A DNA stretch of 64,000 nt, from NCBI RefSeq assembly GCF_035953295.1, contig NZ_CP108371.1, positions 1 through 64,000 of the forward strand, read 5' to 3'. The position numbers and the translations under genes are program-made. Within the stretch, counting starts at the first letter, position 1, and each line of letters starts with the position of its first letter. The DNA comes from Streptomyces sp. NBC_01335 (GTDB taxonomy: Bacteria > Actinomycetota > Actinomycetes > Streptomycetales > Streptomycetaceae). Shown here piece after piece: positions 1 to 64,000 of the stretch. A model generated the notes under the pieces. That model searched no databases. It saw nothing but the letters and a program-made list of their open reading frames with translations, and was not told the origin of the DNA.

Positions 1-330
1 TGCCGGAACGGTGCGCCACGGGTGGTCCCTACGGGCTGCGCCCGTAGCAGCGAGCCGGGTCGCTTCGCTCCCCGGCCGCTCCCGCTCCGCGTGAGCGGAG
101 GCGGTTCGCTTCGGTCACCACCAGGCGGCACGCGCTCCGCGCCCACCGCCAACCGCAGGGCGGGCGGCCCGCGTTGCGGGCCGGGGCCGGCCTCCGGCCG
201 CCCGGTGGCCTCCGCTGCGCTCCAGCCACCAAAGACGCAGCAGCAGCGTCAGGGTGCGGGCCCAACTCCCCGTGCGGGTAACGCGTGCCACGCTCCGCGC
301 GGCACGCCCACGGGCCTGCGGTCCCAGCAG
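1..330. repeat. Palindrome-packed GC block, subtelomere-like
   Basis: Short hairpins with small loops follow one another closely. Examples are CTACGGGC/GCCCGTAG with loop TGC (29-47), GGCCCGC/GCGGGCC with loop GTT (166-182), GGTGGC/GCCACC (204-230) and GCGTGCC/GGCACGC (283-307). Phrases such as GGCTGCGCCC, CTTCGCTCC and GCTCCGCG recur. Streptomyces telomeres and their flanks are built of just such densely packed, small-loop palindromes, and tap/tpg genes lie nearby. The canonical extreme terminus is not present, so this is at best just inside an end. Reading frames through it are low-complexity and are not called. Confidence 0.5.
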
Positions 331-844
331 CAGCAAGAGGAGGGGGAGGTGACAGGCAGTTGAGGCAGGGTGAGGGGTCGAACAGAGATAGGGGAGGGGT
401 GAGGCGAGAGGACCGGGGGGTTGCTTCAAAGAGAGAGGCTAGCTTAAGACTGGAGAGGTGATACACCACCTCCCGGCAGGCAAAATGCGTTGCGAGAATA
501 CTTCACTGATGTAGCTCAGCATGAATAGAAAAAGGGCGTGCGGTTGCGGTGCGGTTGATTAAGCACAGTGAAGGAGTAAGTACTTGGGATTGTCGGGGAG
601 GAATCCCGGAAGAATTCCAAAAACCAAAATGGGTCGGCTCGGAAGCGCGAGGTCGCTGAGGGTGGGCAGACCTGGGATGGGCGTGTTGGTTGGCGGCGCT
701 GGCGACTGGGCGGGGAGCGGCACGTGTCGAGGGGCAGGGGTCGCAAGACCTGCGCGGTCACCGTGACCTCAACCACTGATATAAGGCGAGATCAAGAAAC
801 CGCAGGTCAGAGCGTTGCGGATCTGGAGATCTGTACCGACTGAG
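331..844. other. Gene-free, AT-richer tract
   Basis: No gene is supported. Between about 430 and 620 the base composition is clearly less GC-rich than the surroundings, with short A and T runs. The tract leads straight into the repeat cluster ahead of the winged-helix genes, so it could be part of an origin or simply promoter DNA. Confidence 0.4.
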
Positions 845-1076
845 GGGACACATCACGGTCGATGTGTCCCGGCTGAGGGGGCATAACGATGTCTCGATGT
901 CAACTGGAAGCGACACCCCTCCCTGCAGCGTGTCAAGTGGAGGCGACATGTAGGGACGGATGTGTCCCGGGCCGGTCCGTCCGGTGGACAGGGGGGGAGA
1001 TCTGTCCCTCCAGGGGGGACACAACTTGTTCGGCATGTCGTGTCGGCGCGACATGCATGTCAAGCGCAGGTGACAT
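845..1076. repeat. TGTC/GACA repeat cluster (iterons or operators)
   Basis: Three 19-bp copies close to TGTCAAGTGGAGGCGACAT start at 898, 931 and 1058; each is itself an imperfect TGTC...GACA dyad. Around them are a perfect 10-bp-arm inverted repeat GGGACACATC/GATGTGTCCC (845-870), a further GATGTGTCCC (959-968), GGACAG/CTGTCC (984-1007) and CATGTCG/CGACATG (1034-1055). The cluster ends 44 bases before the start of the first winged-helix gene. It may be an origin with iterons, an autoregulatory operator, or both. Confidence 0.65.
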
Positions 1077-1119
1077 ACTGCTTCGCGTCGCAGAGATCAA
1101 CAGCTTGGAGAGCAGCCTC

Positions 1120-1821
1120 GTGTCGACAGAGCCGCAGCGCCGCCGTACAAGCCCCCGTGGGGCGCCGCAGCCGAAGCTGCCGCTGGGGGATCCGTCCGAC
1201 GCCTGGAATCAGCCGCTGCGGCCCGTCAAGGACTTGGATGAGGTAGCCCGGGCCTACCCCGGCCGCAAGCTCACGCTGGATAGCGAGCGGAAGCCGCTGG
1301 AGTTCTACGGGCCGGTCGATGAGCCGAACGCCTTCTCCATGGACAGCCTGGAGTTCTTCCTGGTCATCGCGCAGTTCTTCCGCGAGGCCTTGCCGCTGCG
1401 GCTGATTCTGCTGATGATCGCGTGCCAGAAGGCCGGCGGGCGCATCTCCCTGACCCAGGACGAGATGGCGATCGTCCTGGACGTGGCGCGCACCAAGGTG
1501 AACGAGGCGTTGCACGACGTCATGTCGCACGGGATCGTGTTCCGGGTGAAGCGCGGTGTCTACCAGTTCAACCCGCCTTACTCCTACCGGGTTGCCGAGT
1601 TCATTCCGGGTACGGAGACCACAGAGGCGCGGTACGTCCGGGTCGACCAGCACGAGACCATCGCGAAGATCCGGTCGGATGAGGCGCTGCCCGACCTGGT
1701 GCGCTTCCCCTCGCTGGAGCGGATGCGTCAGGAGATTGAACAGATGCGCGAGGAACGGGCGAAGATGCGTGCTGAACGCCGCCAGGAGCGGGCGCAGCAG
1801 AAGAGGGGGGCCGAACAGTGA
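1120..1821 (+). CDS. Winged-helix protein, possible replication initiator (paralogue 1)
   Basis: The protein has 233 residues from a GTG with GGAG about ten bases upstream; the frame is open further upstream but only through the repeat cluster. Residues about 75-155 form a winged-helix unit, with a helix containing TQDEMAIVLDVARTKVNEA near 114-133 and a wing ending KRGVYQFNP near 145-153. The last 35 residues are a highly charged coiled coil. The next gene carries the same core, so the two are paralogues, and the stop and start overlap as GTGA, suggesting coupled translation. No nickase, helicase or primase motif is visible. The upstream repeats and the plasmid setting make replication initiation or copy control my inference; a plain MarR-like regulator is the alternative. 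Confidence 0.6.
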   Translation: MSTEPQRRRTSPRGAPQPKLPLGDPSDAWNQPLRPVKDLDEVARAYPGRKLTLDSERKPLEFYGPVDEPNAFSMDSLEFFLVIAQFFREALPLRLILLMIACQKAGGRISLTQDEMAIVLDVARTKVNEALHDVMSHGIVFRVKRGVYQFNPPYSYRVAEFIPGTETTEARYVRVDQHETIAKIRSDEALPDLVRFPSLERMRQEIEQMREERAKMRAERRQERAQQKRGAEQ

Positions 1822-2264
1822 GTGGTCTGCATTTCGCCGCGGTGAACGCGGAAGGGATCGTCGCCGACCTGGACCTGCTGCCCGCGGCCTACCGCGTGCT
1901 GCTGAAGATGCGCGCCCACAGCGAGCCGGGCGGCCGGATCGAGGTTGATCAAATCACTCTCGCGCAGATGCTCGGGTTGAGCCGGGCCTCAGTGAACGCG
2001 GCTCTGCGAGACCTCGACCTGGCGCAGCTGGTGAAGAAGCAGCGGGCTGGCGTCTACCAGCTCAACCCGATGGTGGCTGGCTACCTCTCCCCCGAGGACG
2101 CCGTGGCGGCGGTCAAGACGATGCCGAAGAGCCAGCGCCTGAACTCCTCCAGCTTCGTGGAGCAGTACCGCCAGGCCGTCACGGCCTACCAGGACCAGCT
2201 CGCCGAGAAGCGCCGGCAGCGCGAGGACACCAAGCGCCGACAGAACCTCAAGGCCGTGTCCTGA
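1818..2264 (+). CDS. Winged-helix protein, paralogue 2
   Basis: This 148-residue protein is translationally coupled to the preceding gene through a GTGA overlap. The winged-helix core lies at about residues 14-80, with GGRIEVDQITLAQMLGLSR and a wing ending RAGVYQLNP, matching the neighbour position by position (GGRI, VNxAL, GVYQxNP). The C-terminal 50 residues are basic and helical. A two-gene rep locus of unequal paralogues is known from linear Streptomyces plasmids, which fits but does not prove a replication role. A strong hairpin follows the stop. Confidence 0.6.
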   Translation: MSGLHFAAVNAEGIVADLDLLPAAYRVLLKMRAHSEPGGRIEVDQITLAQMLGLSRASVNAALRDLDLAQLVKKQRAGVYQLNPMVAGYLSPEDAVAAVKTMPKSQRLNSSSFVEQYRQAVTAYQDQLAEKRRQREDTKRRQNLKAVS

Positions 2265-2280
2265 CCCATGGCTCATCCCG

Positions 2281-2310
2281 GCGGCGCTGCACCCACTGGT
2301 GCAGCGCCGC
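2281..2310. terminator. Terminator hairpin between convergent genes
   Basis: GCGGCGCTGCACC pairs perfectly with GGTGCAGCGCCGC around a CACT loop, 16 bases after the stop of the winged-helix pair. There is no T run, as is usual in Streptomyces. It can serve both this operon and the facing peptidase gene. Confidence 0.8.
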
Positions 2311-2382
2311 TCGTGCGTGTTCATCGTTCCCCTAGAGGGGAAACGGAGTTCCCCACGGCACCAGGGGCGGCCTGTCAGGCAG

Positions 2383-3696
2383 TCAGTAGGAACAGCCGCT
2401 GGTGGGGAGGCTGATCGGCGCCGGAGGTGTCACGTCGTCGTACAGAGCGAGAAGCAGCGGCTGCGGGCAGTGCTTCACGCCGCCGATCCGGATCTCGAAG
2501 TGGAGGTGCGGGCCGGTGGACTGTCCCGTGTTCCCGGATTCCCCGAGGTACTGGCCGGGTGTCACTGTGGCCCCTGCGGCAACCCCCCGCGAGTCGAGGT
2601 GGCCGTAGATGTACGTCGTGCCGTCGGCGCTCGTCAAGGTGATGCCGTTGCCGAAGCCGCCGTCGATGTAGCCGACGGTGCCGCGCGTGACCGCGTACAC
2701 CGGTGTGCCGATCGGGACCTGGATGTCGATGGCCGCGTAGTCGTGGTGAGGGTCGTCCAGCTCGCTGCGGGGAACCGCGGACTGGGGCAGCACGTAGGCG
2801 TAGTCGTTGCCCACGCAGGTGGCGGTCTCCGCCTCGGCGGACAGCAGGATCTGGGTCCAGCCGGACGTGTCGACCGGGTCGTCGTTGTGGTAGACGATGT
2901 CGCTTCCGGAGCCGTCGGTGGGATTCGCGTCCTGGTACCAGTACATGCCGCCGGCCGATGTCACGCCGTAGTAGAGGCCGCCGCCGGGGGAGACCAGATT
3001 CTCGAAGCCCGACCAGTTGGCTGACGCCAGCAGGTTGCTCGACCAGGCGCCCGCGCTGTCGATCCGGTACTCGACGAGCCGCCCGTCCGCGGTGTTCGCG
3101 AGGAGCCGGTCGTCACCCGTGGAGGTGAGGGTTTTCAGGACGAAGCCGGTGCCAATCTCGCGGCGCTGGCCGATGTGTTCGGGTCCGGTCGGCTTGGGCT
3201 GGGAGACCAGGTACTGGATCAGCATGCCGCCGGCGGTCCCGTACAGGTGGCCGTGTCCGTCGTACACGAGCTTGTCGTGCGTCCAGCCGGTGCCGATCTG
3301 CACCGGCGAACTCAACAGGGCGAGCGAGAGGTTGTTGGTCTTCACGTCGATCCGGTACAGCGTGCCCGCACTGTCGGTGGCCAACACCGTGTTGAAGTTC
3401 AGTGTCGCCATGGCCTTCGGGACGAAGCCGAGGTCGGGTCCCACCAGTGTCTTGAGCCGGTCACCGCTCGAGGGATCGATCTGGGAGTAGGTCAGACGGC
3501 CGTCGGCCAGCGCTCCGTAGATCGACACCGATCCGGAGCAGCCCGCGTCCGCAGCGGCTTGGGCGGCAGCGTACGAAGCTGCGTTTGTGGCGGGTTCGGC
3601 CGCCCGAGCCGTAGCGGTGGTGACGGACACAAGGCCGAGAGCCAGGCCCCCCGTGAGGAGCGCGCGGACGGCGCCGCGGCGCCTGCTGGTCTGCAA
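2383..3696 (-). CDS. Secreted M23-family peptidase
   Basis: A zinc endopeptidase of 437 residues that should cut peptidoglycan cross-bridges outside the membrane. The TTG start is chosen because GGAGG lies seven bases upstream and the protein then opens with a classic signal peptide (TSRRRGAVRALL, hydrophobic core, cleavage near ARA-AEP). Residues about 50-290 have repeated short beta units with Y/W-D patterns, resembling a tachylectin-like propeller that may bind sugars. The C-terminal third is the M23 domain: zinc ligands H318 and D324 in HHDYAAID, and HLH at 397-399. Such enzymes are found on conjugative elements where they may open the wall, but this one stands alone and points away from the transfer genes. 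Confidence 0.93.
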   Translation of the reverse strand: MQTSRRRGAVRALLTGGLALGLVSVTTATARAAEPATNAASYAAAQAAADAGCSGSVSIYGALADGRLTYSQIDPSSGDRLKTLVGPDLGFVPKAMATLNFNTVLATDSAGTLYRIDVKTNNLSLALLSSPVQIGTGWTHDKLVYDGHGHLYGTAGGMLIQYLVSQPKPTGPEHIGQRREIGTGFVLKTLTSTGDDRLLANTADGRLVEYRIDSAGAWSSNLLASANWSGFENLVSPGGGLYYGVTSAGGMYWYQDANPTDGSGSDIVYHNDDPVDTSGWTQILLSAEAETATCVGNDYAYVLPQSAVPRSELDDPHHDYAAIDIQVPIGTPVYAVTRGTVGYIDGGFGNGITLTSADGTTYIYGHLDSRGVAAGATVTPGQYLGESGNTGQSTGPHLHFEIRIGGVKHCPQPLLLALYDDVTPPAPISLPTSGCSY

Positions 3697-4163
3697 CGTA
3701 GGACCTCCGTGGTGTGTGGTCCGGCGTAGCGCGCCGCCGGGGTGCCCGGCGAACACCACCGGAATCTGCCGGGGTGTCGACAGGCAGAGGGTCCTGCCGA
3801 CACCTGCGAGCGTCTCCACGGAGCAGCCCGAAGCACTCTCACCGTGACTCATTTGTTACATGCGCATGCCAAATTGACCGGCGGAGTGCGTACAACGCGA
3901 CGCGTGAACCCCTTGACCGCCGCCCGGCCGGGCGTCCCGGCACGGCCCGGTCTCAGGTCACGCCCTCCGCCGCCGCATCTTGTCGTCCAGTCCCATTCGC
4001 GCCTCCTTCGACAGGGACGCGGCGCCGTTCTCGTGTGCTGAGGGCGCCGTACGCGTCCCGCGCACGGGACGCGTAGGTCAGATACGCGCACACGGTTCCC
4101 GCAGGCGGGAAACGCGCAGCTCACAGCCTTGAAAAAGGGATCATGAGCGGCCCCCTTGCGCCT
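3697..4163. other. Intergenic region between divergent genes
   Basis: No gene is supported. It must hold the promoters of the peptidase (leftward) and the kilB-like operon (rightward). One clear hairpin is present: ACGCGTCCCG/CGGGACGCGT with a four-base loop at 4051-4074. A smaller one, TTCCCGC/GCGGGAA, follows near 4097-4112. Confidence 0.5.
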
Positions 4164-4213
4164 CCTCCCCTGTATGAACTTCAATACGTGTATTGAAGTT
4201 CATACAGGGGAGG
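4164..4213. promoter_or_regulatory. 24-bp perfect inverted repeat overlapping the kilB-like RBS
   Basis: Two perfectly complementary 24-base arms (4164-4187 and 4190-4213) are separated by two bases. The right arm ends in GGGGAGG, the ribosome binding site of the gene starting at 4222, so in RNA the site would be locked in the stem. The inner 17 bases of each arm are AT-rich, unlike the flanking DNA. Possible roles are an operator dyad, a translational lock or a DNA processing site. Confidence 0.85.
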
Positions 4214-4221
4214 AATCCACC

Positions 4222-4704
4222 GTGTTAGTCACCCTCGTCACCGCCGCACTCGCCATCCTCGGCACCCTGCTCGGCTCGATCGTCAGCGGACGCTTCCAGG
4301 AACGCGCCGCCGAACGGACCGTCCGCGTCACCCATGGCGAGGCGATCCGCCGTGACCGCCTGGAGGCCGTCACCGCGCTCGCCTGCGCCGCCAGCGACCA
4401 CCGCCGGGCGATGTGGATGCGCGGCGACGCCGTCCTCACGCAGGCCGGCCCCGAGCGGATCAAGGCCCTGCGCGGCGAGAGCCACATGACCCGGTCCGCC
4501 GTCACCCGCCCGCTGGTCGCGCTGCGGGTGCTCATCGAGGACCACGCGGTGCGCGCCGCGGCCGACGAGATGATCGCGCGGACGTACGCGCTGCGCGACG
4601 CGTACACCAGCACCGAGGACCTGACCGCCGCCCGGGAGGCCGCGAAGGTCGCCCACGACTCCTTCGTCGACGTCGCCGCCGGCTACCTCAGCCGGACCGC
4701 CTGA
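4222..4704 (+). CDS. KilB-like plasmid transfer protein
   Basis: A 160-residue protein from a GTG placed six bases after GGGGAGGAA. It begins with one membrane segment (about residues 2-20, LVTAALAILGTLLGSIVSG) followed by a charged helical domain with ALACAASDHRRAMWMRGD and ESHMTRSAVTRPLVALRVL. This order and these phrases match the KilB family of Streptomyces conjugative and integrative elements, whose members are linked to plasmid spread and are toxic when unregulated. It heads a four-gene operon and its ribosome site is buried in a large inverted repeat, in keeping with tight control. The family call is from memory of sequence pattern. Confidence 0.68.
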   Translation: MLVTLVTAALAILGTLLGSIVSGRFQERAAERTVRVTHGEAIRRDRLEAVTALACAASDHRRAMWMRGDAVLTQAGPERIKALRGESHMTRSAVTRPLVALRVLIEDHAVRAAADEMIARTYALRDAYTSTEDLTAAREAAKVAHDSFVDVAAGYLSRTA

Positions 4705-4733
4705 ACCCCGCCCGCCGAGACAGGAATCCCGTC

Positions 4734-5081
4734 ATGGAGCACACGGCCACGGAGATCGTGAAGGCCGCCGACATCACCGCCATCGAGACCAGCGCCGACC
4801 GGGGCGCCGTCGACAGCGAGCCCGCGCACCTGGCCCCGGCGGCCGCCGCCGCGCTCGGGCTGCTCGCCGACGCCATCAAGCGGGGCACCGCCGACCGCGA
4901 CACCGTCGTCCAGGCCCTGAAGGAGGCGGCCGTCCACGAGCGCTTCGCCGACGTCCTGGCGGCCGCGTCCGAGAACGTCATGGACGAGACCGAGGACCCG
5001 TTCGACTTCGACGCCCGCCTGGATGCCGACAACCTCTCGGGCGCGGCCTCTCAGGTCCGCGACCTCTTCCGCTGGCTGTAG
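4734..5081 (+). CDS. Hypothetical acidic helical protein
   Basis: 115 residues, second gene of the kilB-like operon, 29 bases after the first. The product is acidic, alanine-rich and predicted all-helical, with LAPAAAAALGLLADAIKRGT in the middle and a hydrophobic-aromatic end VRDLFRWL. No signal peptide, membrane segment or known motif is visible. Confidence 0.75.
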   Translation: MEHTATEIVKAADITAIETSADRGAVDSEPAHLAPAAAAALGLLADAIKRGTADRDTVVQALKEAAVHERFADVLAAASENVMDETEDPFDFDARLDADNLSGAASQVRDLFRWL

Positions 5082-5125
5082 ACCCGCCCGCCGGCCAACC
5101 ACCCGACACCCGCGAGGGAGACACC

Positions 5126-5314
5126 GTGTTCACCGGAACCGCCGAAGAACTCCGCGCCCGCCAGGCGCAGGCCCGCGAGCTCGCGGAGCAGGCCGCCGCG
5201 CTGCTGGACCAGATCGACGCGCTGGGCCTGGGCGCGGGCGGCGGGCAGCTGCTCACCCCCGGGGGCATCATCCGTAACCGGCCCGGCCAGGGCTGGACCG
5301 TCGCCGACCGCTGA
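5126..5314 (+). CDS. Small coiled-coil hypothetical protein
   Basis: 62 residues from GTG with GAGGGAGA upstream. Residues 5-35 form an amphipathic helix (EELRARQAQARELAEQAAAL); the rest is glycine-rich. It is the third gene of the kilB-like operon, and the function is unknown. Confidence 0.7.
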   Translation: MFTGTAEELRARQAQARELAEQAAALLDQIDALGLGAGGGQLLTPGGIIRNRPGQGWTVADR

Positions 5315-5341
5315 CCGATCCACCCGAGGAAGGAGACCGCG

Positions 5342-5728
5342 GTGACCGACCCCGCGTCCGACAACCACCGCCAGGAGCAGCTCCTGGTCCCGCTCGCCGC
5401 CGAGGACGTCGCCGCGCTCGGCAGCGACGGCGAGCAGCTGGCCGCGCTGCTCGCCACGGCGCTGCACGGCCTGGCGCTGCTGCGCACGGGCCGCGCGAGC
5501 GCCGCCGAACTCGCGGCCGCCATCGAGGGCACCACCGGGCTGCTGGAGCGGCTGGAGGCCGTACGGGACGCCTCGCTGCGCCAGCCCGCCGCCAAGGACG
5601 TCTCGCACGCCGAACTGGCCGCGGCGATGCACCTGGAGAGCCGGGCGACCGCGCAGTCCCGCCGCCGCACCTTGCTGCGGAACCCGGTGAGCGACCTGGA
5701 GCGGTGGGCCACCGGCACCACCGGCTGA
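5342..5728 (+). CDS. Hypothetical helical protein
   Basis: 128 residues from GTG behind a strong AAGGAG. It is alanine- and leucine-rich and mostly helical, ending in a basic stretch with QSRRRTLLRNPVSDLERW. It is the last gene of the kilB-like operon and is followed within ten bases by an inverted repeat. No family is recognised. Confidence 0.72.
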   Translation: MTDPASDNHRQEQLLVPLAAEDVAALGSDGEQLAALLATALHGLALLRTGRASAAELAAAIEGTTGLLERLEAVRDASLRQPAAKDVSHAELAAAMHLESRATAQSRRRTLLRNPVSDLERWATGTTG

Positions 5729-5736
5729 CCCGATGC

Positions 5737-5784
5737 AGCGGCTCCGTGCAGCAGACGAACGTCCGTTTGCTGCACGGAGCCGCT
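5737..5784. terminator. 17-bp-arm inverted repeat after the kilB-like operon
   Basis: AGCGGCTCCGTGCAGCA and its exact complement are separated by 14 bases that pair further (ACG/CGT). It lies nine bases beyond the stop of the last operon gene, so a terminator is most likely; there is no T run. Confidence 0.65.
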
Positions 5785-5823
5785 ACCCGTGCAGCACCCG
5801 TGTCCCGCCCGGGGCCGGCCTCG

Positions 5824-5844
5824 AAATGTCATCGCTCTCCGGCA
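5824..5844 (+). repeat. Dispersed 21-bp motif, copy 1
   Basis: Contains ATGTCATCGCTCTCCGG. The same 21 bases occur inverted at 57802-57822, and similarity continues weakly for about 40 bases downstream of each copy. No gene follows this copy in its own direction before the convergent toxin gene. Confidence 0.7.
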
Positions 5845-5937
5845 CCACCCGGCACCACAGAACACCACCACCCACTCACTGGGCCGCACCTCACGACCAC
5901 CGTGCAGCACCACGTGCTACCCGGTGGCAGCACACAC

Positions 5938-5974
5938 AGCAGCGCCCCGGACCTTCGCGGTCCGGGGCGCTGCT
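5938..5974. terminator. Strong bidirectional terminator
   Basis: Sixteen-base perfect arms (AGCAGCGCCCCGGACC and its complement) enclose a TTCGC loop, 20 bases beyond the stop of the leftward toxin gene. It separates that operon from the rightward kilB-like operon. Confidence 0.85.
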
Positions 5975-5993
5975 ATCGGTGCTCGGGAGGCCC

Positions 5994-6251
5994 CTACGCC
6001 TCAACGTAGGCGACGATCGTGATCGTCCGCAGGGCCGTTACGAAGTAGATGACCCGGACACCGTCGATCTCGTCCGCGTAGTCGCGCAGCAGGGTGCCGG
6101 GCACCTCGGTGCCCAGCTCCGGGTTGACGCTGATCGCGACGATCGCGCGGTCCAGGCGGTGCGTCTCGGACGCGGTGAGCTTGGACAGCTGGGTGAGCGC
6201 GGGCTCCACCGTGATGACGCGCGAGCGGCGCGGCCCGTGCTCAGGCGACAC
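5994..6251 (-). CDS. RelE/ParE-type toxin
   Basis: 85 residues. The GTG start lies 11 bases inside the upstream antitoxin gene, the usual overlapping arrangement of type II pairs. The fold pattern fits the RelE/ParE superfamily: an N-terminal helix pair (ALTQLSKL, THRLDRAIVAI), a middle segment PGTLLRDYADEIDGVRVIYFV, and a final strand TITIVAYVEA. RelE relatives cut mRNA on the ribosome while ParE relatives poison gyrase; the sequence does not decide which. The pair probably acts as a plasmid-stability module. Confidence 0.78.
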   Translation of the reverse strand: MSPEHGPRRSRVITVEPALTQLSKLTASETHRLDRAIVAISVNPELGTEVPGTLLRDYADEIDGVRVIYFVTALRTITIVAYVEA

Positions 6252-6471
6252 GGGGCTGCTCGTCAGCAAGACGGGCGAGATGCGCGTCGCGGGCCGTCTC
6301 CCACGGCACCCCGGTCTCCGGCGAGGGGTAGCCATTCGCGGCGATGTCCTCCAGCACCGAGGCGAGGACGTCGACCTTCGCGCGCTGGTCGGCCGCGTAC
6401 GCGCGGACCGATTCGGCGGCGTGCTCATCGAGGGGCTGGCGGGCGGGCGCGGGGGCCGGCTGCTGGCTCAT
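6241..6471 (-). CDS. Antitoxin of the RelE/ParE-like pair
   Basis: 76 residues from ATG with GGAG close upstream. The first 20 residues are proline/alanine-rich and probably disordered; residues 25-50 are a helix (ESVRAYAADQRAKVDVLASV) and the tail contains GVPWETARDAHLARL. It does not show a clear ribbon-helix-helix or HTH. The antitoxin role rests on size, order (upstream of and overlapping the toxin) and charge. Confidence 0.7.
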   Translation of the reverse strand: MSQQPAPAPARQPLDEHAAESVRAYAADQRAKVDVLASVLEDIAANGYPSPETGVPWETARDAHLARLADEQPRVA

Positions 6472-6566
6472 CCGGGACTCCTGTCTGACGTGTGTCACCA
6501 CGGTAGCGCCGGTCCGGGGCGCTCCGGGACGGTACGCACGAGACGGCGAGTAACGGAGGACATCGC

Positions 6567-7394
6567 CTACTCGGGCTGCTGAGGAAGCGCAGTTCCCTGA
6601 GCCCGCCAGTGGCCAAGCCACTCGTCAAGTTCCGCAGCGGTGTAGAGGTGTCCCAATCCATCTCTGCTGCGGGGGAGCGGGACGCCACGCCGCTGTGAGC
6701 GCAGTAGGTACTGCCGCATCGTGGCTGGCTTCCAGGGCACCAGCCCAGCGTCGTAGGCCTCCGCAAGCGAGTAGACGGATTCGCTCGAACCGGCAGGCGC
6801 TCCAGATTGAACATCGGAAAGGGCGGAAGGGGCAGTGCTGCCCTTGACTCCGAGCAACTCCCAGATGGGCCGGTCGCCCACGATCCAGTCCTCCAACAGG
6901 AGGCGGTCGACGATCTCGAGCTTCTGGGACTTGGCGAAGTCGCGGGCCCGCTTGCTGACTGCTCCGTTAGTCACCAACACGACGGCATTGCCTTTGTGTA
7001 CCGGCCGGCCGGTTCCGTTGAGGACCTGGAACTCTTGAACCCCGACCACCTTTCCGCCCAGCCCTTGCTTGCGATGCTTGCACTGAATGATCCAGAGCTG
7101 CCCGGCAGGATCCGTTGCCACGACATCTGCCCCGTTGTCTCCTGCTCCACCGACTCTCCGCACGTTGGTCGCGCCATCGCGGATCATCAGGTCGCGAACG
7201 AGGTACTCGAACTCTCGGTGGTCCAGCCCATCAACGCGTGCGGGGGAGCAGCACGAACGCTGGCATCGGAAAGCTGCGGCCTGCTGGCGTTTCTGATGTT
7301 GCGTTGCTAGCAGCCAACCAGCGGTTGCCGACGCTAAAAGCATGAGCGGCAAGAACCACAGAAAGGCTGGTGGGGCAGCGAGGGCGGCATACAT
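6567..7394 (-). CDS. Membrane-anchored Mrr-type restriction endonuclease
   Basis: 275 residues. An N-terminal hydrophobic segment (about 7-30) is followed by an Mrr catalytic domain: the REFEYLVRDLMIRDGATNVR lead-in, then GADVVATDPAGQLWIIQCKH, which supplies the D...QxK catalytic set, and VVLVTNGAVSKRARDFA. Around 205-260 there is a MerR-like recognition segment (MRQYLLRSQRRGVPLPRSRDG). Mrr-family enzymes cleave modified or foreign DNA. The membrane anchor plus Mrr core is a common Streptomyces variant. Its 5' end overlaps a small open frame left by the upstream gene. Confidence 0.83.
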   Translation of the reverse strand: MYAALAAPPAFLWFLPLMLLASATAGWLLATQHQKRQQAAAFRCQRSCCSPARVDGLDHREFEYLVRDLMIRDGATNVRRVGGAGDNGADVVATDPAGQLWIIQCKHRKQGLGGKVVGVQEFQVLNGTGRPVHKGNAVVLVTNGAVSKRARDFAKSQKLEIVDRLLLEDWIVGDRPIWELLGVKGSTAPSALSDVQSGAPAGSSESVYSLAEAYDAGLVPWKPATMRQYLLRSQRRGVPLPRSRDGLGHLYTAAELDEWLGHWRAQGTALPQQPE

Positions 7395-7560
7395 GCCGAC
7401 ACGATCTCAGGTACGACTGACACTGCCCGGAACTTCCGGAGGGTCTGCGCTTCAGAGCCCTTGAGCTGACCGAGCCGTTGGCGAGCAGGTTCTCGTAGTG
7501 GTGGCCGATGTCGCTGTGCTCGCTCCAGGTGGCCACCACCACCTCGTCCGCCGCGCTCAC
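7231..7560 (-). pseudogene. Small coupled frame, probably a gene remnant
   Basis: It starts at a GTG overlapping the stop of the upstream gene as GTGA. The first 32 codons read like a real protein (VSAADEVVVATWSEHSDIGH), but the remainder runs antisense-like and basic, into the reading frame of the Mrr gene. I read it as the first part of a gene whose 3' end was lost when the Mrr segment joined. Confidence 0.35.
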
Positions 7561-8330
7561 GACGTGCCACCCTTCACCGCGGACGCGTTGTCGAGCCACG
7601 CGGCGAGCGCGTTCGTGGCGGCCGGGTCGGCCTGGGCGAGGCGCCCGACGAACTCGAGGTCGCCGTCGACCGGGGCGCCGGTGCGGGCGAGGGCGGCGAG
7701 CAGCGCGGCGCGGGCACGCACCGGTGCGGGCAGCAGGCCGACGGCGGCGTCGCGGGCGGCCGGGTCGGCGTAGTGGCCCGTTTCGTCGGCGAGGGCGTGG
7801 GCGAGCCAGGTGTCGACCGCCACGGCGCGGTAGTCGCGGTTCTCGTCCAGGAGTTCGCGGGCGGCTTCGTCTCCGGCCTGGCTCGGCACGCTCCGGTCGA
7901 GTCGGCCGGCTCCACCGAGTCGGGCGAGTTCTTCGGCGCGGTCGGCCACCCGCTGCTGCTCCTGGCGGAGCTGCTGCTCGGCTTCTTCGTGGCGGCGGTC
8001 TTCGGCGAGCTCCTCCTGGACAACGACGTCGGCGTCCGGGTCGTACGGGCCGCCGGTCGCGGCGAGCAGCTGCACGACGCGCTGCCACTCCGCGAGCTCC
8101 GCAGTACGGCGGCCGCCGTCGTTGAAGGCGGCTTCGTCGCGGCGGGCCAGGTGCGCGTCGAGTTCGGCTCCTTTGAGGGCCATCACCGCGTCGCTGTGGG
8201 TCATGCCCCGCGCGCGGCGCCGTACCGAGGACCGGCCGACCTTCGCGTAGTCGATCGGCGTGCGCCGGGCGCCGGCGCCACCGCGGGCCTCGCGGACACG
8301 GCGCGGCCCCCATCCGTCGGACGTGTTCAT
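7557..8330 (-). CDS. Hypothetical coiled-coil protein
   Basis: 257 residues. The first 45 are arginine-rich, residues about 95-140 form a strongly charged coiled coil (EELAEDRRHEEAEQQLRQEQ), and the C-terminal half is an alanine/leucine helical domain. No catalytic motif, membrane segment or signal peptide is seen. It lies upstream of the Mrr-type gene in the same direction and may share its transcript. Confidence 0.7.
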   Translation of the reverse strand: MNTSDGWGPRRVREARGGAGARRTPIDYAKVGRSSVRRRARGMTHSDAVMALKGAELDAHLARRDEAAFNDGGRRTAELAEWQRVVQLLAATGGPYDPDADVVVQEELAEDRRHEEAEQQLRQEQQRVADRAEELARLGGAGRLDRSVPSQAGDEAARELLDENRDYRAVAVDTWLAHALADETGHYADPAARDAAVGLLPAPVRARAALLAALARTGAPVDGDLEFVGRLAQADPAATNALAAWLDNASAVKGGTS

Positions 8331-8431
8331 CAGGACTCGCTTTCAGCTCGGATACGGAAATTAAGGCTCGCCCGGGAATGGGCTTTGGTGAGCCAGCACA
8401 CAGGTCTACCGCACACCTGAATTACGCGCTG

Positions 8432-9025
8432 CTAAAACTCGATGTTCAACCACTCCACGTCCGCGAATTTCACCTCCAGGCCCGCGCGACCGCCGCCGGC
8501 TTGACGGAAATAGGTGTCCGCGATGGCCTCCGCGACCGCGTCGTGCAGATCGCTCTGCGTCGCACCATCCTCCTGTGCGGCCAGGATGGCGGCAGCGTGG
8601 GCGGCGCTGACGGCCACGCTGACGTCCCGGACCCGGCCCTCGCCCGAGGTGCCCTGCGGGCCGAATCCGAAGTACGCCCGGCAGGAGATGACCATCCCGC
8701 CCGAGGACGCCGCGTGCTGCCTGGCCTGTGCTCTGACCTGCGGTTGCCACTCTGCCTCGGTCTCTGCCACCAGAGCGGCCTGGAGACGTTTGTTCGGCTT
8801 GGTGGAGGCGCGCGAGAGGTAGCGCTGCACCGTCTTACGGGAGACGCCCAGACGCTCGGCCAGGGACTTGGTGGAGCCCTTCGCCCGCGTGCGAAGGAAT
8901 TTCATCTGGGCTCGCGCGGATTTCGGTGCGGGCCGGGTGAACAGGGCGCGCTCCGCGCGGGCGAGGCCTTCCTTGAGCTTGGAGCGCGTCCGAGCCGCCT
9001 GCTCTGCCTTCTCTTCCTCAGTCAT
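8432..9025 (-). CDS. Tpg-like terminal protein (orphan copy)
   Basis: 197 residues starting at ATG; a longer frame exists but its extra part is unlike the family. It matches the Streptomyces terminal protein pattern throughout: KSARAQMKFLRTRAKGSTK, the HTH SLAERLGVSRKTVQRYLS, EWQPQVRAQARQHAASSGG, and the ending GLEVKFADVEWLNIEF. Tpg is the protein bound to the 5' ends of linear replicons that primes end patching. Unlike the copy at 13.4 kb it has no tap partner, is diverged in the middle section, and lacks an obvious ribosome binding site. Confidence 0.82.
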   Translation of the reverse strand: MTEEEKAEQAARTRSKLKEGLARAERALFTRPAPKSARAQMKFLRTRAKGSTKSLAERLGVSRKTVQRYLSRASTKPNKRLQAALVAETEAEWQPQVRAQARQHAASSGGMVISCRAYFGFGPQGTSGEGRVRDVSVAVSAAHAAAILAAQEDGATQSDLHDAVAEAIADTYFRQAGGGRAGLEVKFADVEWLNIEF

Positions 9026-9173
9026 GGAGGCAGCCCATCGCGGCGGACCTGTGGACAGAGGCCCGGCGGCGTGAGCCGTACGGCCGGTCTGACCTGACCA
9101 AACTTCAGGACGGACGGACCGCCCCGGCCTTACGGTCACATCAAAACCAGTACCACCTTGCCCAGGAGACGTG

Positions 9174-9596
9174 ATGATCCCAGCGCAACATCCCTACAAA
9201 GCGATCTACACGCAGGAAGTGGACGGCCGAGTGGCCTTCAGCAGCAAGCCCGTCATTGCCTGGGACGACGAGGGCCGAGCGCTCGTCGTTGATGAGCGCA
9301 GCGGTCGACTTGTCCCGGCGAACAACGGCCGCACCTTCACCGGGCTCTCGGAAGGCGAGCACCCTGTTGTCGCCGCCATCCGTGGAGGTGGGTGGGGGGC
9401 TCGGTACGAGAACGAGGACGGCACGTTCACCGTGGATCCGTTGGTGGCCTGGACCGTCCGAAGTGACGGCACTCTCACCCCCGTCGACACCGACGACACC
9501 GGCGTGTGCGATGACCCCAACGCCATGGGCAACTTCGATGGCCTCGTGGCCCCCGGAGCAGAGACGCGGACGGCACAGCAGAGCAGCTCGGCATGA
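9174..9596 (+). CDS. Hypothetical beta-rich protein
   Basis: 140 residues. ATG at 9174 is preferred over the adjacent GTG because GGAG then lies five bases upstream. The protein is hydrophilic, rich in short strands and turns (VIAWDDEGRALVVDERSGRL), acidic towards the end, with no membrane or signal segment. It is transcribed divergently from the tpg-like gene. The family is not recognised. Confidence 0.68.
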   Translation: MIPAQHPYKAIYTQEVDGRVAFSSKPVIAWDDEGRALVVDERSGRLVPANNGRTFTGLSEGEHPVVAAIRGGGWGARYENEDGTFTVDPLVAWTVRSDGTLTPVDTDDTGVCDDPNAMGNFDGLVAPGAETRTAQQSSSA

Positions 9597-9836
9597 CCGG
9601 GCTGTTCTTCATTTCGGCGGCCGCCTCCCACTAGCTAGTACTGCCCCGCAGAAGTCCGGGGAGGGGCAGCCTGCGGTGCCACACCCACCGAGAGCCCTGC
9701 CGACAGCCCGCGCGGCGTCGGCCGTCGGCGGGGCTTTGCCGGTTCCGCTGCTCCCGTACGGCGCGACATACCTACATCCCAGGTCGGAGCGCACTCGCGA
9801 CCTCTGCCCGATTGCTCCTCATCCCCCGAGCGCAGC

Positions 9837-10586
9837 ATGATGGCCGACATGTGGGGCAAGTGGATCGACTGCCGGGTACGGCCCGGCGCACAGGATGCCT
9901 TCGCCGATGGCCAGCGCCGGTGGGCGGCGCTCGTGGACCAGCCGGGTCTGGTCGGGCAGGTGGGTGGCTGGTCCGGTACGGAGGGCCGGGCACTCGTGCT
10001 CAGCCTCTGGGCAGACGAGGAGGCGTACGGCCGTTTCATGCGCGAACGTCACGACGGGATCGCTACTGCGACTGGCCAGCAAGGCAGTTGGACGGCGGTC
10101 CAGGTCGCCGCGGGCCCGGTGGCACAGCCCGTTCCCGGCGCGGCCGGATCACTTCCGGACGCGCTGAAGGATGCCACGTTGCTGCGCGCCGCCGACTGTC
10201 GGCTGCGACCCGGCCGTACCGACCACTTCCTGGAAGTCCAGCGCCGCGTCTGGTCCCCCGGCATGGCAGCGGCCGGCGGCATGCTCGAGGGCGCCGTCAC
10301 CCGCCTCGCCGTAGACCGCTACCTGGTCACCACGCTCTGGACTTCCCCTCAGGCCTACGCGGCCTACACCGCCGACGCGTTCCCCGCGCTGCGCGCCCGC
10401 GCAGACGTCCGAGCCGACGTCGAGTCGCTGACCGGGCATGTCCTGCCGCTGGAGCCTGCTTGGCAGGTCCTGCCCCAGCGAATCCATGCTGGTCCGCGGA
10501 AGGCCGTGGAGGGGTCGGCCCGCAGCGTCAAGAAGGTAGAGGCCGCAGGCGCAGTCCAGGCACTCCTCGGGAGCGCCGACGGGTAG
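9837..10586 (+). CDS. YdbC-like (DUF4937) tandem ferredoxin-fold protein
   Basis: 249 residues carrying two related halves of about 95 residues each: MWGKWIDCRVRPGAQDAF...LVGQVGGW and RAADCRLRPGRTDHFLEVQ...MLEGAVTRL. This is the dimeric alpha/beta-barrel (antibiotic monooxygenase-like) fold described for YdbC proteins; function is not established. The similarity seems to end near LPLEPAWQVLP (residue about 212). The last 18 codons run antisense through a broken leftward gene, so the present C-terminus may be a fusion artefact. Confidence 0.7.
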   Translation: MMADMWGKWIDCRVRPGAQDAFADGQRRWAALVDQPGLVGQVGGWSGTEGRALVLSLWADEEAYGRFMRERHDGIATATGQQGSWTAVQVAAGPVAQPVPGAAGSLPDALKDATLLRAADCRLRPGRTDHFLEVQRRVWSPGMAAAGGMLEGAVTRLAVDRYLVTTLWTSPQAYAAYTADAFPALRARADVRADVESLTGHVLPLEPAWQVLPQRIHAGPRKAVEGSARSVKKVEAAGAVQALLGSADG

Positions 10587-10803
10587 GCCCCTGGGGAGCA
10601 CGTTGTCCTCATAGCCGCCTTGGCTGGCGAGTGTAGAGCGCGAAGCCCCAGGTGTGCGGGACTCCGGCGAAGCGCAGGCGACACAGCGGCAGGCGTTGGC
10701 CGTCCCTCAACTCGCCTTCAATGCAGGAGAATCCGGCTCTGAAGCGGACGTGGACCCGGGCCAGCTGCGGCCAGCACTCGGCGACGCGGGCGTTCAGCCG
10801 ATG
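10525..10803 (-). pseudogene. Frameshifted remnant of a conserved hypothetical gene
   Basis: Leftward reading gives a protein-like stretch (ARVAECWPQLARVHVRFRAG ... CRLRFAGVPHTWGFALYT) that hits a stop near 10610. In the next frame it continues as GYEDNVLPRGLPVGAPEECL and then DCACGLYL. The two parts look like one protein split by a single-frame shift, with no start codon or 5' end. The 3' part overlaps the end of the YdbC-like gene. Confidence 0.55.
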
Positions 10804-10813
10804 GCGCAGCGCC

Positions 10814-10876
10814 GTGACGTACGAGGACTACCAGCAGGCCAAGAAAGCGCTCGCCGAGAAGAAGGCCGCCGGCTGA
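10814..10876 (+). pseudogene. C-terminal fragment of a lost gene
   Basis: GTG opens a 20-codon tail, VTYEDYQQAKKALAEKKAAG, which looks like a genuine protein end and is followed by a terminator hairpin. Nothing upstream in frame resembles a gene. It abuts the leftward remnant, so this point is a deletion or recombination scar. Confidence 0.4.
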
Positions 10877-10898
10877 CCGGCGACGGCATAGGGGAGGG

Positions 10899-10925
10899 GC
10901 CCCGAACCGGCGCGCGGTTCGGGGC
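10899..10925 (+). terminator. Terminator hairpin
   Basis: GCCCCGAACC pairs with GGTTCGGGGC around a seven-base loop, 22 bases past the stop of the fragment ending at 10876. Confidence 0.7.
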
Positions 10926-10999
10926 TCCTGCCTCCAGCGGGATGAGCCAGGCCCAGAAGGAAGTGGTGGTGGACACCGCGTTCGCCGCACACTGAGGCC

Positions 11000-11701
11000 A
11001 TGGTTGAGATGAGCCCGGGGCAAGCGCGCGAGTTCTGGAAGGCGCTGATGGACAACGCCTCTTCACTGATTGCCGATGCCCGCACTCTGCTGTCTGCGAT
11101 GTCCTACGGGCGGGCACGCTCCCTCACCGTCCTGGCGCAGGAGGAGCTCGGAAAGGCGCTCTGGATCAATGACACCTTCCAAGATGACTGGAGCTGCGGA
11201 AGTGAGACCCCACGGGTCGTAGATGCCCTGGCCCAGCATGGGCGGAACCACACGAAGAAGTATCTCGAGGCCATGGTTTTCGGCGACGGGCTCGCTGAGT
11301 TCTGGGGTGACTACAGCAGGTGGGACACGGGGGCCGGCTTCGAGGACTGGCAACAGGCCCACAGGGCGCGAATGGCGGAAGCCGAGGCTGCGGCCAAGGA
11401 AGCCAACGCGGAGAAGCAGCGAGGGTTCTACGTTGACCGCGACGCAAGCGGTGCCGTCAGTTCTCCCACGGGCGTTCCGGCCGGAACAACGGCGGAGGAT
11501 CTGCAGACCGCTGCACAGGTGATCGAGATGCTCCTGATCACCGACCACAGTCGAATGAAGATGTCCACCGCGCCGTACGACGGCACGCACGCTCAGCAGT
11601 TCCGGTTGTTGCCCATCTCCCATCCTGAGGACTGGGCAGCAGCTGCGGACGCGCTCAATCCGAGCGCCGAGGACGACAGCCAGGAGCCCCAGGAACGATG
11701 A
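11000..11701 (+). CDS. AbiV-family abortive-infection-like protein
   Basis: 233 residues; a second ATG at 11009 is an equally good start. The N-terminal half has the AbiV/HEPN pattern: helix LIADARTLLSAMSYGRARS followed by LTVLAQEELGKALWI, then HGRNHTKKYLEAMVFGDGL. AbiV proteins were described as blocking phage translation in lactococci, and related HEPN proteins can be RNases; the canonical RxxxxH of active HEPN RNases is not evident here. The C-terminal part (from 130) is charged and probably a separate helical segment. It stands alone between a scar and a terminator, and a facing XRE regulator follows. Confidence 0.72.
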   Translation: MVEMSPGQAREFWKALMDNASSLIADARTLLSAMSYGRARSLTVLAQEELGKALWINDTFQDDWSCGSETPRVVDALAQHGRNHTKKYLEAMVFGDGLAEFWGDYSRWDTGAGFEDWQQAHRARMAEAEAAAKEANAEKQRGFYVDRDASGAVSSPTGVPAGTTAEDLQTAAQVIEMLLITDHSRMKMSTAPYDGTHAQQFRLLPISHPEDWAAAADALNPSAEDDSQEPQER

Positions 11702-11769
11702 CGTAGCGGGCCTTTTCCGTTCCGTGCCCTGGGGCGGCTGCGTGCCGCGGGCTGCTGCCGCCAACTGCC

Positions 11770-11822
11770 AGGTGAAGATCCCGGTGCCGGACGCTTTGCG
11801 TCCGGCACCGGGATCTTCACCT
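11770..11822. terminator. Strong bidirectional terminator (25-bp arms)
   Basis: Perfect 25-base arms with a TTT loop sit between the AbiV-like gene and the convergent XRE gene; the right arm ends one base before the XRE stop codon, so it serves both directions. Confidence 0.92.
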
Positions 11823-12668
11823 TTATGGAGGTGCGGTTGTGCACCACCGGCACCCGCGTCCCGCCCTGACGGCCGAGAGGCGGAACCGTCCGACCTGATC
11901 GCAGGCCGCACACCGTGCGGTCCACGGTGCTGTGGCGGACCGGGGGAAGGGTTCGATCGGGTGGAGGCCGGCGTTGAGCATGATGGTGTCGGCCAGGGAC
12001 TGCGCCCGGTAGCCGCGCCACCATCCGTGTTTTTCGGTGTCAGAGGTCTTCTTGGCCTCCTCTTTTTCCTTGGTCTTCACTCGGTGGTAAGCCTGGATCC
12101 AGACGGGGAACTGGCGTTCCTTGATCCTGCAGGCGTACAGGTAGGCGCGGAGCTGCTCCACACCGCTGGGTAACTGCTGGCGGTGAGATATGCGGTACGC
12201 GGCGCTCCGGGAAAGGAACGCGAACGGCTTCCGTGCCTCATCCCTCCGCGCAGCTTGGACCCGGCCCTCCAGATCCTGCATGGACGGGCGATTGCTCTCT
12301 TCCCACACCCGGGCGAGCGCCCTGCCGAGTTCGTCGCGCGTGCTCACCATGCCCGGGTGCGGGGCTTGGGTAAGGGAGCGCCGCTGCCGCCCGAAGGGCC
12401 GCGTGGCCTGCTCGAACAGCCGCGTCGCGTCTTTATCGTCGAGGCCGAGCTGGGCGACGTACCCGTCCACGACAGACTTCTGCGGCGCGGCCAATCCGGC
12501 TTCGGCTCGCTGAATGGTCGAGGCCGACGTCCCGATGATGTCGGCTGCCTGACTTTGAGTGATTCCCAGCGCGGCACGGGTGCGGCGCAGAGCACAAGCC
12601 AGCTGACCGACGGCGTTGTCGGTGTCCGGCACCTGCTTGAGGCGCCGGACCTTCCGCACGGTAGTCAA
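11823..12668 (-). CDS. XRE-type regulator with C-terminal zinc ribbon
   Basis: 281 residues from TTG, with no clear ribosome site, so the start is uncertain. The HTH lies at about residues 28-66 (GITQSQAADIIGTSASTIQR). The middle is helical and basic, and the end carries CAACDQ...GCRWC, two CxxC pairs fitting a zinc ribbon. It is a DNA-binding protein of unknown target. It is followed upstream by a small membrane-protein gene in the same direction, seven bases away. Confidence 0.82.
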   Translation of the reverse strand: MTTVRKVRRLKQVPDTDNAVGQLACALRRTRAALGITQSQAADIIGTSASTIQRAEAGLAAPQKSVVDGYVAQLGLDDKDATRLFEQATRPFGRQRRSLTQAPHPGMVSTRDELGRALARVWEESNRPSMQDLEGRVQAARRDEARKPFAFLSRSAAYRISHRQQLPSGVEQLRAYLYACRIKERQFPVWIQAYHRVKTKEKEEAKKTSDTEKHGWWRGYRAQSLADTIMLNAGLHPIEPFPRSATAPWTARCAACDQVGRFRLSAVRAGRGCRWCTTAPP

Positions 12669-12675
12669 GACGCGG

Positions 12676-12915
12676 TCAGCTCGAGGCGGCCCGCAGTTCC
12701 ACCATGGCCGGGCGCAGCAGCGCGTTCAGCTTGGTGGTGGTGCAGGCGCGTACCGCGAGGGCGCCGAAGAGGCTGGCGCTGCCGGTGACGAGGAGGGCGT
12801 TGACCGGCTTCATGCCCGTGAGGATCAGCACGGTGACGAAGAGGACTACGACCGTGATGATGACGGCTTCGGGACCGCTGGGGCGTGCCTTCGGGGGGAC
12901 GGTGGTAGTGAACAT
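12676..12915 (-). CDS. Small two-helix membrane protein
   Basis: 79 residues from ATG. Two hydrophobic helices, VIITVVVLFVTVLILTG (about 18-34) and ALLVTGSASLFGALAV (about 40-55), are joined by a short charged loop; the tail is basic. It lies just ahead of the XRE gene. Function is unknown. Confidence 0.7.
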   Translation of the reverse strand: MFTTTVPPKARPSGPEAVIITVVVLFVTVLILTGMKPVNALLVTGSASLFGALAVRACTTTKLNALLRPAMVELRAASS

Positions 12916-13384
12916 TCTGGGCTCTCTGCTCCTTTGATCGCCTATGCAGGAGGGTGCTCCTGCGTCCAACCAGGTTGTGCCGCTGGGCGGTTGGCTCGCC
13001 GGTCGCGGTAACAGAGATGCTGCCACTCCATGACCTTGCGTCATGACCGATCGAGAGGTTTTACCCATGGGCATCCCACTCGCGAATTCGGTGGTTGGCG
13101 TTGCCGAGTGAGCACCAACGGGAAAATCGTTGGCCAAAGGTGGGACGCGCCGCCTAACAGGAAAGGCGCTGACCAGGCTGACTTCGAGTTCGCTCGCCAG
13201 TGCTGCCGGGTTCCCATGCGGCGATCACGCAGGTGATCATGAAAACACCCAGACGCAAACCAGTTCGGGTTGCCCTCCCTCCCCGCCGCTGAGACGATTT
13301 TGCCAAGCCCCTGCACCGCCGCGATTCCAACCAGGTTGACCAGGGACAACACGCAGGCCCTGGTTGGCTCCGGGCCCGCAGCAA
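12916..13384. other. Intergenic region without supported genes
   Basis: Short frames here lack protein-like composition. AACCAGGTTG occurs twice (about 12968 and 13329), with an inverted CCTGGTTGG next to the second copy. No promoter can be assigned with confidence. Confidence 0.4.
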
Positions 13385-13412
13385 CGAGCCGACAGCACTA
13401 GCTGTCGGCTCG
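13385..13412 (-). terminator. Terminator of the tap-tpg operon
   Basis: CGAGCCGACAGC and its complement with an ACTA loop lie 19 bases beyond the tpg stop. Confidence 0.82.
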
Positions 13413-13430
13413 TCCGCTTTGCCCGCCCGG

Positions 13431-13988
13431 CTACAGCTCGATGTCGAGCCGCTCCACGTCGGTGAACTCCACGCCCAGGCCGTGGGCCCTGCTGTTGTTG
13501 GCGCGGAAGTACATCCGGGCCAGACCGTCGGCGGCGATCTGCCGGAGCTGGTCCTCGTTCTTGCCCTGCTCCCGCGCGCTGAACAGCTTGTCGGCGTACT
13601 CAGGCGGCAGGGCCTGGGTGATGTCCCGGATTCGGGCGTCGTCGGTCGTGCCGCCGGCCGCTTCGAAGCCGAAGCGGGCGCGGGTGGAGACGACGATCCC
13701 GCCCGTGGACGCGGCCTTCTTCCTCGCCTTCGCGCGGATCTGCGGCTGCCACCGCTTCCTCACCTCGCGCTCCAGGCGGCCGCGGAGGTCCTGGCGGGGG
13801 CGCTTGAGCTTGCCCGTCACGTACCGCTCCACGGTGCGCTGGGAGATCCCGAGCGCCTGGGCGGCGGCCTTGGTGCCCTTGAGCTGCTTGACGAGGTACT
13901 TCATCTGCGCCTGGGCGCTCTGCGGGATGCGGCGGGTGAACGCCCCCTCCAGCGCGCGGTCCAGGCTGTCCCCGAGCGAGTCGACCAT
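13431..13988 (-). CDS. tpg: Terminal protein Tpg of a linear replicon
   Basis: 185 residues, the usual family length. Recognisable blocks in order: FTRRIPQSAQAQMKYLVKQL, the HTH AAAQALGISQRTVERYVTG (about 43-61), KRWQPQIRAKARKKAASTGG, TRARFGFEAAGGTTDDARIR, and the terminal GVEFTDVERLDIEL. Tpg becomes covalently joined to the 5' ends of Streptomyces linear chromosomes and plasmids and primes synthesis across the single-stranded gap left by replication. It starts seven bases after the tap stop and should be made from the same transcript as Tap, which recruits it to the telomere. Confidence 0.95.
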   Translation of the reverse strand: MVDSLGDSLDRALEGAFTRRIPQSAQAQMKYLVKQLKGTKAAAQALGISQRTVERYVTGKLKRPRQDLRGRLEREVRKRWQPQIRAKARKKAASTGGIVVSTRARFGFEAAGGTTDDARIRDITQALPPEYADKLFSAREQGKNEDQLRQIAADGLARMYFRANNSRAHGLGVEFTDVERLDIEL

Positions 13989-13994
13989 GACCTG

Positions 13995-16190
13995 CTACTC
14001 CCCTTCTCCGGCGTGCTGGTCGGTCTTGATGAGGTTGGCGAGGTTGAAAACGCCGCCGCGCTCTTCGAATTGGGTTTCCGCCCACAGGACGGTCTGGGTG
14101 CCCTGGTGCTTGACCATGCCGGGCGAGACGCCGAGCCGAAACGTGCCCGGCGCCGGCTTGCCCTCCGGCGTCTGCGGCAGGACGTCCAGCGGCGACGGCC
14201 CGGACGAGGGGTAGACGATCGCGTCGGTGCCGATCGCGACCGGGTACAGGTCGGCGGCGGCCGCCGTCTTCATCAGCTTGCGGTGCAGGCCCACCCGCTG
14301 AGCGGCGAGCACGGCGGCCCGGATGTCGGGGCGCCACGTCACCCGGTCCAGCGCCGGGTACGGCTCGTAGTACGGCACCTGCCCCCGGGAGCGCTGGCGC
14401 AGCTTGCCGATCGCACCCTTCGCGGTGGCCTTGATCGCGGTCTCCAGCAGCGCCATCGTCGGGTCGACCTGTTTGCGCCGGGCCATCGCCTCGAGGAACT
14501 CCTGGCCTTGGAGGTCGGTGGTGACGCCCATGTCGGCCATCGTGTCGACGTAGGCGTCGCGCAGCCGCTTGTACCAGGCGTCGAGGTAGCGGCCGGTCTG
14601 GGTGCGGACGTACGCCTCGATCGGCGCGACGTCGAAGCCGAGCTCCACGGCGTACTGCACGGTGGGCGTGGCGTACCAGGCCGGGCCCTCAGGGCGGTTG
14701 CCCTGCGGCGTGAACGGGCTCGGCAGCCGGGAGCCGTCGACGGTGCGGCCGTTGACCCGAGCGCGGGACAGGTCGACGTGGCTGAGGTCGACCAGCCACG
14801 AGCCGGGGAGCGCCGGATCGAACGTCGGGTTGTTCTCCAGGTGGGTCGGCCCGTTCAGCCCGACGGTGAGGCTGTTGGCGGCGGCGGCGAACGACATGTT
14901 GATGTCGACGCAGACCAGGTACCGCTGGTTGTACTCCTCGTCGGTCAGCGGCCGGCACCAGTCGTACGGTTCCTCCATCAGCATCTCTGCCGGGGTGCGC
15001 AGGTGGTGGCGGGCGAACCCGGCGTTCTTCAGGATCGGGTGTTCGTCGGGGACTTCGCACGGGACGACGTCGTACTTGGCGGTGATCGCGTCGTCGTTGA
15101 AGGCCCGCTCGAACGCGCCGGTGGCCGGGTTCTTCTCCGCGCGGGTCGGCGGGCGCAGCGCGGTCATCAGTTCCAGGCCGGTCGTCGCGGTGGAGCCGCG
15201 CGGCGTGATGACCCGGGCCGCGTAGAGGCCGAGGTACTGGACGAGTTCGGCCGGGTGCATCGTCGGCAGCTGCGGGTCGTCCTTCTTGTCCCACTCCCTT
15301 GGGTCCAGGGCGTTCCAGGGCAGGATGCACAGCTGGACGCAGCGGCGCTTCGAGCCTTCGGGGTCGCGGTAGAGGCGGGCCCACGGGCCGAGGCCGCGCT
15401 GGCTCATCTGGAGTCCGGCCTTCTCGATCTGCTTGACCACCTTGTGGCCGGACGGGAGGCGGCTCGCGTGCCGTTCCTCCTCCGACAGGGCGACCGGCAG
15501 GCCGTAGCGCTCCAGTGCGGCCGCGGTGAGGACGAGGATCGGGTCGGCGTCGCGGCCGTTGCGGTGGAGCCGGGCCTGCCCGAGCCGGGCCTCGGTCAGG
15601 GTCCAGTCGACCAGTGCCGGGATCGTCTTGGCGGGCACGTCCAGGACCAGGCCGCCGACGCAGTACGCCGACACCTGCCCGTCCGGGTCGGCGTCGATGA
15701 CCGCGAGCGGGCCGTTCACGAAGCGCGGGTCGTTGGCGCCTGCCGGCGCCGCGGTCTTCTTCGCCAACGCCTTCTTCGCACCCGGGCGCCGCGACGACAC
15801 AGCGGCCTTCGCGGCGGGCTCCCGCCGTGCGGCAGCAACCGGCGCTGCGGCTGCCGGGGCGGGAACGGGCGCGGGGCCGGTGAACGCCGCCGGGACTACC
15901 GGCGCCGGGGCCGCGGCGGGCGCGTCGGCGGCCGGGGCGGGGAATCGGGCCGCGAGGCCCTCCAGGAGCCGGGCGTACGCGGCGCGCTTCGGCGGCCGCG
16001 GCTCCGTCCTGCCGGTCTCCCAGTTCCCCACCGCCTCCCGGCGGGCGTTCAGCGCCGTGGCGATCTGTGCCTGACTCAGGCCCGCCGCCTCCCGCAGACG
16101 CTTGCGCTCCGCAGGGTCCGGCAGGTCGTCCTGCGCGACTTGCTCCAGCAGCGCATCGACGGCGCTGAACAGCTGTTCCTCAGTGGACAC
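13995..16190 (-). CDS. tap: Telomere-associated protein Tap
   Basis: 731 residues. The GTG at 16190 is chosen because GGAGG lies eight bases upstream; a GTG three codons earlier overlaps that site. An XRE-like HTH sits at about residues 30-63 (LREAAGLSQAQIATALNARR). Next comes an alanine/proline linker with basic patches (to about 200), then the long conserved Tap body (e.g. CVGGLVLDVPAKTIPALVDW, VCVDINMSFAAAANSL, YPSSGPSPLDVLPQTPEGKP). Tap binds the folded 3' telomere overhang and brings in Tpg. Immediately upstream lie short direct repeats that may be an autoregulatory site. Confidence 0.93.
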   Translation of the reverse strand: MSTEEQLFSAVDALLEQVAQDDLPDPAERKRLREAAGLSQAQIATALNARREAVGNWETGRTEPRPPKRAAYARLLEGLAARFPAPAADAPAAAPAPVVPAAFTGPAPVPAPAAAAPVAAARREPAAKAAVSSRRPGAKKALAKKTAAPAGANDPRFVNGPLAVIDADPDGQVSAYCVGGLVLDVPAKTIPALVDWTLTEARLGQARLHRNGRDADPILVLTAAALERYGLPVALSEEERHASRLPSGHKVVKQIEKAGLQMSQRGLGPWARLYRDPEGSKRRCVQLCILPWNALDPREWDKKDDPQLPTMHPAELVQYLGLYAARVITPRGSTATTGLELMTALRPPTRAEKNPATGAFERAFNDDAITAKYDVVPCEVPDEHPILKNAGFARHHLRTPAEMLMEEPYDWCRPLTDEEYNQRYLVCVDINMSFAAAANSLTVGLNGPTHLENNPTFDPALPGSWLVDLSHVDLSRARVNGRTVDGSRLPSPFTPQGNRPEGPAWYATPTVQYAVELGFDVAPIEAYVRTQTGRYLDAWYKRLRDAYVDTMADMGVTTDLQGQEFLEAMARRKQVDPTMALLETAIKATAKGAIGKLRQRSRGQVPYYEPYPALDRVTWRPDIRAAVLAAQRVGLHRKLMKTAAAADLYPVAIGTDAIVYPSSGPSPLDVLPQTPEGKPAPGTFRLGVSPGMVKHQGTQTVLWAETQFEERGGVFNLANLIKTDQHAGEGE

Positions 16191-16196
16191 AGAGGT

Positions 16197-16335
16197 CACC
16201 TCCAATAGACAGCATACTCGATCGCGCGTTGATTCGCTCACCCAATCGCGCATGAATCGCGCAACGGTGGGAGTGCAACACGCAGGCGGGTAAGCGGCGC
16301 AACGGCTGTTCGTGCAGGTCAGGAGTGCAACGCGA
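16197..16335 (-). promoter_or_regulatory. Tap upstream region with short repeats
   Basis: ATCGCGC occurs at 16221, 16245 and 16256, with GATTCGC at 16231; GGAGTGCAAC occurs at 16270 and 16322. The region is compact and lies just before the tap ribosome site, so operator repeats for Tap itself or another HTH protein are plausible. Confidence 0.5.
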
Positions 16336-16479
16336 GTGTGCTTCACCCCTGGTGTTTCACTGCGTGTTTCGCACACCGCGCAGGAGGCGGCGATGCACGG
16401 CATGGCGGCGCTGCAGAACCCGGGCCCGCTGCCAGGCTGAGCACACCCGCCCAGCCCGCAGGGTGAATGGAGATCCGCC

Positions 16480-16866
16480 ATGTCCGTTGCATTCCGCATC
16501 AGGTGCTGCCTGTGCGCCAAGAACATCCCGCTCGCCACAGACATCATCGCCCTCGATGGCGAGTGGCAGCGCCGCTACCCGGACATGCACGGAACCCTCG
16601 CCTGCGAGCGGTGCATCGGCGTCTACGGCTGGAACAGCTGCACACAGCCCGAAGGCGGCTTCGTCGACGGGCATATCGCCGCACCCGAGGGACGAATCGA
16701 CATCGACGCCTGGTGTCACCACCTCAACCGCGGCACCCACCGCGCCCTGGTGACGCTCCACCCCCGCTCCGGCATGCTCCAGGGAGCGGAACCGTACCTG
16801 CGCTCCCTGGCCGCCCGCAGGGGGACCAAACCCGAGATCGCCGCCATGCTGCGCACGGTGATTTAG
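16480..16866 (+). CDS. Hypothetical zinc-binding protein
   Basis: 128 residues. Two cysteine pairs, CCLC (9-12) and CERC (42-45), are set 30 residues apart as in a treble-clef or ribbon zinc site; CHHLNRGTH (79-87) may add ligands. The tail is basic. It is transcribed divergently from tap. No family name can be given. Confidence 0.72.
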   Translation: MSVAFRIRCCLCAKNIPLATDIIALDGEWQRRYPDMHGTLACERCIGVYGWNSCTQPEGGFVDGHIAAPEGRIDIDAWCHHLNRGTHRALVTLHPRSGMLQGAEPYLRSLAARRGTKPEIAAMLRTVI

Positions 16867-17027
16867 GAGTGGGAGGAGCAGCACAGCCGCTCCGTCCCCC
16901 GGCAGCCGGCCACACCCTGAGTCCGGCTCCTCCCCCGCCGCACGTTGGCTGATCATCCCGCTGACACGGCCTCGGACCCCGTGGCAGGGTGCGGTGATCG
17001 GATCACCGGACGGCAGGGGGGGCTCCC

Positions 17028-17600
17028 GTGGAAGTACGGATGTGGAACGGACTGGTCGGCGTCGCGAAGGAGACGTACACCGCCTCGCTGGGCGAGGGGG
17101 TCGTGCCGCGCCCGCTGATGATGCCGCTGGTGCGCGGCGAGCTGGTCGGGCTGATCTGGGTCCGCCCGCTCAAGGTCGGCCAGGACGCGCTCGCCGGGAT
17201 CGCGGAGCTCGCGAAAATCGCCGCGGCGGCCGGCGCGGATGAGGTGGTCCTCGCCTGGGAGACGCACGACGTTGCCACCGCCTGCGAGCTGCCGGTCGTC
17301 GGCCCGGCGCCGTGCCTGAACATGGTGCTCGCCACCCCGGCCGGGCACGTGCTGCACCAGTTCCCCTACACCGAGCAGCTCCTGTCGCGCAGCACCGAGG
17401 GCTGGGCGTCGGTCGCCCCCGACTGGAGGCCGGCCCCCGCGCCGCAGCCCGGCGGCGAACTGGTGCCGCCGATCCAGACTGCGGTGAACTTCTCCTTCAC
17501 CCCCATCGACCTGGACCACCCCGACCCGTTCGGCGTCACCGTCGTGCTGATGGAAGAAGACGGCTACCGCATCAGCCTGACCGAAGCCTTCGCCCGCTGA
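17028..17600 (+). CDS. Hypothetical protein upstream of a SLATT-like gene
   Basis: 190 residues from GTG, 4 bases before the next gene, so the two are probably co-transcribed. It is a soluble, mixed alpha/beta protein with an internal helix QDALAGIAELAKIAAAAGAD and strands such as EVVLAWETHDVATACELPVV. No catalytic residues stand out. Being paired with a membrane protein resembling SLATT effectors, it might be a sensor or regulator, but the sequence gives no direct support. Confidence 0.7.
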   Translation: MEVRMWNGLVGVAKETYTASLGEGVVPRPLMMPLVRGELVGLIWVRPLKVGQDALAGIAELAKIAAAAGADEVVLAWETHDVATACELPVVGPAPCLNMVLATPAGHVLHQFPYTEQLLSRSTEGWASVAPDWRPAPAPQPGGELVPPIQTAVNFSFTPIDLDHPDPFGVTVVLMEEDGYRISLTEAFAR

Positions 17601-17604
17601 CCCC

Positions 17605-18510
17605 ATGGCCCGCGACTTCGACGACGACGCGCCCCGCCGGATCGGCGACGCGAACGACCTGGTCCTCGCCCGCAAGCGGGACGCCGACGAACGGATCTAC
17701 GTGGTGAACACCAACCTCGTCATCGACGCCCAGGAGAAGCTCGCCCGACGCCGGCGACTGGACCGCATCTGGCGCGCCGGGGCGGCCGTCAGCTGGCTGT
17801 CCTTACTGACCGCCGTCATCGGCACCGGCATCGCCGCGTGGACCACGGGCGACCCGGCGCGGTTCGCCCTGGGTGACCTGATCTGCGGAAGCCTCCTCCT
17901 GATGTCCCTGCTGGCGCTGGTCGGCGTCCACTTCGCCGGGCGGGGCGTGCCAACCCTCCAGCGCATCGAGGCGCAGCTCGTCTCCGCGCAGGAGTCGCTG
18001 TGGCAGCAGAAGGCCGACCGGCGTCCCGACCTGCACGACCGGCGCAATCTCTACCGCGAGGAAGTCGCCACCGCGATCGAGAAGTACCAGGTCGACAGCC
18101 GGAAGTACCGGCGGATCCACAACAGCCTGCAGTCCCTCATCATGATCGGCTCTGCATCCACGACGACGATCGCCGCCCTGGACACCGGCAAGGAGCTGAC
18201 CTGGCAGAGCGTCACCCTGACCGCCATCAGCTTCGCCATCACGGTGGCCGCGATGTTCACCGGCTACTACAAATTCCGCGAGCGCAGCTACTTCCTTCAG
18301 CAGACCGCCGACGCCATCGAGCAGGAGGCCAACGCCGTCACCCTCGGCATCGGCCCGTACGCGCCATACGGGCCCGACCAGGAGGACGAGGCGCTGAAGC
18401 TTTTCACCCAGCGCGTCGAAGACCACCGCAACGAGCAGCGCCGCCGCCAGCAGCAGCTGGACCAGCCCGCAGACCAGGCCGCCCCGTCCAGTCAGCCGCC
18501 GGCGGCCTGA
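17605..18510 (+). CDS. DUF4231/SLATT-like membrane protein
   Basis: 301 residues. Two membrane helices at about 52-75 and 88-112 are followed by a cytoplasmic helix, then RNLYREEVATAIEKYQVDSR and IHNSLQSLIMIGSASTTTI, where a second pair of membrane helices begins (about 175-230), then a charged C-terminal coil with Q-rich tail. The YR..VA..IE.Y.....YR..H..LQ spacing is that of DUF4231/SLATT proteins, some of which are pore-forming effectors in nucleotide-signal defence systems. No nucleotide cyclase or SLOG protein is adjacent, so an effector role is only a possibility. Confidence 0.6.
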   Translation: MARDFDDDAPRRIGDANDLVLARKRDADERIYVVNTNLVIDAQEKLARRRRLDRIWRAGAAVSWLSLLTAVIGTGIAAWTTGDPARFALGDLICGSLLLMSLLALVGVHFAGRGVPTLQRIEAQLVSAQESLWQQKADRRPDLHDRRNLYREEVATAIEKYQVDSRKYRRIHNSLQSLIMIGSASTTTIAALDTGKELTWQSVTLTAISFAITVAAMFTGYYKFRERSYFLQQTADAIEQEANAVTLGIGPYAPYGPDQEDEALKLFTQRVEDHRNEQRRRQQQLDQPADQAAPSSQPPAA

Positions 18511-18598
18511 CTCAGGATTCAGTCCTGCGGCTGCCGCTGGCTTCCGTGCTCGGACCGTACGGACGGAGCCACGTCCGGGGCCGCGCTCGCTTGAAGGA

Positions 18599-18860
18599 TC
18601 AATCCGTACGAGGTCGAGGTTTTCGGAGAACGCTACCGGGCGGAAAGTGTTCAGCACCGATGACTTCGTCTGCCGCCTGGATATGAATTTTTTTGAGGTT
18701 AGGCATGCCGCGGAGCGGAGTTAGGTCTACACGTCGGCAAGTGCCATAGGTTGCAATGGTCAATGCTTGGAGGTTGGGAAGTTTGGTGGGAATGAGAGCA
18801 AGGTCGTCGTAGCGCCCCCAGGTGCCCAGCCAGAGTTCGGTGATCTGCGGCAAGCGCGGC
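18599..18860 (-). pseudogene. 3' end of a leucine-rich-repeat gene
   Basis: The leftward frame shows repeating LxxLxL units: LPQITELWLG, LPNLQALTIATYG, LTPLRGMPNLKKIHIQ. The 5' end is missing; the frame runs into the transposase fragment at about 18850 with no start codon of its own. It is a truncated LRR protein gene, probably cut by the transposition or deletion that brought in the neighbouring fragment. Confidence 0.6.
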
Positions 18861-19148
18861 CAGCCCCGGCGCCGCCCGGACATCGTGCTCGGTGACCGCG
18901 GCTACGACCACGACAAGTACCGCCGCCTCGTCTGGGCCCTCGGCGTGAAGCCGGTGATTGCCCGACGCGGCACCGAACACGGTTCCGGACTGGGCGCCCA
19001 ACGCTGGGTCGTGGAGCGTACGTTCGCCCACCTGTACTCGTTTCGCCGCCTGCGGATCCGCTGGGAGATCCGCGACGACATCCACGAAGCTTTCCTGACC
19101 CTCGGATGCGTCCTCATCTGCTGGCGGCGACTTGTCTCCCTACCCTGA
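18849..19148 (+). pseudogene. C-terminal fragment of an IS5-family transposase
   Basis: About 100 codons matching the end of an IS5-type DDE transposase: GKRGQPRRRPDIVLGDRGYD (with the second catalytic D), VIARRGTEHGSGLGAQRWVVE (with the catalytic E), RTFAHLYSFRRLRIRWE. The first two thirds, including the first catalytic D, are missing. It abuts the LRR remnant on the left and the DUF5959 remnant on the right. Confidence 0.82.
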
Positions 19149-19485
19149 CAGCATCGGAACCCAGTGATCCATCACCTGGCGCAGACACTGGCGGTGGTCA
19201 GCAATCCAATTGTCCGGCGGGACGAGCGGGACCCGCACGGTGACCATGGACCCGGATTCGTCCTCCACGACCACCTCCGGGCAGTCACGCTCGCCCGTGA
19301 GCTGGATGAAGATGGACGGCCCGCTGCTCATCTCCATCCAGGCCACGTCTTCGCCGGCGTCAAGCCGGTCCAGTGCGTCGGCCCAGCACTCCAACCTCGC
19401 GACGTACAGTGCCAGGTCGATACGGCCGGATACGAAGGGCGTCTTGACGACGATCTCCGCGTCGAGCCCGGCGGTCCACCTGCGG
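19140..19485 (-). pseudogene. DUF5959-like gene remnant, 5' truncated
   Basis: A leftward frame reads continuously as DAEIVVKTPFVSGRIDLALY and onward through LDRLDAGEDVAWMEMSSGPS, then CPEVVVEDESGSMVTVRVPL. This is the DUF5959 pattern. It lacks its natural start; a TTG at 19394 could restart a shorter product. Upstream it runs into the second transposase fragment. Confidence 0.6.
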
Positions 19486-19510
19486 CTACGTCCCAGAACG
19501 TTGATCGAGA

Positions 19511-19936
19511 CGCTACGGCCGGGCCGACTACTCCCACAAACACCGGCGCCACGGCGTGAACGTGCAAGTCGTCACCGATCCCGGTGGCCGACTGTTATGG
19601 CTCTCGCCCGCCCTGCCGGGCCGCACTCACGATCTGACCGCCGCACGCACCCACCGGATCATCCGAGTCTGCGAGCGCCAGGGCGTTCCCGTCGTGGCCG
19701 ATCTCGCCTACCAGGGCGCCGGCCCGTGGCTGACCACCGGCATCAAACGCAGGCCCCTCCAGGAGCTCACTCCCGCCGACAGGACCCGCAACCGTGCCCT
19801 GGCCGCGGCACGAGCACCCGTCGAACGCGGCGTCGCCCGCCTGAAGTCCTGGCGGATCTTCCGCAGATCCCGCTGCAGCCCCAACCGCACGACGTCAATC
19901 GCCAAGGCCGTCGTCACCCTGGAGCGGCAACGCTGA
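19511..19936 (+). pseudogene. C-terminal fragment of a DDE_Tnp_4 transposase
   Basis: The frame reads RADYSHKHRRHGVNVQVV ... LSPALPGRTHDLTAARTHRI ... PVVADLAYQGAG ... RNRALAAARAPVERGVARLK, with the last two DDE residues but no N-terminal part. It is a different transposase from the fragment at 18.85 kb but is truncated in the same way, with its cut end facing a leftward truncated gene. Confidence 0.8.
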
Positions 19937-20225
19937 AGAAGCTCAATGAGCGACCACGCCATAAGAAACGATGTCTAATGCCACAATCCATCTTCATGAG
20001 TACAGGTGTTCGCAACACGATAGGACTGAGGTAAAGCGTAGCCATTCATCACAACCACTGACACAGGGCGCACTTTCTAGCCACCCAACCAAGGAAACTA
20101 GCCAACATGATTCCAAAATGTCACTTTAAATCCCGAATCTGCAAGTAAAAACCATATTGAATTAACCAACTTCTCATGTACGATCCATCCACTTGAACGA
20201 AAATCGAACAAGGGGAGATCTCCTA
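19937..20225. other. AT-rich intergenic region
   Basis: No gene. The stretch is strikingly AT-rich for this window (for example around 20130-20200) and presumably holds the promoter of the secreted-protein gene that follows, whose GGGGAG site is at its end. Confidence 0.5.
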
Positions 20226-20657
20226 ATGCCTAGATTTGGCAAAGCAATTCTGGCTTTCGTAGCTGCTATCGCCTTCTGCGCCCTGCCGGCAGCCACCGCC
20301 CACGCCGAGGACGCGACCACTCAGGCTGCGTGCCCGACGCAGCCGACCACCTACTACGTCTCCGACTTTGGTTACGTCCAGTGGGCTCAGAACCCGATAT
20401 GCGGAACGCCGGGCGACGCGATGCGAGTCTGCGACACCAAGGCTGACGGCATGGGCCTTCTCGTCCAGCGGTACAAGCTGAGCGGCGGCGTCCGGTACTA
20501 CCTGGACACCGTTTCGACCGCTGGCCACAACTCTCCCTACTGCTCCCCCTGGCTCTCCAATAACCTTCCCGAGGGTACGGCCGTTCTACTCGTCCCCTCT
20601 ACCTCAAAGGGTGGCGTGGTCACCATTACCCCGTACTCCTACAACGTCACTACATGA
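20226..20657 (+). CDS. Small secreted protein
   Basis: 143 residues from ATG with AAGGGGAG upstream. A signal peptide occupies residues 1-26 (hydrophobic AILAFVAAIAFCALPAATAHA, split by cleavage after AHA). The mature part of about 117 residues has four cysteines and reads as a small beta-rich domain (YYVSDFGYVQWAQNPICG, GGVRYYLDTVSTAGHN). No family is recognised. It lies in a low-GC patch and is followed by a terminator and an IS630 insertion. Confidence 0.8.
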   Translation: MPRFGKAILAFVAAIAFCALPAATAHAEDATTQAACPTQPTTYYVSDFGYVQWAQNPICGTPGDAMRVCDTKADGMGLLVQRYKLSGGVRYYLDTVSTAGHNSPYCSPWLSNNLPEGTAVLLVPSTSKGGVVTITPYSYNVTT

Positions 20658-20703
20658 GTAGGACCATGTAACGCGCGTAAGTAAAGTCAAAATGCTTGCT
20701 TAG

Positions 20704-20728
20704 TGGCGGCGCCAGCCGGGCGCCGCCA
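20704..20728 (+). terminator. Terminator of the secreted-protein gene
   Basis: TGGCGGCGCC/GGCGCCGCCA around AGCCG, 46 bases past the stop, followed by TT. The IS630 element begins two bases later. Confidence 0.8.
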
Positions 20729-20754
20729 TTACTGAGGTTTAACTCGTGGTGTCG

Positions 20755-21372
20755 TTACGCAGATCTGATGGTCAGGCCGGTCTCGGCGAGGCAGCCGTCA
20801 ATGAGGTTGCTGCGGTACTGGATGTGCCGGAGACCGCTGCGGACCGTGCGGATGAGATGTTCTGGCGTGGAGAAGGCGACGTTGGAGAGCCAGCCGCGAC
20901 GTAGCAGGGACCAGATGCCCTCGACGGGGTTGAGGTCGGGGGCGTAGGACGGCAGGTAGAGGATGGTCAGCCAGTCACGGGATTCGGCGAACTCCCGTAG
21001 ACCTGCGGCCTTGTGGACGTTGAGGTTGTCCCAGATGAGGATGATCGGGCCGCCGAGTTGCTGGTGGGCTGCGATCAGCAGGTCGCGGTAGTCGCGCCAG
21101 GAGAAGCTTTTGCGCCCGTCACGGTTGCCTCCGTCCCGTCGCGGCCGGTAGATCAGCCGGGAGCGGTGGCCGGGCTTGTAGCAGGTCAGGGCGGCGATCG
21201 ATATCCGTCTGCGCGAGCGGCCACGGACCCGCACCACCGGGGTCCGCCCGCGCTGCGACCAGGTCCTTGCGTGCGACGGCGTCATGGAGAAGCCGGCTTC
21301 GTCCTCGAAGACCAGCCATGCTCCACGGGCCGCCGCTAGCCTTCCGCGCGGGGCCACACCTCCTTGACCCAC
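20755..21372 (-). CDS. IS630 transposase, catalytic part (orfB)
   Basis: The frame gives 205 residues including a non-native lead-in; the real product is probably made by frameshifting from orfA within the 37-base overlap. DDE residues are in FEDEAGF, LIWDNLNVHK and APDLNPVEGIW, all intact. Together with orfA this reconstitutes a normal-length IS630 transposase, so the element may be active. Confidence 0.9.
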   Translation of the reverse strand: MGQGGVAPRGRLAAARGAWLVFEDEAGFSMTPSHARTWSQRGRTPVVRVRGRSRRRISIAALTCYKPGHRSRLIYRPRRDGGNRDGRKSFSWRDYRDLLIAAHQQLGGPIILIWDNLNVHKAAGLREFAESRDWLTILYLPSYAPDLNPVEGIWSLLRRGWLSNVAFSTPEHLIRTVRSGLRHIQYRSNLIDGCLAETGLTIRSA

Positions 21373-21821
21373 CCGGCCACCACCTCGTCGTCCCGCTCCA
21401 TGGCACGACGGGCCGGGACCTGGCAGGACCAGCCGTTACGCACCAACAGCTTGCGGACACCTTGAATCGTGTACGTGAGGTGGAAGCGCCGTCCGATCAC
21501 CGTCTTCACACGGTTCAGAGTCCAGCGCTGGTCCTCCCAGCCGTGCGCGGCCGGTCCTTTGGCCAGCTCGGACTCCAGCTGAGCGAACTGCTTCTCACTC
21601 AGTCGCGGCAGCGACGCGGGCCCCTGCGACCGCAAGGACCGTGGGCCGCCCTCGGACCACGTGTGACGCCACCGCTGCACCGATCGGACACTGACCCGCA
21701 GATCCCTGGCGATCGCCGTACTGCCCTCGCCACGAGCGAACCGCTCAGCCGCCTGGAGCCGTAACTCCTCGCGCCTGCACTGCCGTTCAGCGGTCAACCC
21801 GCCACCCTGTGGATACCTCAT
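21336..21821 (-). CDS. IS630 transposase, DNA-binding part (orfA)
   Basis: 161 residues with the paired HTH of IS630 proteins: AAERFARGEGSTAIARDLRV and SVRSVQRWRHTW, then WTLNRVKTVIGRRFHLTYTI in the second unit. It ends in the region that overlaps orfB, as in IS630 elements that express the transposase by programmed frameshift. Confidence 0.88.
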   Translation of the reverse strand: MRYPQGGGLTAERQCRREELRLQAAERFARGEGSTAIARDLRVSVRSVQRWRHTWSEGGPRSLRSQGPASLPRLSEKQFAQLESELAKGPAAHGWEDQRWTLNRVKTVIGRRFHLTYTIQGVRKLLVRNGWSCQVPARRAMERDDEVVAGWVKEVWPRAEG

Positions 21822-21907
21822 CCTCCCGTCATACCGCAGGCAAGCACCCCCCGTCAGCCCCTACGACTTCACGAATTCAATCTCAGTAAGTATTTCTTCC
21901 CCTGCCA

Positions 21908-23344
21908 TCAAAATTTTTCAGAAGCCCTTGGCTTGCTTGAGGGTGGAGGAACTTCGCAGCCGGGGAGGCGGACAATTGCTTCTGTTCCTACCTCCGACGC
22001 CGCCCGAAGCTCTACCGTGCCACCTGCCTGACGAACGGCTCGGTCCACAATTGCCAGTCCGAGACCACTTCCCGGAAGGCTACGAGCGGCCGGCGAACGC
22101 CAAAATCTTTCGAATACATGCGGCAAGTCTCTCGGATTCACGCCAACCCCTCGATCACGGATTACAAGCACTCCGGAATTGAGATTCATACTGACAGATC
22201 CGCCGGGTGGAGAGAACTTCACTGCATTATCGAGAAGATTAACCAGTGCACGCTCCAACGCCGCCGGATCGCACCAGAGATACCAGTCCTGCAGGTCGTG
22301 TTCGAAGTCGACCTCCGGCCCTCTCAGCTTGACACGCGCGAGCGCACGCTCTGCTATCTCATGCAGAGGAACCAACGAGACATTATCTCCATACGAGCCG
22401 GAGTCCGCTCGCGAAAGAACTTGCAGGTCGGATATGAGCTCAGCGAGTTCTCCCACCTGCGCCTCAATTGAGTCGAGTAGCTCCACTAGCACTCCATCGG
22501 GAAGTTTGCGACCACTGCGCTGGCTTCTTGCTAGAAGTTGAACATTTGCACGCAGTGAAGTAAGTGGAGTGCGAAGTTCATGCCCGGCGTCAGCAACCAG
22601 CTGACGCTGGCGTTCGAATGAAACTGATAGCGCTTCCGTCATGACATTGAAGCTTCGCGACATTCGCGCGATTTCATCACTTCCTGCAACTGGGAGACGA
22701 ATCTTGAGGTTCTGAGTTCGCGCTATTTGCTCTGCAGCATCGGTGAGGCGGACGACTGGCCGCAGGCCAGCGCGACTAATCGCAACACCAGATGTTGCGG
22801 CGCCGACGATACCCACGCCAGATATTCCCAACAAATAAAGAGCGAGCCTCTTGAGTGGCGTGTCCACGCCGCTCAAAGGCTGAGCAATCGAAATAGCGAT
22901 ATCCGAGGGCGCTCCCGGTACGCGCTCAGTCGAAACACGCATTTTTGTACCATCCTGAGATTCGGTATCATGAATCACCGAGTCAAGCTCACCTGCCGCA
23001 ACAGCTACATCTGCGGCAGTGATCGAGTACTTAACGCCCCCCGGGTCAGCGCAGACCGTACCGTCGCTCATGACAACTTGCACAACATACTGAGTCGGCT
23101 TTTCGCTGAAATCCGGAGAGCGGCTTTGATCGACATCACACGACTGCAACAACTGATTGATATAGCGGGGTGACGCCTGCACGCTCCGAAGGTTGCTGTT
23201 CAACTGGTCCGAGAACTGATGCCTAGTCATAAGCCACGCGGCAGCCGCTACGGCGCTCACCGCGATGGCCACAGCTGCCGCTGCAGACAGTCCAAGCCGC
23301 AGACGCAAACTCATGCGGCGCAGCTCTTGTTTCTCGTGATGCAC
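21908..23344 (-). CDS. Orphan membrane sensor histidine kinase
   Basis: 478 residues. Two membrane helices (about 17-40 and 166-190) enclose an external sensor of some 120 residues. They are followed by a HAMP domain, the phosphoacceptor H255 in ADAGHELRTPLTSLR, the N box ERALVNLLDNAVKFS, and the G boxes DRGVGV and GSGLGLAI. All key residues are present. The response regulator normally encoded just upstream is absent: that side is short non-coding DNA followed by IS256. The gene is noticeably less GC-rich than its neighbours, suggesting transfer. Confidence 0.94.
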   Translation of the reverse strand: MHHEKQELRRMSLRLRLGLSAAAAVAIAVSAVAAAAWLMTRHQFSDQLNSNLRSVQASPRYINQLLQSCDVDQSRSPDFSEKPTQYVVQVVMSDGTVCADPGGVKYSITAADVAVAAGELDSVIHDTESQDGTKMRVSTERVPGAPSDIAISIAQPLSGVDTPLKRLALYLLGISGVGIVGAATSGVAISRAGLRPVVRLTDAAEQIARTQNLKIRLPVAGSDEIARMSRSFNVMTEALSVSFERQRQLVADAGHELRTPLTSLRANVQLLARSQRSGRKLPDGVLVELLDSIEAQVGELAELISDLQVLSRADSGSYGDNVSLVPLHEIAERALARVKLRGPEVDFEHDLQDWYLWCDPAALERALVNLLDNAVKFSPPGGSVSMNLNSGVLVIRDRGVGVNPRDLPHVFERFWRSPAARSLPGSGLGLAIVDRAVRQAGGTVELRAASEVGTEAIVRLPGCEVPPPSSKPRASEKF

Positions 23345-23573
23345 CTTTACCCCGTTCGTCGCCCCACAGTTGCGGAAAATTCGCTCCCATCAAAATCATC
23401 ACGCCGTTGCTGGCAGCCATCACAGGCCACCAATGGGCATGCCAACAGTCTGCTCGGTCAACATGAGAGCTTCCTGAACTAGAACTCGTTGGGCACAGAT
23501 CTTCAAGTCGGGGCAGGCCGAAGAATCACAATCTGACCTCAAACATCCCTAAGATCCCATAACGGGACCTTAG
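23345..23573. other. Low-GC spacer between kinase and IS256
   Basis: No gene. A regulator gene would be expected here; nothing resembling one remains. Confidence 0.5.
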
Positions 23574-24954
23574 GGGGGTGTGTCCAGTAGACGGCTGATC
23601 CAGTTTTTTTTGGGGGGGTTCAGTTGGCGGCCGGGGTGAGCCGGCCTTCGAAGGCGATCTGGAAGGCGTTCAGGGGTGCCTTCCAGCGCATGGTCCACCG
23701 CTTGCGGCCCTTGCCGGTGGGGTCCAGGCTCATCAGGGCCATGTAGACGCACTTCATGGCTGCGGCCTCGTTGGGGAAATGCCCGCGGGCGCGGACGGCC
23801 TTGCGGATGCGTGCGTTGACGGACTCGATCGCGTTCGTCGAGCAGATGACCTTGCGGATCTCGACGTCGAAGGAGAGGAAGGGCACGAACTCGGCCCAGG
23901 CGTTCTCCCAGAGCCGGATGACCGCCGGGTACTTCTTCCCCCAGGCTTCCTGGAACTCGCTGAACCGCTCGGTCGCGGCGGCCTCGTTCGGGGCCGTGTA
24001 GACGGGCTTGATCGCCTTGGCGATCTTGTCCCAGTCCTGGCGGGTCGCGTGCCGGAAGCTGTTCCTCAGCAGGTGAACGACACAGGTCTGGACAATCGTT
24101 CGAGGCCAGACGGTCTCCACCGCTTCCGGCAGGCCCTTCAGCCCGTCGCAGATCAGCATGAGAACATCATCAACGCCCCGATTCTTCAGATCCGTGAACA
24201 CACTCAGCCAGTACTTCGCACCCTCGCCGCCGTCGCCGGCCCAGATCCCCAGGATGTCCCGGTGGCCCTCGGCGGTCACTGCCATGACGACGTAGATCGG
24301 ACGGTTGGCGACCTGCCCGTCCCGGATCTTGACGTTGATCGCGTCGACGAACAGGACCGGATAGACGGAGTCCAGCGGTCGGTTGGACCATTCCGCCATC
24401 CCGTCCATCACCTTGTCCGTGATCGTAGTGATGGTGGCCTTGGACACGCTCGCGCCGTAGACCTCGGCCAGGTGGGCGGAGATCTCGCCGTGCGTCAGGC
24501 CCTTCGCGGACAGCGACAGCACCATCTCGTCCACCCCGGACAGGCGCCGCTGCCGCTTCTTGACGATCTGCGGCTCGAACGAACCGGCCACGTCCCGGGG
24601 GACCTTGACCTCGACCGGGCCGACATCGGTCAGCACCGTCTTCGCCCGGGTCCCGTTGCGGCTGTTGCCGCTGCCCCGGCCCTCGGCATCGTGCTTCTCG
24701 TATCCGAGGTGATCGGTGATCTCGCCCTCCAGGGCGGACTCCAGCACCCGCTTCGTCAGCTGCTGGAGCAGCCCGCCCTCCCCGGTCAGCTGCAGGCCCT
24801 CGCTGCGGGCCCGGTCCACGAGCATCGCGACCAACTGCTCGTCACTCGCCGGCACGGCCTCCGCCGCCTCACTGCCCGGTATTTGCTCGATGGTGGTGTC
24901 GCTCATCTGGCGTCTCCTTGATCATCGGATCCGCCGATCATTGAACACTCCCCC
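23574..24954 (-). mobile_element. IS256-family insertion sequence
   Basis: 28-bp imperfect terminal inverted repeats lie at 23574-23601 and 24927-24954; both begin GGGGG, share GTGT near position 7-10 and end CGGCxGATCC. The transposase inside is full length. The eight bases outside each end (GACCTTAG and GCGATGAC) do not match, so no target duplication remains. This suggests that recombination or deletion joined the two flanks, which also carry broken functions: a kinase without regulator on one side and an RHS protein without its N-terminus on the other. Confidence 0.92.
23620..24906 (-). CDS. IS256-family transposase
   Basis: 428 residues, full length for the family (Transposase_mut). The signature NVKIRDGQVANRPIYVVMAV and DILGIWAGDGGEGAKYWLSV blocks are present, with DGLKGLPEAVETVWP and CSTNAIESVNARIRKAVRAR near the end; the DDE acids lie in LFVDAINVK, LICDGLKG and NAIESVN. 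It acts by making a circular intermediate and inserting it elsewhere. Confidence 0.96.
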   Translation of the reverse strand: MSDTTIEQIPGSEAAEAVPASDEQLVAMLVDRARSEGLQLTGEGGLLQQLTKRVLESALEGEITDHLGYEKHDAEGRGSGNSRNGTRAKTVLTDVGPVEVKVPRDVAGSFEPQIVKKRQRRLSGVDEMVLSLSAKGLTHGEISAHLAEVYGASVSKATITTITDKVMDGMAEWSNRPLDSVYPVLFVDAINVKIRDGQVANRPIYVVMAVTAEGHRDILGIWAGDGGEGAKYWLSVFTDLKNRGVDDVLMLICDGLKGLPEAVETVWPRTIVQTCVVHLLRNSFRHATRQDWDKIAKAIKPVYTAPNEAAATERFSEFQEAWGKKYPAVIRLWENAWAEFVPFLSFDVEIRKVICSTNAIESVNARIRKAVRARGHFPNEAAAMKCVYMALMSLDPTGKGRKRWTMRWKAPLNAFQIAFEGRLTPAAN

Positions 24955-24957
24955 GCG

Positions 24958-25944
24958 ATGACGGCCGTCTCCATGACGACTCAGGCCCTCACTCGCCGCA
25001 AGCAGCTCCCCTTCGGCGAGGGCCGTTTCACAGGAAGCAGCACTCTTCCGGGGACCCGCAGCTTCGTCGGAGGAACCGCCGACCCCACCGGCCTCACCCA
25101 CCTTGGTGCCCGGGAGTACGACCCGGCGCTGGGACGCTTCATCTCAGTGGACCCCGTCATCGACCTCGACGACCCCCTGCAGATGAACGCCTACGCATAC
25201 GCCAACAGCCGACCCGTCACTGCATCTGACCCGGACGGCCAGATGTTCTGGGACGGCTTCTGGACCTACGCCAACAAAGCGGCAAAGGCGGGGAAGAAGC
25301 TGGTTCGCCAAACCCCTCACGTATTCAAGAAGGCCAAGAGGCCGCTGATCTCCTACACGAAAAAGTGGAACACGTATTCTCCTTCCGTCTACTACGCAAA
25401 GCAGACGAGTTCCATTCAGGGGAAATCAGTCAAAGCGAAGGCGACAGAGAAGGCGAACGCGACGGAGCGCAAGAAGAAACAAGAAAAGCAAAAGAAGAAG
25501 GATGGCGGAATCTGGGGAAAGCTCAAGGGGGGAACATCGAAGCTCTGGAATCACGCAAATAAGGAGATCACATGGCATAAAGCGGTCGATATTGGAATAG
25601 GGTTTGCCGCAGCGGCTGGCACTGCTTTTTGCATAGCCTCCGTGGCGTGCGGAGTGGGGCTATTCGCAGTCGGCGCAGCCGCCCTCTTCACGGCCGGACT
25701 AGGTGCCCACATGGCAGTTTCTACCGACGAAGAGAAAAAGCAAGGAGCTAGCCAGTACTTGAAGAGGACAGCAAAAGCAGAGGTGCAAGGTATTGTTAGT
25801 GGTGCGCTCTGCGGCCGCGGACCGGGGGGTTGCGTGGCTTTCGGCCCCAAGGCCGGTACGCCACTGGCAGGGGTTGCCCGAACGCAGCTGCCCCGAGAGG
25901 CGGCTAAGATAATCGGAAGAACTATTAGGAAGTACGCCTTCTGA
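24958..25944 (+). pseudogene. Truncated RHS-repeat protein with C-terminal toxin-like region
   Basis: From about residue 35 the frame holds the RHS core end: GTRSFVGGTADPTGLTHLGA, REYDPALGRFISVDP and NAYAYANSRPVTASDPDG. After the DPDG border, where RHS proteins switch to a variable toxin, come about 230 residues. This part has a lysine-rich stretch (KATEKANATERKKKQEKQKK), a hydrophobic segment (IGFAAAAGTAFCIASVACGV) and a basic end. The whole N-terminal shell is gone, cut at the IS256 end three bases upstream. The toxin part is much lower in GC. No nuclease or deaminase motif was recognised, so its activity is unknown. Confidence 0.82.
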
Positions 25945-25953
25945 TTCGAACGC

Positions 25954-25991
25954 GCCGGGTGCGTAAGGGGAGCTCCCCTTACGCACCCGGC
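25954..25991. terminator. 38-bp perfect palindrome, terminator of the RHS tail
   Basis: Nineteen-base arms meet without a spacer around AGCT, nine bases after the RHS stop. It is followed by CTCTTGGTT. Confidence 0.85.
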
Positions 25992-26131
25992 CCTCTTGGT
26001 TAAGGTTTAAGCGCAAGCATGACCCGCGTGACCATCGGAGTTCCATTGGTCATGGCTTGGATTTCGGGGCAATTCATGCGAGTTCTACACTCCCACCCCC
26101 GTCGCCCCGGAAAAGAAAGTGGCAAAAGTTC

Positions 26132-26389
26132 ATGAGCAAGCTTTTGAAGTCGCCGACGCTCCCCTTCGATGAGTGGCTGTCCCAGCGTGATGCAGGGAAA
26201 GTCCTTGATGTTTCCCTGGTTAAGATTGGCATACTTATAGCGGCAGGGCACCTATCTCCGGCCGTGAGTCCCGATGGGGAGGAAGGAGTTATTCGTGATA
26301 GTGTCATCAGTGAGTTGAATTGGCGAAAATCGGCGACATTTTTCGATAAGCTCAGGCGGACGACAAAGGGAATTGTCAGCTTCTTTTAG
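26132..26389 (+). CDS. Small hypothetical protein next to the RHS tail
   Basis: 85 residues from ATG; an upstream TTG would add 25 residues but looks unlike protein. The gene is distinctly AT-rich. Residues 8-60 have an HTH/excisionase-like look (FDEWLSQRDAGKVLDVSLVK, then GHLSPAVS) and the end is basic. An immunity protein is expected directly after an RHS toxin, but the terminator in between and the HTH-like pattern argue against a simple assignment. Confidence 0.5.
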   Translation: MSKLLKSPTLPFDEWLSQRDAGKVLDVSLVKIGILIAAGHLSPAVSPDGEEGVIRDSVISELNWRKSATFFDKLRRTTKGIVSFF

Positions 26390-26559
26390 ATAAGGGTTTA
26401 GGGGAATTAACGCGTCGGTTTGATCTTGTTTTATTTCTATCGGGGCTGAGGAATCTCGTGACCGGGGCCGAGCCGAGCTCGGCCGCGGGGACACCAGACA
26501 CTGCCCGGGGGCACCAGCGATGCTGGTGCCCCCTAAACGAACTGCGTGGTCGACTCCGC
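26390..26559. other. Scar region with a terminator hairpin
   Basis: The one clear structure is GGGGGCACCAGC/GCTGGTGCCCCC with loop GAT at 26507-26533, placed as a terminator for the leftward genes. GCCGAGCTCGGC near 26471 is a small palindrome. The sharp change from AT-rich to GC-rich sequence near 26455 marks a composition boundary. Confidence 0.6.
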
Positions 26560-27022
26560 CAGCAGCGTCTACAGGGTGTCGGCGAGTTCTTCGATCCGGT
26601 CGGCGAGCTGGGCCGGCCGTCGCGGGCGCCAAGACTCGCACGGTGCGGACGGCCGCTCCGGGAACCTGCGCATTGGTTGCCGCCGGGGTGTCGGGGACGA
26701 CGTTCAGGCGGCCGGCGTCCGCGTCGTAGCCCACGGCCTGGACCCGGCCGACGAGTTCGGTGGCGACTGCGGCGAGCATCGTGTCGAAGCGGGCGAGGGC
26801 GGTTCCGCAGGCGGCCGTGGCGGTCATGCCGCGCTCGGTCAACATCCGGCTGATCACGCTGCTCAGACCGAGTGGTTCGCGGCCGTCGCGCCGTACTGCG
26901 GCGGCACCGGTGCGCCGCTTCGGCTTCGGTCGGCCGGCGCCGTTCTTCTTCGCCGTTTCCCGGGCGGCGGTCAGGGCTTGGCGCGCGAGGTCGACCTCTC
27001 GCGGCTCCGGCTCGGGGGTTAC
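26560..27022 (-). pseudogene. Decayed DUF721-family gene
   Basis: The leftward frame reads EPREVDLARQALTAARETAK ... REPLGLSSVISRMLTERGMT ... VQAVGYDADAGRLNVVPDTP ... VRTVRVLAP, the DUF721 outline with the central block (about 40 residues) missing and a frame-lost tail. No start codon exists where one is expected: the codon at the overlap with the upstream gene is GTA, and the upstream stop is TAA. A single G-to-A change from an ancestral GTGA overlap would explain both. DUF721 proteins include DciA-like helicase loaders; on Streptomyces plasmids their role is unknown. Confidence 0.6.
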
Positions 27023-29640
27023 GCGATCACCGCCCCGGTGGCGTCGCGGCCGAGGGCGCGGGCGGCGAGCTCCGGCATCCGGTCCATCCACGACCCGGCC
27101 CCGGCCTGGGCGGCTCGGTGTCCCGTGGCGGCCTGCTCGCGCAGCTGCTTCAGACGCAGCGCGAGCAGGTGCTGGGCGACGCGGTTCCGGGCGGTGGTGG
27201 CGGCCTTCGTCGCGGCGGCGACGGCGGCTTCGCCGGTGGGGTTGTGCTGGAACCACCTCCTGCCCTGCTCGGTCCGGTAGGCCCGGTCGGCCTCCGTGTC
27301 GGCTTCGTCGGTCCGGCCGAACGCGGTCAGCGCGCTGGTCTCGGCTTGGTCGGCGATCTGCTGGACGGTGCTGTGGGCGGTGAGCGCGGCCGCGAGGTCG
27401 GCGCGCTCCTGGTCGTCCTCGAGGTCGGCCGGGTCGGAGAGCTCCAGGAACTCCGCCCACTCGGCGGCGACCTTGCGGCCGATGGCTGTACGGACCCTGA
27501 CATCGAGGGCCGCGACGTCAGCCGCACTGGCCGCAGGGTCGAGCGTCCGCGCCGCGACGAGCTGCACGGCCCGTACGGTGAGCGTCTCGGTCTCGCGGCG
27601 GCAGCCGCACGCCTCGCAGAGCCCACCGGCCCCGGTCTGCCCGCAGTCCTCGCACGCCAGCGCCTGGCGCACCGTGGCGGCGACGGCCGCGGCCTGACGC
27701 TCCAGTTCGGCCCGCTCCTGGGCGGCGGCGCGGGCCGCTTCGCGCTCGGCGTCCCGGACGCGGGCCTCCTCGCGGCGCCGTACGAACCGCGCGGCGTCAG
27801 CAGCAGTCTGGGCTTGCAGCCGCTCCTCGACGACCTGGCGGCGGGCGGCGTCATCGAGGCCGGGCAGCTCCTGGCCGACCTCGGCCACGATCCGGGCGCG
27901 GTGGGCGCGGCGGACGTGGAGCACGTTGGCGCAGTTCTCGCAGGCGGCACCGGTGTCGAGCCGGGCGCCGTCGTCGCACCGCCGGTCCGCGCACGCCTGA
28001 CGCTGCACCAGGCCCCGCCCCATCAGCCACCCGTACGGGCGGTCGACCCGGGCCTCGCCACCAGTCTCATCAAGCCGTGCGGCGAGACGAGCCGCCAGCC
28101 GCCGAGCCGCCGCCTCCCGCCGCACCGCCCCATCTTGCTGGCCCATCCAGCCCTTCAGCCGGCCGAGCTCCGCCTCCGCGGCCGCCTCGACCTGGGCCTG
28201 CTGGAACCCGGACAGCCCCTGCCACAGCCACGAGACCGGCCCCAATGCCACCCGCAGACCGAGATCCTCCGGAAGGTCCACCCTCCGCTGCTGCTGCGTC
28301 TTTTCACCACGCACAGCCTGCGGCTGGCCACCGGCACCAGGACGGGCAGCCAGCTGTCCACCAGGCTCATCGGCCGGGGACTCCTTGGGCTGTTCCCCGC
28401 GCAGCGGGCCGACCTTGGCCGCCCGGGGCCCGGGGACGGCCGCGGCGTCCTCACCGTCGACGGCCTGGTCCTCGCGGTCGCACGCGCACTCCGGCAGCGG
28501 ACCTTCAGCTCCACGGCCTTCGCCGGAAAAGCCACCAGAGAGCGAGAGAGACCCACCGGGAGTAACCACAGAAGCGTGAGAGGCGTGAAGGTGTGCAGCA
28601 TCGGCGCGGTCTGCCGAATCGGACTCCAGGCCCTCCCCGGCACCCTGAACCCCAGTAACTACAGGGATCACAGCCTCCACCATCGTCTCAAGATCGCCGC
28701 ATGCAGTAACGGCGAGGTCTGAAAACACCGCTTCGGTGGCCTCATGGGCCTCCCGGACGGCGATCCCGTGCGCCTGAGCGACCGGCAGCAACCGGACTCG
28801 GCTGCGCGCGTTCAACCCCGACGCCGTCTCCCGTCGGTCCACCGACAGCACGTTCCACTCCTGGAGCCGGGACAGCACCTTTGCCCCGCCCGCCGGCGAG
28901 CAGCCCAGCAGCCGTGCCACCGTCGCCGCTGGACGGCCCCGTTCGCCGTCCACGCTGCCCGAGCACAGCTGCAGCCAGCCCTTCGCGTTCGAGGACAGCA
29001 CCATCAGCAGCAGCCCGAGCCGGTCGGTCGCCGCCCCGCGCCCCGTACGGTCCGCGAGCATCCCGGCCGGGGTCACCCGGCCGTCCTTGTGATTCCAGCC
29101 CGGCGCGAACAGCGCCTCGATCAGCGCCAGGAGCACAACCAGCTCCACCCGCGACAGCGCCAGGACGTGCCGTCGGTCCCCGCCGTGCTGCGCCCGGTAC
29201 ATCGGGATCACCCAGCACTTCAGGCCCGTCACCCGCCCCGCCGCGCTGACCGTCTCGTTCGAGCCGACCACGCCACGGTCACGCAGCTGCGGAAGGACGT
29301 GGTGCCCGATCCGGGACGGCTTCAGCCCGACCCACCGGCCGAGGTCCGTCGCGGTGATCGTCGCGCGGTAGTCCTTCGCCACCTTGGCCTTCGCCATCAG
29401 CACGACGGCCGCCAGGCGCACCGGGTCGTCCGCGTCCTTCAGACCGGGGTCCGACAGCAGCGCGCGCACCGCCGCGAGCAGCCGGGTGCGCATCGTCTCG
29501 GTCAGCTGGAGCGGGTTGCCCACCTCCAGCCGCGCGACCGGCCCGGCCTGAGCCGGGACCGACCGCAGCCGACGGCGCGCAGCCCCGCTGACGAAGGTAC
29601 GGGGGCGCGGGAGCACGGCCGGTGCCGCTACGGCGCTCAT
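27019..29640 (-). CDS. Large winged-helix and zinc-ribbon protein, possible plasmid Rep
   Basis: 873 residues. The N-terminal 330 contain winged-helix units (DLGRWVGLKPSRIGHHVLPQ at about 100-120 and TVARLLGCSPAGGAKVLSRL near 235-255). A long linker rich in charged and proline residues follows. The C-terminal half has C..C pairs CADRRC and ACENC near 575-595, a charged coiled coil (VRDAEREAARAAAQERAELE) and a second set, CEDCGQTGAGGLCEACGC, near 690. It is cytoplasmic. Large wHTH proteins of this layout are frequent on Streptomyces linear plasmids; DNA binding is clear from the sequence, a replication role is inference. The adjacent gene-free, repeat-bearing region fits an origin. Confidence 0.6.
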   Translation of the reverse strand: MSAVAAPAVLPRPRTFVSGAARRRLRSVPAQAGPVARLEVGNPLQLTETMRTRLLAAVRALLSDPGLKDADDPVRLAAVVLMAKAKVAKDYRATITATDLGRWVGLKPSRIGHHVLPQLRDRGVVGSNETVSAAGRVTGLKCWVIPMYRAQHGGDRRHVLALSRVELVVLLALIEALFAPGWNHKDGRVTPAGMLADRTGRGAATDRLGLLLMVLSSNAKGWLQLCSGSVDGERGRPAATVARLLGCSPAGGAKVLSRLQEWNVLSVDRRETASGLNARSRVRLLPVAQAHGIAVREAHEATEAVFSDLAVTACGDLETMVEAVIPVVTGVQGAGEGLESDSADRADAAHLHASHASVVTPGGSLSLSGGFSGEGRGAEGPLPECACDREDQAVDGEDAAAVPGPRAAKVGPLRGEQPKESPADEPGGQLAARPGAGGQPQAVRGEKTQQQRRVDLPEDLGLRVALGPVSWLWQGLSGFQQAQVEAAAEAELGRLKGWMGQQDGAVRREAAARRLAARLAARLDETGGEARVDRPYGWLMGRGLVQRQACADRRCDDGARLDTGAACENCANVLHVRRAHRARIVAEVGQELPGLDDAARRQVVEERLQAQTAADAARFVRRREEARVRDAEREAARAAAQERAELERQAAAVAATVRQALACEDCGQTGAGGLCEACGCRRETETLTVRAVQLVAARTLDPAASAADVAALDVRVRTAIGRKVAAEWAEFLELSDPADLEDDQERADLAAALTAHSTVQQIADQAETSALTAFGRTDEADTEADRAYRTEQGRRWFQHNPTGEAAVAAATKAATTARNRVAQHLLALRLKQLREQAATGHRAAQAGAGSWMDRMPELAARALGRDATGAVIA

Positions 29641-30584
29641 CGGCCCACCACCCCGGCGAAAGCCCCGGAGCTCGTACGGGTCGCGATCTTCTGCATCTGC
29701 ATGGGGTCGGTGTACACGCCAAAGCGGACACCCCCCTGAGCAGGAAAAACGCTCGATTCGTCATCCACCCGATGACCCTGCATCGGGAGCCCTGTGGACA
29801 GAGGCCAGCGAGCCCCGATTGCCCCCAACCCTCCCGCACGGCGGGCAACAACTTCAGAGCCCGTCCCGCCACACGGGAAGCCGCTCTCGCGGACGTCCCC
29901 GTCGACGGAGTTGTTGACGACCTCCGCGAGCGGGTGCACGAGCCGAGCGGCCGATACCGCGACCGTGTCCCGCAAGGCCGCTCCGAACGCGCCGCGCTCG
30001 TAGCTTCCTACCGGAAATTCAACTTCCGGTACGGAACGGAAAAAGCTGGGCGAACGGTACGCCGATCCCGTCACACGGGACGACCGCCGCGCCTGAACCG
30101 GGGTGAAACGGACAGGGCCAAGCTGACAGGGGGACACCACTTCGGGCACTATAAGAACGACCCACCTTCCATATAGCTGAACGAACCGAGCCCCTCGGGG
30201 CTGGACGGCCAGATGTGCGGATGTGCTGGGACCGCCCCCTTCGTGAGAAGCGGGCGGATCTAGATCGGGTGGGGGGAGATTTCTCCTCCCCTCCCGGTTC
30301 TGGTGAACCGCAGGGCCCCTGTCATAGGGCCCCGCGGATCGGTAGGGCATCGACCGTTGTCAGCGGCCGGGTCTTGCTGGTGGCCCTTGTCAAAGGGGCC
30401 GACCCGCTTGTCAAGGCGGGGTTTATGAGAGATGAACTGGCTCGATGAGCCGAAGCTCAGAACCGGCGTCAACCGGAACTGAGCAGCCGAACTGAGGTGT
30501 CACGCCCCAGTCGGTGCGAAGGGCCGCGCTGGCCGAAGCGGATTGTCAGTCCGCAAGGTGGCCGCGCGGCCGGTGGCGGCTACG
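29641..30584. other. Gene-free, repeat-bearing region
   Basis: Frames here have no protein-like composition. Visible structures are CCGGAA/TTCCGG (30011-30029) and GGGCCC/GGGCCC-type stems near 30311-30334. There is also a TGTGGACAG within a 15-base string shared with 9049-9063, one base off the Streptomyces DnaA box. Finally there is a set of four TGTCA-headed repeats (separate entry). An origin or a large promoter region are the two readings. Confidence 0.45.
30320..30418. repeat. Four TGTCA-headed GC repeats
   Basis: TGTCATAGGGCCCCG (30320), TGTCAGCGGCCGGG (30358), TGTCAAAGGGGCCG (30388) and TGTCAAGGCGGGG (30409) lie in the same direction, with intervals of 38, 30 and 21 bases. Intervals are not regular, so these are weak iteron candidates. 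Confidence 0.4.
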
Positions 30585-30893
30585 TCACCCCGACCCCCTT
30601 GAATCCAAGGCTGGCGTCGGCATGCCCGCATCCGCTTTCGCGGCGTCGGGGAAGCGTTCGGCGAGGCCCTTGAGGAGACGCAGGTAGTTCTCGCGGTGCG
30701 GGCGTCGAGGGCTGGTCTGACCCAGCTCCCAGCGCGTGACCGCGACCCTCTTCACGCCCACCGCGTCCGCGACGTCCTGCTGGGTGAGGCCGGCCGCGAG
30801 GCGCAGCTTCGCGCGCACACGCGGAGACGGCAGAGCCTCGGGGAGGCCGTTCAGCAGAGCGTCCACCCGCTGCGAGCGGTCCGAGTCGGACAT
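30585..30893 (-). CDS. Stand-alone Tap-like HTH protein
   Basis: 102 residues from ATG with GGAAGG upstream. Residues 23-85 form an XRE HTH (LRLAAGLTQQDVADAVGVKR) followed by ELGQTSPRRPHRENYLRLLK and GLAERFP. Position by position this follows the N-terminal HTH of the Tap protein in this same window (LREAAGLSQAQIATALNARR, then ETGRTEPRPPKRAAYARLLE and GLAARFP). It therefore looks like the DNA-binding head of a Tap-like protein without its body, or a regulator from which such heads derive. Confidence 0.75.
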   Translation of the reverse strand: MSDSDRSQRVDALLNGLPEALPSPRVRAKLRLAAGLTQQDVADAVGVKRVAVTRWELGQTSPRRPHRENYLRLLKGLAERFPDAAKADAGMPTPALDSRGSG

Positions 30894-30997
30894 AGCCACG
30901 CCTTCCATGATCGTTGTAACCATGAAAGATACACGGCCCGGCTGAGCTATGGCGTCGCTGAATGTCGTGCCGCCGGAGGAACAGGAGATGGCCGTCG

Positions 30998-31465
30998 TCA
31001 TGCCAGTTTCCCGAGATGTGCGTTGACGGCCTTCGCGGCCGCCGACAGCTCGGGCAACTCCACCACTGTCACCCCAGCTTCCACCAGCTGCTCGTAGCCG
31101 ACGCAGTCGTCGACGAACAGGCTTGGCTCGCGCCAGGCAATGACGACGCGCGGGATGCCGGCCTCGAGGATCCGCTGGGCACAGGGCGTACGGGAGGCGC
31201 TGCGCTGGGAGCAGGGCTCCAGCGTGCTGTAGATCGTCGCCTCCGCGAGGCGCGGGTCGTCCTGGGGGAGTTGGGCGAGGGCGACTTCCTCCGCGTGCTC
31301 GCGGGGGCCGGTCGCGCGGGAGTAGCCGGACGCCAGCTCGGTGCCGTCCTCGCCGACGATGACCGCCCCGACCGAGTAGGCGCCCGTGGCCGGAGGGCAC
31401 AGCGTGGCAAGGTCGATCGCACGCTGTATCCAGCGCAGGTCCTGGGCTCGGTCGGGTGCGTACAT
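30998..31465 (-). CDS. RibD-type zinc deaminase
   Basis: 155 residues, a cytidine-deaminase-fold enzyme. Zinc and catalytic residues are in HAEE (about 57-60) and TLEPCSQRSASRTPC (about 80-94), a spacing like that of the RibD/RibG deaminase domain. Its ATG shares one base with the stop of the upstream reductase gene (TGATG), so the two are translated together and probably act in sequence on a pyrimidine-type substrate. In riboflavin synthesis these two activities are fused; here they are separate proteins and the real substrate is unknown. Confidence 0.88.
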   Translation of the reverse strand: MYAPDRAQDLRWIQRAIDLATLCPPATGAYSVGAVIVGEDGTELASGYSRATGPREHAEEVALAQLPQDDPRLAEATIYSTLEPCSQRSASRTPCAQRILEAGIPRVVIAWREPSLFVDDCVGYEQLVEAGVTVVELPELSAAAKAVNAHLGKLA

Positions 31466-32148
31466 CAGGCGGTGCGCTCCTTCGGGGCGTAGCGGACGAA
31501 GACCACGTCGTCGATCGCGCGGACCTCCAGCACCTTCATCCGGGCCGTCGATCCGCCGGGGTAGTCGGTGGCGCCCAGGAAGCGCGCCGCCTCCGGCTGA
31601 CCCACCAGCAGCGGCGCGATGGCCAGGTGTACTTCGTCGGCGAGGTTCTGCGACATGAGCTGGGTGTGTATGGTGCCGCCGCCCTCCACCATCAGCCGCT
31701 CGACACCGCGGCGCCCGAGCTCATCGAGCACCAGGCCCCAGTCCAGTTCGGGGCCGACGCTGACGACGTCAGCGAGGCCGCCCAAGGTGGCGCGCACCTT
31801 CTCTACCGCTCTGTCCACGGTGAGCACGAGCTTTTCGCCGCCGTGGTGCCAGAACTTGAGGTCGGCGGACAGGTCGCCGCTCGCCGTGACGGTGACCTTC
31901 AGGGGGTACTCGGGCTTGCCGGCGGCCACGCGCTTCGCCCGGCGGTCGTCGCTGTTCACCAGCAGGCGAGGGTTGTCCCGACGCATCGTGTTCGCACCGA
32001 TCAGGATGGCGTCGGATTCGGCGCGGACCTGGTCCACGCGGTCGAAGTCGCGCTCGTTGGACAGACGCAGCCGGTCGGCGCTGGTGTCGTCCAGGTATCC
32101 GTCGACCGACGTGGCGGCGGAGAGGATGACGTACGGGCGAGTGGTCAT
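31465..32148 (-). CDS. RibD_C/dihydrofolate-reductase-fold reductase
   Basis: 227 residues. The N-terminal RPYVILSAATSVDGYLDD, the central SDAILIGANTMRRDNPRLLV, and VERLMVEGGGTIHTQLMSQN near the C-terminus are the RibD_C hallmarks, including the glycine-rich NADPH loop. It should reduce an aminopyrimidine-like sugar or a related compound. It is coupled to the deaminase gene downstream and follows the XRE-TPR gene by 21 bases. Confidence 0.87.
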   Translation of the reverse strand: MTTRPYVILSAATSVDGYLDDTSADRLRLSNERDFDRVDQVRAESDAILIGANTMRRDNPRLLVNSDDRRAKRVAAGKPEYPLKVTVTASGDLSADLKFWHHGGEKLVLTVDRAVEKVRATLGGLADVVSVGPELDWGLVLDELGRRGVERLMVEGGGTIHTQLMSQNLADEVHLAIAPLLVGQPEAARFLGATDYPGGSTARMKVLEVRAIDDVVFVRYAPKERTA

Positions 32149-32169
32149 GTGGTCGGGGATCCGTTTCTC

Positions 32170-33603
32170 TCAGGACTGGTGGGCAAGGACAGCATCGAAG
32201 TTCTCACGGAAGGCGGACACCTCCGGCTGGCGCTGCCACGGGACCAGCGTCCTGTCGAGGTTGACCAGCTCGCGCATGATCCGGCCGGAGCCGGTGTCCC
32301 GTGCGACGGCCAGGGCCTGGAGGCCAACGGCGGCGGCCTCTTCCGGTGAACCGGCGCCAGCGTGGGCGACCGCGGCGCGGGCCAGGTAGACGCCTCGGTC
32401 TCGGTGGTAGCCGGCGGGCAGGGCCTTGATGGCGTTGGTGAAGATCTCTGCGGCCTGAGCGTGCTTGCCCAGCACCTCCAGGCCCTGCGCGCGGTGGACA
32501 TCGAGGTACTGCTCGTTCAGCCACACGCCCCAAGGGGTCGTGTCGCTAAGGACGCGGTCAAGGGCGTTGCGGACGTCGTCGATCGCGCGCTCGCTGTCGG
32601 TGGGCTCACCCCGAAGCGCGTGGCCGTACGACTCGTAGGTCCTGGCGACCGCCGCGAGGCGGCTCCGGGGCCGCGCCATCCGCTGTGCCGCCTCAGCCAG
32701 GTCGACAACGTCGACCACATCCCGCTTCTCCCCGGCGAGCTGTGCCTTGCGCGCCATCACGTAGGAGGTCAGGTCGCCGTCGCCGACGGTGTGACTCCAC
32801 TGGAACGCCCTGTCGAGCCAGAACTCTGCGTTGTCGAAGTCGCCCATGTCCTGGTAGAGCCAGGAGGCGAACTCCGCGTACTGCGTCTGGAGTTCCATCA
32901 GGTCCTGACGGTCAACGCCCTTGGTGTCGCGGCGCAGCGTCTTGATCTTCTCGATGTGGTCGCGCACGGCTGCGATGGCGGTCCGCGGCCCCATCAGGTT
33001 GTCGTTGTCGATCAGCAGTCGGCGAGCCTGCCTGAAATGCTCGACAGGCGTACCGCTGTACGCGGCCGCCAACCGCGAGGGCTGCTTGAAATTCTGAGCG
33101 ATCCCGGAGTCCGCGACCGCCGGCGTGCCCACGCCGAATGCGGCCGCAGCGCCGATGCCTACCCCACCACGCAGCAAGTCGCGTCGATCGAGCGCCACGA
33201 ATACCACCGATCCATCCCGTAGACGAGCGGGGACAAAGATCCCCTCGTGATCAGACGCTGCCCGCTGGATGCCCACTGTGGCCAGTCCGAGCGACGCTTC
33301 GGATACATGGGGAGCAGAAACGGATACAGGAGCCCGACCGGATACATCGAGGTTGATCCGCTGCCAGAGGTCGACCAGCACACCGCCGGCTCGGAGTAAG
33401 GAATCGATCCGCTCGACTTCGGCCCGGTCCTTCGGCGGGCGGCTGGCGTTCTCCCATTTCTGCAGCTTGGAGTGCGACATGAAGGACTTCGCGGCCAGAT
33501 CCCGGAGGGACATTCCGCGGACCTTACGGAGCTCTCGAAGCGTGTATCCGAAGCGGTGCAGAGGCGACTGCTCCGGTGTCAGCTCGTTCGGCTGCTGCCC
33601 CAC
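32170..33603 (-). CDS. XRE-family regulator with TPR-like C-terminus
   Basis: 477 residues. GTG at 33603 is preferred because GGAGG lies nine bases upstream; a GTG eight codons earlier has no such site. The HTH is at about 20-60 (LRELRKVRGMSLRDLAAKSF), and a helical-repeat region typical of Streptomyces TPR regulators fills 170-460 (e.g. FASWLYQDMGDFDNAEFWLD, YLARAAVAHAGAGSPEEAAA). Such proteins often sense peptides or small signals. Just upstream is a perfect dyad, GTGTATCCAG and CTGGATACAC three bases apart, and GTATCC-like words recur in its first 300 bases, so autoregulation is likely. It heads the deaminase-reductase operon. Confidence 0.92.
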   Translation of the reverse strand: MGQQPNELTPEQSPLHRFGYTLRELRKVRGMSLRDLAAKSFMSHSKLQKWENASRPPKDRAEVERIDSLLRAGGVLVDLWQRINLDVSGRAPVSVSAPHVSEASLGLATVGIQRAASDHEGIFVPARLRDGSVVFVALDRRDLLRGGVGIGAAAAFGVGTPAVADSGIAQNFKQPSRLAAAYSGTPVEHFRQARRLLIDNDNLMGPRTAIAAVRDHIEKIKTLRRDTKGVDRQDLMELQTQYAEFASWLYQDMGDFDNAEFWLDRAFQWSHTVGDGDLTSYVMARKAQLAGEKRDVVDVVDLAEAAQRMARPRSRLAAVARTYESYGHALRGEPTDSERAIDDVRNALDRVLSDTTPWGVWLNEQYLDVHRAQGLEVLGKHAQAAEIFTNAIKALPAGYHRDRGVYLARAAVAHAGAGSPEEAAAVGLQALAVARDTGSGRIMRELVNLDRTLVPWQRQPEVSAFRENFDAVLAHQS

Positions 33604-33630
33604 TTGGTGATCCCTCCATGTCTCCACTCG

Positions 33631-33653
33631 GTGTATCCAGCGGCTGGATACAC
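33631..33653 (-). promoter_or_regulatory. Operator dyad of the XRE-TPR gene
   Basis: GTGTATCCAG and its exact complement CTGGATACAC are separated by CGG, 28 bases ahead of the GTG start. GTGTATCC and GGATACA words also occur near 33300-33350 and 33540 inside the gene. Confidence 0.7.
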
Positions 33654-33756
33654 GCCCGATCTAGAACTCGCTCCCGGGCTGGGCCTACAACTTTGCTAAC
33701 GAAGTTGGACCGGCCAGGGAGGGACGAACATGCGCAATGGGACGCGGGGAAGGACG

Positions 33757-34098
33757 TCAGTCGCTTCGGTCCTTCTCGATTCGGGCGAGGCGTGCGGCGA
33801 GGTCGGCGACCTGCTCCTCAAGAGCCTTGAGGGCGCGGGCAGTCGAGTCTTCGTTGGACTCGGAGGCGGTCTCCGTGATGAAGGAGCCGCGTCCCTGGTG
33901 GGAGTAGATGAGCCCCGCCGTGCGCAGCTCCGTCAGGGCCCGCTGGACTGTGCCGGCCGCGACGCCGTACTCCTCTGCCAGCTCGCGTGTGCTCGGCAGC
34001 TTCGTCCCGGCGGTCCAGCGGCCGGAGCGGATCTTGTCGCGGACATCCTGAACGATTCGCTGGTACGGCTGCACGGCCTCGTTGCTCATAAGCGACAT
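33757..34098 (-). CDS. GntR-family regulator, short form
   Basis: 113 residues; ATG at 34089 is an alternative start. The winged helix covers residues 10-78 (DVRDKIRSGRWTAGTKLPST, TRELAEEYGVAAGTVQRALT, LIYSHQGRGSF), followed only by a short coiled coil (LEEQVADLAARLARIEK), without the usual ligand domain. Short GntR proteins of this kind (KorSA/TraR-like) control transfer genes on Streptomyces plasmids. It is divergent from the gene at 34277, and a 13-bp dyad lies between them. Confidence 0.92.
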   Translation of the reverse strand: MSLMSNEAVQPYQRIVQDVRDKIRSGRWTAGTKLPSTRELAEEYGVAAGTVQRALTELRTAGLIYSHQGRGSFITETASESNEDSTARALKALEEQVADLAARLARIEKDRSD

Positions 34099-34276
34099 CG
34101 TAGGTCGACCCCCTCGCCTTAGCTAGCTTCCATAGCTTCCTCAATCAAGCACTTGACACGCCCCCGACTGTATCAGCTAAGTTAGCTATGCCGACGAAGC
34201 GAGCGGGGCGGCAAAGGCCCCCACCTGCCACTTCCCGGGATCACGTAGAGCCCGAACTTGAAGGGAGCACCACCCC
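34099..34276. promoter_or_regulatory. Divergent promoter region with GntR-type dyad
   Basis: AGCTAA and TTAGCT flank one base at 34175-34187, a perfect dyad; related AGCT words lie at 34118-34136. TTGACA at 34153-34158 is a good rightward -35, with a weak -10 overlapping the dyad, so binding there would block rightward transcription. Confidence 0.65.
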
Positions 34277-34744
34277 GTGAACACGACTAGCCGCCCTACC
34301 GCCAGCCTCGCCACCGAGAGCTTCGACGCCCAGACGCTCGCGTTGCTGGACGCGATCGACGTGGAGCTGCCGGACTTCGGAGACATCGACCTGGACATCG
34401 CCTTCGGTACGCCGCTCGAGATGTACGAGCTGGTGACGGCGGACGAGCTCGCCAGGTGGGACGCCGCTTCCGCGCTGGCGAAGGGCAAGAGCAAGGCCCG
34501 CGACGACGTCATCGCGGAGTCCGGAGCACGGCGTGAGGCGGCCCGCGACATCCTCGCCGCCGACCCGTCGATCACCGCCCTCGTCCGCGAGCGCCTGGTC
34601 GACGTGCTTATTCCCCAGGCGCACCTCCTGCGCCGGCACATCGAAGGCGGCCACCACATCGCCCTTTTCACGGTCCACTTCCTCCCCCTCGGCATCACGG
34701 GCAGCGGCAAGTTCGGCGCGGCCGCGGAGCAGCTCGCCAGCTGA
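34277..34744 (+). CDS. Hypothetical acidic protein
   Basis: 155 residues from GTG with GAAGGGAG eleven bases upstream. The N-terminal 45 are acidic (DAIDVELPDFGDIDLDIAFG), the middle is a charged helix (ALAKGKSKARDDVIAESGAR), and the end is hydrophobic-neutral. It sits at the head of the long rightward array and is probably the gene most directly controlled by the divergent GntR regulator. No family is recognised. Confidence 0.72.
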   Translation: MNTTSRPTASLATESFDAQTLALLDAIDVELPDFGDIDLDIAFGTPLEMYELVTADELARWDAASALAKGKSKARDDVIAESGARREAARDILAADPSITALVRERLVDVLIPQAHLLRRHIEGGHHIALFTVHFLPLGITGSGKFGAAAEQLAS

Positions 34745-34922
34745 CCCGACGCCTTCTGCCGGAACCGCGCCTCGCGCGGCGCCGGTAGTGGGCGCCGGAT
34801 TACCCGGCTTCCAACGCACAGACCGACCCATCGTCGGCGGGCCACGCCAGGAGCGAGCCCAGAGACGAGAGCAGGCGGAACCGCCCGGACCCCCCGATTG
34901 CGGGGTGTGAAAGGAAGCGGCC

Positions 34923-34944
34923 GTTCTTTGAGAACTCCATAGCG
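34923..34944 (+). promoter_or_regulatory. rrn-like boxA/boxC antitermination sequence
   Basis: GTTCTTTGAGAACTC followed by CATAGCG closely follows the leader motif of actinobacterial rRNA operons (GTTGTTTGAGAACT type), where Nus factors assemble to make RNA polymerase ignore terminators. No rRNA gene is nearby; the array downstream has hairpins in most gaps. Confidence 0.6.
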
Positions 34945-35366
34945 ATCATGCGGGGCTGACGCGAGAGGCACGCCTGCTCTCCCCCCTACGCACGGCACGC
35001 CGTTCCCAGTTGATCGGGAACGGGGGGAAGGACCGGGAGCTGACCAGCGCGATGCACCACCGGCTGGATGGCAAGCGGATCGACCAGCGTGGCCCCAACG
35101 CATGTGGCGAGATGAGACAGATCGCCTCCGAGACAAGCCGGGTGAAGCTTGTCCCCGCGGCTCGACCTTGCCAGTCGCACCCACCACTTCAGTGAGGTGA
35201 CGCCGCACCGATGCGCTGGAACAACGGCGTGCGTCACAGATCGATATGACGCACCGGGCTTCCCGGCATCACCCGCAGAGGCAGGCGCCTGCCTCCCTCT
35301 GCTCCAGCTGTCACGCGCTTTCGGTGCGCACCGGCCAGTCCGGTGAGCAACGGGAAGCGCAGGACT

Positions 35367-35436
35367 GACGGTTGCCTGATCCGCTCGCACCGGCCTCGGC
35401 CGGAACGGGCGGTGAAGGGGAGCCGGACAGACCGTC
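35367..35436 (+). promoter_or_regulatory. Conserved intergenic RNA-like element, copy A
   Basis: The outer helix GACGGT/ACCGTC encloses TTGCCTGATCC, a weaker inner hairpin built on CGGCC/GGCCG, and GGTGAAGGGGAGCCGGACAG. It ends 70 bases before the next start codon. It is the most diverged hairpin of the five copies but has the longest outer helix. Confidence 0.75.
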
Positions 35437-35506
35437 CAGCCCCACCACGAGGACAGCCCCAGGGATTACGCCCCCGGGGCTGTCACGGACCTGAGAAGAG
35501 GCCCGA

Positions 35507-35866
35507 ATGCAGATCATGACACGACTTCGCCCCCTCGCCGCCGGTGGATACCGCGACCGGGAGGAAGAGGACAACCAGCGCGGGTACGAGCGCGACGAGA
35601 CGGACACCGACTTCCACCAGCTCGTCCGGCACCTCGCCACGGACGGCGACGACCGTGCCAGCACGGCCGGCCGCCGGGCGCGCCGGACGCTCGCCGAGAT
35701 GGTGCCCGGGTACGAGCAGCAGCCGATCCTCCGGATGACCCGGGCGCTTCCCCTGCGGGCGGCGACCGAGGCGTGTGGGGTGTGCAGCCGCTGGAACTGC
35801 AACTGCCCGCCCTGGGACGGCAAGGCTTCGGTCCGGGCGTACGCCGGGCTGTCGGCCGGGCGGTGA
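35507..35866 (+). CDS. Hypothetical basic protein with C-terminal cysteines
   Basis: 119 residues from ATG with GAAGAGG upstream. The first two thirds are charged and helical (DREEEDNQRGYERDETDTDF); the end has CGVCSRWNCNCPPW (about 90-103), four cysteines that could hold zinc. The stop overlaps the next start as GTGA. Confidence 0.72.
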   Translation: MQIMTRLRPLAAGGYRDREEEDNQRGYERDETDTDFHQLVRHLATDGDDRASTAGRRARRTLAEMVPGYEQQPILRMTRALPLRAATEACGVCSRWNCNCPPWDGKASVRAYAGLSAGR

Positions 35867-36027
35867 CCGTGGCCACCGTCTCGTGCAGCTCCTGCTGCGG
35901 ATCCGGTACGCGGATGGTGACCGTCAACCGCGTCGGTGCGGACGGCACCCCCTACCAGAGCGTGGAGAACGAGAACTGCGGGACGTGGTCCGGCTCTGGC
36001 CAGGTCAGCACCGGCGAGGACGGCTGA
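35863..36027 (+). CDS. 54-residue zinc-ribbon-like protein
   Basis: It starts at the GTG that overlaps the previous stop. CSSCCGSG near residue 8 resembles half of a DnaJ-type CxxCxGxG unit, and one further cysteine lies at about 41. Too little remains for a function. Confidence 0.6.
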   Translation: MTVATVSCSSCCGSGTRMVTVNRVGADGTPYQSVENENCGTWSGSGQVSTGEDG

Positions 36028-36287
36028 CGCTGAACCCCCTGCCGATACGGACGGCGCGGGGCGCGCAGTACCGCGCGGCCCGCGCCGCCGTTGTCCTCGG
36101 CCTGGCCCACCCGCTCACCCGCGTGCTGCTCGCGGCCGCCGCTGCGGCGGCCGCGACGGCGTGGGACGCGGGCCACCCGGTCGCCGACATCCACCCGCGC
36201 ACCACCGAGAGGCACCGGACCGGCCGCCCGCTCTTCGAGCGGCTCTGCCGCCTCCAGGACGCCTACCTGAACGACCAACGCTCCTGA
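35985..36287 (+). CDS. Small alanine-rich protein
   Basis: Up to 100 residues from the GTG chosen here; a CTG at 36030 behind GAGG would give 85 and avoid most of the overlap. One hydrophobic stretch (RVLLAAAAAAAATAW) could be a membrane helix or a plain alanine helix. The end is basic (RTTERHRTGRPLFERLCRLQ). Confidence 0.5.
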   Translation: MVRLWPGQHRRGRLTLNPLPIRTARGAQYRAARAAVVLGLAHPLTRVLLAAAAAAAATAWDAGHPVADIHPRTTERHRTGRPLFERLCRLQDAYLNDQRS

Positions 36288-36305
36288 CTCGATCGGAGAC
36301 GGACC

Positions 36306-36626
36306 ATGCAGACGCTGACCCTCAACCAGTTCCGCGCCGACCACGGTGACCCGGCCCGCTGGTGCGCCAGCGAGATCGACAGCTACCTCGTGTTCGGCGA
36401 CATCGCCCCGCCGGCCCCCGCGCCGTTCACCTTCGCGGAGATGCAGGAGGTCGCCGCCTGCTACGCCGAGTCCGCCGAGCGGGAGCAGGCGGTCGCCGAC
36501 AGCCTCGCCTCGAAGGGCCACACCGAGGCCGCCGACCTCTGGGCGCGCGGCGCCGAGACGTCCGCGCGGTACGCGGCCGCCGCCCGCCTGGGCTACCCCG
36601 CCTACGAGGCCGCTCTCAACAGCTGA
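36306..36626 (+). CDS. Hypothetical helical protein
   Basis: 106 residues from ATG with CGGAGA upstream. It is soluble and helical; the second half contains alternating alanine and glutamate helices (AACYAESAEREQAVADSLAS, AADLWARGAETSARYAAAAR). Copy B of the conserved element begins nine bases after its stop. Confidence 0.7.
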   Translation: MQTLTLNQFRADHGDPARWCASEIDSYLVFGDIAPPAPAPFTFAEMQEVAACYAESAEREQAVADSLASKGHTEAADLWARGAETSARYAAAARLGYPAYEAALNS

Positions 36627-36635
36627 CGGTCTGCA

Positions 36636-36719
36636 GGCTGCCTGATCCGCGAAGCCCCGCACCGCCCGTTCACCCGGGCCGGTGCGGGGCTTCGCGGTGA
36701 AGGGGAGCCGGACAGCCCG
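36636..36719 (+). promoter_or_regulatory. Conserved intergenic RNA-like element, copy B
   Basis: GGCTG pairs with CAGCC; inside are TGCCTGATCC, a 16-bp perfect stem (36649-36664 with 36680-36695, beginning GCGAAGCCCC) and GGTGAAGGGGAGCCGGACAG. The next start is 28 bases downstream, with its own ribosome site. Confidence 0.88.
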
Positions 36720-36747
36720 TGCCCACCACGCCCGAAAGGCGGCCCCC

Positions 36748-37284
36748 ATGTTCGAGTTGAACCACCGCACCACCCGCACCTCGCAGGAGCTGGAGCAGTC
36801 CTTCAGCCGCGACATCGAGGTGTTCGTCGCCGGTACGGTCGCCCCGTCCTCCCCGGCCGACACCCCCGCCGCCCTGCTCGAGGCCGCGTTCGCGCTGACC
36901 GAGGACCGCACCGACTGGCTGCGGTGGGGGCTCAGCGGCATGCCGATGACCGGCGAGCAGATCGCCTCCCACGCCGAGGCCGCGATCACCATCCTGCGCA
37001 CCGCCGGATGGAACCCGTCGCTCCCGGCGGGCCGCGGCATCAGTGCCGCCCTGCGGCACGCCGAGACCGTCGACACCACCCAGCGCTTCTGCACCGACAC
37101 CAACAGCGCCCTGGACGACATCTTCGCGCTGCTGATCCGGGCGCTGACCGGCGCACCGTTCGCCACCTACACGTTCTGGGACCAGCACCCGGGCCGCCAG
37201 GTCGAGGAAGTCTTCGGGCTCCTCGCCGCCGCGGCCTCGTTCGCCCGCGCCTACGGCCCGGCCGAGTCCGCCCTGAGCGCCTGA
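36748..37284 (+). CDS. Hypothetical soluble protein
   Basis: 178 residues from ATG; the frame is open further upstream through element B but that part is not protein-like. It is helical with mixed composition (FELNHRTTRTSQELEQSFSR, DDIFALLIRALTGAPFATYT). No motif is recognised. It is flanked on both sides by hairpins. Confidence 0.72.
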   Translation: MFELNHRTTRTSQELEQSFSRDIEVFVAGTVAPSSPADTPAALLEAAFALTEDRTDWLRWGLSGMPMTGEQIASHAEAAITILRTAGWNPSLPAGRGISAALRHAETVDTTQRFCTDTNSALDDIFALLIRALTGAPFATYTFWDQHPGRQVEEVFGLLAAAASFARAYGPAESALSA

Positions 37285-37309
37285 CCCCCTTGTTCGACCT
37301 GTCGGTCTG

Positions 37310-37330
37310 CCCCCTGCCTGCGGCAGGGGG
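37310..37330 (+). terminator. Intergenic hairpin
   Basis: CCCCCTGCC/GGCAGGGGG with loop TGC, between two array genes. It could be an attenuator or a weak terminator. Confidence 0.6.
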
Positions 37331-37352
37331 CGCCGGAAACGTGAGGACGCAC

Positions 37353-37709
37353 ATGATGCAGAAAGCCACCCAGCACGCCGCGCAACAGGGCTTCAAGCGG
37401 GGCGACTTCGTCCTGTACCGGGACCCCGCCCGGTACTGGACGGGCCAGCCCAATCACACCTTCGTCTGCCAGATCACCTTCAGCTGGCACACCGGCGAGT
37501 GGAACCTGCGCGTGGTCGAGACGGGGGTGGAGACCTACCGGGTTTCCGAGGAGTACATGCGGCTGCTGCCGGCGGCGGAGGCGATGGTCGACATCGACAC
37601 CGCCCCGCTGCGGGCCGCCAACGCCGCCGCCGCGATGGACGTGTCCGCGCTGGCCTGGCTGGTCCAGAACGATCCGCGCCGGGCCATCAACGGTCACCCG
37701 CAGGTCTGA
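37353..37709 (+). CDS. Hypothetical protein
   Basis: 118 residues from the first of two adjacent ATGs, behind GTGAGGAC. The middle is beta-rich (GDFVLYRDPARYWTGQPNHT, EWNLRVVETGVETYRVSEEY), suggesting a small SH3-like or beta-barrel domain; the end is helical. The stop lies one base before element C. Confidence 0.7.
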   Translation: MMQKATQHAAQQGFKRGDFVLYRDPARYWTGQPNHTFVCQITFSWHTGEWNLRVVETGVETYRVSEEYMRLLPAAEAMVDIDTAPLRAANAAAAMDVSALAWLVQNDPRRAINGHPQV

Positions 37710-37710
37710 C

Positions 37711-37795
37711 GGCTGCCTGATCCGCGAAGCCCCGCACCGCCCCGCTGGCCGGGGCCGGTGCGGGGCTTCGCGGTGAAGGGGAGCCGGACAGCCCG
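37711..37795 (+). promoter_or_regulatory. Conserved intergenic RNA-like element, copy C
   Basis: Same plan as copy B with an identical 16-bp stem (37724-37739 with 37756-37771) but a different loop. Flanks TGCCTGATCC and GGTGAAGGGGAGCCGGACAG are unchanged. It ends 25 bases before the next GTG. Confidence 0.88.
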
Positions 37796-37820
37796 CGCCC
37801 ACCACCTCCTGGAGGACCTC

Positions 37821-38027
37821 GTGATCTCCCTTCCCCTCTTCCTGTTCTCCGGCGGCGCCGTCTACCTGTGCTGGCGCTCGGAGATGCGCCTGGGCGTCCT
37901 GGTGGCCGCCCTGGTGTGCGGCTACGCGCTCGCCACGTCGCCGCTGTCCGCCGCGATCGACGGTCTCGGCACCGGCATCAGCACCGCGATCTCCAGCGCC
38001 AACAGCGCCACCGCCGCCAGCAAGTGA
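37821..38027 (+). CDS. Small membrane protein
   Basis: 68 residues from GTG with TGGAGG upstream. Two hydrophobic segments (about 2-18, ISLPLFLFSGGAVYLCW, and 23-42, RLGVLVAALVCGYALATSPL) are followed by a polar tail. Small membrane proteins next to the transfer ATPase are typical of Streptomyces Spd (spread) proteins, an inference from position only. Confidence 0.7.
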   Translation: MISLPLFLFSGGAVYLCWRSEMRLGVLVAALVCGYALATSPLSAAIDGLGTGISTAISSANSATAASK

Positions 38028-38049
38028 CCTGGTGCCGCTTGCCCGTGGC

Positions 38050-38074
38050 CCCGCACCCCCGTCCGGGGTGCGGG
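38050..38074 (+). terminator. Intergenic hairpin
   Basis: CCCGCACCCC pairs with GGGGTGCGGG around a five-base loop, 66 bases before the next start. Confidence 0.6.
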
Positions 38075-38140
38075 ACCGCGGGGAGGTGACTACCGCCCCC
38101 GGCCCGCACGGCCCCCTCACCCGGAAGGAACCCACCCGAT

Positions 38141-38596
38141 ATGAGCGACAGCGACAGCGACAGCGACAGCGGCGAGAAGCTCGGCTCGACTCTGGCCCAG
38201 CTGATCCAGCAGCTGGAGAAGATCGAGTTCACCACCGACCGCGACCTCTACCAGTACGCCCGGATCCTGCGGGCGATCGGCCTGGAGCTCCACATGCGGA
38301 TCGGGATGGACGCCGACATGGTCGGCGCCATCCTCGCCCAGTACAAGGGCAAGTGGTGGACCTTCGGGGCCCAGTCCAAGATCCGCGCCCTGCTGGTCGC
38401 CGCGCACCTCAAGAGCGGCGCCTCCGCCGCGAAGGTGCTCGGTCTGTCCGGCATCAAGATGTACGCGTCCTTCGTCAAGCACTTCATCCAGCCGGAGATC
38501 GAGGCCGAGCGCAAGGCCCGCGAGGGCAAGGGCAAGAAGCCCGGCTTCTCCATCGGTGACAAGCCCCGCGGTGCGGGTGAAAGGGGAGCGGCCTGA
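38141..38596 (+). CDS. Conserved protein coupled to the TraB-like ATPase
   Basis: 151 residues. It begins with a run of SD dipeptides encoded by a GACAGC tandem repeat, then a helical domain (LAQLIQQLEKIEFTTDRDLY, LRAIGLELHMRIGMDADMVG) and a basic lysine/glutamate tail. Its stop overlaps the ATPase start as TGATG, so the two are translated together and the protein is a likely partner in transfer. The family is not recognised. Confidence 0.75.
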   Translation: MSDSDSDSDSGEKLGSTLAQLIQQLEKIEFTTDRDLYQYARILRAIGLELHMRIGMDADMVGAILAQYKGKWWTFGAQSKIRALLVAAHLKSGASAAKVLGLSGIKMYASFVKHFIQPEIEAERKAREGKGKKPGFSIGDKPRGAGERGAA

Positions 38597-40743
38597 TGGC
38601 ACGGTTCTCCCGTCGCGCGAAGAAGATCGACACCACCCCGCCGGACGAGCAGAACCCGACGTCCCCGTGGATCACGTACGGCGGGCCGTGGGGCATCAGC
38701 ATCGGCGGCTGCGTCGTCGCCGAGACCGCCCACGTCCTCCTCGCCACCACCCCGGCCTCCCTGGCGCTCGCCGCGCTCGGCCTGGCCGGCACCGGCGCGG
38801 CGCTGTCCAAGCTGATCAGCCACATGGACATCAAGGCCAAGCGCGACAAGGACCTGCGGATCATGCACCAGGTCAACACGCTCGCGACGACGGCCGGGAT
38901 CACCCTCGGCACCGTCGTCGGCCTGGAGACCGGCGCGACGATGGGCACCTGGGCGCTCGCCGGGTCCGGCCTGTGCATCGCCAACCACCTCTGGTCGGCG
39001 CTGTACAAGAAGGGCGCGGCGGAGAAGGCCGACGGGAAGTGGGCCAAGCTCGAAGCGGAGATCGGGCTGGCCAAGCACGAGCTGAAGGACGCCACGTCCA
39101 ACGGCAAGGGCACGGTCGTCGCCCAGGTCGAGGCGAAGGACGGGGCGACGGCGGACGAGTTCGCCCGCCGGCTCCCCGCCATGGCGTCCGCGCTGAAGGT
39201 CGGCAAAGGGCGCATCACCCACACCGTCGACGACGAGGACTCCTCGCTGATCACCATGCGGGTCCAGGTCGCCGACCTCCTCAAGGACGGCTTCGCCTGG
39301 CCCGGCCCGTCCGCGTTCGGCGCCGGGTTCGGTGACCTGCCGATCAGCCTCGGACAGTACGAGGACGGCGAGACCCTCAAGCTGAACCTCGCCGGACAGC
39401 TCACCGACCCTCAGGAGGTCGAGGGCGGCGGGAACGTCGAGCACTGCGTCGCCCAGGGCACCAACGGCGCGGGCAAGACCGTCGGCAACAGCATCATCGT
39501 GACCGAGGCCGCCACCCGCACCGAGGTGTCCGTCATCATCATCAACTGCTCGAAGTTCATGCAGGACTACGGGCACGTCCGGCACGCCGCCGACATGGTC
39601 ATCAGCGATGAGAAGGACGCCCGCCGGTTCTTCAAGCAGATGCACACCGTCATCAAGGCCCGCGGTGAGTACCTCGCCGCGAAGGGCCTGTCGAAGTGGA
39701 AGCCCGGCTGCGGCCTGAACTTCCTGCTGATCATCGGAGAGGAAGCCGCCGACTTCGCCGACGGCGACGCCTACGGCAAGGTCCTGCGCACCCTGCGCAG
39801 CACGGGGGGTTGGTTCCTCTCCTCCATCCAGCGCGCCACGCACGATCAGATGGACACCACGGCGCGCTCCAACCACCCCGCCGGTATGGCCTACGGGCTG
39901 TCCGACGGGGCGGAGGCCCAGTACATCCTGCCGCCCGAGGCGATCGAGGCCGGCGCGTTTCCCGGCTGGGGCAACAGGAAGCCCGGCTACCTGTACGCGG
40001 CCGGGATGGGCATCGCGGAGGACCGGTGGGCGGTCACCGCCCGTACGTACTACGCCGAGCGCGCCACCCTGGCGGCGGCCGTCACGGCGGGCATGAACGT
40101 GCGCACCCCCATGGACGAGACGACCGCGAACGCGTTCGGCGCGCTGTGGAAGGACCGCACCTTCTACACCACCCCGCTCCTGGAGGGCGACGCCGACGGT
40201 GCCGGCGCCTTCCCCCAGCAGCAGGCGGCCGCTCCGGCCGCCGTCGCGTCGGCGGACCCGTCCTCCGCGTACGACAGCGACGCCGACGAGGAGGACGACG
40301 ACATGGACATCGAGGTCGACGAGGACCTGCTCGCGAAGGAGACCGAGGAATTGGACGACGCACTGCGGCAGATCCTCGCCGAGGACCCCGAGCCCGGCGA
40401 GTACACCGACCTGGACGCGGAGAGCGAGATCGAGGCGCCGGCCGCCGACGCCCCCGTCTTCTCCCTGCCCGGCCTGGTGGGCGACGCGGAGAAGCTCTCC
40501 CCCGAGGCCACCCGGGACGCCATCTTTGCTCGCCTGGATTCCTGGGTGCGCGAAGGCAAATCGTCCTTCGAGCCCAAGGAGCTCAACGACCTGTGGATGC
40601 GGGTCGACAAGAAGGGCGCCCGCGACTGGTGGAACCGCCTCAAGAAGCAGCTCCTGGACGACGGCGTCATCGCCAAGGACGACTCCGAAGAGGGCTACGG
40701 ATCGTACGACCTGATCCGCTCCCCCCTCGAAAACGGCAACTGA
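38596..40743 (+). CDS. FtsK/SpoIIIE-like plasmid transfer ATPase (TraB-type)
   Basis: 715 residues. Membrane helices occupy about 33-75 and 98-128. The RecA-like motor has Walker A GTNGAGKT (288-295) and Walker B LLIIGEEAAD (377-386). An acidic linker (about 560-620) leads to a winged-helix-like end (ELNDLWMRVDKKGARDWWNR near 665-685). In Streptomyces, TraB proteins form hexameric pores that move double-stranded plasmid DNA into the recipient after recognising short repeats through a C-terminal winged helix; this layout fits. It is coupled to the preceding gene and lies mid-array. Confidence 0.9.
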   Translation: MARFSRRAKKIDTTPPDEQNPTSPWITYGGPWGISIGGCVVAETAHVLLATTPASLALAALGLAGTGAALSKLISHMDIKAKRDKDLRIMHQVNTLATTAGITLGTVVGLETGATMGTWALAGSGLCIANHLWSALYKKGAAEKADGKWAKLEAEIGLAKHELKDATSNGKGTVVAQVEAKDGATADEFARRLPAMASALKVGKGRITHTVDDEDSSLITMRVQVADLLKDGFAWPGPSAFGAGFGDLPISLGQYEDGETLKLNLAGQLTDPQEVEGGGNVEHCVAQGTNGAGKTVGNSIIVTEAATRTEVSVIIINCSKFMQDYGHVRHAADMVISDEKDARRFFKQMHTVIKARGEYLAAKGLSKWKPGCGLNFLLIIGEEAADFADGDAYGKVLRTLRSTGGWFLSSIQRATHDQMDTTARSNHPAGMAYGLSDGAEAQYILPPEAIEAGAFPGWGNRKPGYLYAAGMGIAEDRWAVTARTYYAERATLAAAVTAGMNVRTPMDETTANAFGALWKDRTFYTTPLLEGDADGAGAFPQQQAAAPAAVASADPSSAYDSDADEEDDDMDIEVDEDLLAKETEELDDALRQILAEDPEPGEYTDLDAESEIEAPAADAPVFSLPGLVGDAEKLSPEATRDAIFARLDSWVREGKSSFEPKELNDLWMRVDKKGARDWWNRLKKQLLDDGVIAKDDSEEGYGSYDLIRSPLENGN

Positions 40744-40754
40744 ACGTCACCACC

Positions 40755-40801
40755 GAGGCCGGGTTCGCACAGCGCACACCGCACTGTGTGAACCCGGCCT
40801 C
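40755..40801 (+). terminator. Hairpin after the transfer ATPase gene
   Basis: Eighteen-base arms with one mismatch (GAGGCCGGGTTC...GAACCCGGCCTC) enclose an 11-base loop, 11 bases past the stop. Between it and the next gene GCACAC/GTGTGC words recur (near 40770, 40820, 40835, 40878), possible operators. Confidence 0.7.
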
Positions 40802-40912
40802 CCCTCTAGGACTTTTCCGGTGTGCACCCCCGCACACAGGCAGTTCATCCCGCTTTGCACCCCGCGCACAGTGCGCCGCACACCACCCCGAACACTACGG
40901 AGGGTAACAAGA

Positions 40913-42382
40913 ATGAGTGCCCCGACCGTGCCCCGGCCCACCCGGGCCGGAGCGCCCCCCGCCCCCGCGCCCGAGCCGCCCGTCAGCGCCGACGACGCCG
41001 CCAAGGCCCGCAACTCCATCACCAAAGTCGACAACGTCCTGACTATGGTCACCAAGGCGCTCCTCGCCCTCGGCGGCGGCGCTTTGATCTTCACTTGTGT
41101 GAATGTGACCCGGTTCGGGATGTCCCACGACATCCCTTGGTACATCGCCTGGATGCTCGACCCGCTGGCCAGCCTCGCCCTGATCACCGTCCTGTACGTC
41201 GACGGCGTCCTCGCCGAGCACGGCGGCGACTACAAGCCCGGCGGCTGGCCGTTCCTGCTCCGCTGGACCGCCGGCCTGTCCACCTGGGTCATGAACTGCT
41301 GGACGTCGCTCTACCCCGACGCCCACTTCCACTTCGTGCCCAAGACGCCGGACGCCGGGGGCATCCTGCTCCACTCCGTCGCCCCGGCCCTGCTGATCCT
41401 CCTCGCGGAAGCCGCCACCGGGTACCGCAAGTACGCGACCCGGCGGCGCGGTGAACTCGCCGCGATCATCGGCCGGTTCGAGAGCGCGAAGGCCGCAGAG
41501 CGCGAGACCGCCGAAAAGCGAGCCCGCGAGGTCGCCGAACGCGAGGCCGCCGACAAGCGCGAGGCCGCAGAACGCGAGGCGCAGCGGGAACGCGAGGCCG
41601 AAGAACGCGAGGCCGCCCGGCAAGAACGCGAGGAGAACGCGAGGCTCGAAAACGAGCGGCGCGCCGCAGAAATCGAGGCGGCCGACCACGCTCGCCGGGC
41701 GGAAATCGAGGCGGACCGCGAGCGGCTCCGGATCAAGGAACGGGCCGCACAAATCGAGGCGGCGCAGCGCAAGACCGACGCCGAGATCGAGGCGCAGCAG
41801 GAGCGCGCCCGGTGGGAGCTGGAGCAGGCCGACCGCGACCGGGACGCCAAGCGCCGGGCGGAGATCACCACGGCAGAAGCCCAGGCAGACGCGCTGCGCA
41901 AGGAGGCCGAGGCCAAGGCGGAGGCCGAGCGGATCAAGGCGGAGGCCGAGGCCCGCGCCCTGGAGGAAGCGGAGAAGATCAAGCGTCAGCGGGCCCTGGA
42001 GCGGGCCGCCGCCAAGACTCGCGGAGTCTCGGAAAGTGGTGGCGTGCGTGCCTCGATTTCTTCCGGCCGCTCCTCGGAAAACGGGCTCGCGCTCAGCGCG
42101 GTCCCCGCTCTGACCGCCTCGGAAAACACGGTGCGGGTGCCTCGCGAAGTGCGCGAGCAGCAGCGTGACGAAGCCGAGCGGTACATCGCGAAGTGCTCGC
42201 TTTCCGGTGTCGCACCGGATCTGGAGCGGCTCGCGAACCAGTACGGCAAGGGCGAGACGTGGGTCGGAGACCGGGCCCGCGCCGCGAAGCGCCGCCTCGC
42301 GGAAGAGGACGGATTCGAGGAGTCGGTCATCGCCGACGCCCTGGACGTCTTCGAGGACAGCACCGACGCGGGTGCGGCATGA
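40913..42382 (+). CDS. DUF2637-type membrane protein with long coiled coil and HTH-like end
   Basis: 489 residues; ATG chosen because GGAGG lies nine bases upstream. Four hydrophobic segments lie between about 45 and 175 (e.g. MVTKALLALGGGALIFTCVN, LDPLASLALITVLYVDGVL), the DUF2637 pattern. A remarkable coiled coil of some 200 residues follows, built of repeated AEREA/EIEA units, then a C-terminal domain with VREQQRDEAERYIAKCSLSG and YGKGETWVGDRARAAKRRL that resembles an HTH. It is probably a membrane-anchored DNA or complex organiser for transfer, by context. The next gene overlaps by ATGA. Confidence 0.72.
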   Translation: MSAPTVPRPTRAGAPPAPAPEPPVSADDAAKARNSITKVDNVLTMVTKALLALGGGALIFTCVNVTRFGMSHDIPWYIAWMLDPLASLALITVLYVDGVLAEHGGDYKPGGWPFLLRWTAGLSTWVMNCWTSLYPDAHFHFVPKTPDAGGILLHSVAPALLILLAEAATGYRKYATRRRGELAAIIGRFESAKAAERETAEKRAREVAEREAADKREAAEREAQREREAEEREAARQEREENARLENERRAAEIEAADHARRAEIEADRERLRIKERAAQIEAAQRKTDAEIEAQQERARWELEQADRDRDAKRRAEITTAEAQADALRKEAEAKAEAERIKAEAEARALEEAEKIKRQRALERAAAKTRGVSESGGVRASISSGRSSENGLALSAVPALTASENTVRVPREVREQQRDEAERYIAKCSLSGVAPDLERLANQYGKGETWVGDRARAAKRRLAEEDGFEESVIADALDVFEDSTDAGAA

Positions 42383-42588
42383 GGCGCCGGCCCGGCACCC
42401 GGCCGGAGAACGAAAACGAGAACGAGACGGAGCTGGACTTCACCACCACCGGCGCCGGGGTCGACTTCACCCACCAGGGCGGCGACCCCGTGCCCCTGCT
42501 CCCCGCGCCCGGATCCGGCCACCCGCCGACGATCCTGCTGCGCTACGAGGCGCTGCTGCCCACGCGGTGGCGCCAACTGACCGACTGA
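42379..42588 (+). CDS. Small acidic hypothetical protein
   Basis: 69 residues, coupled to the preceding gene by ATGA. The N-terminus has an alternating EN tract (PENENENETELDF). No structure or function can be assigned. Confidence 0.6.
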   Translation: MRRRPGTRPENENENETELDFTTTGAGVDFTHQGGDPVPLLPAPGSGHPPTILLRYEALLPTRWRQLTD

Positions 42589-42731
42589 GCACCCCGTGCT
42601 TCGACGGCTCCACTGGCCCCCGGAAGTGAAGGAAGCACCTCCGGAGGCCGGTGAAGAGGCCGAAGCCTCCCCCGGGCGATCTCACGCCAAATGACACTGC
42701 CCGAGCTCCCCATCAGAGGAGAGGACCCATC

Positions 42732-43253
42732 ATGCCGTCTCCCGGCAACCAGCCCCACCCCGGCTACCCCGTCTACGCCCCGACGCCGCTCACCCCCGCC
42801 TACAACCCGGCGCCCGCCCCGTACGGCGCCCCGCACCCCGTCGCGTACGGCGCGCCGCTCCCCGAGGGCACCGTCGTCTACCCGGCGGCCCCGGGCATGG
42901 ACACCGTCGTCACCGTCCCCGGCCTGTACGGACAGCAGATCTCCTACTACGCGGCCCCGCCCGCCCCCGCCCCGCAGCCCTACGTCTCCCCGCTCCTGGT
43001 GAAGGCCGCGCTGGTGGCGTTCATCCTCGGCGTCACCGGAGTCGGCATCTACTTCCTGGCGACCGCGCTCGTCGCCCTCATCAACGCGGTCGTGCTCCTG
43101 GTCGCCGTCCTCGCGGGCGGCGCGCTGGTGCTGAAGATGTTCAGCACCAGCGCCGGCCGCCGCACCCCGATCACCGTCCAGGCCCGCGGCCGCGCCAAGG
43201 TCCAGATCCACACCGGCATCGGAAACAACCGTGGCCGCCGCGGCGGCCGCTGA
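42732..43253 (+). CDS. Proline-rich membrane protein
   Basis: 173 residues from ATG behind GAGGAGAGG. The first 90 residues are a proline/tyrosine-rich extension (PTPLTPAYNPAPAPYGAPHP); two membrane helices follow (about 98-118 LLVKAALVAFILGVTGVGIY and 120-142), then a basic tail. Spd-like proteins of Streptomyces plasmids often have this kind of layout. It overlaps the next gene by 23 bases. Confidence 0.7.
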   Translation: MPSPGNQPHPGYPVYAPTPLTPAYNPAPAPYGAPHPVAYGAPLPEGTVVYPAAPGMDTVVTVPGLYGQQISYYAAPPAPAPQPYVSPLLVKAALVAFILGVTGVGIYFLATALVALINAVVLLVAVLAGGALVLKMFSTSAGRRTPITVQARGRAKVQIHTGIGNNRGRRGGR

Positions 43254-43683
43254 TCCCACCCCCGGCGGACAGCCGCCCGTCCGGGACGTGCCGATGTACG
43301 AACCCCGCACCGGGGCGCTGCCCGTCTACCGGTGGCGCCAAGCCCCGAAAGGGCTCGCCACCCGCCGCCAGCTGCGCGAACAACGGCTGCGGCCCGGCGG
43401 CCAGGACCCGGTCGCCGTCATCGAATGCCGGGGCGGCAAGCGCAAGGCGTGGCTGTACGAGATCGACCGCGCCCTGCCGATCCGGCCGATGACCCTCGCC
43501 AAGGAGGTCGCGCTCGACAAGGCGATGGCCAAGCGCCAGACCTGCCCGACCTGCCGGCGCCGCTACACCCACTGCTTACCCCTGCGCACCCTCGGGGCGT
43601 GCCTGGATTGCCACGACGGCACCCCGGCCGCGCCCTTCAGCTATGTGCTGCCGCCCGGCGAGTCTTTCGCGGCTGCGGCGTGA
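43231..43683 (+). CDS. RRQRL-motif zinc-binding protein
   Basis: 150 residues from a GTG inside the previous gene. YRWRQAPKGLATRRQLREQR and LRPGG (about 32-56) form the conserved block that names this Streptomyces plasmid family; CPTC (about 104-107) and CLDC (about 127-130) make a zinc ribbon. Role unknown; the motif suggests nucleic-acid binding. It is followed by element D. Confidence 0.72.
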   Translation: MAAAAAADPTPGGQPPVRDVPMYEPRTGALPVYRWRQAPKGLATRRQLREQRLRPGGQDPVAVIECRGGKRKAWLYEIDRALPIRPMTLAKEVALDKAMAKRQTCPTCRRRYTHCLPLRTLGACLDCHDGTPAAPFSYVLPPGESFAAAA

Positions 43684-43702
43684 ACCCCTTCCCGCGTCTG
43701 CC

Positions 43703-43759
43703 GGTTGCCTGATCCACCCGCCCGTGCGGCGGGTGGTGAAGGGGAGTCGGCCAGCCCGG
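43703..43759 (+). promoter_or_regulatory. Conserved intergenic RNA-like element, copy D
   Basis: GGTTGCCTGATCC, then a 7-bp stem ACCCGCC/GGCGGGT with a five-base loop, then GGTGAAGGGGAGTCGGCCAG. The stem sequence differs completely from copies B and C but pairs perfectly. It ends 34 bases before the next GTG. Confidence 0.85.
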
Positions 43760-43793
43760 CCTGTCCCGTGACCACCGTGAAGGAGCCCGCCCG

Positions 43794-44387
43794 GTGACCG
43801 AGCCCGTCCCGCACGACCCCCAGTCCCCCGTCCCGCCGCTGGACACCATCGACGACAGCCAGCGCATCCCGCCCCGGCGGCCCGCCCCGCTCCGGCGGCC
43901 GCCGATCAGCTCCGCCGACGACCTCCCGGCCGGTGCCGTCGCCGCCCTCGGGTTCGTCAGCATCGTCGCCCTGGTCCTCACCCTCACCTGGGCCGTCCCC
44001 AGGGGCATCACCTGGTACCACCACCAGGACTGGGCGTGGGTCACCCAGGCGACCGCCACCGTCGCCGACCCCGTCCACGCCTACCTGACCGCGCACACGG
44101 CCGGCCTTCCGCTGACGGCCTCCAGCGCGTTCGTGATCTGGCAGGGCGTCGGCCTCGGAGCCCTCGCCGCGTCCTGGTTCACCGGCGCCGTCGGCGCCCG
44201 CCTGACCTGGATCGCGCACGGCACCTGCTCGGTCCTCATGGTCTGGGACGCCTCCCCCGCCGCAGGCCGACCCGTCGCCACCGCGCTCACCGTCCTCGCC
44301 TGGACGATCGGCAGCCTCTTCGCCCTGCGCGGCCTGTCCCTGCGCCCGCTGATCCACCTGCACAACCACAACCAACCGTCTCGCTGA
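43794..44387 (+). CDS. Multi-helix membrane protein
   Basis: 197 residues from GTG with AAGGAG upstream. A proline-rich cytoplasmic head of about 45 residues precedes four hydrophobic segments (near 47-68, 105-130, 132-150, 158-178). There is no signal peptide and no catalytic motif. Similar proteins are common in transfer regions of Streptomyces plasmids; function unknown. Confidence 0.72.
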   Translation: MTEPVPHDPQSPVPPLDTIDDSQRIPPRRPAPLRRPPISSADDLPAGAVAALGFVSIVALVLTLTWAVPRGITWYHHQDWAWVTQATATVADPVHAYLTAHTAGLPLTASSAFVIWQGVGLGALAASWFTGAVGARLTWIAHGTCSVLMVWDASPAAGRPVATALTVLAWTIGSLFALRGLSLRPLIHLHNHNQPSR

Positions 44388-44393
44388 TCTGAC

Positions 44394-44456
44394 GGCTGCC
44401 TGATCCACCCGCCCCGCCTCGCGGGCCGGGTGGTGACGGGGAGCCGGACAGCCCGG
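44394..44456 (+). promoter_or_regulatory. Conserved intergenic RNA-like element, copy E
   Basis: GGCTGCCTGATCC, then an 11-bp stem with one mismatch (ACCCGCCCCGC with GCGGGCCGGGT, loop CTC), then GGTGACGGGGAGCCGGACAG. The next GTG is 18 bases downstream, so this copy could touch ribosome access. Confidence 0.85.
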
Positions 44457-44474
44457 CCCGGATGGGAATCGCAC

Positions 44475-44942
44475 GTGACCATCGCCCCTCTCACCAACAC
44501 CGGCGACCGGAACCGGGACACCGCCTGCGCCGCCGTCACCGGGGAGATCGCCCGCACCGACAGCAAGGCCAGCCTCCTGCTCGCCTTCACCGGTGCGGTC
44601 CTCGCCGGTCTGGCCAGCATCGCCGACAAGGACCTGCCCGTGTTCACGAAGGTCGTCGGCGGCCTGGCCGTCCTCGCCCTCGCCGCCGCGGCGGTCTTAC
44701 TCCTCCTGGTCGTCCGGCCCTGCCTCACGGTCGGCACGGCCGCACCGGGCACCTTCCCGCAGTGGGCGCGCCTGGAGGAGAACGAACTCGAGGTGGCGAT
44801 GGAGCAGGACCACCGCCTCGCCTGCATCAAGGCGCTGTCGATCCTCGCGGCCCGCAAGTTCCAGCGCCTGACCCTCGCGGTCGACGTCATCCTCGCCGCG
44901 CTCGCCCTGCTGACCACTGCGGCGATCGGGGTGCTGGTGTGA
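44475..44942 (+). CDS. Pycsar-effector-like (PycTM-type) membrane protein
   Basis: 155 residues from GTG. The opening TGEIARTDSKASLLLAFTGA is the conserved lead of the PycTM family, directly running into the first membrane helix. A second helix follows (about 58-80, LAVLALAAAAVLLLLVVRPC), then a cytoplasmic segment with DHRLACIKALSILAARKFQR and a third helix. In Pycsar defence, such proteins open the membrane when a cUMP or cCMP signal appears. No pyrimidine cyclase gene is present in this window, so here it may serve plasmid biology instead or respond to a host signal. It is coupled to the next gene by GTGA. Confidence 0.58.
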   Translation: MTIAPLTNTGDRNRDTACAAVTGEIARTDSKASLLLAFTGAVLAGLASIADKDLPVFTKVVGGLAVLALAAAAVLLLLVVRPCLTVGTAAPGTFPQWARLEENELEVAMEQDHRLACIKALSILAARKFQRLTLAVDVILAALALLTTAAIGVLV

Positions 44943-45070
44943 GCACCGCCGCCAGCTTCGTCATCAGCTACGCCAGCATCGCCAGCGCGCTCGCCGTCCC
45001 GTTCGTGATCGCCGCCGCTCGCCGCACCGCCGCCCGCATCCATGCCCAGGCCGACCAGAAGGAGCAGTAA
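44939..45070 (+). CDS. 43-residue membrane peptide coupled to the PycTM-like gene
   Basis: It starts at the GTG overlapping the previous stop. One hydrophobic helix (ISYASIASALAVPFVIAAA) is followed by a basic tail. It could be a small partner of the neighbouring membrane protein. Confidence 0.6.
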   Translation: MSTAASFVISYASIASALAVPFVIAAARRTAARIHAQADQKEQ

Positions 45071-45073
45071 CCC

Positions 45074-45643
45074 ATGGCACTCACCCTGTTCGCCCGCCGC
45101 CCCGAGCCCGTCGAAGCGCCGGCCCCCGACCCGTGGCCCGAGATCGGCGAGACCTGGAAGCCCGAGGGCGTCACCATCGCCCAGCGGTACTACAACCAGG
45201 CCCACGCGGTCGTTCTCGTCTACACCCCCGACGACGACAAGACCGGTCACTGCTACACGGTCGCGTGCCTCGGCTGCCACTTCGCCTCCGCGTACGGCGG
45301 AAAGCCCACGTACACCCCCTACGGCCTTGCCCAGGCCGCGACGGTCGCCAACGAGCACGCCACGACCTGCCGCGCACTGCCCCGCACCCTTCCCGCCCGC
45401 CCGGACGACGACACCGTGCGCGAGCAGTTGCACGCCTGGGTGAACGACAACCGCCGTTACGCGACCAACCAGCTGTGGCTCTCCTCCCTGGACCTGCGCC
45501 GCCTCACCATGCAGCGCACCACCGCCTGGATCGAGAACGTGCTCCAGCAGCTGGCAGCCGACCAGCCCGACGTCCTGCGTATCGAGCGCAGCAGCCACAG
45601 CGGCTACGTCTCCTACTACGCCCGCAGCAAACCGAAAAACTGA
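45074..45643 (+). CDS. Hypothetical protein with possible zinc site
   Basis: 189 residues, starting four bases after the previous stop. CLGCH (about 65-69) and a later H/C pair (ANEHATTC, 93-100) could hold zinc in the N-terminal half; the C-terminal half is helical with QLWLSSLDLRRLTMQRTTAW. No family is recognised. A 13-bp-arm hairpin follows. Confidence 0.7.
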   Translation: MALTLFARRPEPVEAPAPDPWPEIGETWKPEGVTIAQRYYNQAHAVVLVYTPDDDKTGHCYTVACLGCHFASAYGGKPTYTPYGLAQAATVANEHATTCRALPRTLPARPDDDTVREQLHAWVNDNRRYATNQLWLSSLDLRRLTMQRTTAWIENVLQQLAADQPDVLRIERSSHSGYVSYYARSKPKN

Positions 45644-45659
45644 CCGGCGCTCACCGTGC

Positions 45660-45693
45660 GCCCCCGCCCGCCGGCCACCCGGCGGGCGGGGGC
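45660..45693 (+). terminator. Intergenic GC hairpin
   Basis: GCCCCCGCCCGCC/GGCGGGCGGGGGC with an eight-base loop, 60 bases before the next start. Confidence 0.65.
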
Positions 45694-45752
45694 GTCGCGG
45701 TGTCCGCCGGGTCAACCGAGACCAGGCGACCGGCCCTCCCCCGGAGGTCACC

Positions 45753-46142
45753 GTGCCCCGCACCCGCCACACCCTCATGGAAACTGTCGCGGCCCGCCTC
45801 GGGTGGCGACGCACCTACCGCGACCCGGCCCAGCTCGACGTCCTGCTGACCGAGCAGAGCGACACCGCGTACACCGAGGCCGAGGCCGCCGGCCATGCCC
45901 GGCTGGCCACCGCGAAGAACTGCACCGCACAGCACGTCCAGCCCGGTGTCCTGGACGTCCGGGGCCGGGTCCTGGCCGACGTCCTCTACCTGGAAGGCGT
46001 CCTGACCGGCGCCCGCAACCGGAACCTGGAGCCGGAACTCCTCGAGCTCCTGGAGGCCGCCGTCGACCACGGCCACGAGCTGACCGTGCTCCTCGCGCAC
46101 ACCGCCCGCACCACCGCCGCCGCTCACACCGCCGGCCTCTGA
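45753..46142 (+). CDS. Hypothetical helical protein
   Basis: 129 residues from GTG with CGGAGG upstream. It is all-helical, with an acidic C-terminal half (LEPELLELLEAAVDHGHELT). No motif is recognised. Confidence 0.7.
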   Translation: MPRTRHTLMETVAARLGWRRTYRDPAQLDVLLTEQSDTAYTEAEAAGHARLATAKNCTAQHVQPGVLDVRGRVLADVLYLEGVLTGARNRNLEPELLELLEAAVDHGHELTVLLAHTARTTAAAHTAGL

Positions 46143-46234
46143 GCGCCCGGGGTGACCGCAGGCCTCGGCCCCGGCCGCCCCGGAGCACCACCCTTTCCCT
46201 CTCCCAGCGCACCCAGAACAAGGAGTCCTTCACC

Positions 46235-46927
46235 ATGAACGCATCCCTGCGCCAGGTGGCCACCACCGTCGCCAGCTCGATGATCGACGGCGCCAGCATG
46301 GTCGCCGCGCTGATCGGCGGCGCCACCGGCGCCTACCTCGGCTACCAGATCACCCCCACCTCCTGGGCCGACAGCCTGCGGATCACCGCGGCCGGGGCCG
46401 CCGCCGTCTTCGGCGCGATCGCCGTCGACGGCCTCGCCGAACACGCCCTCGCCCCGCTGCGCCGGATGACCCGCGTTACGTTCATCCCCACCCGCCAGTC
46501 CGCCCCGGCCCCGGCCGCCACGCTGGACGAGGCCCTCGCCCAGGTCATCACCGCGACCGAGGACGACGCCGCACACCGAGCCGCCAACGGCGCCTTCCAG
46601 ATCGACGGCGGCGACACGTTCCTGCGGGACGCGAGCCGGTGGCGCGGCTACGAGAACGGCGAGGCGTCCTTCTACCTCGCCCCGGGCGTCGTGCTCCACC
46701 ACCGCGCCGAGAGGGACGAGTACAAGCACACCTTCACGCTGCTGACCGGCGACGGCGAGCAGCCGGTGCGCATCACCGGGATGGAGCAGGTCCGCCACCA
46801 CCTCGCCGCCCGCGCCGCCGGCCTCCCCGCCGCCCCGGTGACCACCGGCACCGGGGACGGGGCCGGCGACGAGCACAGGGTCTCGGTCGCCGAGCTCGAC
46901 GACTACCTCAAGGCCCTCGAGGGCTGA
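46235..46927 (+). CDS. Membrane-anchored hypothetical protein
   Basis: 230 residues from ATG with AAGGAG upstream. Two hydrophobic segments (about 18-38 and 48-70) form a hairpin with glycine-rich turns; the cytoplasmic rest includes FLRDASRWRGYENGEASFYL and VVLHHRAERDEYKHTFTLLT, a small mixed domain. Function unknown. It is followed by a nested hairpin element. Confidence 0.7.
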   Translation: MNASLRQVATTVASSMIDGASMVAALIGGATGAYLGYQITPTSWADSLRITAAGAAAVFGAIAVDGLAEHALAPLRRMTRVTFIPTRQSAPAPAATLDEALAQVITATEDDAAHRAANGAFQIDGGDTFLRDASRWRGYENGEASFYLAPGVVLHHRAERDEYKHTFTLLTGDGEQPVRITGMEQVRHHLAARAAGLPAAPVTTGTGDGAGDEHRVSVAELDDYLKALEG

Positions 46928-46928
46928 C

Positions 46929-46986
46929 GGGCTGCCCGTTCCGCCCCGGCCCTTCCGGCCGGGGCGGTGCGGTGGCCAATCAGCCC
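46929..46986 (+). promoter_or_regulatory. Nested hairpin element F
   Basis: GGGCTG/CAGCCC encloses CCGCCCCGGCC/GGCCGGGGCGG with loop CTTCC. It has the same two-helix plan and place as elements A-E but lacks their conserved single strands. The same inner hairpin recurs near 49595. Confidence 0.6.
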
Positions 46987-47011
46987 CGCCTCCGAGAGGA
47001 ACCCCTCCCCG

Positions 47012-47581
47012 ATGCCCCTCACCAAGAACAGGACCTCCAAGCTCAGCGTCCTGCGCTACGGCGCCTTCGTCTCCCGCACCGCCGAACAGCGCGTCCTCTC
47101 CCGCGCGTCGGCCGTTCAGAACCTGGTCCACGACCACTACGGCCGCCGCCCGCTGGGCCCGGTCACGATCGTCCTGACGAAGCCGCACCTGCTCCTCGGG
47201 CTCGCCAACGAGGCGCAGGGCGAAGCGGCCGCTGTCCCGGCCAACGTCTGGAAGTCCGCCGGCACCAAGCAGGCCATCGTCGGCAAGACCCGGGACTTCC
47301 GCGTCGCCACGGTCATCGCCCCCAAGGGCGCGATGTGGATGCTGCTGTCCGCCCCGAAGCTGCGCGACCGCAAGCAGCTCCAGCTCGCTCTGCTGCGCGG
47401 CTTCGTCGAAGTCGACCAGCTCATCCGCTCCGGCGCCCGTGAGAACCGCATCACCTGGATCCGCCACGAGATGAAGGTCCACCCGCTCAGCAAGCGCCAG
47501 GCCAACAAGTTCCAGGCGCAGATGTTCGCCGACGGAGCCGAAGCCGAACGCGTCACCGCCGACCTCGCCCGGCGCCTGTGA
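47012..47581 (+). CDS. Hypothetical basic protein
   Basis: 189 residues; ATG selected with GAGAGG upstream. It is strongly basic overall, with beta-type stretches (GPVTIVLTKPHLLLGLANEA, VATVIAPKGAMWMLLSAPKL) and a helical C-terminus (LSKRQANKFQAQMFADGAEA). A nucleic-acid-binding role would fit the charge but is not shown. Confidence 0.7.
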   Translation: MPLTKNRTSKLSVLRYGAFVSRTAEQRVLSRASAVQNLVHDHYGRRPLGPVTIVLTKPHLLLGLANEAQGEAAAVPANVWKSAGTKQAIVGKTRDFRVATVIAPKGAMWMLLSAPKLRDRKQLQLALLRGFVEVDQLIRSGARENRITWIRHEMKVHPLSKRQANKFQAQMFADGAEAERVTADLARRL

Positions 47582-47582
47582 C

Positions 47583-47639
47583 CTGACGTACCGCCGTGCC
47601 GTCCCGGGCCCGGGCCGGGACGGTGCGGGGGCACGTCAG
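47583..47639 (+). promoter_or_regulatory. Nested hairpin element G
   Basis: CTGACGT/ACGTCAG encloses CCGTCCCGG/CCGGGACGG. The outer left arm starts inside the final stop region of the preceding gene. It is similar in plan to element F. Confidence 0.6.
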
Positions 47640-47665
47640 CCCACCGTCACCGCCAGGAGGCGCCC

Positions 47666-48229
47666 ATGCCCCACCCCGCCGCACACGCCCCCACCCGCTT
47701 CATCACGCTCCTCGGGGAGATCGTCGGATCCGAGTGGACCCCGCCCGACGTCCCGAACTGGCCGGTCAACTTCACCCGCCCCGCCGCCGACCTCGCCCTC
47801 ACCGTCTACCCGCAGCGCAGGAACAGCCGGATCGTCTTCACCACCGCGTCGCTGACCGCCCCCGACCGGCGGTGCCACGTGAAGTACACCCCCGACCTGG
47901 CGGGCCACGACAGCATCGACGCCTGGCTCGCCGACGGCGACCTGGACGCCGTCACCGACGCGCTCACCGTCATCGTCCGGCGGCTGGTCGACCAGCCGCT
48001 CCCCGACCCCGTCGTCCCGCACCCCGACCCGGTCGGCCGCGAGATGGAGTACCTCGCCGAGCACGCCCAGGAGCTGGCCCGGCTCACCGCCCAGTTCGCC
48101 GCCGGCCTCATCCGCGGCGAGGCCCTCGCGGACCAGGCCAGCCGGATCGCCGCCCTCGCCCAGCAGACCGAGCAGAGCGCCATCCGCGTCGACGAGCTCC
48201 GCGGCCCCGCCCCCGCCACCCGCGCCTGA
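47666..48229 (+). CDS. Hypothetical protein
   Basis: 187 residues from ATG with AGGAGG nearby. The N-terminal 90 are beta-rich (DLALTVYPQRRNSRIVFTTA), the C-terminal part is a helix (MEYLAEHAQELARLTAQFAA). No family is recognised. Confidence 0.72.
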   Translation: MPHPAAHAPTRFITLLGEIVGSEWTPPDVPNWPVNFTRPAADLALTVYPQRRNSRIVFTTASLTAPDRRCHVKYTPDLAGHDSIDAWLADGDLDAVTDALTVIVRRLVDQPLPDPVVPHPDPVGREMEYLAEHAQELARLTAQFAAGLIRGEALADQASRIAALAQQTEQSAIRVDELRGPAPATRA

Positions 48230-48275
48230 TCCGACCGCCCGCCCAGCACGCTCCCGAGACCACCTGGAGGAAGCC

Positions 48276-49073
48276 ATGGCACACAGCATCCGGCCCGTCG
48301 TCCACTACATCGCGACCCGCCCCGACGGCACCGTCCCGCCCACCGACATCTACCTCGCCCGCTACCTCCGCGCCCAGGGCGAGACCATCTCGACCGTCAA
48401 CCTCGTCGACCACCTCGGCCAGGTCGTCGACCACCCCACCCCCGGCCAGAAGTGGTACACCGACCGGCCCTTCGGCTACTTCCACATGTACACGCGGCCC
48501 GGCGAGATCCTGGAGCGCGTCGAGGACGGCTGGCCCATCCGGCTGTTCGTCGTCGAGCCGCTCGGCGAGACCGGCAACTGGGCCACCGCCTACTCCCCGT
48601 ACTGGCTGCTGTCCCACCAGATCCGCGTCGTGGAGGAGACCGACGCCTGGAAGGCGTTCGGACACCGCGGCGCGCAGGTCCTGGCCGAACTCGCGCAGCT
48701 GCCCGACCTCGCCCGGCAGTGGGCCACCGATTGGGCCGCCGACCCCGAGAGCACGCGCCGCATGTACACGGCGTGGGAGAAGCGGGTGGACCACACCCGG
48801 GCGCTGACCAGCTGGGCGTTCTGCAGGGCGCAGTACTCCCGGCGCGAGGCCGCCCTCCAGGCCGCCAACCAGCTCGCCGGGGACGCGGCCGGGCAGGCCG
48901 CGACCGCCGCCGGCGCCGACTCGCACACGGTCGCTCTGATCCAGCTGCGGGCCCGGTGCCTGGTCGCCGGGCAGCTCATGTTCGACCGGATCCGCGACGG
49001 CGAGTACGAGCAGTCGATCCGCGGCCTGCTGCTCGGCGCCGGGCTCGACACCCCGGCGGCCGTCGCCGCCTGA
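48276..49073 (+). CDS. Hypothetical protein
   Basis: 265 residues from ATG with TGGAGG upstream. It is soluble, with aromatic-rich N-terminal half (KWYTDRPFGYFHMYTRPGEI, ATAYSPYWLLSHQIRVVEET) and a helical second half containing two cysteines. Nothing links it to a known family. Confidence 0.74.
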   Translation: MAHSIRPVVHYIATRPDGTVPPTDIYLARYLRAQGETISTVNLVDHLGQVVDHPTPGQKWYTDRPFGYFHMYTRPGEILERVEDGWPIRLFVVEPLGETGNWATAYSPYWLLSHQIRVVEETDAWKAFGHRGAQVLAELAQLPDLARQWATDWAADPESTRRMYTAWEKRVDHTRALTSWAFCRAQYSRREAALQAANQLAGDAAGQAATAAGADSHTVALIQLRARCLVAGQLMFDRIRDGEYEQSIRGLLLGAGLDTPAAVAA

Positions 49074-49088
49074 CAGACCGGCATCCTC

Positions 49089-49114
49089 CAGGCCGCCCCG
49101 CCCGGGGCGGCCTG
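49089..49114 (+). terminator. Intergenic hairpin
   Basis: CAGGCCGCCCC/GGGGCGGCCTG with loop GCCC, 15 bases after the stop and 30 bases before the Nudix gene. Confidence 0.65.
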
Positions 49115-49144
49115 CTCCATCCCTTTCAGACCAGGAGGCATCTG

Positions 49145-49561
49145 ATGACCACCGGCACCACCGACGAGACGATCCGCTACACCGCCGACGTCGTCCTGCT
49201 CGCCGCCGGCCACATCCTGCTGATCGAGCGGGGCTGGGACCCGTTCAAGGGGCAGTGGGCCTTGGCTGGCGGTCACGTGGACACGGGAGAGACCAGCCTG
49301 GAGGCCGCCGTGCGCGAGCTGGAGGAGGAGACCGGCATCACCGTCCCGGCCGCCGAACTCCGGCAGGTGGGCGCTTTCGACGCCCCGGGCCGTGACCCGC
49401 GCGGCCGGTACGTCACCGTCGCCTACACGGCCACCCTGCCCACGCCGGTCCAGCCGACGGCCGGGGACGACGCCACCGCCGCCCGCTGGTGGCCCCTGAA
49501 CTCGCTCCCCGACCTCGCCTTCGACCACGCCGAGATCATCACGGTCGCCCTCAACCGCTGA
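49145..49561 (+). CDS. Nudix hydrolase
   Basis: 138 residues. The Nudix box is complete: G...ET....AVRELEEETGI around residues 39-62 (GGHVDTGETSLEAAVRELEE). Preceding strands (DVVLLAAGHILLIERGW) and following strands complete the fold. The family removes nucleoside diphosphates linked to another group; the substrate cannot be read from sequence. It lies in the middle of the transfer array next to a diguanylate cyclase-like gene. Confidence 0.9.
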   Translation: MTTGTTDETIRYTADVVLLAAGHILLIERGWDPFKGQWALAGGHVDTGETSLEAAVRELEEETGITVPAAELRQVGAFDAPGRDPRGRYVTVAYTATLPTPVQPTAGDDATAARWWPLNSLPDLAFDHAEIITVALNR

Positions 49562-49594
49562 CCCCCTCCCGCGCGAGCGCGGCGCTCCTCCGTG

Positions 49595-49622
49595 CCGCCC
49601 CGGCCCTTCCCGGCCGGGGCGG
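49595..49622 (+). terminator. Intergenic hairpin
   Basis: CCGCCCCGGCC/GGCCGGGGCGG with a six-base loop; nearly the same hairpin as the inner stem of element F. Confidence 0.6.
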
Positions 49623-49769
49623 TCGCGGTGTTCCGCCACGACCAGCGCCACGCCCCGATCCCGAGACCAGCAGGGCACCACCCGCAGAACACGAAAGCGC
49701 CCGGGCCGCCGACGCAAACGGCGGCCCGGGCTTTCCTGCCCGTGCCAGAGACGAGAAGGACATCTCAGT

Positions 49770-50429
49770 ATGCCCGCCACCCTGTTACCGACCAAGGCGT
49801 TCCACATCACCGCGCTCGTGGTCCCGCTCGCCGGATGGACCCTGCACACCGCGGTTCTGCTCCGCCGCCTTGACCAGGCGCACCACGACCCGATGACCGG
49901 GTGCTGGCGCCGTGAGTTTTTCACCCCCCGCGCCCAGCGCCTCCTGGAGCGCCACCCTGACGAGGCCGTCCTGGTCCTCGCGGACGCCGACCACTTCAAA
50001 CAGCTCAACGATGGCTTCGGGCACGCCGCCGGTGACACCGCGCTCGCCGCGATCGGCCGCCGCCTCACCGAATGGGCCGGACCCCGCGGCGCCGCCGGAC
50101 GCCTCGGCGGCGACGAGTTCGCCGCGATCACCCGGATCGACCCCCGCCACCAGGCGCTGCGCCTCGAACACCTGGTCCGGCTGATGCACCGTCCCGTCCC
50201 GTACGCGGACGGCACCCTGCCGCTCGCCGTGTCCCTCGGCGCCGCGACCCTGGCCGCCACCGGCAGCAACGAACTGCCGGTCATGATGCGGGCCGCGGAC
50301 TCGGCGATGTACCAGGGCAAACACACCGGCCGCCTCGTCGTCGCTACCCCTGCGCACGCGACCGTGCCCTCCGTCAACGGACGCCGCCTCGGCCGCCCGG
50401 GCACCGCCGTTCCGGGACGTGCCGCATGA
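49770..50429 (+). CDS. GGDEF-domain protein (probable diguanylate cyclase)
   Basis: 219 residues. One membrane helix (about 10-32) is followed by a GGDEF domain: DPMTGCWRREFF, DADHFKQLNDGFGHAAGDTA and LGGDEFAAI, with the GGDEF signature intact at 113-117, and the closing ADSAMYQGKHTGR. Catalysis from two GTP to c-di-GMP is therefore plausible. c-di-GMP controls development in Streptomyces through BldD, so a plasmid-borne enzyme could alter sporulation timing in the host. The stop overlaps the ASCH gene as ATGA. Confidence 0.9.
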   Translation: MPATLLPTKAFHITALVVPLAGWTLHTAVLLRRLDQAHHDPMTGCWRREFFTPRAQRLLERHPDEAVLVLADADHFKQLNDGFGHAAGDTALAAIGRRLTEWAGPRGAAGRLGGDEFAAITRIDPRHQALRLEHLVRLMHRPVPYADGTLPLAVSLGAATLAATGSNELPVMMRAADSAMYQGKHTGRLVVATPAHATVPSVNGRRLGRPGTAVPGRAA

Positions 50430-50887
50430 CCACTACCGCCGTACCGGTCGGTGACTGGATCCGCGGCATCACCATCAGGCAGCCGTGGACGACCGCGATC
50501 CTCACCGGCGAGAAGACGGTGGAGAACCGGCCCCGGCCGTGGTCCTGGCGCGGTTGGCTGCTGCTGCACGCCGGCGCGGCCACCGAGCCCACCGCGATGC
50601 GCGACCCGCTGGTCGCCACCGCGATCCGCGGCCTCGGCCTGCCCACCCGGGCCGTCATCGGCGTCGCCCGCCTCACCGACTGCCACCAGGACGCCGTCGG
50701 CACGGCTCCCTGCTCGACGTGGGCGCAGCCCGACGCGTTTCACCTCGTCCTGGCCGACGTCCACGAGCTCGCGCTGCCGATCCCGTGGCGGCACGGACAG
50801 CTCGGACCGTGGCGCCCCCCGCAGGACCTCGTCGACCAAGTCCTCCTCCAGCTCCCCCACCTCTCCCCGGAAGGCAGCAGCTCATGA
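50426..50887 (+). CDS. ASCH-domain protein
   Basis: 153 residues. GITIRQPWTTAILTGEKTVE then NRPRPWSWRGWLLLHAG (about 13-50) is the ASCH opening with its conserved W, K and R, followed by AVIGVARLTDCHQD. ASCH domains bind RNA or act on modified nucleosides. It overlaps both neighbours by ATGA, so it is co-translated with the GGDEF and WhiB-like proteins. Confidence 0.75.
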   Translation: MTTTAVPVGDWIRGITIRQPWTTAILTGEKTVENRPRPWSWRGWLLLHAGAATEPTAMRDPLVATAIRGLGLPTRAVIGVARLTDCHQDAVGTAPCSTWAQPDAFHLVLADVHELALPIPWRHGQLGPWRPPQDLVDQVLLQLPHLSPEGSSS

Positions 50888-51444
50888 GCGGCAAAGGCAC
50901 CGGCGTCCCGCAGCCGCCGACGTTCATCCCGTCCGACGACCGCATCCCCTTCCCCACCACCGACCAGGTTCTGCGCTGCCGCACGGAACCCGGCCTCTTC
51001 GCGCTCGAGGACATCCGCAACACCGACCAGGACCCCCACGCCCGTGAGAAGGCGCTCGCCAAGGCGAAGCACGCCTGTTCCGGCTGCCCGATCGTCACGG
51101 GCTGCCTGAAGTGGGCGCTGGCCAACCCCGACCTGACCCGCACCGGGGTGTGGGCGGCGACCACCAAACGCGACCGCACACAACTGCGCAAGGACCTCGT
51201 CGCGCGGCTCGGTGAGGACTGGGTCGGCGTGGTGGCCGAGCAGGACCGGCGCCGGCGGGAACGGGCCCGCACCGGCCGCGTCGTCCCGCCGACCGTCCGC
51301 GAACTGGCCCTTGCCCGCCTCGAGCTGGAGTCCATCCCCACCCGGCCCGCGCCGTACAACCGGTGGAAGCAGCCGATCACCCCCGCGCAGGCGGCATCGA
51401 ACCTGCGCGTGCTGGCCCTCGTCGCCAGCGGCAAGGCCGCCTGA
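50884..51444 (+). CDS. WhiB-like iron-sulfur regulator
   Basis: 186 residues. The four cluster cysteines are C32, C65, C68 and C74 (HACSGCPIVTGC), followed by the GVW turn at 88-90 and a basic stretch (TTKRDRTQLRKDL). This is the complete Wbl core; the C-terminal 80 residues are an extra basic part. Wbl proteins carry a redox- or NO-sensitive 4Fe-4S cluster and partner with sigma factors to control development. Plasmid-borne copies are common in Streptomyces. It is coupled to both neighbours. Confidence 0.92.
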   Translation: MSGKGTGVPQPPTFIPSDDRIPFPTTDQVLRCRTEPGLFALEDIRNTDQDPHAREKALAKAKHACSGCPIVTGCLKWALANPDLTRTGVWAATTKRDRTQLRKDLVARLGEDWVGVVAEQDRRRRERARTGRVVPPTVRELALARLELESIPTRPAPYNRWKQPITPAQAASNLRVLALVASGKAA

Positions 51445-52256
51445 TGTTCACCGACTGGTCCGAGGCCCTCGAAGCCGAATCCCTGCCCCTGGACCCGAAC
51501 CCGGCCAAGCAGCTCGCCGCCGCGGCCCGGGTCACCGCCCGCAGCTCCCACGACAAGGACGACCTCGCCCTGCTCCTGGACGTCCTCGGGCTGCCCACCG
51601 ACCCCGACACCCTCACCGCCCTGCTCCCCCTCCTCCCGGAAACCGGAGACGCACCCACCATGACGAACACCCCCGCCCCGGCCCTGACCGCGTTCGAGGC
51701 CATGGCGCTCTCGATGCACAACAACGGCGACGCCGAGCACACGATCCGCGAGGCCACCGGCCTCAGCGAGACCGACCTCAGCGACCTCATCGCCCACCAG
51801 ATCACCGACATCCCGGCCATCAACGTCCCGGTCGTCGCGCTGCCCGTCTCCGACGCCCTCCAGAAGCTGATCGACTGGGCCGCCTCCCACCCGGCCGCCA
51901 GCGTCCGCAGCCGCGCCGCCCGCATCACCGCCGACCTCGCCGAACTGTCCGACCGCCGCGACACCGAGGCCGCCCAGCGCCACGCCGAGGCCAAGGTCGC
52001 CAAGGCCAAGGCCGACCTCGAACGCGCCCAGGACGAACTGCGCACCGTGAAGGCCGGCACCCGCACCACCACGGCCGCCGCGCCCACGCCGATCCGGGCG
52101 GGCATGGGCAGCGGCCGCACCCGGGAGGAACTCGCCGCCATCAGGACGTGGGCGCGCGCCAACGGCCACCAGGTCGCCGACGCGGGCATCGTGCGCAAGA
52201 CGGTCCTCGAGGCGTACGACGCCGCCCACCAGGCGCCGGTCCGGAAGGCCGGCTGA
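51444..52256 (+). CDS. Lsr2-like DNA-bridging protein
   Basis: 270 residues. The C-terminal GRTREELAAIRTWARANGHQ and VADAGIVRKTVLEAYDAA is the Lsr2 DNA-binding fold; an equivalent of the AT-hook is only RAGMGSGRT. The N-terminal half is different from classic Lsr2 and includes an HTH-like stretch (HTIREATGLSETDLSDLIAH) and a coiled coil (AKVAKAKADLERAQDELRTV). Lsr2 silences foreign AT-rich DNA; a plasmid copy may cloak the plasmid in a new host. Start overlaps the wbl stop as TGATG. Confidence 0.75.
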   Translation: MFTDWSEALEAESLPLDPNPAKQLAAAARVTARSSHDKDDLALLLDVLGLPTDPDTLTALLPLLPETGDAPTMTNTPAPALTAFEAMALSMHNNGDAEHTIREATGLSETDLSDLIAHQITDIPAINVPVVALPVSDALQKLIDWAASHPAASVRSRAARITADLAELSDRRDTEAAQRHAEAKVAKAKADLERAQDELRTVKAGTRTTTAAAPTPIRAGMGSGRTREELAAIRTWARANGHQVADAGIVRKTVLEAYDAAHQAPVRKAG

Positions 52257-52258
52257 CC

Positions 52259-52750
52259 GTGGCCGACAACGCGATAGCCCTGGACGGCTTCCTGGACGAG
52301 GAGACCGTGCCCGGCGACCTGCACGGGACGACGGCACGGTTCCGCCTCATCGTCTCCCCGACGGACGAGCGCACGGACGAGATGATCCTGCCCTGCAGCG
52401 TCACCGACTCCGAGCTGGCCCACGCGGTCATCCACGACCTCGTCCCCGGCGACACGCTCCGCGTCACCGGCCACCTCCGGCTGCCCCGCACACCGGACGA
52501 ACCGATGTGGCTGGCCGTCACCACGCTCACCGTGCTGGAAACCGCACCGGACCTGTCCGACCCGGCCGCCGGCTCCACGGCCGTCCTCGAACGGTACGGA
52601 CCGTACGTCTGCTGGTTCGACGACGAAGACTCCGGCGAGGTCCCCGTGTGGACCGAAACGGGAGCCTGGGTCGGCACCGCCGGTGACCCGAGCGCGCTGA
52701 GCGAACTGATCGAGGCCTTCGAGCAGCGCCAGGCCGCCGGCGGCGAGTAG
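52259..52750 (+). CDS. Hypothetical OB-fold-like protein
   Basis: 163 residues, two bases after the Lsr2-like gene. Residues 20-100 read as a five-strand barrel (GTTARFRLIVSP, MILPCSVTD, GDTLRVTGHLRLP, WLAVTTLTVLE), reminiscent of single-strand-binding OB folds; the end is acidic (DDEDSGEVPVWTETGAWVGT). The OB reading is pattern-based and weak. Confidence 0.62.
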   Translation: MADNAIALDGFLDEETVPGDLHGTTARFRLIVSPTDERTDEMILPCSVTDSELAHAVIHDLVPGDTLRVTGHLRLPRTPDEPMWLAVTTLTVLETAPDLSDPAAGSTAVLERYGPYVCWFDDEDSGEVPVWTETGAWVGTAGDPSALSELIEAFEQRQAAGGE

Positions 52751-52760
52751 CGGAGCGGCC

Positions 52761-53477
52761 GTGCCCATCCGACCCGAGAACCTGCACCGCTACCCGCGCG
52801 ACTGGCCCCGGATCAGCGCGCGGATCCGGTTCGAGCGGGCGGGCGGCCGCTGCGAGTGCACGGGCCACTGCGGCCTGGCGCACCCGGGCGGCCGCTGCCC
52901 TGCCGTCCACGAGGAGACCCACCCGGACACCGGGTCCGTGGTCCACCTCACTACCGCCCACCTCAACCACACCCCCGAAGACGTGCGCGACGAGAACCTG
53001 CTCGCCGCCTGCCAGCTCTGCCACCTGCGCATCGACCACGGCCACCACCGGGTCACCCGCTCGCTCACCCTCGCCGCCCGCACGGCCGCCGGCAGACAGC
53101 TCGGACTCCTCCCCGAGACCGCGCTCACCCGCACCGAGCCGCCCACCCCGCCGCGCCCCACCAGGGGCCGCACCCCGGCCGCCGCGCTCCACCAGCTGCC
53201 CTTCCCCGAACCCGACCAGGAGACGAAGCCCATGGCCCGCATCACCGTGAAGATCACCCCGCTCCACCCGGACGGCACCGAATGCACCCACGCCACCCGG
53301 CCCTCCGGCAAGCCCCGCGACCCGGACGCCGGCTGCACCGGCCGCCGCAACTACGCCGTGGTGTGCAGCGCCTGCGGCCCGGTCGGCGACCCCCACGGCC
53401 TGCGGGCCCTCGCCGAACCGGCGCAGAGCGCGCACCGCGACAGCCACAAGGCCACCCTCGCCCCGGCCTCCCACTGA
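52761..53477 (+). CDS. HNH endonuclease-like protein with extra C-terminal domain
   Basis: 238 residues. The N-terminal half holds an HNH site: CECTGHCG, then HLTTAHLNHTPEDVRDENLL and ACQLCHLRIDHGHH, with C..C pairs and H/N/H in the expected order. After a proline linker a second part starts at an internal ATG (53232) that has GGAGAC upstream; it contains CTHATRPSGKPRDPDAGC and VCSACGPVG, a possible second zinc site. Either a fusion or two products from one frame. HNH enzymes cut or nick DNA; the role here is open. Confidence 0.8.
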   Translation: MPIRPENLHRYPRDWPRISARIRFERAGGRCECTGHCGLAHPGGRCPAVHEETHPDTGSVVHLTTAHLNHTPEDVRDENLLAACQLCHLRIDHGHHRVTRSLTLAARTAAGRQLGLLPETALTRTEPPTPPRPTRGRTPAAALHQLPFPEPDQETKPMARITVKITPLHPDGTECTHATRPSGKPRDPDAGCTGRRNYAVVCSACGPVGDPHGLRALAEPAQSAHRDSHKATLAPASH

Positions 53478-53490
53478 CCCCACCCGCTCC

Positions 53491-53521
53491 GGCCGCCGGG
53501 ACCACCACGGTCCCGGCGGCC
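53491..53521 (+). terminator. Intergenic hairpin
   Basis: GGCCGCCGGGACC/GGTCCCGGCGGCC with loop ACCAC, 13 bases after the HNH gene stop. Confidence 0.7.
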
Positions 53522-53540
53522 CCACCGAATGTGAGGGCCC

Positions 53541-54143
53541 ATGCCCCCCACCGTCTTCGACCAGTTCACCCGCCGCACCGCCGACATCACCGCCCAACTC
53601 ACCACCCTCGGCATTCCGCTCACCGCACCGCCTCTGCCGCCCGCCGACCCCGACCCCGACCCCACCGACTCGTGGGCCAGCAACTACACCGCCCCCGTCG
53701 ACCGCTCCACCCTCGCCTGGTGCACCGCAGTCCAGATGCTCGCCGACCACCACCACACCGGCATCGACCGCCAGGTCCCCGCCGCCGATGCCCTGCTGCG
53801 CGAGCTCGGAGTACGCGGCCTCGCCCAACTCCACTCCGACCTCCACGCGGGCGCGCCCGTCGACTTCCGCTTCACCCGCTGCCCGTACTGCTCCGGCATC
53901 GGAGAGGACCCCACCCAGCCGACCTGCAACGAGGTCGGCTGCGCAACGTGGCTGGAGCACGCCGGGCACGACCACCTGTGCCCGGTCTGCCACGGCGACG
54001 ACTACCAGCCCCAGTGGCTTGCCGAAGAGCAGATGGCCGAACTCGAGGAACTCCTCGCCGACGCCATCGAGGAGCGTCAGGAGCGCGCCTTGCTCCGCTA
54101 CCGGATCCGGGCCCGGCTCCACCGCCGGACGGTCCGCACGTGA
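53541..54143 (+). CDS. Hypothetical protein with DnaJ-type cysteine motifs
   Basis: 200 residues from ATG. CPYCSGIGED (about 114-123) and CPVCHGDD (about 148-155) are CxxCxG units like those of DnaJ zinc fingers, with CNEVGC between. The C-terminal helix is acidic then basic (LADAIEERQERALLRYRIRA). The stop overlaps the next gene as GTGA. Confidence 0.74.
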   Translation: MPPTVFDQFTRRTADITAQLTTLGIPLTAPPLPPADPDPDPTDSWASNYTAPVDRSTLAWCTAVQMLADHHHTGIDRQVPAADALLRELGVRGLAQLHSDLHAGAPVDFRFTRCPYCSGIGEDPTQPTCNEVGCATWLEHAGHDHLCPVCHGDDYQPQWLAEEQMAELEELLADAIEERQERALLRYRIRARLHRRTVRT

Positions 54144-54511
54144 CGGCCCACTTCCGCCGCTGCGGACACGGCGCCGGCCCCCTGCACCCCGGCGATCAGA
54201 AGGCGGTCGCGGAGTTCACCGCCATGCTCACCGCCCGCCAGCGGCCGACCCCCTGGACCGGCCGCGGCGACGTCGCCGTACGGATTGGCGAGCGCGGCGG
54301 CCTGGAACGCGGACGCCCGCTCACCAGGCAGCACCCGGACGCCGACCCGGTCGCCCTGGTCCTCATCCACCCCGACACCGAAACCGCCCTCACCAGCACC
54401 CTCTACTGCCCCCGGTCCCGCATCCACGGCACCTGGACGACGCCGTACCGACTCCTCACCCACGCACACGCCGGACGCACCATCACCCCCAACCTCAGCC
54501 TGGAGGCATGA
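54140..54511 (+). CDS. Hypothetical protein
   Basis: 123 residues, coupled on both sides (GTGA before, ATGA after). The middle reads as mixed alpha/beta (WTGRGDVAVRIGERGGLERG, VALVLIHPDTETALTSTLYC). No motif is recognised. Confidence 0.68.
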   Translation: MTAHFRRCGHGAGPLHPGDQKAVAEFTAMLTARQRPTPWTGRGDVAVRIGERGGLERGRPLTRQHPDADPVALVLIHPDTETALTSTLYCPRSRIHGTWTTPYRLLTHAHAGRTITPNLSLEA

Positions 54512-54984
54512 CCGTGCAGCAGATCCGCCGTACCGCATCTCTGGCAGCAACCACCCTGATCGCGATCCTGGCGCTCACGGCCTGCGGCGCGACCACCCAG
54601 TCCCCCGCCCATCACGACAGCCGCATGAAGAAGGCCGCCGGGATCGGCTCCCTGACCATCATCTGCAACAAGGACATCTGGCAGAGCACCCGCCCGGACG
54701 GACTGAAGAAGGTCACCACCGTCCCCGCCGACGGAGAGCGCGGACAGCGCGGCATGGTCCGGATCACGCTCACCGGCGCCCAGCTCGTCACCTACCTCGA
54801 CGAACTGGACCAGGACGCCCACCCCGGCTGGATGGGGCCCAACCTCCCCGACCAGGAAGCTCTCTCCGGCCGTATCTACGACGCGCTCACCCCCGCCATC
54901 GACAAGGTCACCACCGCACGCTCCACCGCCGACCCCGCCCCCGAGATCCTCATCGACGACACCCTCGCCACCCAGGCCCCCTGA
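54508..54984 (+). CDS. Lipoprotein
   Basis: 158 residues. A lipoprotein signal sequence ends in the lipobox LTAC, cysteine at about 26 (ASLAATTLIAILALTACGAT). The mature part is a small soluble domain (MVRITLTGAQLVTYLDELDQ). It is the last gene of the long array, and may be an entry-exclusion or surface component of transfer, from position only. Confidence 0.8.
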   Translation: MTVQQIRRTASLAATTLIAILALTACGATTQSPAHHDSRMKKAAGIGSLTIICNKDIWQSTRPDGLKKVTTVPADGERGQRGMVRITLTGAQLVTYLDELDQDAHPGWMGPNLPDQEALSGRIYDALTPAIDKVTTARSTADPAPEILIDDTLATQAP

Positions 54985-54988
54985 CCAC

Positions 54989-55037
54989 AAAGCGGCCCCC
55001 GTTCCCGGAATCGTCCGGGAACGGGGGCCGCTTTTTT
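54989..55037. terminator. Strong bidirectional terminator ending the transfer array
   Basis: Twenty-one-base perfect arms with loop ATCG, followed by TTTTTT on the right and preceded by AAA on the left: the only classic T-tailed terminator in the window. It separates the rightward array from the leftward parAB operon. Confidence 0.95.
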
Positions 55038-55059
55038 GTGTTGCGGTGAGAACGACCGT

Positions 55060-56076
55060 TCAGACCGCAGTGGGTGTCCTGTCCGAGCGGTCGCTGTCCC
55101 CAATCCTGTCCAGGAGCAGTTCAGCGACGGACGACAGATCGGCTGGCGCCAAGAAGGCCACCAGCGCGTCGACCAGCTCGGAGGGAGATACGGACGCGTC
55201 GAGCACGAGTCCCTGGGGTACTTCTGCCGCCTCGGTGTTAACGGCGTTAACGGTCTCGTCGGCCTTGGTCTCTTCGCCCTTCGCGCCAGCAGGGGTATTA
55301 ACGGCGTTAACGGTCGGGCTTACGTTGGCGGCCGGAGCGTGCTTGCGCTGGCGCGGTGCCTTGGGCGCATCGATGGCTTTCTTCGCCTCTGCTGCCTGCT
55401 TGCCCTTCGGTAGACGACCAATGCGGCGGGCAGGTTCGACCTTCAGCTCGCCCGTCTCGACCTTCTTCTTCAAGTCCGGGGTGAGCTCCAGGAGGGCGAG
55501 CCGCTGCGACACCCACGCGGGCGTCTTGCCCAGGCGCTTGGCGACCTTGCCCTGCGAACCGTGGACGCCCACGAGCTGACGCAGCGCGTTTGCCTGATCG
55601 AGAGGTGCGACGTCGACGCGGTGCACGTTAGCGATCAGGGCCGACTCGAGGATGTCAGCGTCGGTCGCCGCCAACGCGTCGTGGACGTCGATCCGGAGTT
55701 CGTCGAGCCCCGCTTCACTGGCGGCAGCGAGCCGGCGGTTTCCGTCGATGACGACGTACTCGGCCTCACCCAACACGTCTTCCTCGCCAGGGTGGGCCTG
55801 GAGGAAGGCCGCTCGCCGGACCACCGTGACAGGCTGGATTTGGCCTCGTTCCAGCAGGGAAGCGGCGGTCTCCGCGATCTCGGTGAGTTCCTCGCGAGGG
55901 TTGAACGGGTTGTGCGCGAGCGAGGCGAGGGGGACCGAAGCCGGAGGGCGCTTGCCTTCGCCGTTGATGATCTGCTGCCGGGTTCGAACCCGGCGCGGTG
56001 CCGGCTTCGCTGCGTCCTGGCCGTCTTCGTCCATGCTGAAACCGCGGGTGACCCGCACCGGCTTGTTGTTACTCAT
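55060..56076 (-). CDS. parB: Partition protein ParB
   Basis: 338 residues. The N-terminal ParB/nuclease-fold domain has LAHNPFNPREELTEIAETAA (a variant of the NPR start motif), EAEYVVIDGNRRLAAASEAG (the ERRx-type CTP-binding region), and the HTH KVAKRLGKTPAWVSQRLAL. Residues 225-290 are a low-complexity linker containing VNAVNT twice, and the end is a helical dimer domain. It loads on a parS site and works with ParA to segregate the plasmid. Its ATG overlaps the parA stop (ATGA). Confidence 0.94.
   Translation of the reverse strand: MSNNKPVRVTRGFSMDEDGQDAAKPAPRRVRTRQQIINGEGKRPPASVPLASLAHNPFNPREELTEIAETAASLLERGQIQPVTVVRRAAFLQAHPGEEDVLGEAEYVVIDGNRRLAAASEAGLDELRIDVHDALAATDADILESALIANVHRVDVAPLDQANALRQLVGVHGSQGKVAKRLGKTPAWVSQRLALLELTPDLKKKVETGELKVEPARRIGRLPKGKQAAEAKKAIDAPKAPRQRKHAPAANVSPTVNAVNTPAGAKGEETKADETVNAVNTEAAEVPQGLVLDASVSPSELVDALVAFLAPADLSSVAELLLDRIGDSDRSDRTPTAV
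55237..55311. repeat. Paired GTTAACGGCGTTAAC dyads inside parB
   Basis: GTTAACGGCGTTAAC at 55237-55251 and ATTAACGGCGTTAAC at 55297-55311, exactly 60 bases apart, both followed by GGTC. They encode VNAVN in the parB linker using GTT valine codons that are rare elsewhere in this GC-rich gene. This makes them candidates for a DNA site read by ParB. Confidence 0.6.
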
Positions 56077-57221
56077 ACGGCAAGTTCCTTCGCCAGGTCG
56101 CGCATCGCCTGCGCGTGCTCGCTGTCCGGGGCGTATTCCAGCAACGGGATCTCTCCGTCTGCCGCCTCACGCCCTTCCTTCAGGTCGCCGATCACGGCCA
56201 GCACTGATGGAGAAGTGCTGAGCTCCCACTGGTCCTTGTTCTCCTTGACCAGCTTTCCGCGCCGACTGTCGTACGCGTTGATGACCAGCCCGAGGTAGTC
56301 CACCTGGATTCGCCCCTTGCGGCACAGGTCGTCCTTCTGCGACTTGAGCAGCCGGAACGCCCGGTGGCTGGCCTTGTTCGCCCACACCGGCGTGATGACC
56401 CCGGACCGGTCGGCGAGCTCACCATCACGTCGACGCACGTAGTACAGGGCCGTGTCCATGTTCAGCCCGAGGCTGGGCGGCCCGTCGATGATGATGACGT
56501 CGTAGTCGGCCTCCAGCGGCTCCAGCGCACGCTCCAGAGCAGCCTCGCTGAAGCTGACCTTGGAGAGTGCGACGTCACGAAGGAAGGCGTCATCGCTCGC
56601 CGGCAGGAGGTGGAGACGCTCACCGAAGCGCTCTTGGTCCAGAGCAACCAGGAGATCGCCGATGTGCCCCTTGGCCGTGCCATCCATGTGCATGAGCAGC
56701 GTCTCGACGTCGTCCTCGTACATGACGTCCTCGAAGCCCAGCTCCGCCGTGAGGTGCCCTTGCGGGTCGTAATCGACGATCAGGACCCGGTGCCCAGCCT
56801 CGGCCAGAGCCTGGGCCATGCCGCTCGAGATGAACGTCTTCCCGACGCCACCCTTCTGGTTGGCCACTATCACGCGCACGACCGGCTGTTCGGTCAGTGG
56901 CGTCGTAGGGGAGGGGTGGTTGTCCAACCACAGCTTCAAAGCCTGCGCGAGGCCCTGCACATAGGTGATGCCGCGCTCGGAACACTCCTGCTTGAACTTG
57001 TCCGGCTCACCCTCAGGCAGGAAGGTGCCCCAGGTCTTCGCGCCTTCAGTGTTCTCTTCCGGCAGGCCAGTTGCCGTGTACCACGCCTTGATCGCGTGCT
57101 CCGCAGCGTCCTGAATATCCATTCCGTGCTCGAAAGCGCGGATCTTCAGGAGACGCCGGAGTCTGGGGGTCAGCGAGGTGACTAGTTTTTCTCGCTCCCC
57201 ACGAGGGGATGGGATGCTCAT
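56073..57221 (-). CDS. parA: Partition ATPase ParA with N-terminal ribbon-helix-helix-like repeats
   Basis: 382 residues; an ATG four codons earlier is possible. The deviant Walker A is KGGVGKT (123-129), Walker A-prime VDYDPQGHLT, Walker B VIIIDGPPSLG. Ahead of the ATPase lie about 110 residues with two similar units, LVTSLTPRLRRLLKIRAFEH and WGTFLPEGEPDKFKQECSER, each a strand followed by two helices as in ribbon-helix-helix proteins; they would let ParA bind its own operator. It is the first gene of the parAB operon. Confidence 0.93.
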   Translation of the reverse strand: MSIPSPRGEREKLVTSLTPRLRRLLKIRAFEHGMDIQDAAEHAIKAWYTATGLPEENTEGAKTWGTFLPEGEPDKFKQECSERGITYVQGLAQALKLWLDNHPSPTTPLTEQPVVRVIVANQKGGVGKTFISSGMAQALAEAGHRVLIVDYDPQGHLTAELGFEDVMYEDDVETLLMHMDGTAKGHIGDLLVALDQERFGERLHLLPASDDAFLRDVALSKVSFSEAALERALEPLEADYDVIIIDGPPSLGLNMDTALYYVRRRDGELADRSGVITPVWANKASHRAFRLLKSQKDDLCRKGRIQVDYLGLVINAYDSRRGKLVKENKDQWELSTSPSVLAVIGDLKEGREAADGEIPLLEYAPDSEHAQAMRDLAKELAV

Positions 57222-57374
57222 GCGACCGAACATTACTAGGTCATGATGGTTCCTTAGATCCTCACGCGGGAGAAATGTGCAGGGTTGCGCTGCAGCAGCT
57301 CGCGTCGGAGCAGCCCTCGCGAGTAGAGGTGGCTGCCGACAGCGCGTGCGAGTTCGCACGCGAAGCCAGCCGCT
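57222..57374 (-). promoter_or_regulatory. parAB upstream region
   Basis: Short gap holding the parAB promoter. No canonical Streptomyces parS (GTTTCACGTGAAAC) is present here or elsewhere in the window. Confidence 0.4.
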
Positions 57375-57671
57375 TCAGGGCCCGGTGAGGATGTAGTGGG
57401 TGCCGACGCGACGCCAGATCACATGCGGTGTTCCGGCGAATACCTCCCGGCTGTACGACCACGTCGCGCGCCCGTCCGGCGCCCAGGTGAGTTCGTAGAC
57501 GCCCTGTGCGCAGCGCACCCCTTTGATCCGTAAGCCGGCGCGGAACTGGCGGCCGGTGCGCAGGTCTGGGACGAAGGCGTTCAGGACGACGCGGCGGAAG
57601 CGCCGGCGCTGGGCCGGGGTGAGGTGTTCGAGGTCGGTGGTGAAGCGGGGGAGGGTTTCGAAGGTGGGCAC
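57375..57671 (-). CDS. Small unknown protein, possible toxin-like fold
   Basis: 98 residues from GTG behind GGAGGAGACACC, a textbook site. The sequence is helix-helix then strands (AQRRRFRRVVLNAFVPDLRT, YELTWAPDGRATWSYSREVF, HVIWRRVGTHYILTGP), a layout like RelE/ParE proteins though without their key residues. No antitoxin gene adjoins it. The dispersed 21-bp motif lies 130 bases upstream. Confidence 0.7.
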   Translation of the reverse strand: MPTFETLPRFTTDLEHLTPAQRRRFRRVVLNAFVPDLRTGRQFRAGLRIKGVRCAQGVYELTWAPDGRATWSYSREVFAGTPHVIWRRVGTHYILTGP

Positions 57672-57697
57672 GGTGTCTCCTCCGGGCAGCACGACGA

Positions 57698-57721
57698 AGC
57701 CCCCGGCCGTTGCCGGGGGCT
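57698..57721. terminator. Hairpin upstream of the small gene
   Basis: AGCCCCCGGC/GCCGGGGGCT around CGTT. It lies upstream of the leftward gene, so it may be a 5' leader structure rather than a terminator. Confidence 0.55.
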
Positions 57722-57801
57722 GGGTAGGCGGTACTCGTTCCTTGGCGGTAGACGGTGCTCAGTGGTGCTGGATGGTGTTGTCCGGGTCGCGGCGTGAGGG
57801 C

Positions 57802-57822
57802 TGCCGGAGAGCGATGACATTT
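57802..57822 (-). repeat. Dispersed 21-bp motif, copy 2
   Basis: Inverted copy of 5824-5844 (contains ATGTCATCGCTCTCCGG on this strand). Here it points at the small gene starting at 57671, which suggests a promoter or operator element; a short leader peptide beginning MSSLSG is also encoded at both sites. Confidence 0.65.
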
Positions 57823-57951
57823 GCGTCCGGCTCGGGGCAGCTTCCCGCCTGACGGGCACCGGTGAAGAAAGTTCGGCCGCTGCTCCCGCCGGGCGGGACG
57901 TACCGCTGATCGGCCTTTCCTTGCAGGTCAGAGCCGTGTGCCGTGGTCTCC

Positions 57952-59922
57952 ATGACAGTGGATATCAGGGTGATCCGGGCCGGTCAGATGTACCGCTACT
58001 ACTCGCGCGAGACCGTCGTCGGCGACGGCCGCCGCCCGGCCCGTACGCCGCTGCGCGCCGCCCAGGAGCAGGCCGGTGTCCCGGCCGGGCGCTGGATGGG
58101 CCGCGGCCTGGCCGCGCTCGGGCTTGCGCCGGGTGAGGAAGTCGCCGAGGCGCAGCTGCGGAACCTGTTCGGCGAGCGGGGCCGGCACCCGTACGCGGAC
58201 CGGATCGAGGCGGACCGGCTTGCCGCGGGCGACTTCCCGAAGAAGGCGTATCGGGCCGGTGCTCTCGGGCGGCGGGTGACGGTCACGGGTGTCGACTTCG
58301 TGTTCCGGCCGCAGCCGACGATCTACCTCCTGTGGGCGTTCGGGGATGAGGAGACCTGTCGGGTGATCGAGGCGGCGCACGAGCGGGCGATCGTACGGGT
58401 GCTGGAGTGGATCGAGGACGAGGTCGCGGTGATCCGGTTCGGCAAGGGCGGCATCTACCGGGTGAGGCCGCCCGGCGGTCTGGTCGCCGCCCGCTTCCGC
58501 CACTACGAGGCGCGCTCCGGCCGGCCCTTGCTCCACGACCACGTCCTGCTGTCCGTGAAGGGGCAGCGCCTGGACGGGAAGTGGGGCTCGATCCACACCA
58601 CCGCCCTGCACGAGAACACCGTCGCGGCCTCCGCGCTCTACAACGAGCTCGTGGCCGCCGAGGTCTGCGAGGAGCTCGGGCTGGCGACCGAGCCACGCAC
58701 CGTCACCCCGGGGCGCCGCCCGGTGATGGAGATCGCCGGGGTGCCGCACGAGCTGATCCGCTGGACCGCCCGGCGCAGCGACCAAAACGCCGCCTGCCTG
58801 ACCGAGCTGGAGCACGAGTACGTCACCGCCATCGACGACGACGGCGAGCCGAAGTTCCTACCCGTGGTCTCCGAACGGGCCCGCGCCAAGCTGAACACCA
58901 TCGCCACCCGCAAGACCCGCCCGCCCAAGCAGAAGACCCAGCCGCTCGCGCAGCTGCGCGCCTGGTGGAAGACGAGCGCGATCCTCACCTCCGGTGTCGC
59001 CGCCGACGTCATCACCTCCCTCCTCGAGTACGCCCGCGCCGCGGCCGTGACGATCCGGGCCCGGGTTGTCGCCGTGGTCGACGTCGCCCTGGCGGCCGTC
59101 GACGTCGCCGCGACGGTGTTCGTGATGAACGACGGCGGCCGCTTCCACCGCCGGCACCTGCTCGCCGAAGCCCGACGCCACCTCGCCCTCGTCCTGCGCG
59201 GCCGCCGCCGCGACCCCGGCCTGGACGACCAAGTCGTGGCCGCCGCCATCTCCACCCACTGCCTGGACATCAGCGAGCCGAAGACCGTACGCGGCCTCGA
59301 AGCCGGCTACCGCCTCTACACCGCCCGGTGGGCCCTGTCCGACCTTCCCGCCCGCCGCCGCCCACCTGCCCCCGCGCCCGACCCGGACCGGCAGCCCCCG
59401 GCCGATCCCGGCGAGCCCGCTGCGCACCGGCACCCAGGCCAGGACGCGGGGGAGTGGGAGATCCCCCGCATCCCGCTCCAGTACGAGCGCGCCCTCCTCG
59501 CCGGCGCAGCAGTCCGGGCGAAGCTGCGCACCGCCACCGCCACCGCCGTACGGGACCGGGCGTACGACGTCGTCGCTCACCAGCAGGCGGCGATGCCCGA
59601 GCAACTGCTCACACCCGAGCCAGCCGACCCCGAGCACGACGACCAGGAGCCGGAGGCCGGGCCCCCGGACGCGATCGACATGACGGCGCTGCGGGCTCTG
59701 CGGGAATCCCGCACGGACGTGGAAGCCCTCGACCTCACAGACGATCGACTGCGCCGCCTCCAGGACGCGTACACCAAGGCGGCCGACGACTCCCGCGCCC
59801 GCGCAGACCGCAACGCCGGGCAAGGCGGCACCGACACGGTGCGCCCGGCGCGTGAGGGCGACCAGCGCGCGCATCATCCTCAGCAGCCGAGTTCGTACCA
59901 GGGACCAGGAGCCGGCCGCTGA
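57952..59922 (+). CDS. MobF-type (TrwC-like) relaxase
   Basis: 656 residues from ATG; a GTG three codons earlier is possible. The N-terminal 320 residues form a relaxase domain with twin tyrosines in MYRYYSRE (14-20) and a histidine cluster in LLHDHVLLSVKGQR with SIHTTALHENTVAASALYNE. The rest is basic, helical and acidic-tailed; there is no helicase domain, as is common in Streptomyces versions. It should nick one strand at oriT and stay bound to it. It is odd beside a TraB-type double-strand DNA transfer system. A repeat array follows the gene. Confidence 0.84.
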   Translation: MTVDIRVIRAGQMYRYYSRETVVGDGRRPARTPLRAAQEQAGVPAGRWMGRGLAALGLAPGEEVAEAQLRNLFGERGRHPYADRIEADRLAAGDFPKKAYRAGALGRRVTVTGVDFVFRPQPTIYLLWAFGDEETCRVIEAAHERAIVRVLEWIEDEVAVIRFGKGGIYRVRPPGGLVAARFRHYEARSGRPLLHDHVLLSVKGQRLDGKWGSIHTTALHENTVAASALYNELVAAEVCEELGLATEPRTVTPGRRPVMEIAGVPHELIRWTARRSDQNAACLTELEHEYVTAIDDDGEPKFLPVVSERARAKLNTIATRKTRPPKQKTQPLAQLRAWWKTSAILTSGVAADVITSLLEYARAAAVTIRARVVAVVDVALAAVDVAATVFVMNDGGRFHRRHLLAEARRHLALVLRGRRRDPGLDDQVVAAAISTHCLDISEPKTVRGLEAGYRLYTARWALSDLPARRRPPAPAPDPDRQPPADPGEPAAHRHPGQDAGEWEIPRIPLQYERALLAGAAVRAKLRTATATAVRDRAYDVVAHQQAAMPEQLLTPEPADPEHDDQEPEAGPPDAIDMTALRALRESRTDVEALDLTDDRLRRLQDAYTKAADDSRARADRNAGQGGTDTVRPAREGDQRAHHPQQPSSYQGPGAGR

Positions 59923-59935
59923 CTGCACCAAGGTT

Positions 59936-59979
59936 CCCTACAGCTCTCCCTACAGCTGCCCCTACACTCTTCCCTACAG
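59936..59979 (+). repeat. Four CCCTACA repeats at exact 12-bp spacing
   Basis: CCCTACAG, CCCTACAG, CCCTACAC and CCCTACAG begin at 59936, 59948, 59960 and 59972. The array fills the gap between the relaxase stop and the start of the replication-relaxation gene. It looks like a protein-binding array: operator, oriT-associated, or an element like those read by TraB. Confidence 0.85.
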
Positions 59980-59984
59980 TGATC

Positions 59985-61385
59985 ATGGTCGCCTACCGTG
60001 GCATCCGCACAGGTCAGACCTCGTTTCTGGGCACCCCGGTCACCTCGGCAACCCTTGAGCGCCCCCCCCTGCTGGTGGGGAGCGAGGGGCCCGGGGCGGC
60101 TCGGTGGGCGCCTGCCCGGGGCCCGGTCGGCGCGGAGGCATGGTGCCGGGAGGCGCCGGGGAGGGAGTGGGTTGGTGTGGGCGGGGCAAGCGCGTGGCCG
60201 TACAAGTCGACGGCGAAGGCGCGAGGGCTGGTGCTGCTCGCGTTGGGGATCGTGAAGGTCGCAACGGCGGAGCAGTTGCGGCAGCTCGTGCTGCCCGGTA
60301 CCGCGGACACGCAGACGGTCCGCAACGCGTGCAAGGACCTGCGCTCGGTCGGCCTGGTGGAGTCGGTCGGCCGGACCTCGTCCATGTCCCCGGCCGGGCG
60401 GCCGGTACGCCGGGACCTCTGGAACCTGACCGCGGCCGGCCTCGCGTCGGCGGCGTCGGAGGTGGGGCGGCCGGTACAGGAGATGGGCGGCACCGCCCGG
60501 GACGCGGCGAAGGCCGGCGCCCCGCACGCGCTCGCGGTGACGGACACGATCGACGCGTTCCGCCAGTCCCCGCCGATGCCCACCACGCCCGTCGCCCGCC
60601 GTACGAACACCACCCTGGTCCCCACCCAGGGGCAGAGCCGGATCCTCCCGTCGCGGCCCCGGGGGCTGGGGCATCTGCGCGGGTGGGAGACCGAGGTCCC
60701 GCTCCCTACCGCGGGGACGTTCACGACGCCGGCGCGGGGGAGTCTGCGCGCCGACGCGGTGCTGACCGCACCCGAGGACGGCGTGCCGGTCCTGTTCGTG
60801 GAGGTCGACAACCACACCGAGCCGGCGGCCGTGGTCGCGCAGAAGATCCAGTCCTACCGGCGGTTCTTCCAGCGCACGGTCAAGGACCACCAGGGCCGCG
60901 ACGTGCCGCTGTGGTCGACGCTGTGGGGCGACTCCGGCCGCGGCGGTTACCCGCCCCTCGCCCTCGTCTTCGCGAAGACCGTCAGCCCGACCTCGACCAT
61001 GAACCGCATCACGACGATCCGCGACCTCTCCGCCGACAGCTGGCGTGGCCACTGGCACAGCGACGGCATCACGGCGTCCGGCGCGCGGGACGGCTACCAG
61101 GACTACACCGGCACCGTCCCGGTCATCGCCACCACCCTGACCCTCCTCCGACAGCACGGCCCACACGGCCCCGTCTGGTGGCGTTACGGGCACCCCGACG
61201 GACAGACCCTCGAGCACGCCCTCGACAACCCGACAATCACCGCGCCTTCACCCTCCGCGACCAACACCGCAGCACCGAACGCAATGCCCGAGAGCAGCAC
61301 ACACTCCAGGAGCGAGGAGCCCCAGCGCCAGCGGGAAGCCGCCGCTGTCAGTGCTGCCCTGCATAGTGCCGGTCATGATCAATGA
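59985..61385 (+). CDS. Replication-relaxation family protein
   Basis: 466 residues from ATG, with no ribosome site because the repeat array occupies that place; a GTG near residue 65 (before GGASAWPYKS) could be the true start. From about 75 it has a winged helix (ALGIVKVATAEQLRQLVLPG, NACKDLRSVGLVESVGR) and then a restriction-endonuclease-like core (RADAVLTAPEDGVPVL then FVEVDNHTE, with D, E and a following K in AQKIQSYRRFF). This is the replication-relaxation family pattern found next to relaxases on actinobacterial plasmids. The nuclease-like residues suggest DNA cleavage, not shown. Confidence 0.78.
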   Translation: MVAYRGIRTGQTSFLGTPVTSATLERPPLLVGSEGPGAARWAPARGPVGAEAWCREAPGREWVGVGGASAWPYKSTAKARGLVLLALGIVKVATAEQLRQLVLPGTADTQTVRNACKDLRSVGLVESVGRTSSMSPAGRPVRRDLWNLTAAGLASAASEVGRPVQEMGGTARDAAKAGAPHALAVTDTIDAFRQSPPMPTTPVARRTNTTLVPTQGQSRILPSRPRGLGHLRGWETEVPLPTAGTFTTPARGSLRADAVLTAPEDGVPVLFVEVDNHTEPAAVVAQKIQSYRRFFQRTVKDHQGRDVPLWSTLWGDSGRGGYPPLALVFAKTVSPTSTMNRITTIRDLSADSWRGHWHSDGITASGARDGYQDYTGTVPVIATTLTLLRQHGPHGPVWWRYGHPDGQTLEHALDNPTITAPSPSATNTAAPNAMPESSTHSRSEEPQRQREAAAVSAALHSAGHDQ

Positions 61386-63558
61386 CTTGGACAGGACCGA
61401 CTGGGCGTCCCTGGGGCATGCCTACGGGAAGGCCGACGACGTGCCGGGGTGGCTGCGCGGCATGGTCTCGCCCGACCCCGACGTACGCGGGGAAGCGTTC
61501 GGTAACTTCTACAGCGCCGTGCTCCATCAAGGGAGCGTGTATTCGAGCACGGTGGCCAGTGTGCCGTTCCTGTTCGCGATGGCGGACGACCCGGCGACTC
61601 CTGACCGCGGGGAAGTCGTCGCGCTGCTGCTCAGCATCGGGCGGGAAGCGGTCGACGCCGAAGAGATCTACGCCATCATCTGCGGCGAGGACGGCGAAGA
61701 GTCCACGATCTACCCGGACACCGCGAACCTGATACGCAAGCACGCCGACGCCTTCGTCGCCTACGCCAGTGACCCCGACCCGCAGGTGCGCCGGGCGGCC
61801 ATCGAGGGTCTCGGGCTCTTCCTGGACGACGCCTCACGGGCGACAGAGCTCCTGCGGAACCGCCTCGTGGAGGAGACCGGGACCGCTGAACGAGGTCTGG
61901 TCGTGCGGACCATGGCCGACCTGGCGATCCGTCTGCCCACAGCCGCCGCGCCGGCGCGGGCGTGGCTCGATACGTTGGCCGACAACGACACCACCGATCC
62001 GGACACCCGTCTGGCTGCGCTCGTCCACCGGGCCCGCTGCGCTCCCGATTCCATCGACGACCAGACGGTGCCGACCGCGATCGAACTGCTCCGCCAGGTC
62101 ACCCCCGCGCCCCCGCCCGAGGAGAACGAGCAGGGGGACCGGGATCCGTCCGGTCCGTGTGCGTGTGAGGCCGAGCCGGACCCTGACCCTGACGCCCCCG
62201 GGCACGTTGTGGCCGCCTTCGCCGATCTCGAACGCCACGGTCGCGTCCATGCGACCACCACCCCTTTGCTGACGGCTCTCCACACGGCCCTGGGTGCGCG
62301 GGCCGATGCCCGAACGGCTCTGCTCACCGAGCAACTGCGCAGCTCGGACCCCGGGACCCGTTACGACGCCATCGACATGGCACGCAGTCTGATCACCTCC
62401 CTGCGGGGCGATCACACCGGCCTGGTGCGGCTCATCGGCGACTGCCTGCTCCCGGACGACGCCTACACCGCCGCGGCCGCGGCCGAGGCGCTCGGCTCCC
62501 TGGCCACCCTCGCCGAACCGGCCCACGAAGCCCTCGCCACCTACGTCACCACCCACCGGCCGGATACGTGGGCGAGCCCGCACCGCACGGTGCGCCGAGC
62601 CCACCAACTCGCCGTCGTGGCGCTCGCCGGGCTCAAGGACGAACGGGCCCTGCCCAGCCTGCTGACCGCACTGGACACCGACACCGATACCTGGCGCGCC
62701 CTGGACGCGGTGGGCCATCTGCCCCAGTGCGCCGCAGAACTCACGCCCCGGCTGGTCCGGCGCCTCGCCGACGACGACCCCTCCCGGGAGTGGCCCGATG
62801 TCAGCCCTACGACGCTCGCCTCAGCCCTGGCCAAGCTCGGTGATCCGGTGGCCGTACCCGCCCTCGCCGAAGCGGTCCAAGCCGCCGTCCGGCACAAGCA
62901 ATGGCGTACCGCGGAGGCTGTCCTGACGGCGCTCGCGTCGTTCGGTCCCCGCGCCGCATCCGCCCTGGACGTCGTCCGCCCGCTCACCGACGCAGACGAT
63001 GTCTCCCTCCGCACCGCTGCGGTGGACACCGTCTGGGAACTCGAACGCCGCCCCGAGAGCGTCATGCCGCTGCTGCAGCCCCTCCTCGATGACCACCGGA
63101 GCGTCCCCGCGATCGAGCTCGCCGGCCGCATCGGCCCTGGCGCCGCAGCCGTCCTGCCGCGCCTGCGGCAGATCCTGAGCGTGCTGGTCGAGCAGAACGC
63201 GCGCAACGAGCAGAACGGCTCGGCCGTGCTGAACGACTCGTGGACTCTCGTCCACGTCGCATCCGCCCTGTGGGACATAGGCGGCACCGGCGAGGCCGAC
63301 GTCGTCGTGCCGGCGCTGCTGGCCGCCTGGAAGGACAACGCCTCCACCGCACGTCACGTCGTCGCCTGCCTTGACCGCATGGGTACAGCCGCACGCCCCG
63401 CCCTGCCCCAGATCCAGGCCGCACTTGCGCAACCTCATCGTGGCGACCAGATGTGGTCAGGCGCCGTCGCTATCGACCTTGAGGTCGAGCACACCTGCCG
63501 TGTCGTCCTCGCGCGCCTGACAGGCCATCCGGATCCGGCACCTGTCAGGGGGGAATAG
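61375..63558 (+). CDS. Large HEAT-repeat protein
   Basis: 727 residues; ATG overlaps the previous gene by 11 bases. The protein is made of alpha-helical HEAT-type repeats (DPDPQVRRAAIEGLGLFLDD, YTAAAAAEALGSLATLAEPA, KLGDPVAVPALAEAVQAAVR), with one acidic low-complexity loop (DPSGPCACEAEPDPDPDAPG). Soluble, non-enzymatic by sequence; such proteins act as scaffolds. Its link to the relaxase operon is by position. Confidence 0.8.
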   Translation: MINDLDRTDWASLGHAYGKADDVPGWLRGMVSPDPDVRGEAFGNFYSAVLHQGSVYSSTVASVPFLFAMADDPATPDRGEVVALLLSIGREAVDAEEIYAIICGEDGEESTIYPDTANLIRKHADAFVAYASDPDPQVRRAAIEGLGLFLDDASRATELLRNRLVEETGTAERGLVVRTMADLAIRLPTAAAPARAWLDTLADNDTTDPDTRLAALVHRARCAPDSIDDQTVPTAIELLRQVTPAPPPEENEQGDRDPSGPCACEAEPDPDPDAPGHVVAAFADLERHGRVHATTTPLLTALHTALGARADARTALLTEQLRSSDPGTRYDAIDMARSLITSLRGDHTGLVRLIGDCLLPDDAYTAAAAAEALGSLATLAEPAHEALATYVTTHRPDTWASPHRTVRRAHQLAVVALAGLKDERALPSLLTALDTDTDTWRALDAVGHLPQCAAELTPRLVRRLADDDPSREWPDVSPTTLASALAKLGDPVAVPALAEAVQAAVRHKQWRTAEAVLTALASFGPRAASALDVVRPLTDADDVSLRTAAVDTVWELERRPESVMPLLQPLLDDHRSVPAIELAGRIGPGAAAVLPRLRQILSVLVEQNARNEQNGSAVLNDSWTLVHVASALWDIGGTGEADVVVPALLAAWKDNASTARHVVACLDRMGTAARPALPQIQAALAQPHRGDQMWSGAVAIDLEVEHTCRVVLARLTGHPDPAPVRGE

Positions 63559-64000
63559 GTCCCGCCGCGCTGGTGTGCAGGGCCTGCAGGTCCGGTTCGG
63601 CACGCGACCTACGTCACGGGCATTTCTGCGGCGCAAAAGGGCGCCGCACGTGCACCACGGGGAGAGACAGCGGCCCGGGTTTCCGCCTACCGGGCGCGGT
63701 TCACGGGAAGCGGTTCAGCACCCGGGTCGGTCTGGCCTCGCCGGAGGCGGTGGGCGGGAGGCGACGCGGACCCTGCGGTGCACGATCCGGGCCGAGCCGT
63801 GCTCGGCGGAGCGCCGAGATCCGGTCGGCGGCTGTGTCGGCGACCCCTTCGCCGTCACGACCACACCCTGACCGAATTGCTCATCAGAGCGGCTGCTTTG
63901 CGGGGGTCGGCCGCAACGAGCCCGCAGGACCTCTTTACGACCTTCTGCTCCTGGAGGTTGACGCCCACGCGCGGTAGGCATGGCGAACAGCTCCTCCAAG
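63559..64000. other. Right-edge region without supported genes
   Basis: GC-rich sequence with no frame of convincing composition and no strong palindromes of the left-edge kind. Whatever lies beyond the window may start here. Confidence 0.4.

Follow-up and report, generated by a model that had tools for sequence, protein, structure and literature searches.

Conjugation in Streptomyces relies on a double-stranded DNA translocator of an unusual kind, and the genes involved are generally seen as regulated mainly at transcription, via GntR-type repressors. REP/BIME palindromes are conserved imperfect hairpins that are present in several copies at gene ends, and integron attC sites are variable hairpins with conserved ends positioned just past the stop codon of a gene. 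Sites cleaved by RNase III usually show little sequence conservation. The R1.1 site of phage T7, from between genes 1.0 and 1.1, is given in PMC6121014 as 60 nt long with a 4/5 internal loop, and PMC5872136 documents RNase III cutting of the hairpin within the rpsO-pnp intergenic region of S. coelicolor.

The 64,000-nt stretch of Streptomyces DNA analysed here, referred to as the window, contains an operon marked as a transfer operon by a gene for a TraB-like ATPase. A preliminary description reported five copies of a hairpin element on the + coding strand of this operon, and all five are present at the places reported, beyond chance, as matches to the covariance model R1. They are not the full set, as a diverged sixth copy (F) is supported and there is weak evidence for a possible seventh (G). 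The copies and their neighbours are as follows.

35361..35436, + strand, copy A (R1 81.4 bits, E 1.4e-17)
35452-35484, second, terminator-like hairpin, after copy A and before the next start at 35507
36627..36721, + strand, copy B (R1 63.4 bits; fold z -8.2), flanked by ORFs 36306-36626 and 36748-37284
37702..37797, + strand, copy C (R1 65.2 bits; fold z -5.8), at the end of an ORF (37709) whose stop is the element's TGA, followed by ORF 37821-38027
38036..38090, + strand, irregular hairpin, similarly shaped (CTTGCC..GGGGAGG), at a different gene junction; a candidate member only (fold z -4.2)
38596..40743, + strand, TraB-like FtsK/SpoIIIE transfer ATPase (NF041214 E 8e-87, 292 bits against a cut-off of 800; FtsK_SpoIIIE 6e-4, below cut-off)
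43231..43683, + strand, RRQRL motif-containing zinc-binding protein gene upstream of copy D (NF041638 135.8 bits, cut-off 65)
43694..43760, + strand, copy D (R1 74.7 bits; fold z -1.5), between the RRQRL gene, ending at 43683, and ORF 43794-44387
44385..44457, + strand, copy E (R1 89.7 bits; fold z -2.55), between ORF 43794-44387 and a PycTM-domain gene, 44475-44942
45641..45715, + strand, very stable irregular hairpin starting at a stop codon (fold z -8.5), unrelated in sequence
46920..46989, + strand, copy F, diverged (R1 21.5 bits; E 0.027, or 0.0019 with filters off), between an ORF ending at 46927 and one starting at 47012
47579..47645, + strand, copy G, possible and strongly diverged (R1 13.1 bits, E 0.27; fold z -4.7), between an ORF ending at 47581 and one starting at 47666

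All copies take the form of an irregular, ~60-95 nt hairpin with a conserved basal module, CUGAC-GGYUGCC paired with GGGGAGCC-GGACAG, into which an upstream UGA stop codon is often built, a 4 x 5 nt internal loop in the subtype found in the window, and an upper stem that is free to vary. The window has exactly five occurrences of TGCCTGATCC, every one inside a copy, and the 3' block GGTGAMGGGGAGYCGGMCAG also occurs five times with 0 mismatches, where shuffled sequences are expected to give 0.12 occurrences at up to 3 mismatches. The copies extend further 5' than reported: the model matches begin 6-9 nt before the starts first given, because CTG and the following C (A in copy B) sit opposite G and CAG, and the first paired base is 2-5 nt ahead of those starts. 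Minimum-energy folding reproduces the pairings described for copies B to E. The fold z is weakest for D (-1.5) and falls through E (-2.6), A (-2.8) and C (-5.8) to B (-8.2); when another stretch of copy A is folded z is -1.6, and for D and that stretch of A the energy alone is unremarkable. Copies B to E were described as lying after a stop codon; in copy C, and perhaps in copy A, at whose TGA a putative 40-codon ORF (35246-35368) terminates, the stop is the element's own TGA. Copy F has counterparts ~2.5 kb downstream of an E-type copy in six other loci (L023, L031, L072, L076, L077 and L079), and copy G retains CTGACGT/ACGTCAG in its basal helix.

Matches to the model were found in 106 of 392 Streptomyces genomes, a lower bound, and in 68 of the 197 genomes of an order sample; plasmids named Kitasatospora and Embleya carry matches, as do pSGRIFU2 of S. 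griseofuscus DSM 40191 and pCLA1 of S. clavuligerus ATCC 27064, and pEN2701 has one. The plasmid pIJ101 has no match in 8,000 of its 8,830 bases. Outside Streptomyces, nothing convincing emerged from a class sample of 394 genomes, where three weak matches each lie across ORFs of approximately 400 codons or more and were judged chance. A phage origin was rejected, as two query copies gave no convincing match in a phage collection. Alignment A1 holds 21 Streptomyces/Kitasatospora loci from the 37 obtained by an exact-pattern scan, the other 16, one of which is from Streptomyces, having been excluded by eye as lacking the basal arms, and the 100 sources of alignment A3 were picked for holding matches, so that it carries no frequency information. 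One exact-pattern match is present among IMG/VR contigs. Two of the loci, L107 and L124, share identical two copies. Of 89 loci, 75 encode a member of one or more of five transfer-module protein groups, which were defined by single linkage and so may join unrelated proteins; 53 of these loci are no longer than 8.6 kb. In the genome to which the window belongs, all matches are on one contig, C2.

That the hairpins form a selected, covarying family in transfer operons, as the preliminary description proposed, is borne out by the homologues. Among 137 distinct sequences, 14 of the 17 model pairs vary on both sides with pairing kept (97 cells), a level of covariation reached by 0 of 500 shuffles. 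Under a tree-aware null, the upper stem supplies all four of the best-scoring pairs among 2080 column pairs (E 0.005, 0.06, 0.14 and 0.98), and no pair of the basal helix is significant. In the 23 copies in which both basal arms depart from the consensus, a copy's own arms out-pair swapped arms (0/200 shuffles), and in the 80 copies with either arm non-canonical they pair no better than swapped arms (59/200 shuffles at least as good). The compensatory changes across homologues expected of a structured cis-acting RNA are therefore present in the upper stem, with weaker support for the basal helix. Strands that appear invariant in the window are so within one subtype; inspected by eye, relatives in the wider family have other internal loops, and in a few copies paired bases replace the loop and the stem is fully paired.

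Of 139 copies, 123 have an ORF ending at the element and 116 an ORF starting after it, with both, co-directional, in 104; with the element flipped these numbers are 22, 76 and 12. The claim of a single orientation holds, and all 26 multi-copy loci (E 1e-4) have their copies on one strand. The stop codon is the element's own TGA in 58 copies and lies upstream in 62, of which 33 keep the A of the TGA and 59 the next C. Where an ORF start follows (116 copies), the start codon is always at least 10 nt past the element, and ribosome sites must therefore be mostly outside the hairpin; the spacing to the start is 15-35 nt in 81 of the 116. With singletons counted, the flanking proteins make up 94 groups, a diversity that speaks against gene-specific regulation, and the element has the appearance of general punctuation at gene junctions in conjugative operons. 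Downstream genes are thus not of one pathway or ligand class, as for a riboswitch, and nothing found suggests the ligand contact that was initially offered as one reason for the invariant strands. As wobble pairs have no clear strand bias (74 G-U against 37 A-C in the 17 model pairs, 40 of the 74 from one pair, and 35 against 50 across the whole upper stem), action as RNA rather than DNA rests on this placement.

Hairpins are also present at other junctions in the operon. Those at 45641..45715 and 38036..38090 are both between genes, the former in the same gene-junction position as the family copies; the R1 match at the latter is at chance level and on the opposite strand. In a hand-picked set, a fold z of -2.2 or lower is reached by 11 of 15 operon gaps (mean -3.8), compared with 5 of 14 control gaps from the chromosome (mean -1.05) and 1 of 6 from 1-34 kb of the window (mean -0.54), the controls being taken from a crude ORF finder that yielded no gap within the following 20 kb of plasmid (Mann-Whitney, 0.006 versus chromosome and 0.001 versus both controls pooled). 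Some chromosomal gaps, the 5 noted, hold strong hairpins as well. A DUF2637 label for the protein encoded at 40913-42382 has been withdrawn, as the protein matches nothing in Pfam and does not match an annotated DUF2637 protein significantly.

Judged from the sequences, a protein contact or an RNA-processing site would be the best reading of the element. The explanation we favour, at a probability of about 0.42, is that Streptomyces plasmids and integrating conjugative elements contain a cis-acting structured RNA family that punctuates their polycistronic transfer operons and is subject to RNase III-type processing. The consensus structure, an irregular double-stranded stem of about two turns, and its positions between cistrons fit those of an RNase III site, the host genome carries an RNase III gene, and the T7 R1.1 and rpsO-pnp hairpins are precedents. 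What the analysis establishes is the family with its pairing, orientation and position; that the element acts as RNA is inferred. When the upstream ribosome leaves, the hairpin would fold in the gap separating the stop codon from the ribosome site that belongs to the next gene, and would be bound by a factor specific for double-stranded RNA, of which host RNase III is the simplest candidate. The cut would be predicted in or near the internal loop, with the leftover stems shielding the new ends and so conferring cistron-specific stability and insulation from neighbours. The strong conservation of the basal module is unlike that of usual RNase III sites, and a dedicated sequence-reading protein may therefore be needed.

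It is possible, if doubtful, that an element- or host-encoded protein binds each junction's basal module and thereby controls translation or transcript abundance across the operon, for example as repression until mating. The basal sequence is kept across subtypes beyond the needs of pairing and the copies are mostly in transfer modules, but no partner protein has been found and the position of the ribosome sites, mostly outside the hairpin, speaks against it. The RRQRL zinc protein, the neighbour most suggestive of such a part, is enriched, being encoded in 88 of 106 element genomes and 156 of 286 others, and was rejected as an obligate partner as it was not found in 18 of the 106. Also possible, if doubtful, is that a single RNA-binding factor reads the basal module at successive junctions, the stop codon often being in the helix, and so couples termination to processing or expression of the next gene, a dedicated post-transcriptional control of conjugation. 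The stop codon is also central to an unlikely alternative in which CUGACGGCU is masked by a ribosome that terminates at the element's UGA and the 3' strand then refolds as CCGG-ACAGN-CCGG, altering re-initiation or decay. The stop is the element's TGA in the 58 copies noted above, and a hairpin of at least 4 bp is possible in 120 of 139 tails versus ~24 when shuffled, but the stop is upstream in 62 copies, and swapped tail halves still form a hairpin in ~115 of 139, giving no covariation support. Sequestration of the Shine-Dalgarno sequence was rejected, the start codons being at least 10 nt beyond the element, as were a translated small ORF inside it (reading frames differ between copies), a promoter (spacing is variable with little room) and a core of the kink-turn or hammerhead type (by eye, the element lacks the bulge or core bases that these need).

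Action on transcription, as a terminator, an attenuator or protection from Rho in long untranslated gaps, is similarly improbable. The hairpins are stable, terminator-like hairpins follow copy A and several leader copies, and 353 of 535 highly structured transcript ends in S. clavuligerus have no U tract, according to PMC8269248. However, no U tract is visible by eye after the copies inspected, as an intrinsic terminator would have, the element recurs at successive junctions with little room for promoters between it and the next start, and generic protection from Rho needs no conserved sequence. Slightly less likely still is a function in DNA, with a single-stranded or cruciform hairpin serving as an attC-like cassette boundary or a REP-like dispersed repeat. 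The unbiased wobble pairs would fit, as would loci L092 and L103, where an extra gene-plus-element unit separates the E-type copy from the PycTM gene; against it are the strict placement between a stop and the next start and the apparent orthology, by eye, of copies at a given junction between plasmids. In the host genome, the integron integrase model TIGR02249 has two matches, both on contig C1 and neither over cut-off, and the RAYT/Y1 transposase family PF01797 has none.

The view that the element belongs to no named family stands. At gathering score, none of the 4227 families of Rfam 15 matches in the window or in 13 relative loci, and an E-value scan of 35200-44600 gave eight matches, all far under gathering scores, three of which, on the opposite strand, overlap copy A, copy B or the gap immediately following copy A. 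The folded RNA-like element is described neither in this library nor among the openly accessible papers listed by literature searches aimed at it, which took in surveys of Streptomyces non-coding RNAs (e.g., PMC3765725 and PMC11678152) and the 104-RNA survey PMC2864571 at the level of their listing entries. The covariance model that had been called for was built and gave the distribution above; absent covariation, copies in both orientations and an Rfam match, any of which was to count against the proposal, were not observed. The element may mark the points between genes at which a long transcript is cleaved or insulated, and its presence in about a quarter or more of the sampled Streptomyces genomes points to an overlooked RNA layer in transfer operons. 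The model can be used to annotate such elements and gives a way into mRNA processing in bacteria of high GC content; the hairpins are possibly natural parts for gene insulation in Streptomyces operons.

Among known systems, attC sites resemble the element in being variable hairpins with conserved ends just after a stop codon; no attC core sequence is seen in it. REP/BIME sequences are likewise conserved, imperfect, multi-copy hairpins at gene ends, whereas the element is in one orientation and mostly in transfer modules, and in the host genome, which has no RAYT-type transposase, it is on one contig rather than dispersed over the chromosome. In rpsO-pnp, a hairpin within a Streptomyces operon is again intergenic and is RNase III-cut, as given in PMC5872136; it is a single site in one chromosomal operon and the present element is repeated and without an Rfam match. 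The R1.1 site of T7, as characterised in PMC6121014, shares with the element an irregular intergenic hairpin of ~60 nt and a 4/5 asymmetric internal loop; unlike R1.1, for the Streptomyces element cleavage is predicted, the base sequence is conserved across many replicons and the stop codon is often within the helix.

The transfer operon is on the + strand of a contig of 106,933 bases, the first 64 kb of which form the window; a second contig of the assembly (8.2 Mb) is presumably the chromosome. Starting at ~35.4 kb, the operon encodes a TraB-like transfer ATPase, an RRQRL zinc protein and a PycTM-domain protein. Related annotated replicons are mostly linear plasmids with a similar gene order and a GntR regulator in the opposite direction, and the best plasmid matches are from Streptomyces in 118 of 121 records. 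The five copies of an intergenic hairpin element (A to E) noted in a preliminary description were confirmed at their places in this operon, although their starts needed correction, as the conserved stretch begins 2-5 bases earlier in the alignment and the covariance model match, which includes flank, 6-9 bases earlier. With filters off, the model also identified copy F, a possible copy G and a weak match upstream of copy A.

Element copies and model matches in the window
34739-34808, + strand, weak model match (15.7 bits, E 0.055, filters off)
35361-35436, + strand, copy A
36627-36721, + strand, copy B
37702-37797, + strand, copy C
43694-43760, + strand, copy D
44385-44457, + strand, copy E
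46920-46989, + strand, copy F (filters off, E 0.0019)
47579-47645, + strand, possible copy G (filters off, E 0.27, weak)

Counterparts of copy F are present ~2.5 kb downstream of the copy E counterpart in six related loci, and the match at 34739-34808 could be either a chance hit or a further diverged copy. The gene at 44475-44942, inside the operon, encodes the protein with a PycTM (Pycsar effector) domain, an annotation also present on 36 of 40 plasmid records matching this interval, among the matches listed; it may serve as a membrane protein in transfer and not as a defence effector. Two related loci (L092, 12076-12566; L103, 12091-12566) have an extra gene and one element copy between the copy E counterpart and the PycTM gene. 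The unit is absent at the same place from the window and from a third locus, L091, and the difference suggests that a gene together with an element copy was gained or lost as a unit.

An initial alignment combined the five window copies with 27 copies from 21 Streptomyces and Kitasatospora loci. The structure used has a base of CUG/CAG, C-G, GGYU/AGCC and CC/GG, then an internal loop, UGAU versus UGAMG, above which CC/GG runs on into a variable upper stem. Eight of its 17 pairs had changes on both sides in these 32 sequences. In a larger alignment (139 matches from 100 loci, 137 distinct rows), this increased to 14 of 17 with 97.1% of cells paired, values reached in 0 of 500 shuffles, and shifting the partner by one column reduced pairing to 54-69%. 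As this alignment was fitted to the model, a custom tree-aware null was added, in which parsimony substitutions on a FastTree tree were replaced at random in 200 simulations. The four top-ranked of 2080 column pairs were then all in the upper stem (E 0.005, 0.06, 0.14 and 0.98), and no basal pair was significant. The basal helix is almost invariant. In the 23 copies with both basal arms off consensus, their own arms paired better than swapped arms (mean -14.9 versus -13.2 kcal/mol; 0/200); with either arm off consensus (80 copies), own and swapped arms did not differ (59/200).

By eye, the window copies form one subtype, GCCTGATCC/GGTGAMGGGG, and relatives include a second, GCCCGATCC/GGTGAGGGG, a third, GCCTCCTCC/GGGGYCGAGGGG, and some with paired bases in place of the internal loop. 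The strands originally described as invariant are therefore conserved only within a subtype, and differ or pair through the loop in others. Most copies printed share the basal module, GGYTGCC/GGGGAGCC-GGACAG. In five loci (L110 888, L122 965, L146 970, L141 2857 and L084 9917), a further strong hairpin and an ORF start come, in that order, after a copy of the GCCTCCTCC-like subtype; in four of the five, by eye, the product begins M-x-x-I-A-A-L.

Within the genus, 106 of 392 genomes had a match to model R1 at E ≤0.001; this is a lower bound, as filters were strict and 12 candidates were scored per genome. In the order sample, R2 matched 68 of 197 genomes, all in one genus of six. In the class sample, 19 of 394 genomes had a match, of which 16 belong to the window's genus. 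The other three matches, at 33-38 bits, are weak; all three run across ORFs of ~400 codons or longer, and they were taken as chance. Copy E matched 125 plasmid records (122 Streptomyces, 3 labelled Kitasatospora), and one Embleya plasmid matched a different copy. The element is absent from the portion of pIJ101 read, and the phage collection gave no convincing match. The element pattern matches one IMG/VR contig exactly (L193, 9120-9160); this contig may be an integrating element mistaken for a virus. Of 89 copy-bearing loci, 75 encode a member of one or more of five transfer-module protein groups, defined by single linkage, even though 53 of these loci are ≤8.6 kb.

Counting ORFs in the element's direction with Streptomyces-like codon bias, an ORF terminates at the element in 123 of 139 copies, one starts after it in 116 and both hold in 104, versus 22, 76 and 12 in a strand-flipped control. 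All copies are on one strand in 26 of 26 multi-copy loci, consistent with the coding-strand placement first reported and not with a pattern in both orientations. The next start is 15-35 bases beyond the element in 81 of the 116. The upstream stop is a TGA inside the element in 58 copies and lies further upstream in 62; 16 had no upstream ORF found and 3 had the stop elsewhere. Where the stop is further upstream, the A of the TGA is kept in 33 of 62 and the next, pairing C in 59, so the stop codon shares a helix strand and does not define the helix. The neighbouring proteins form 94 groups, counting singletons, and the element is thus not linked to any single gene or pathway.

Other operon junctions have stable irregular hairpins unrelated in sequence to the element. 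Fifteen hand-picked operon gaps have a mean fold z of -3.8 (11 at -2.2 or lower), compared with -1.05 (5 of 14) for chromosomal control gaps and -0.54 (1 of 6) for gaps at 1-34 kb of the window; with family copies removed, eight remaining operon gaps still differ from 20 controls (Mann-Whitney 0.011). An extremely stable hairpin without sequence likeness to the element is at a stop codon at 45641-45715 (z -8.5). A second hairpin, GACAGCCCC..GGGGCTGTC, without a U tract, is at 35452-35484, after copy A and just before the next gene, with counterparts after leader copies in four loci (L077, L102, L088 and L012). This second hairpin may be an attenuator or a further processing site.

Wobble pairs show no clear preference for the sense strand. 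Model pairs include 74 G-U versus 37 A-C, with 40 of the 74 at one pair, and the whole upper stem has 35 versus 50. Pairing alone is therefore compatible with the element acting at the DNA level, as it may, but RNA would account better for its fixed position and orientation, and there is neither an integron integrase over cut-off nor a Y1 transposase. In 112 of 139 copies, folding is better for the sense strand than for its complement; this mildly favours RNA, but G-U rules alone could produce such a difference. An alternative hairpin in the tail, CCGG-ACAGN-CCGG, is possible in 120 of 139 tails, yet has no covariation support.

The strong conservation of the base suggests that something also reads its sequence. 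No partner protein was found. Element-bearing genomes are enriched in the RRQRL zinc protein (88 of 106 versus 156 of 286 others), but it was not found in 18 of the 106.

The preliminary description recognised no named family; no Rfam family matches, and no description turned up in targeted searches of open-access papers. We file the element among intergenic mRNA punctuation hairpins, of which it is a form with conserved sequence, frequent stop-codon anchoring and a location mostly in conjugative modules; it may belong to the RNase III sites. Its anatomy matches punctuation between genes: roughly two helical turns of irregular hairpin follow a stop codon and precede a separate ribosome site, and this arrangement recurs along the same operon. 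Given this anatomy, the RNase III gene in the host genome and two precedents, we favour the element as a candidate processing site that a double-strand-specific factor would cut or bind, giving each cistron its own ends. One precedent is the Streptomyces rpsO-pnp intergenic hairpin, which is cut by RNase III (PMC5872136). The other, similar in plan to the element, is the T7 R1.1 site, which is 60 nt long, comes from the junction of genes 1.0 and 1.1 and has a 4/5 internal loop (PMC6121014).
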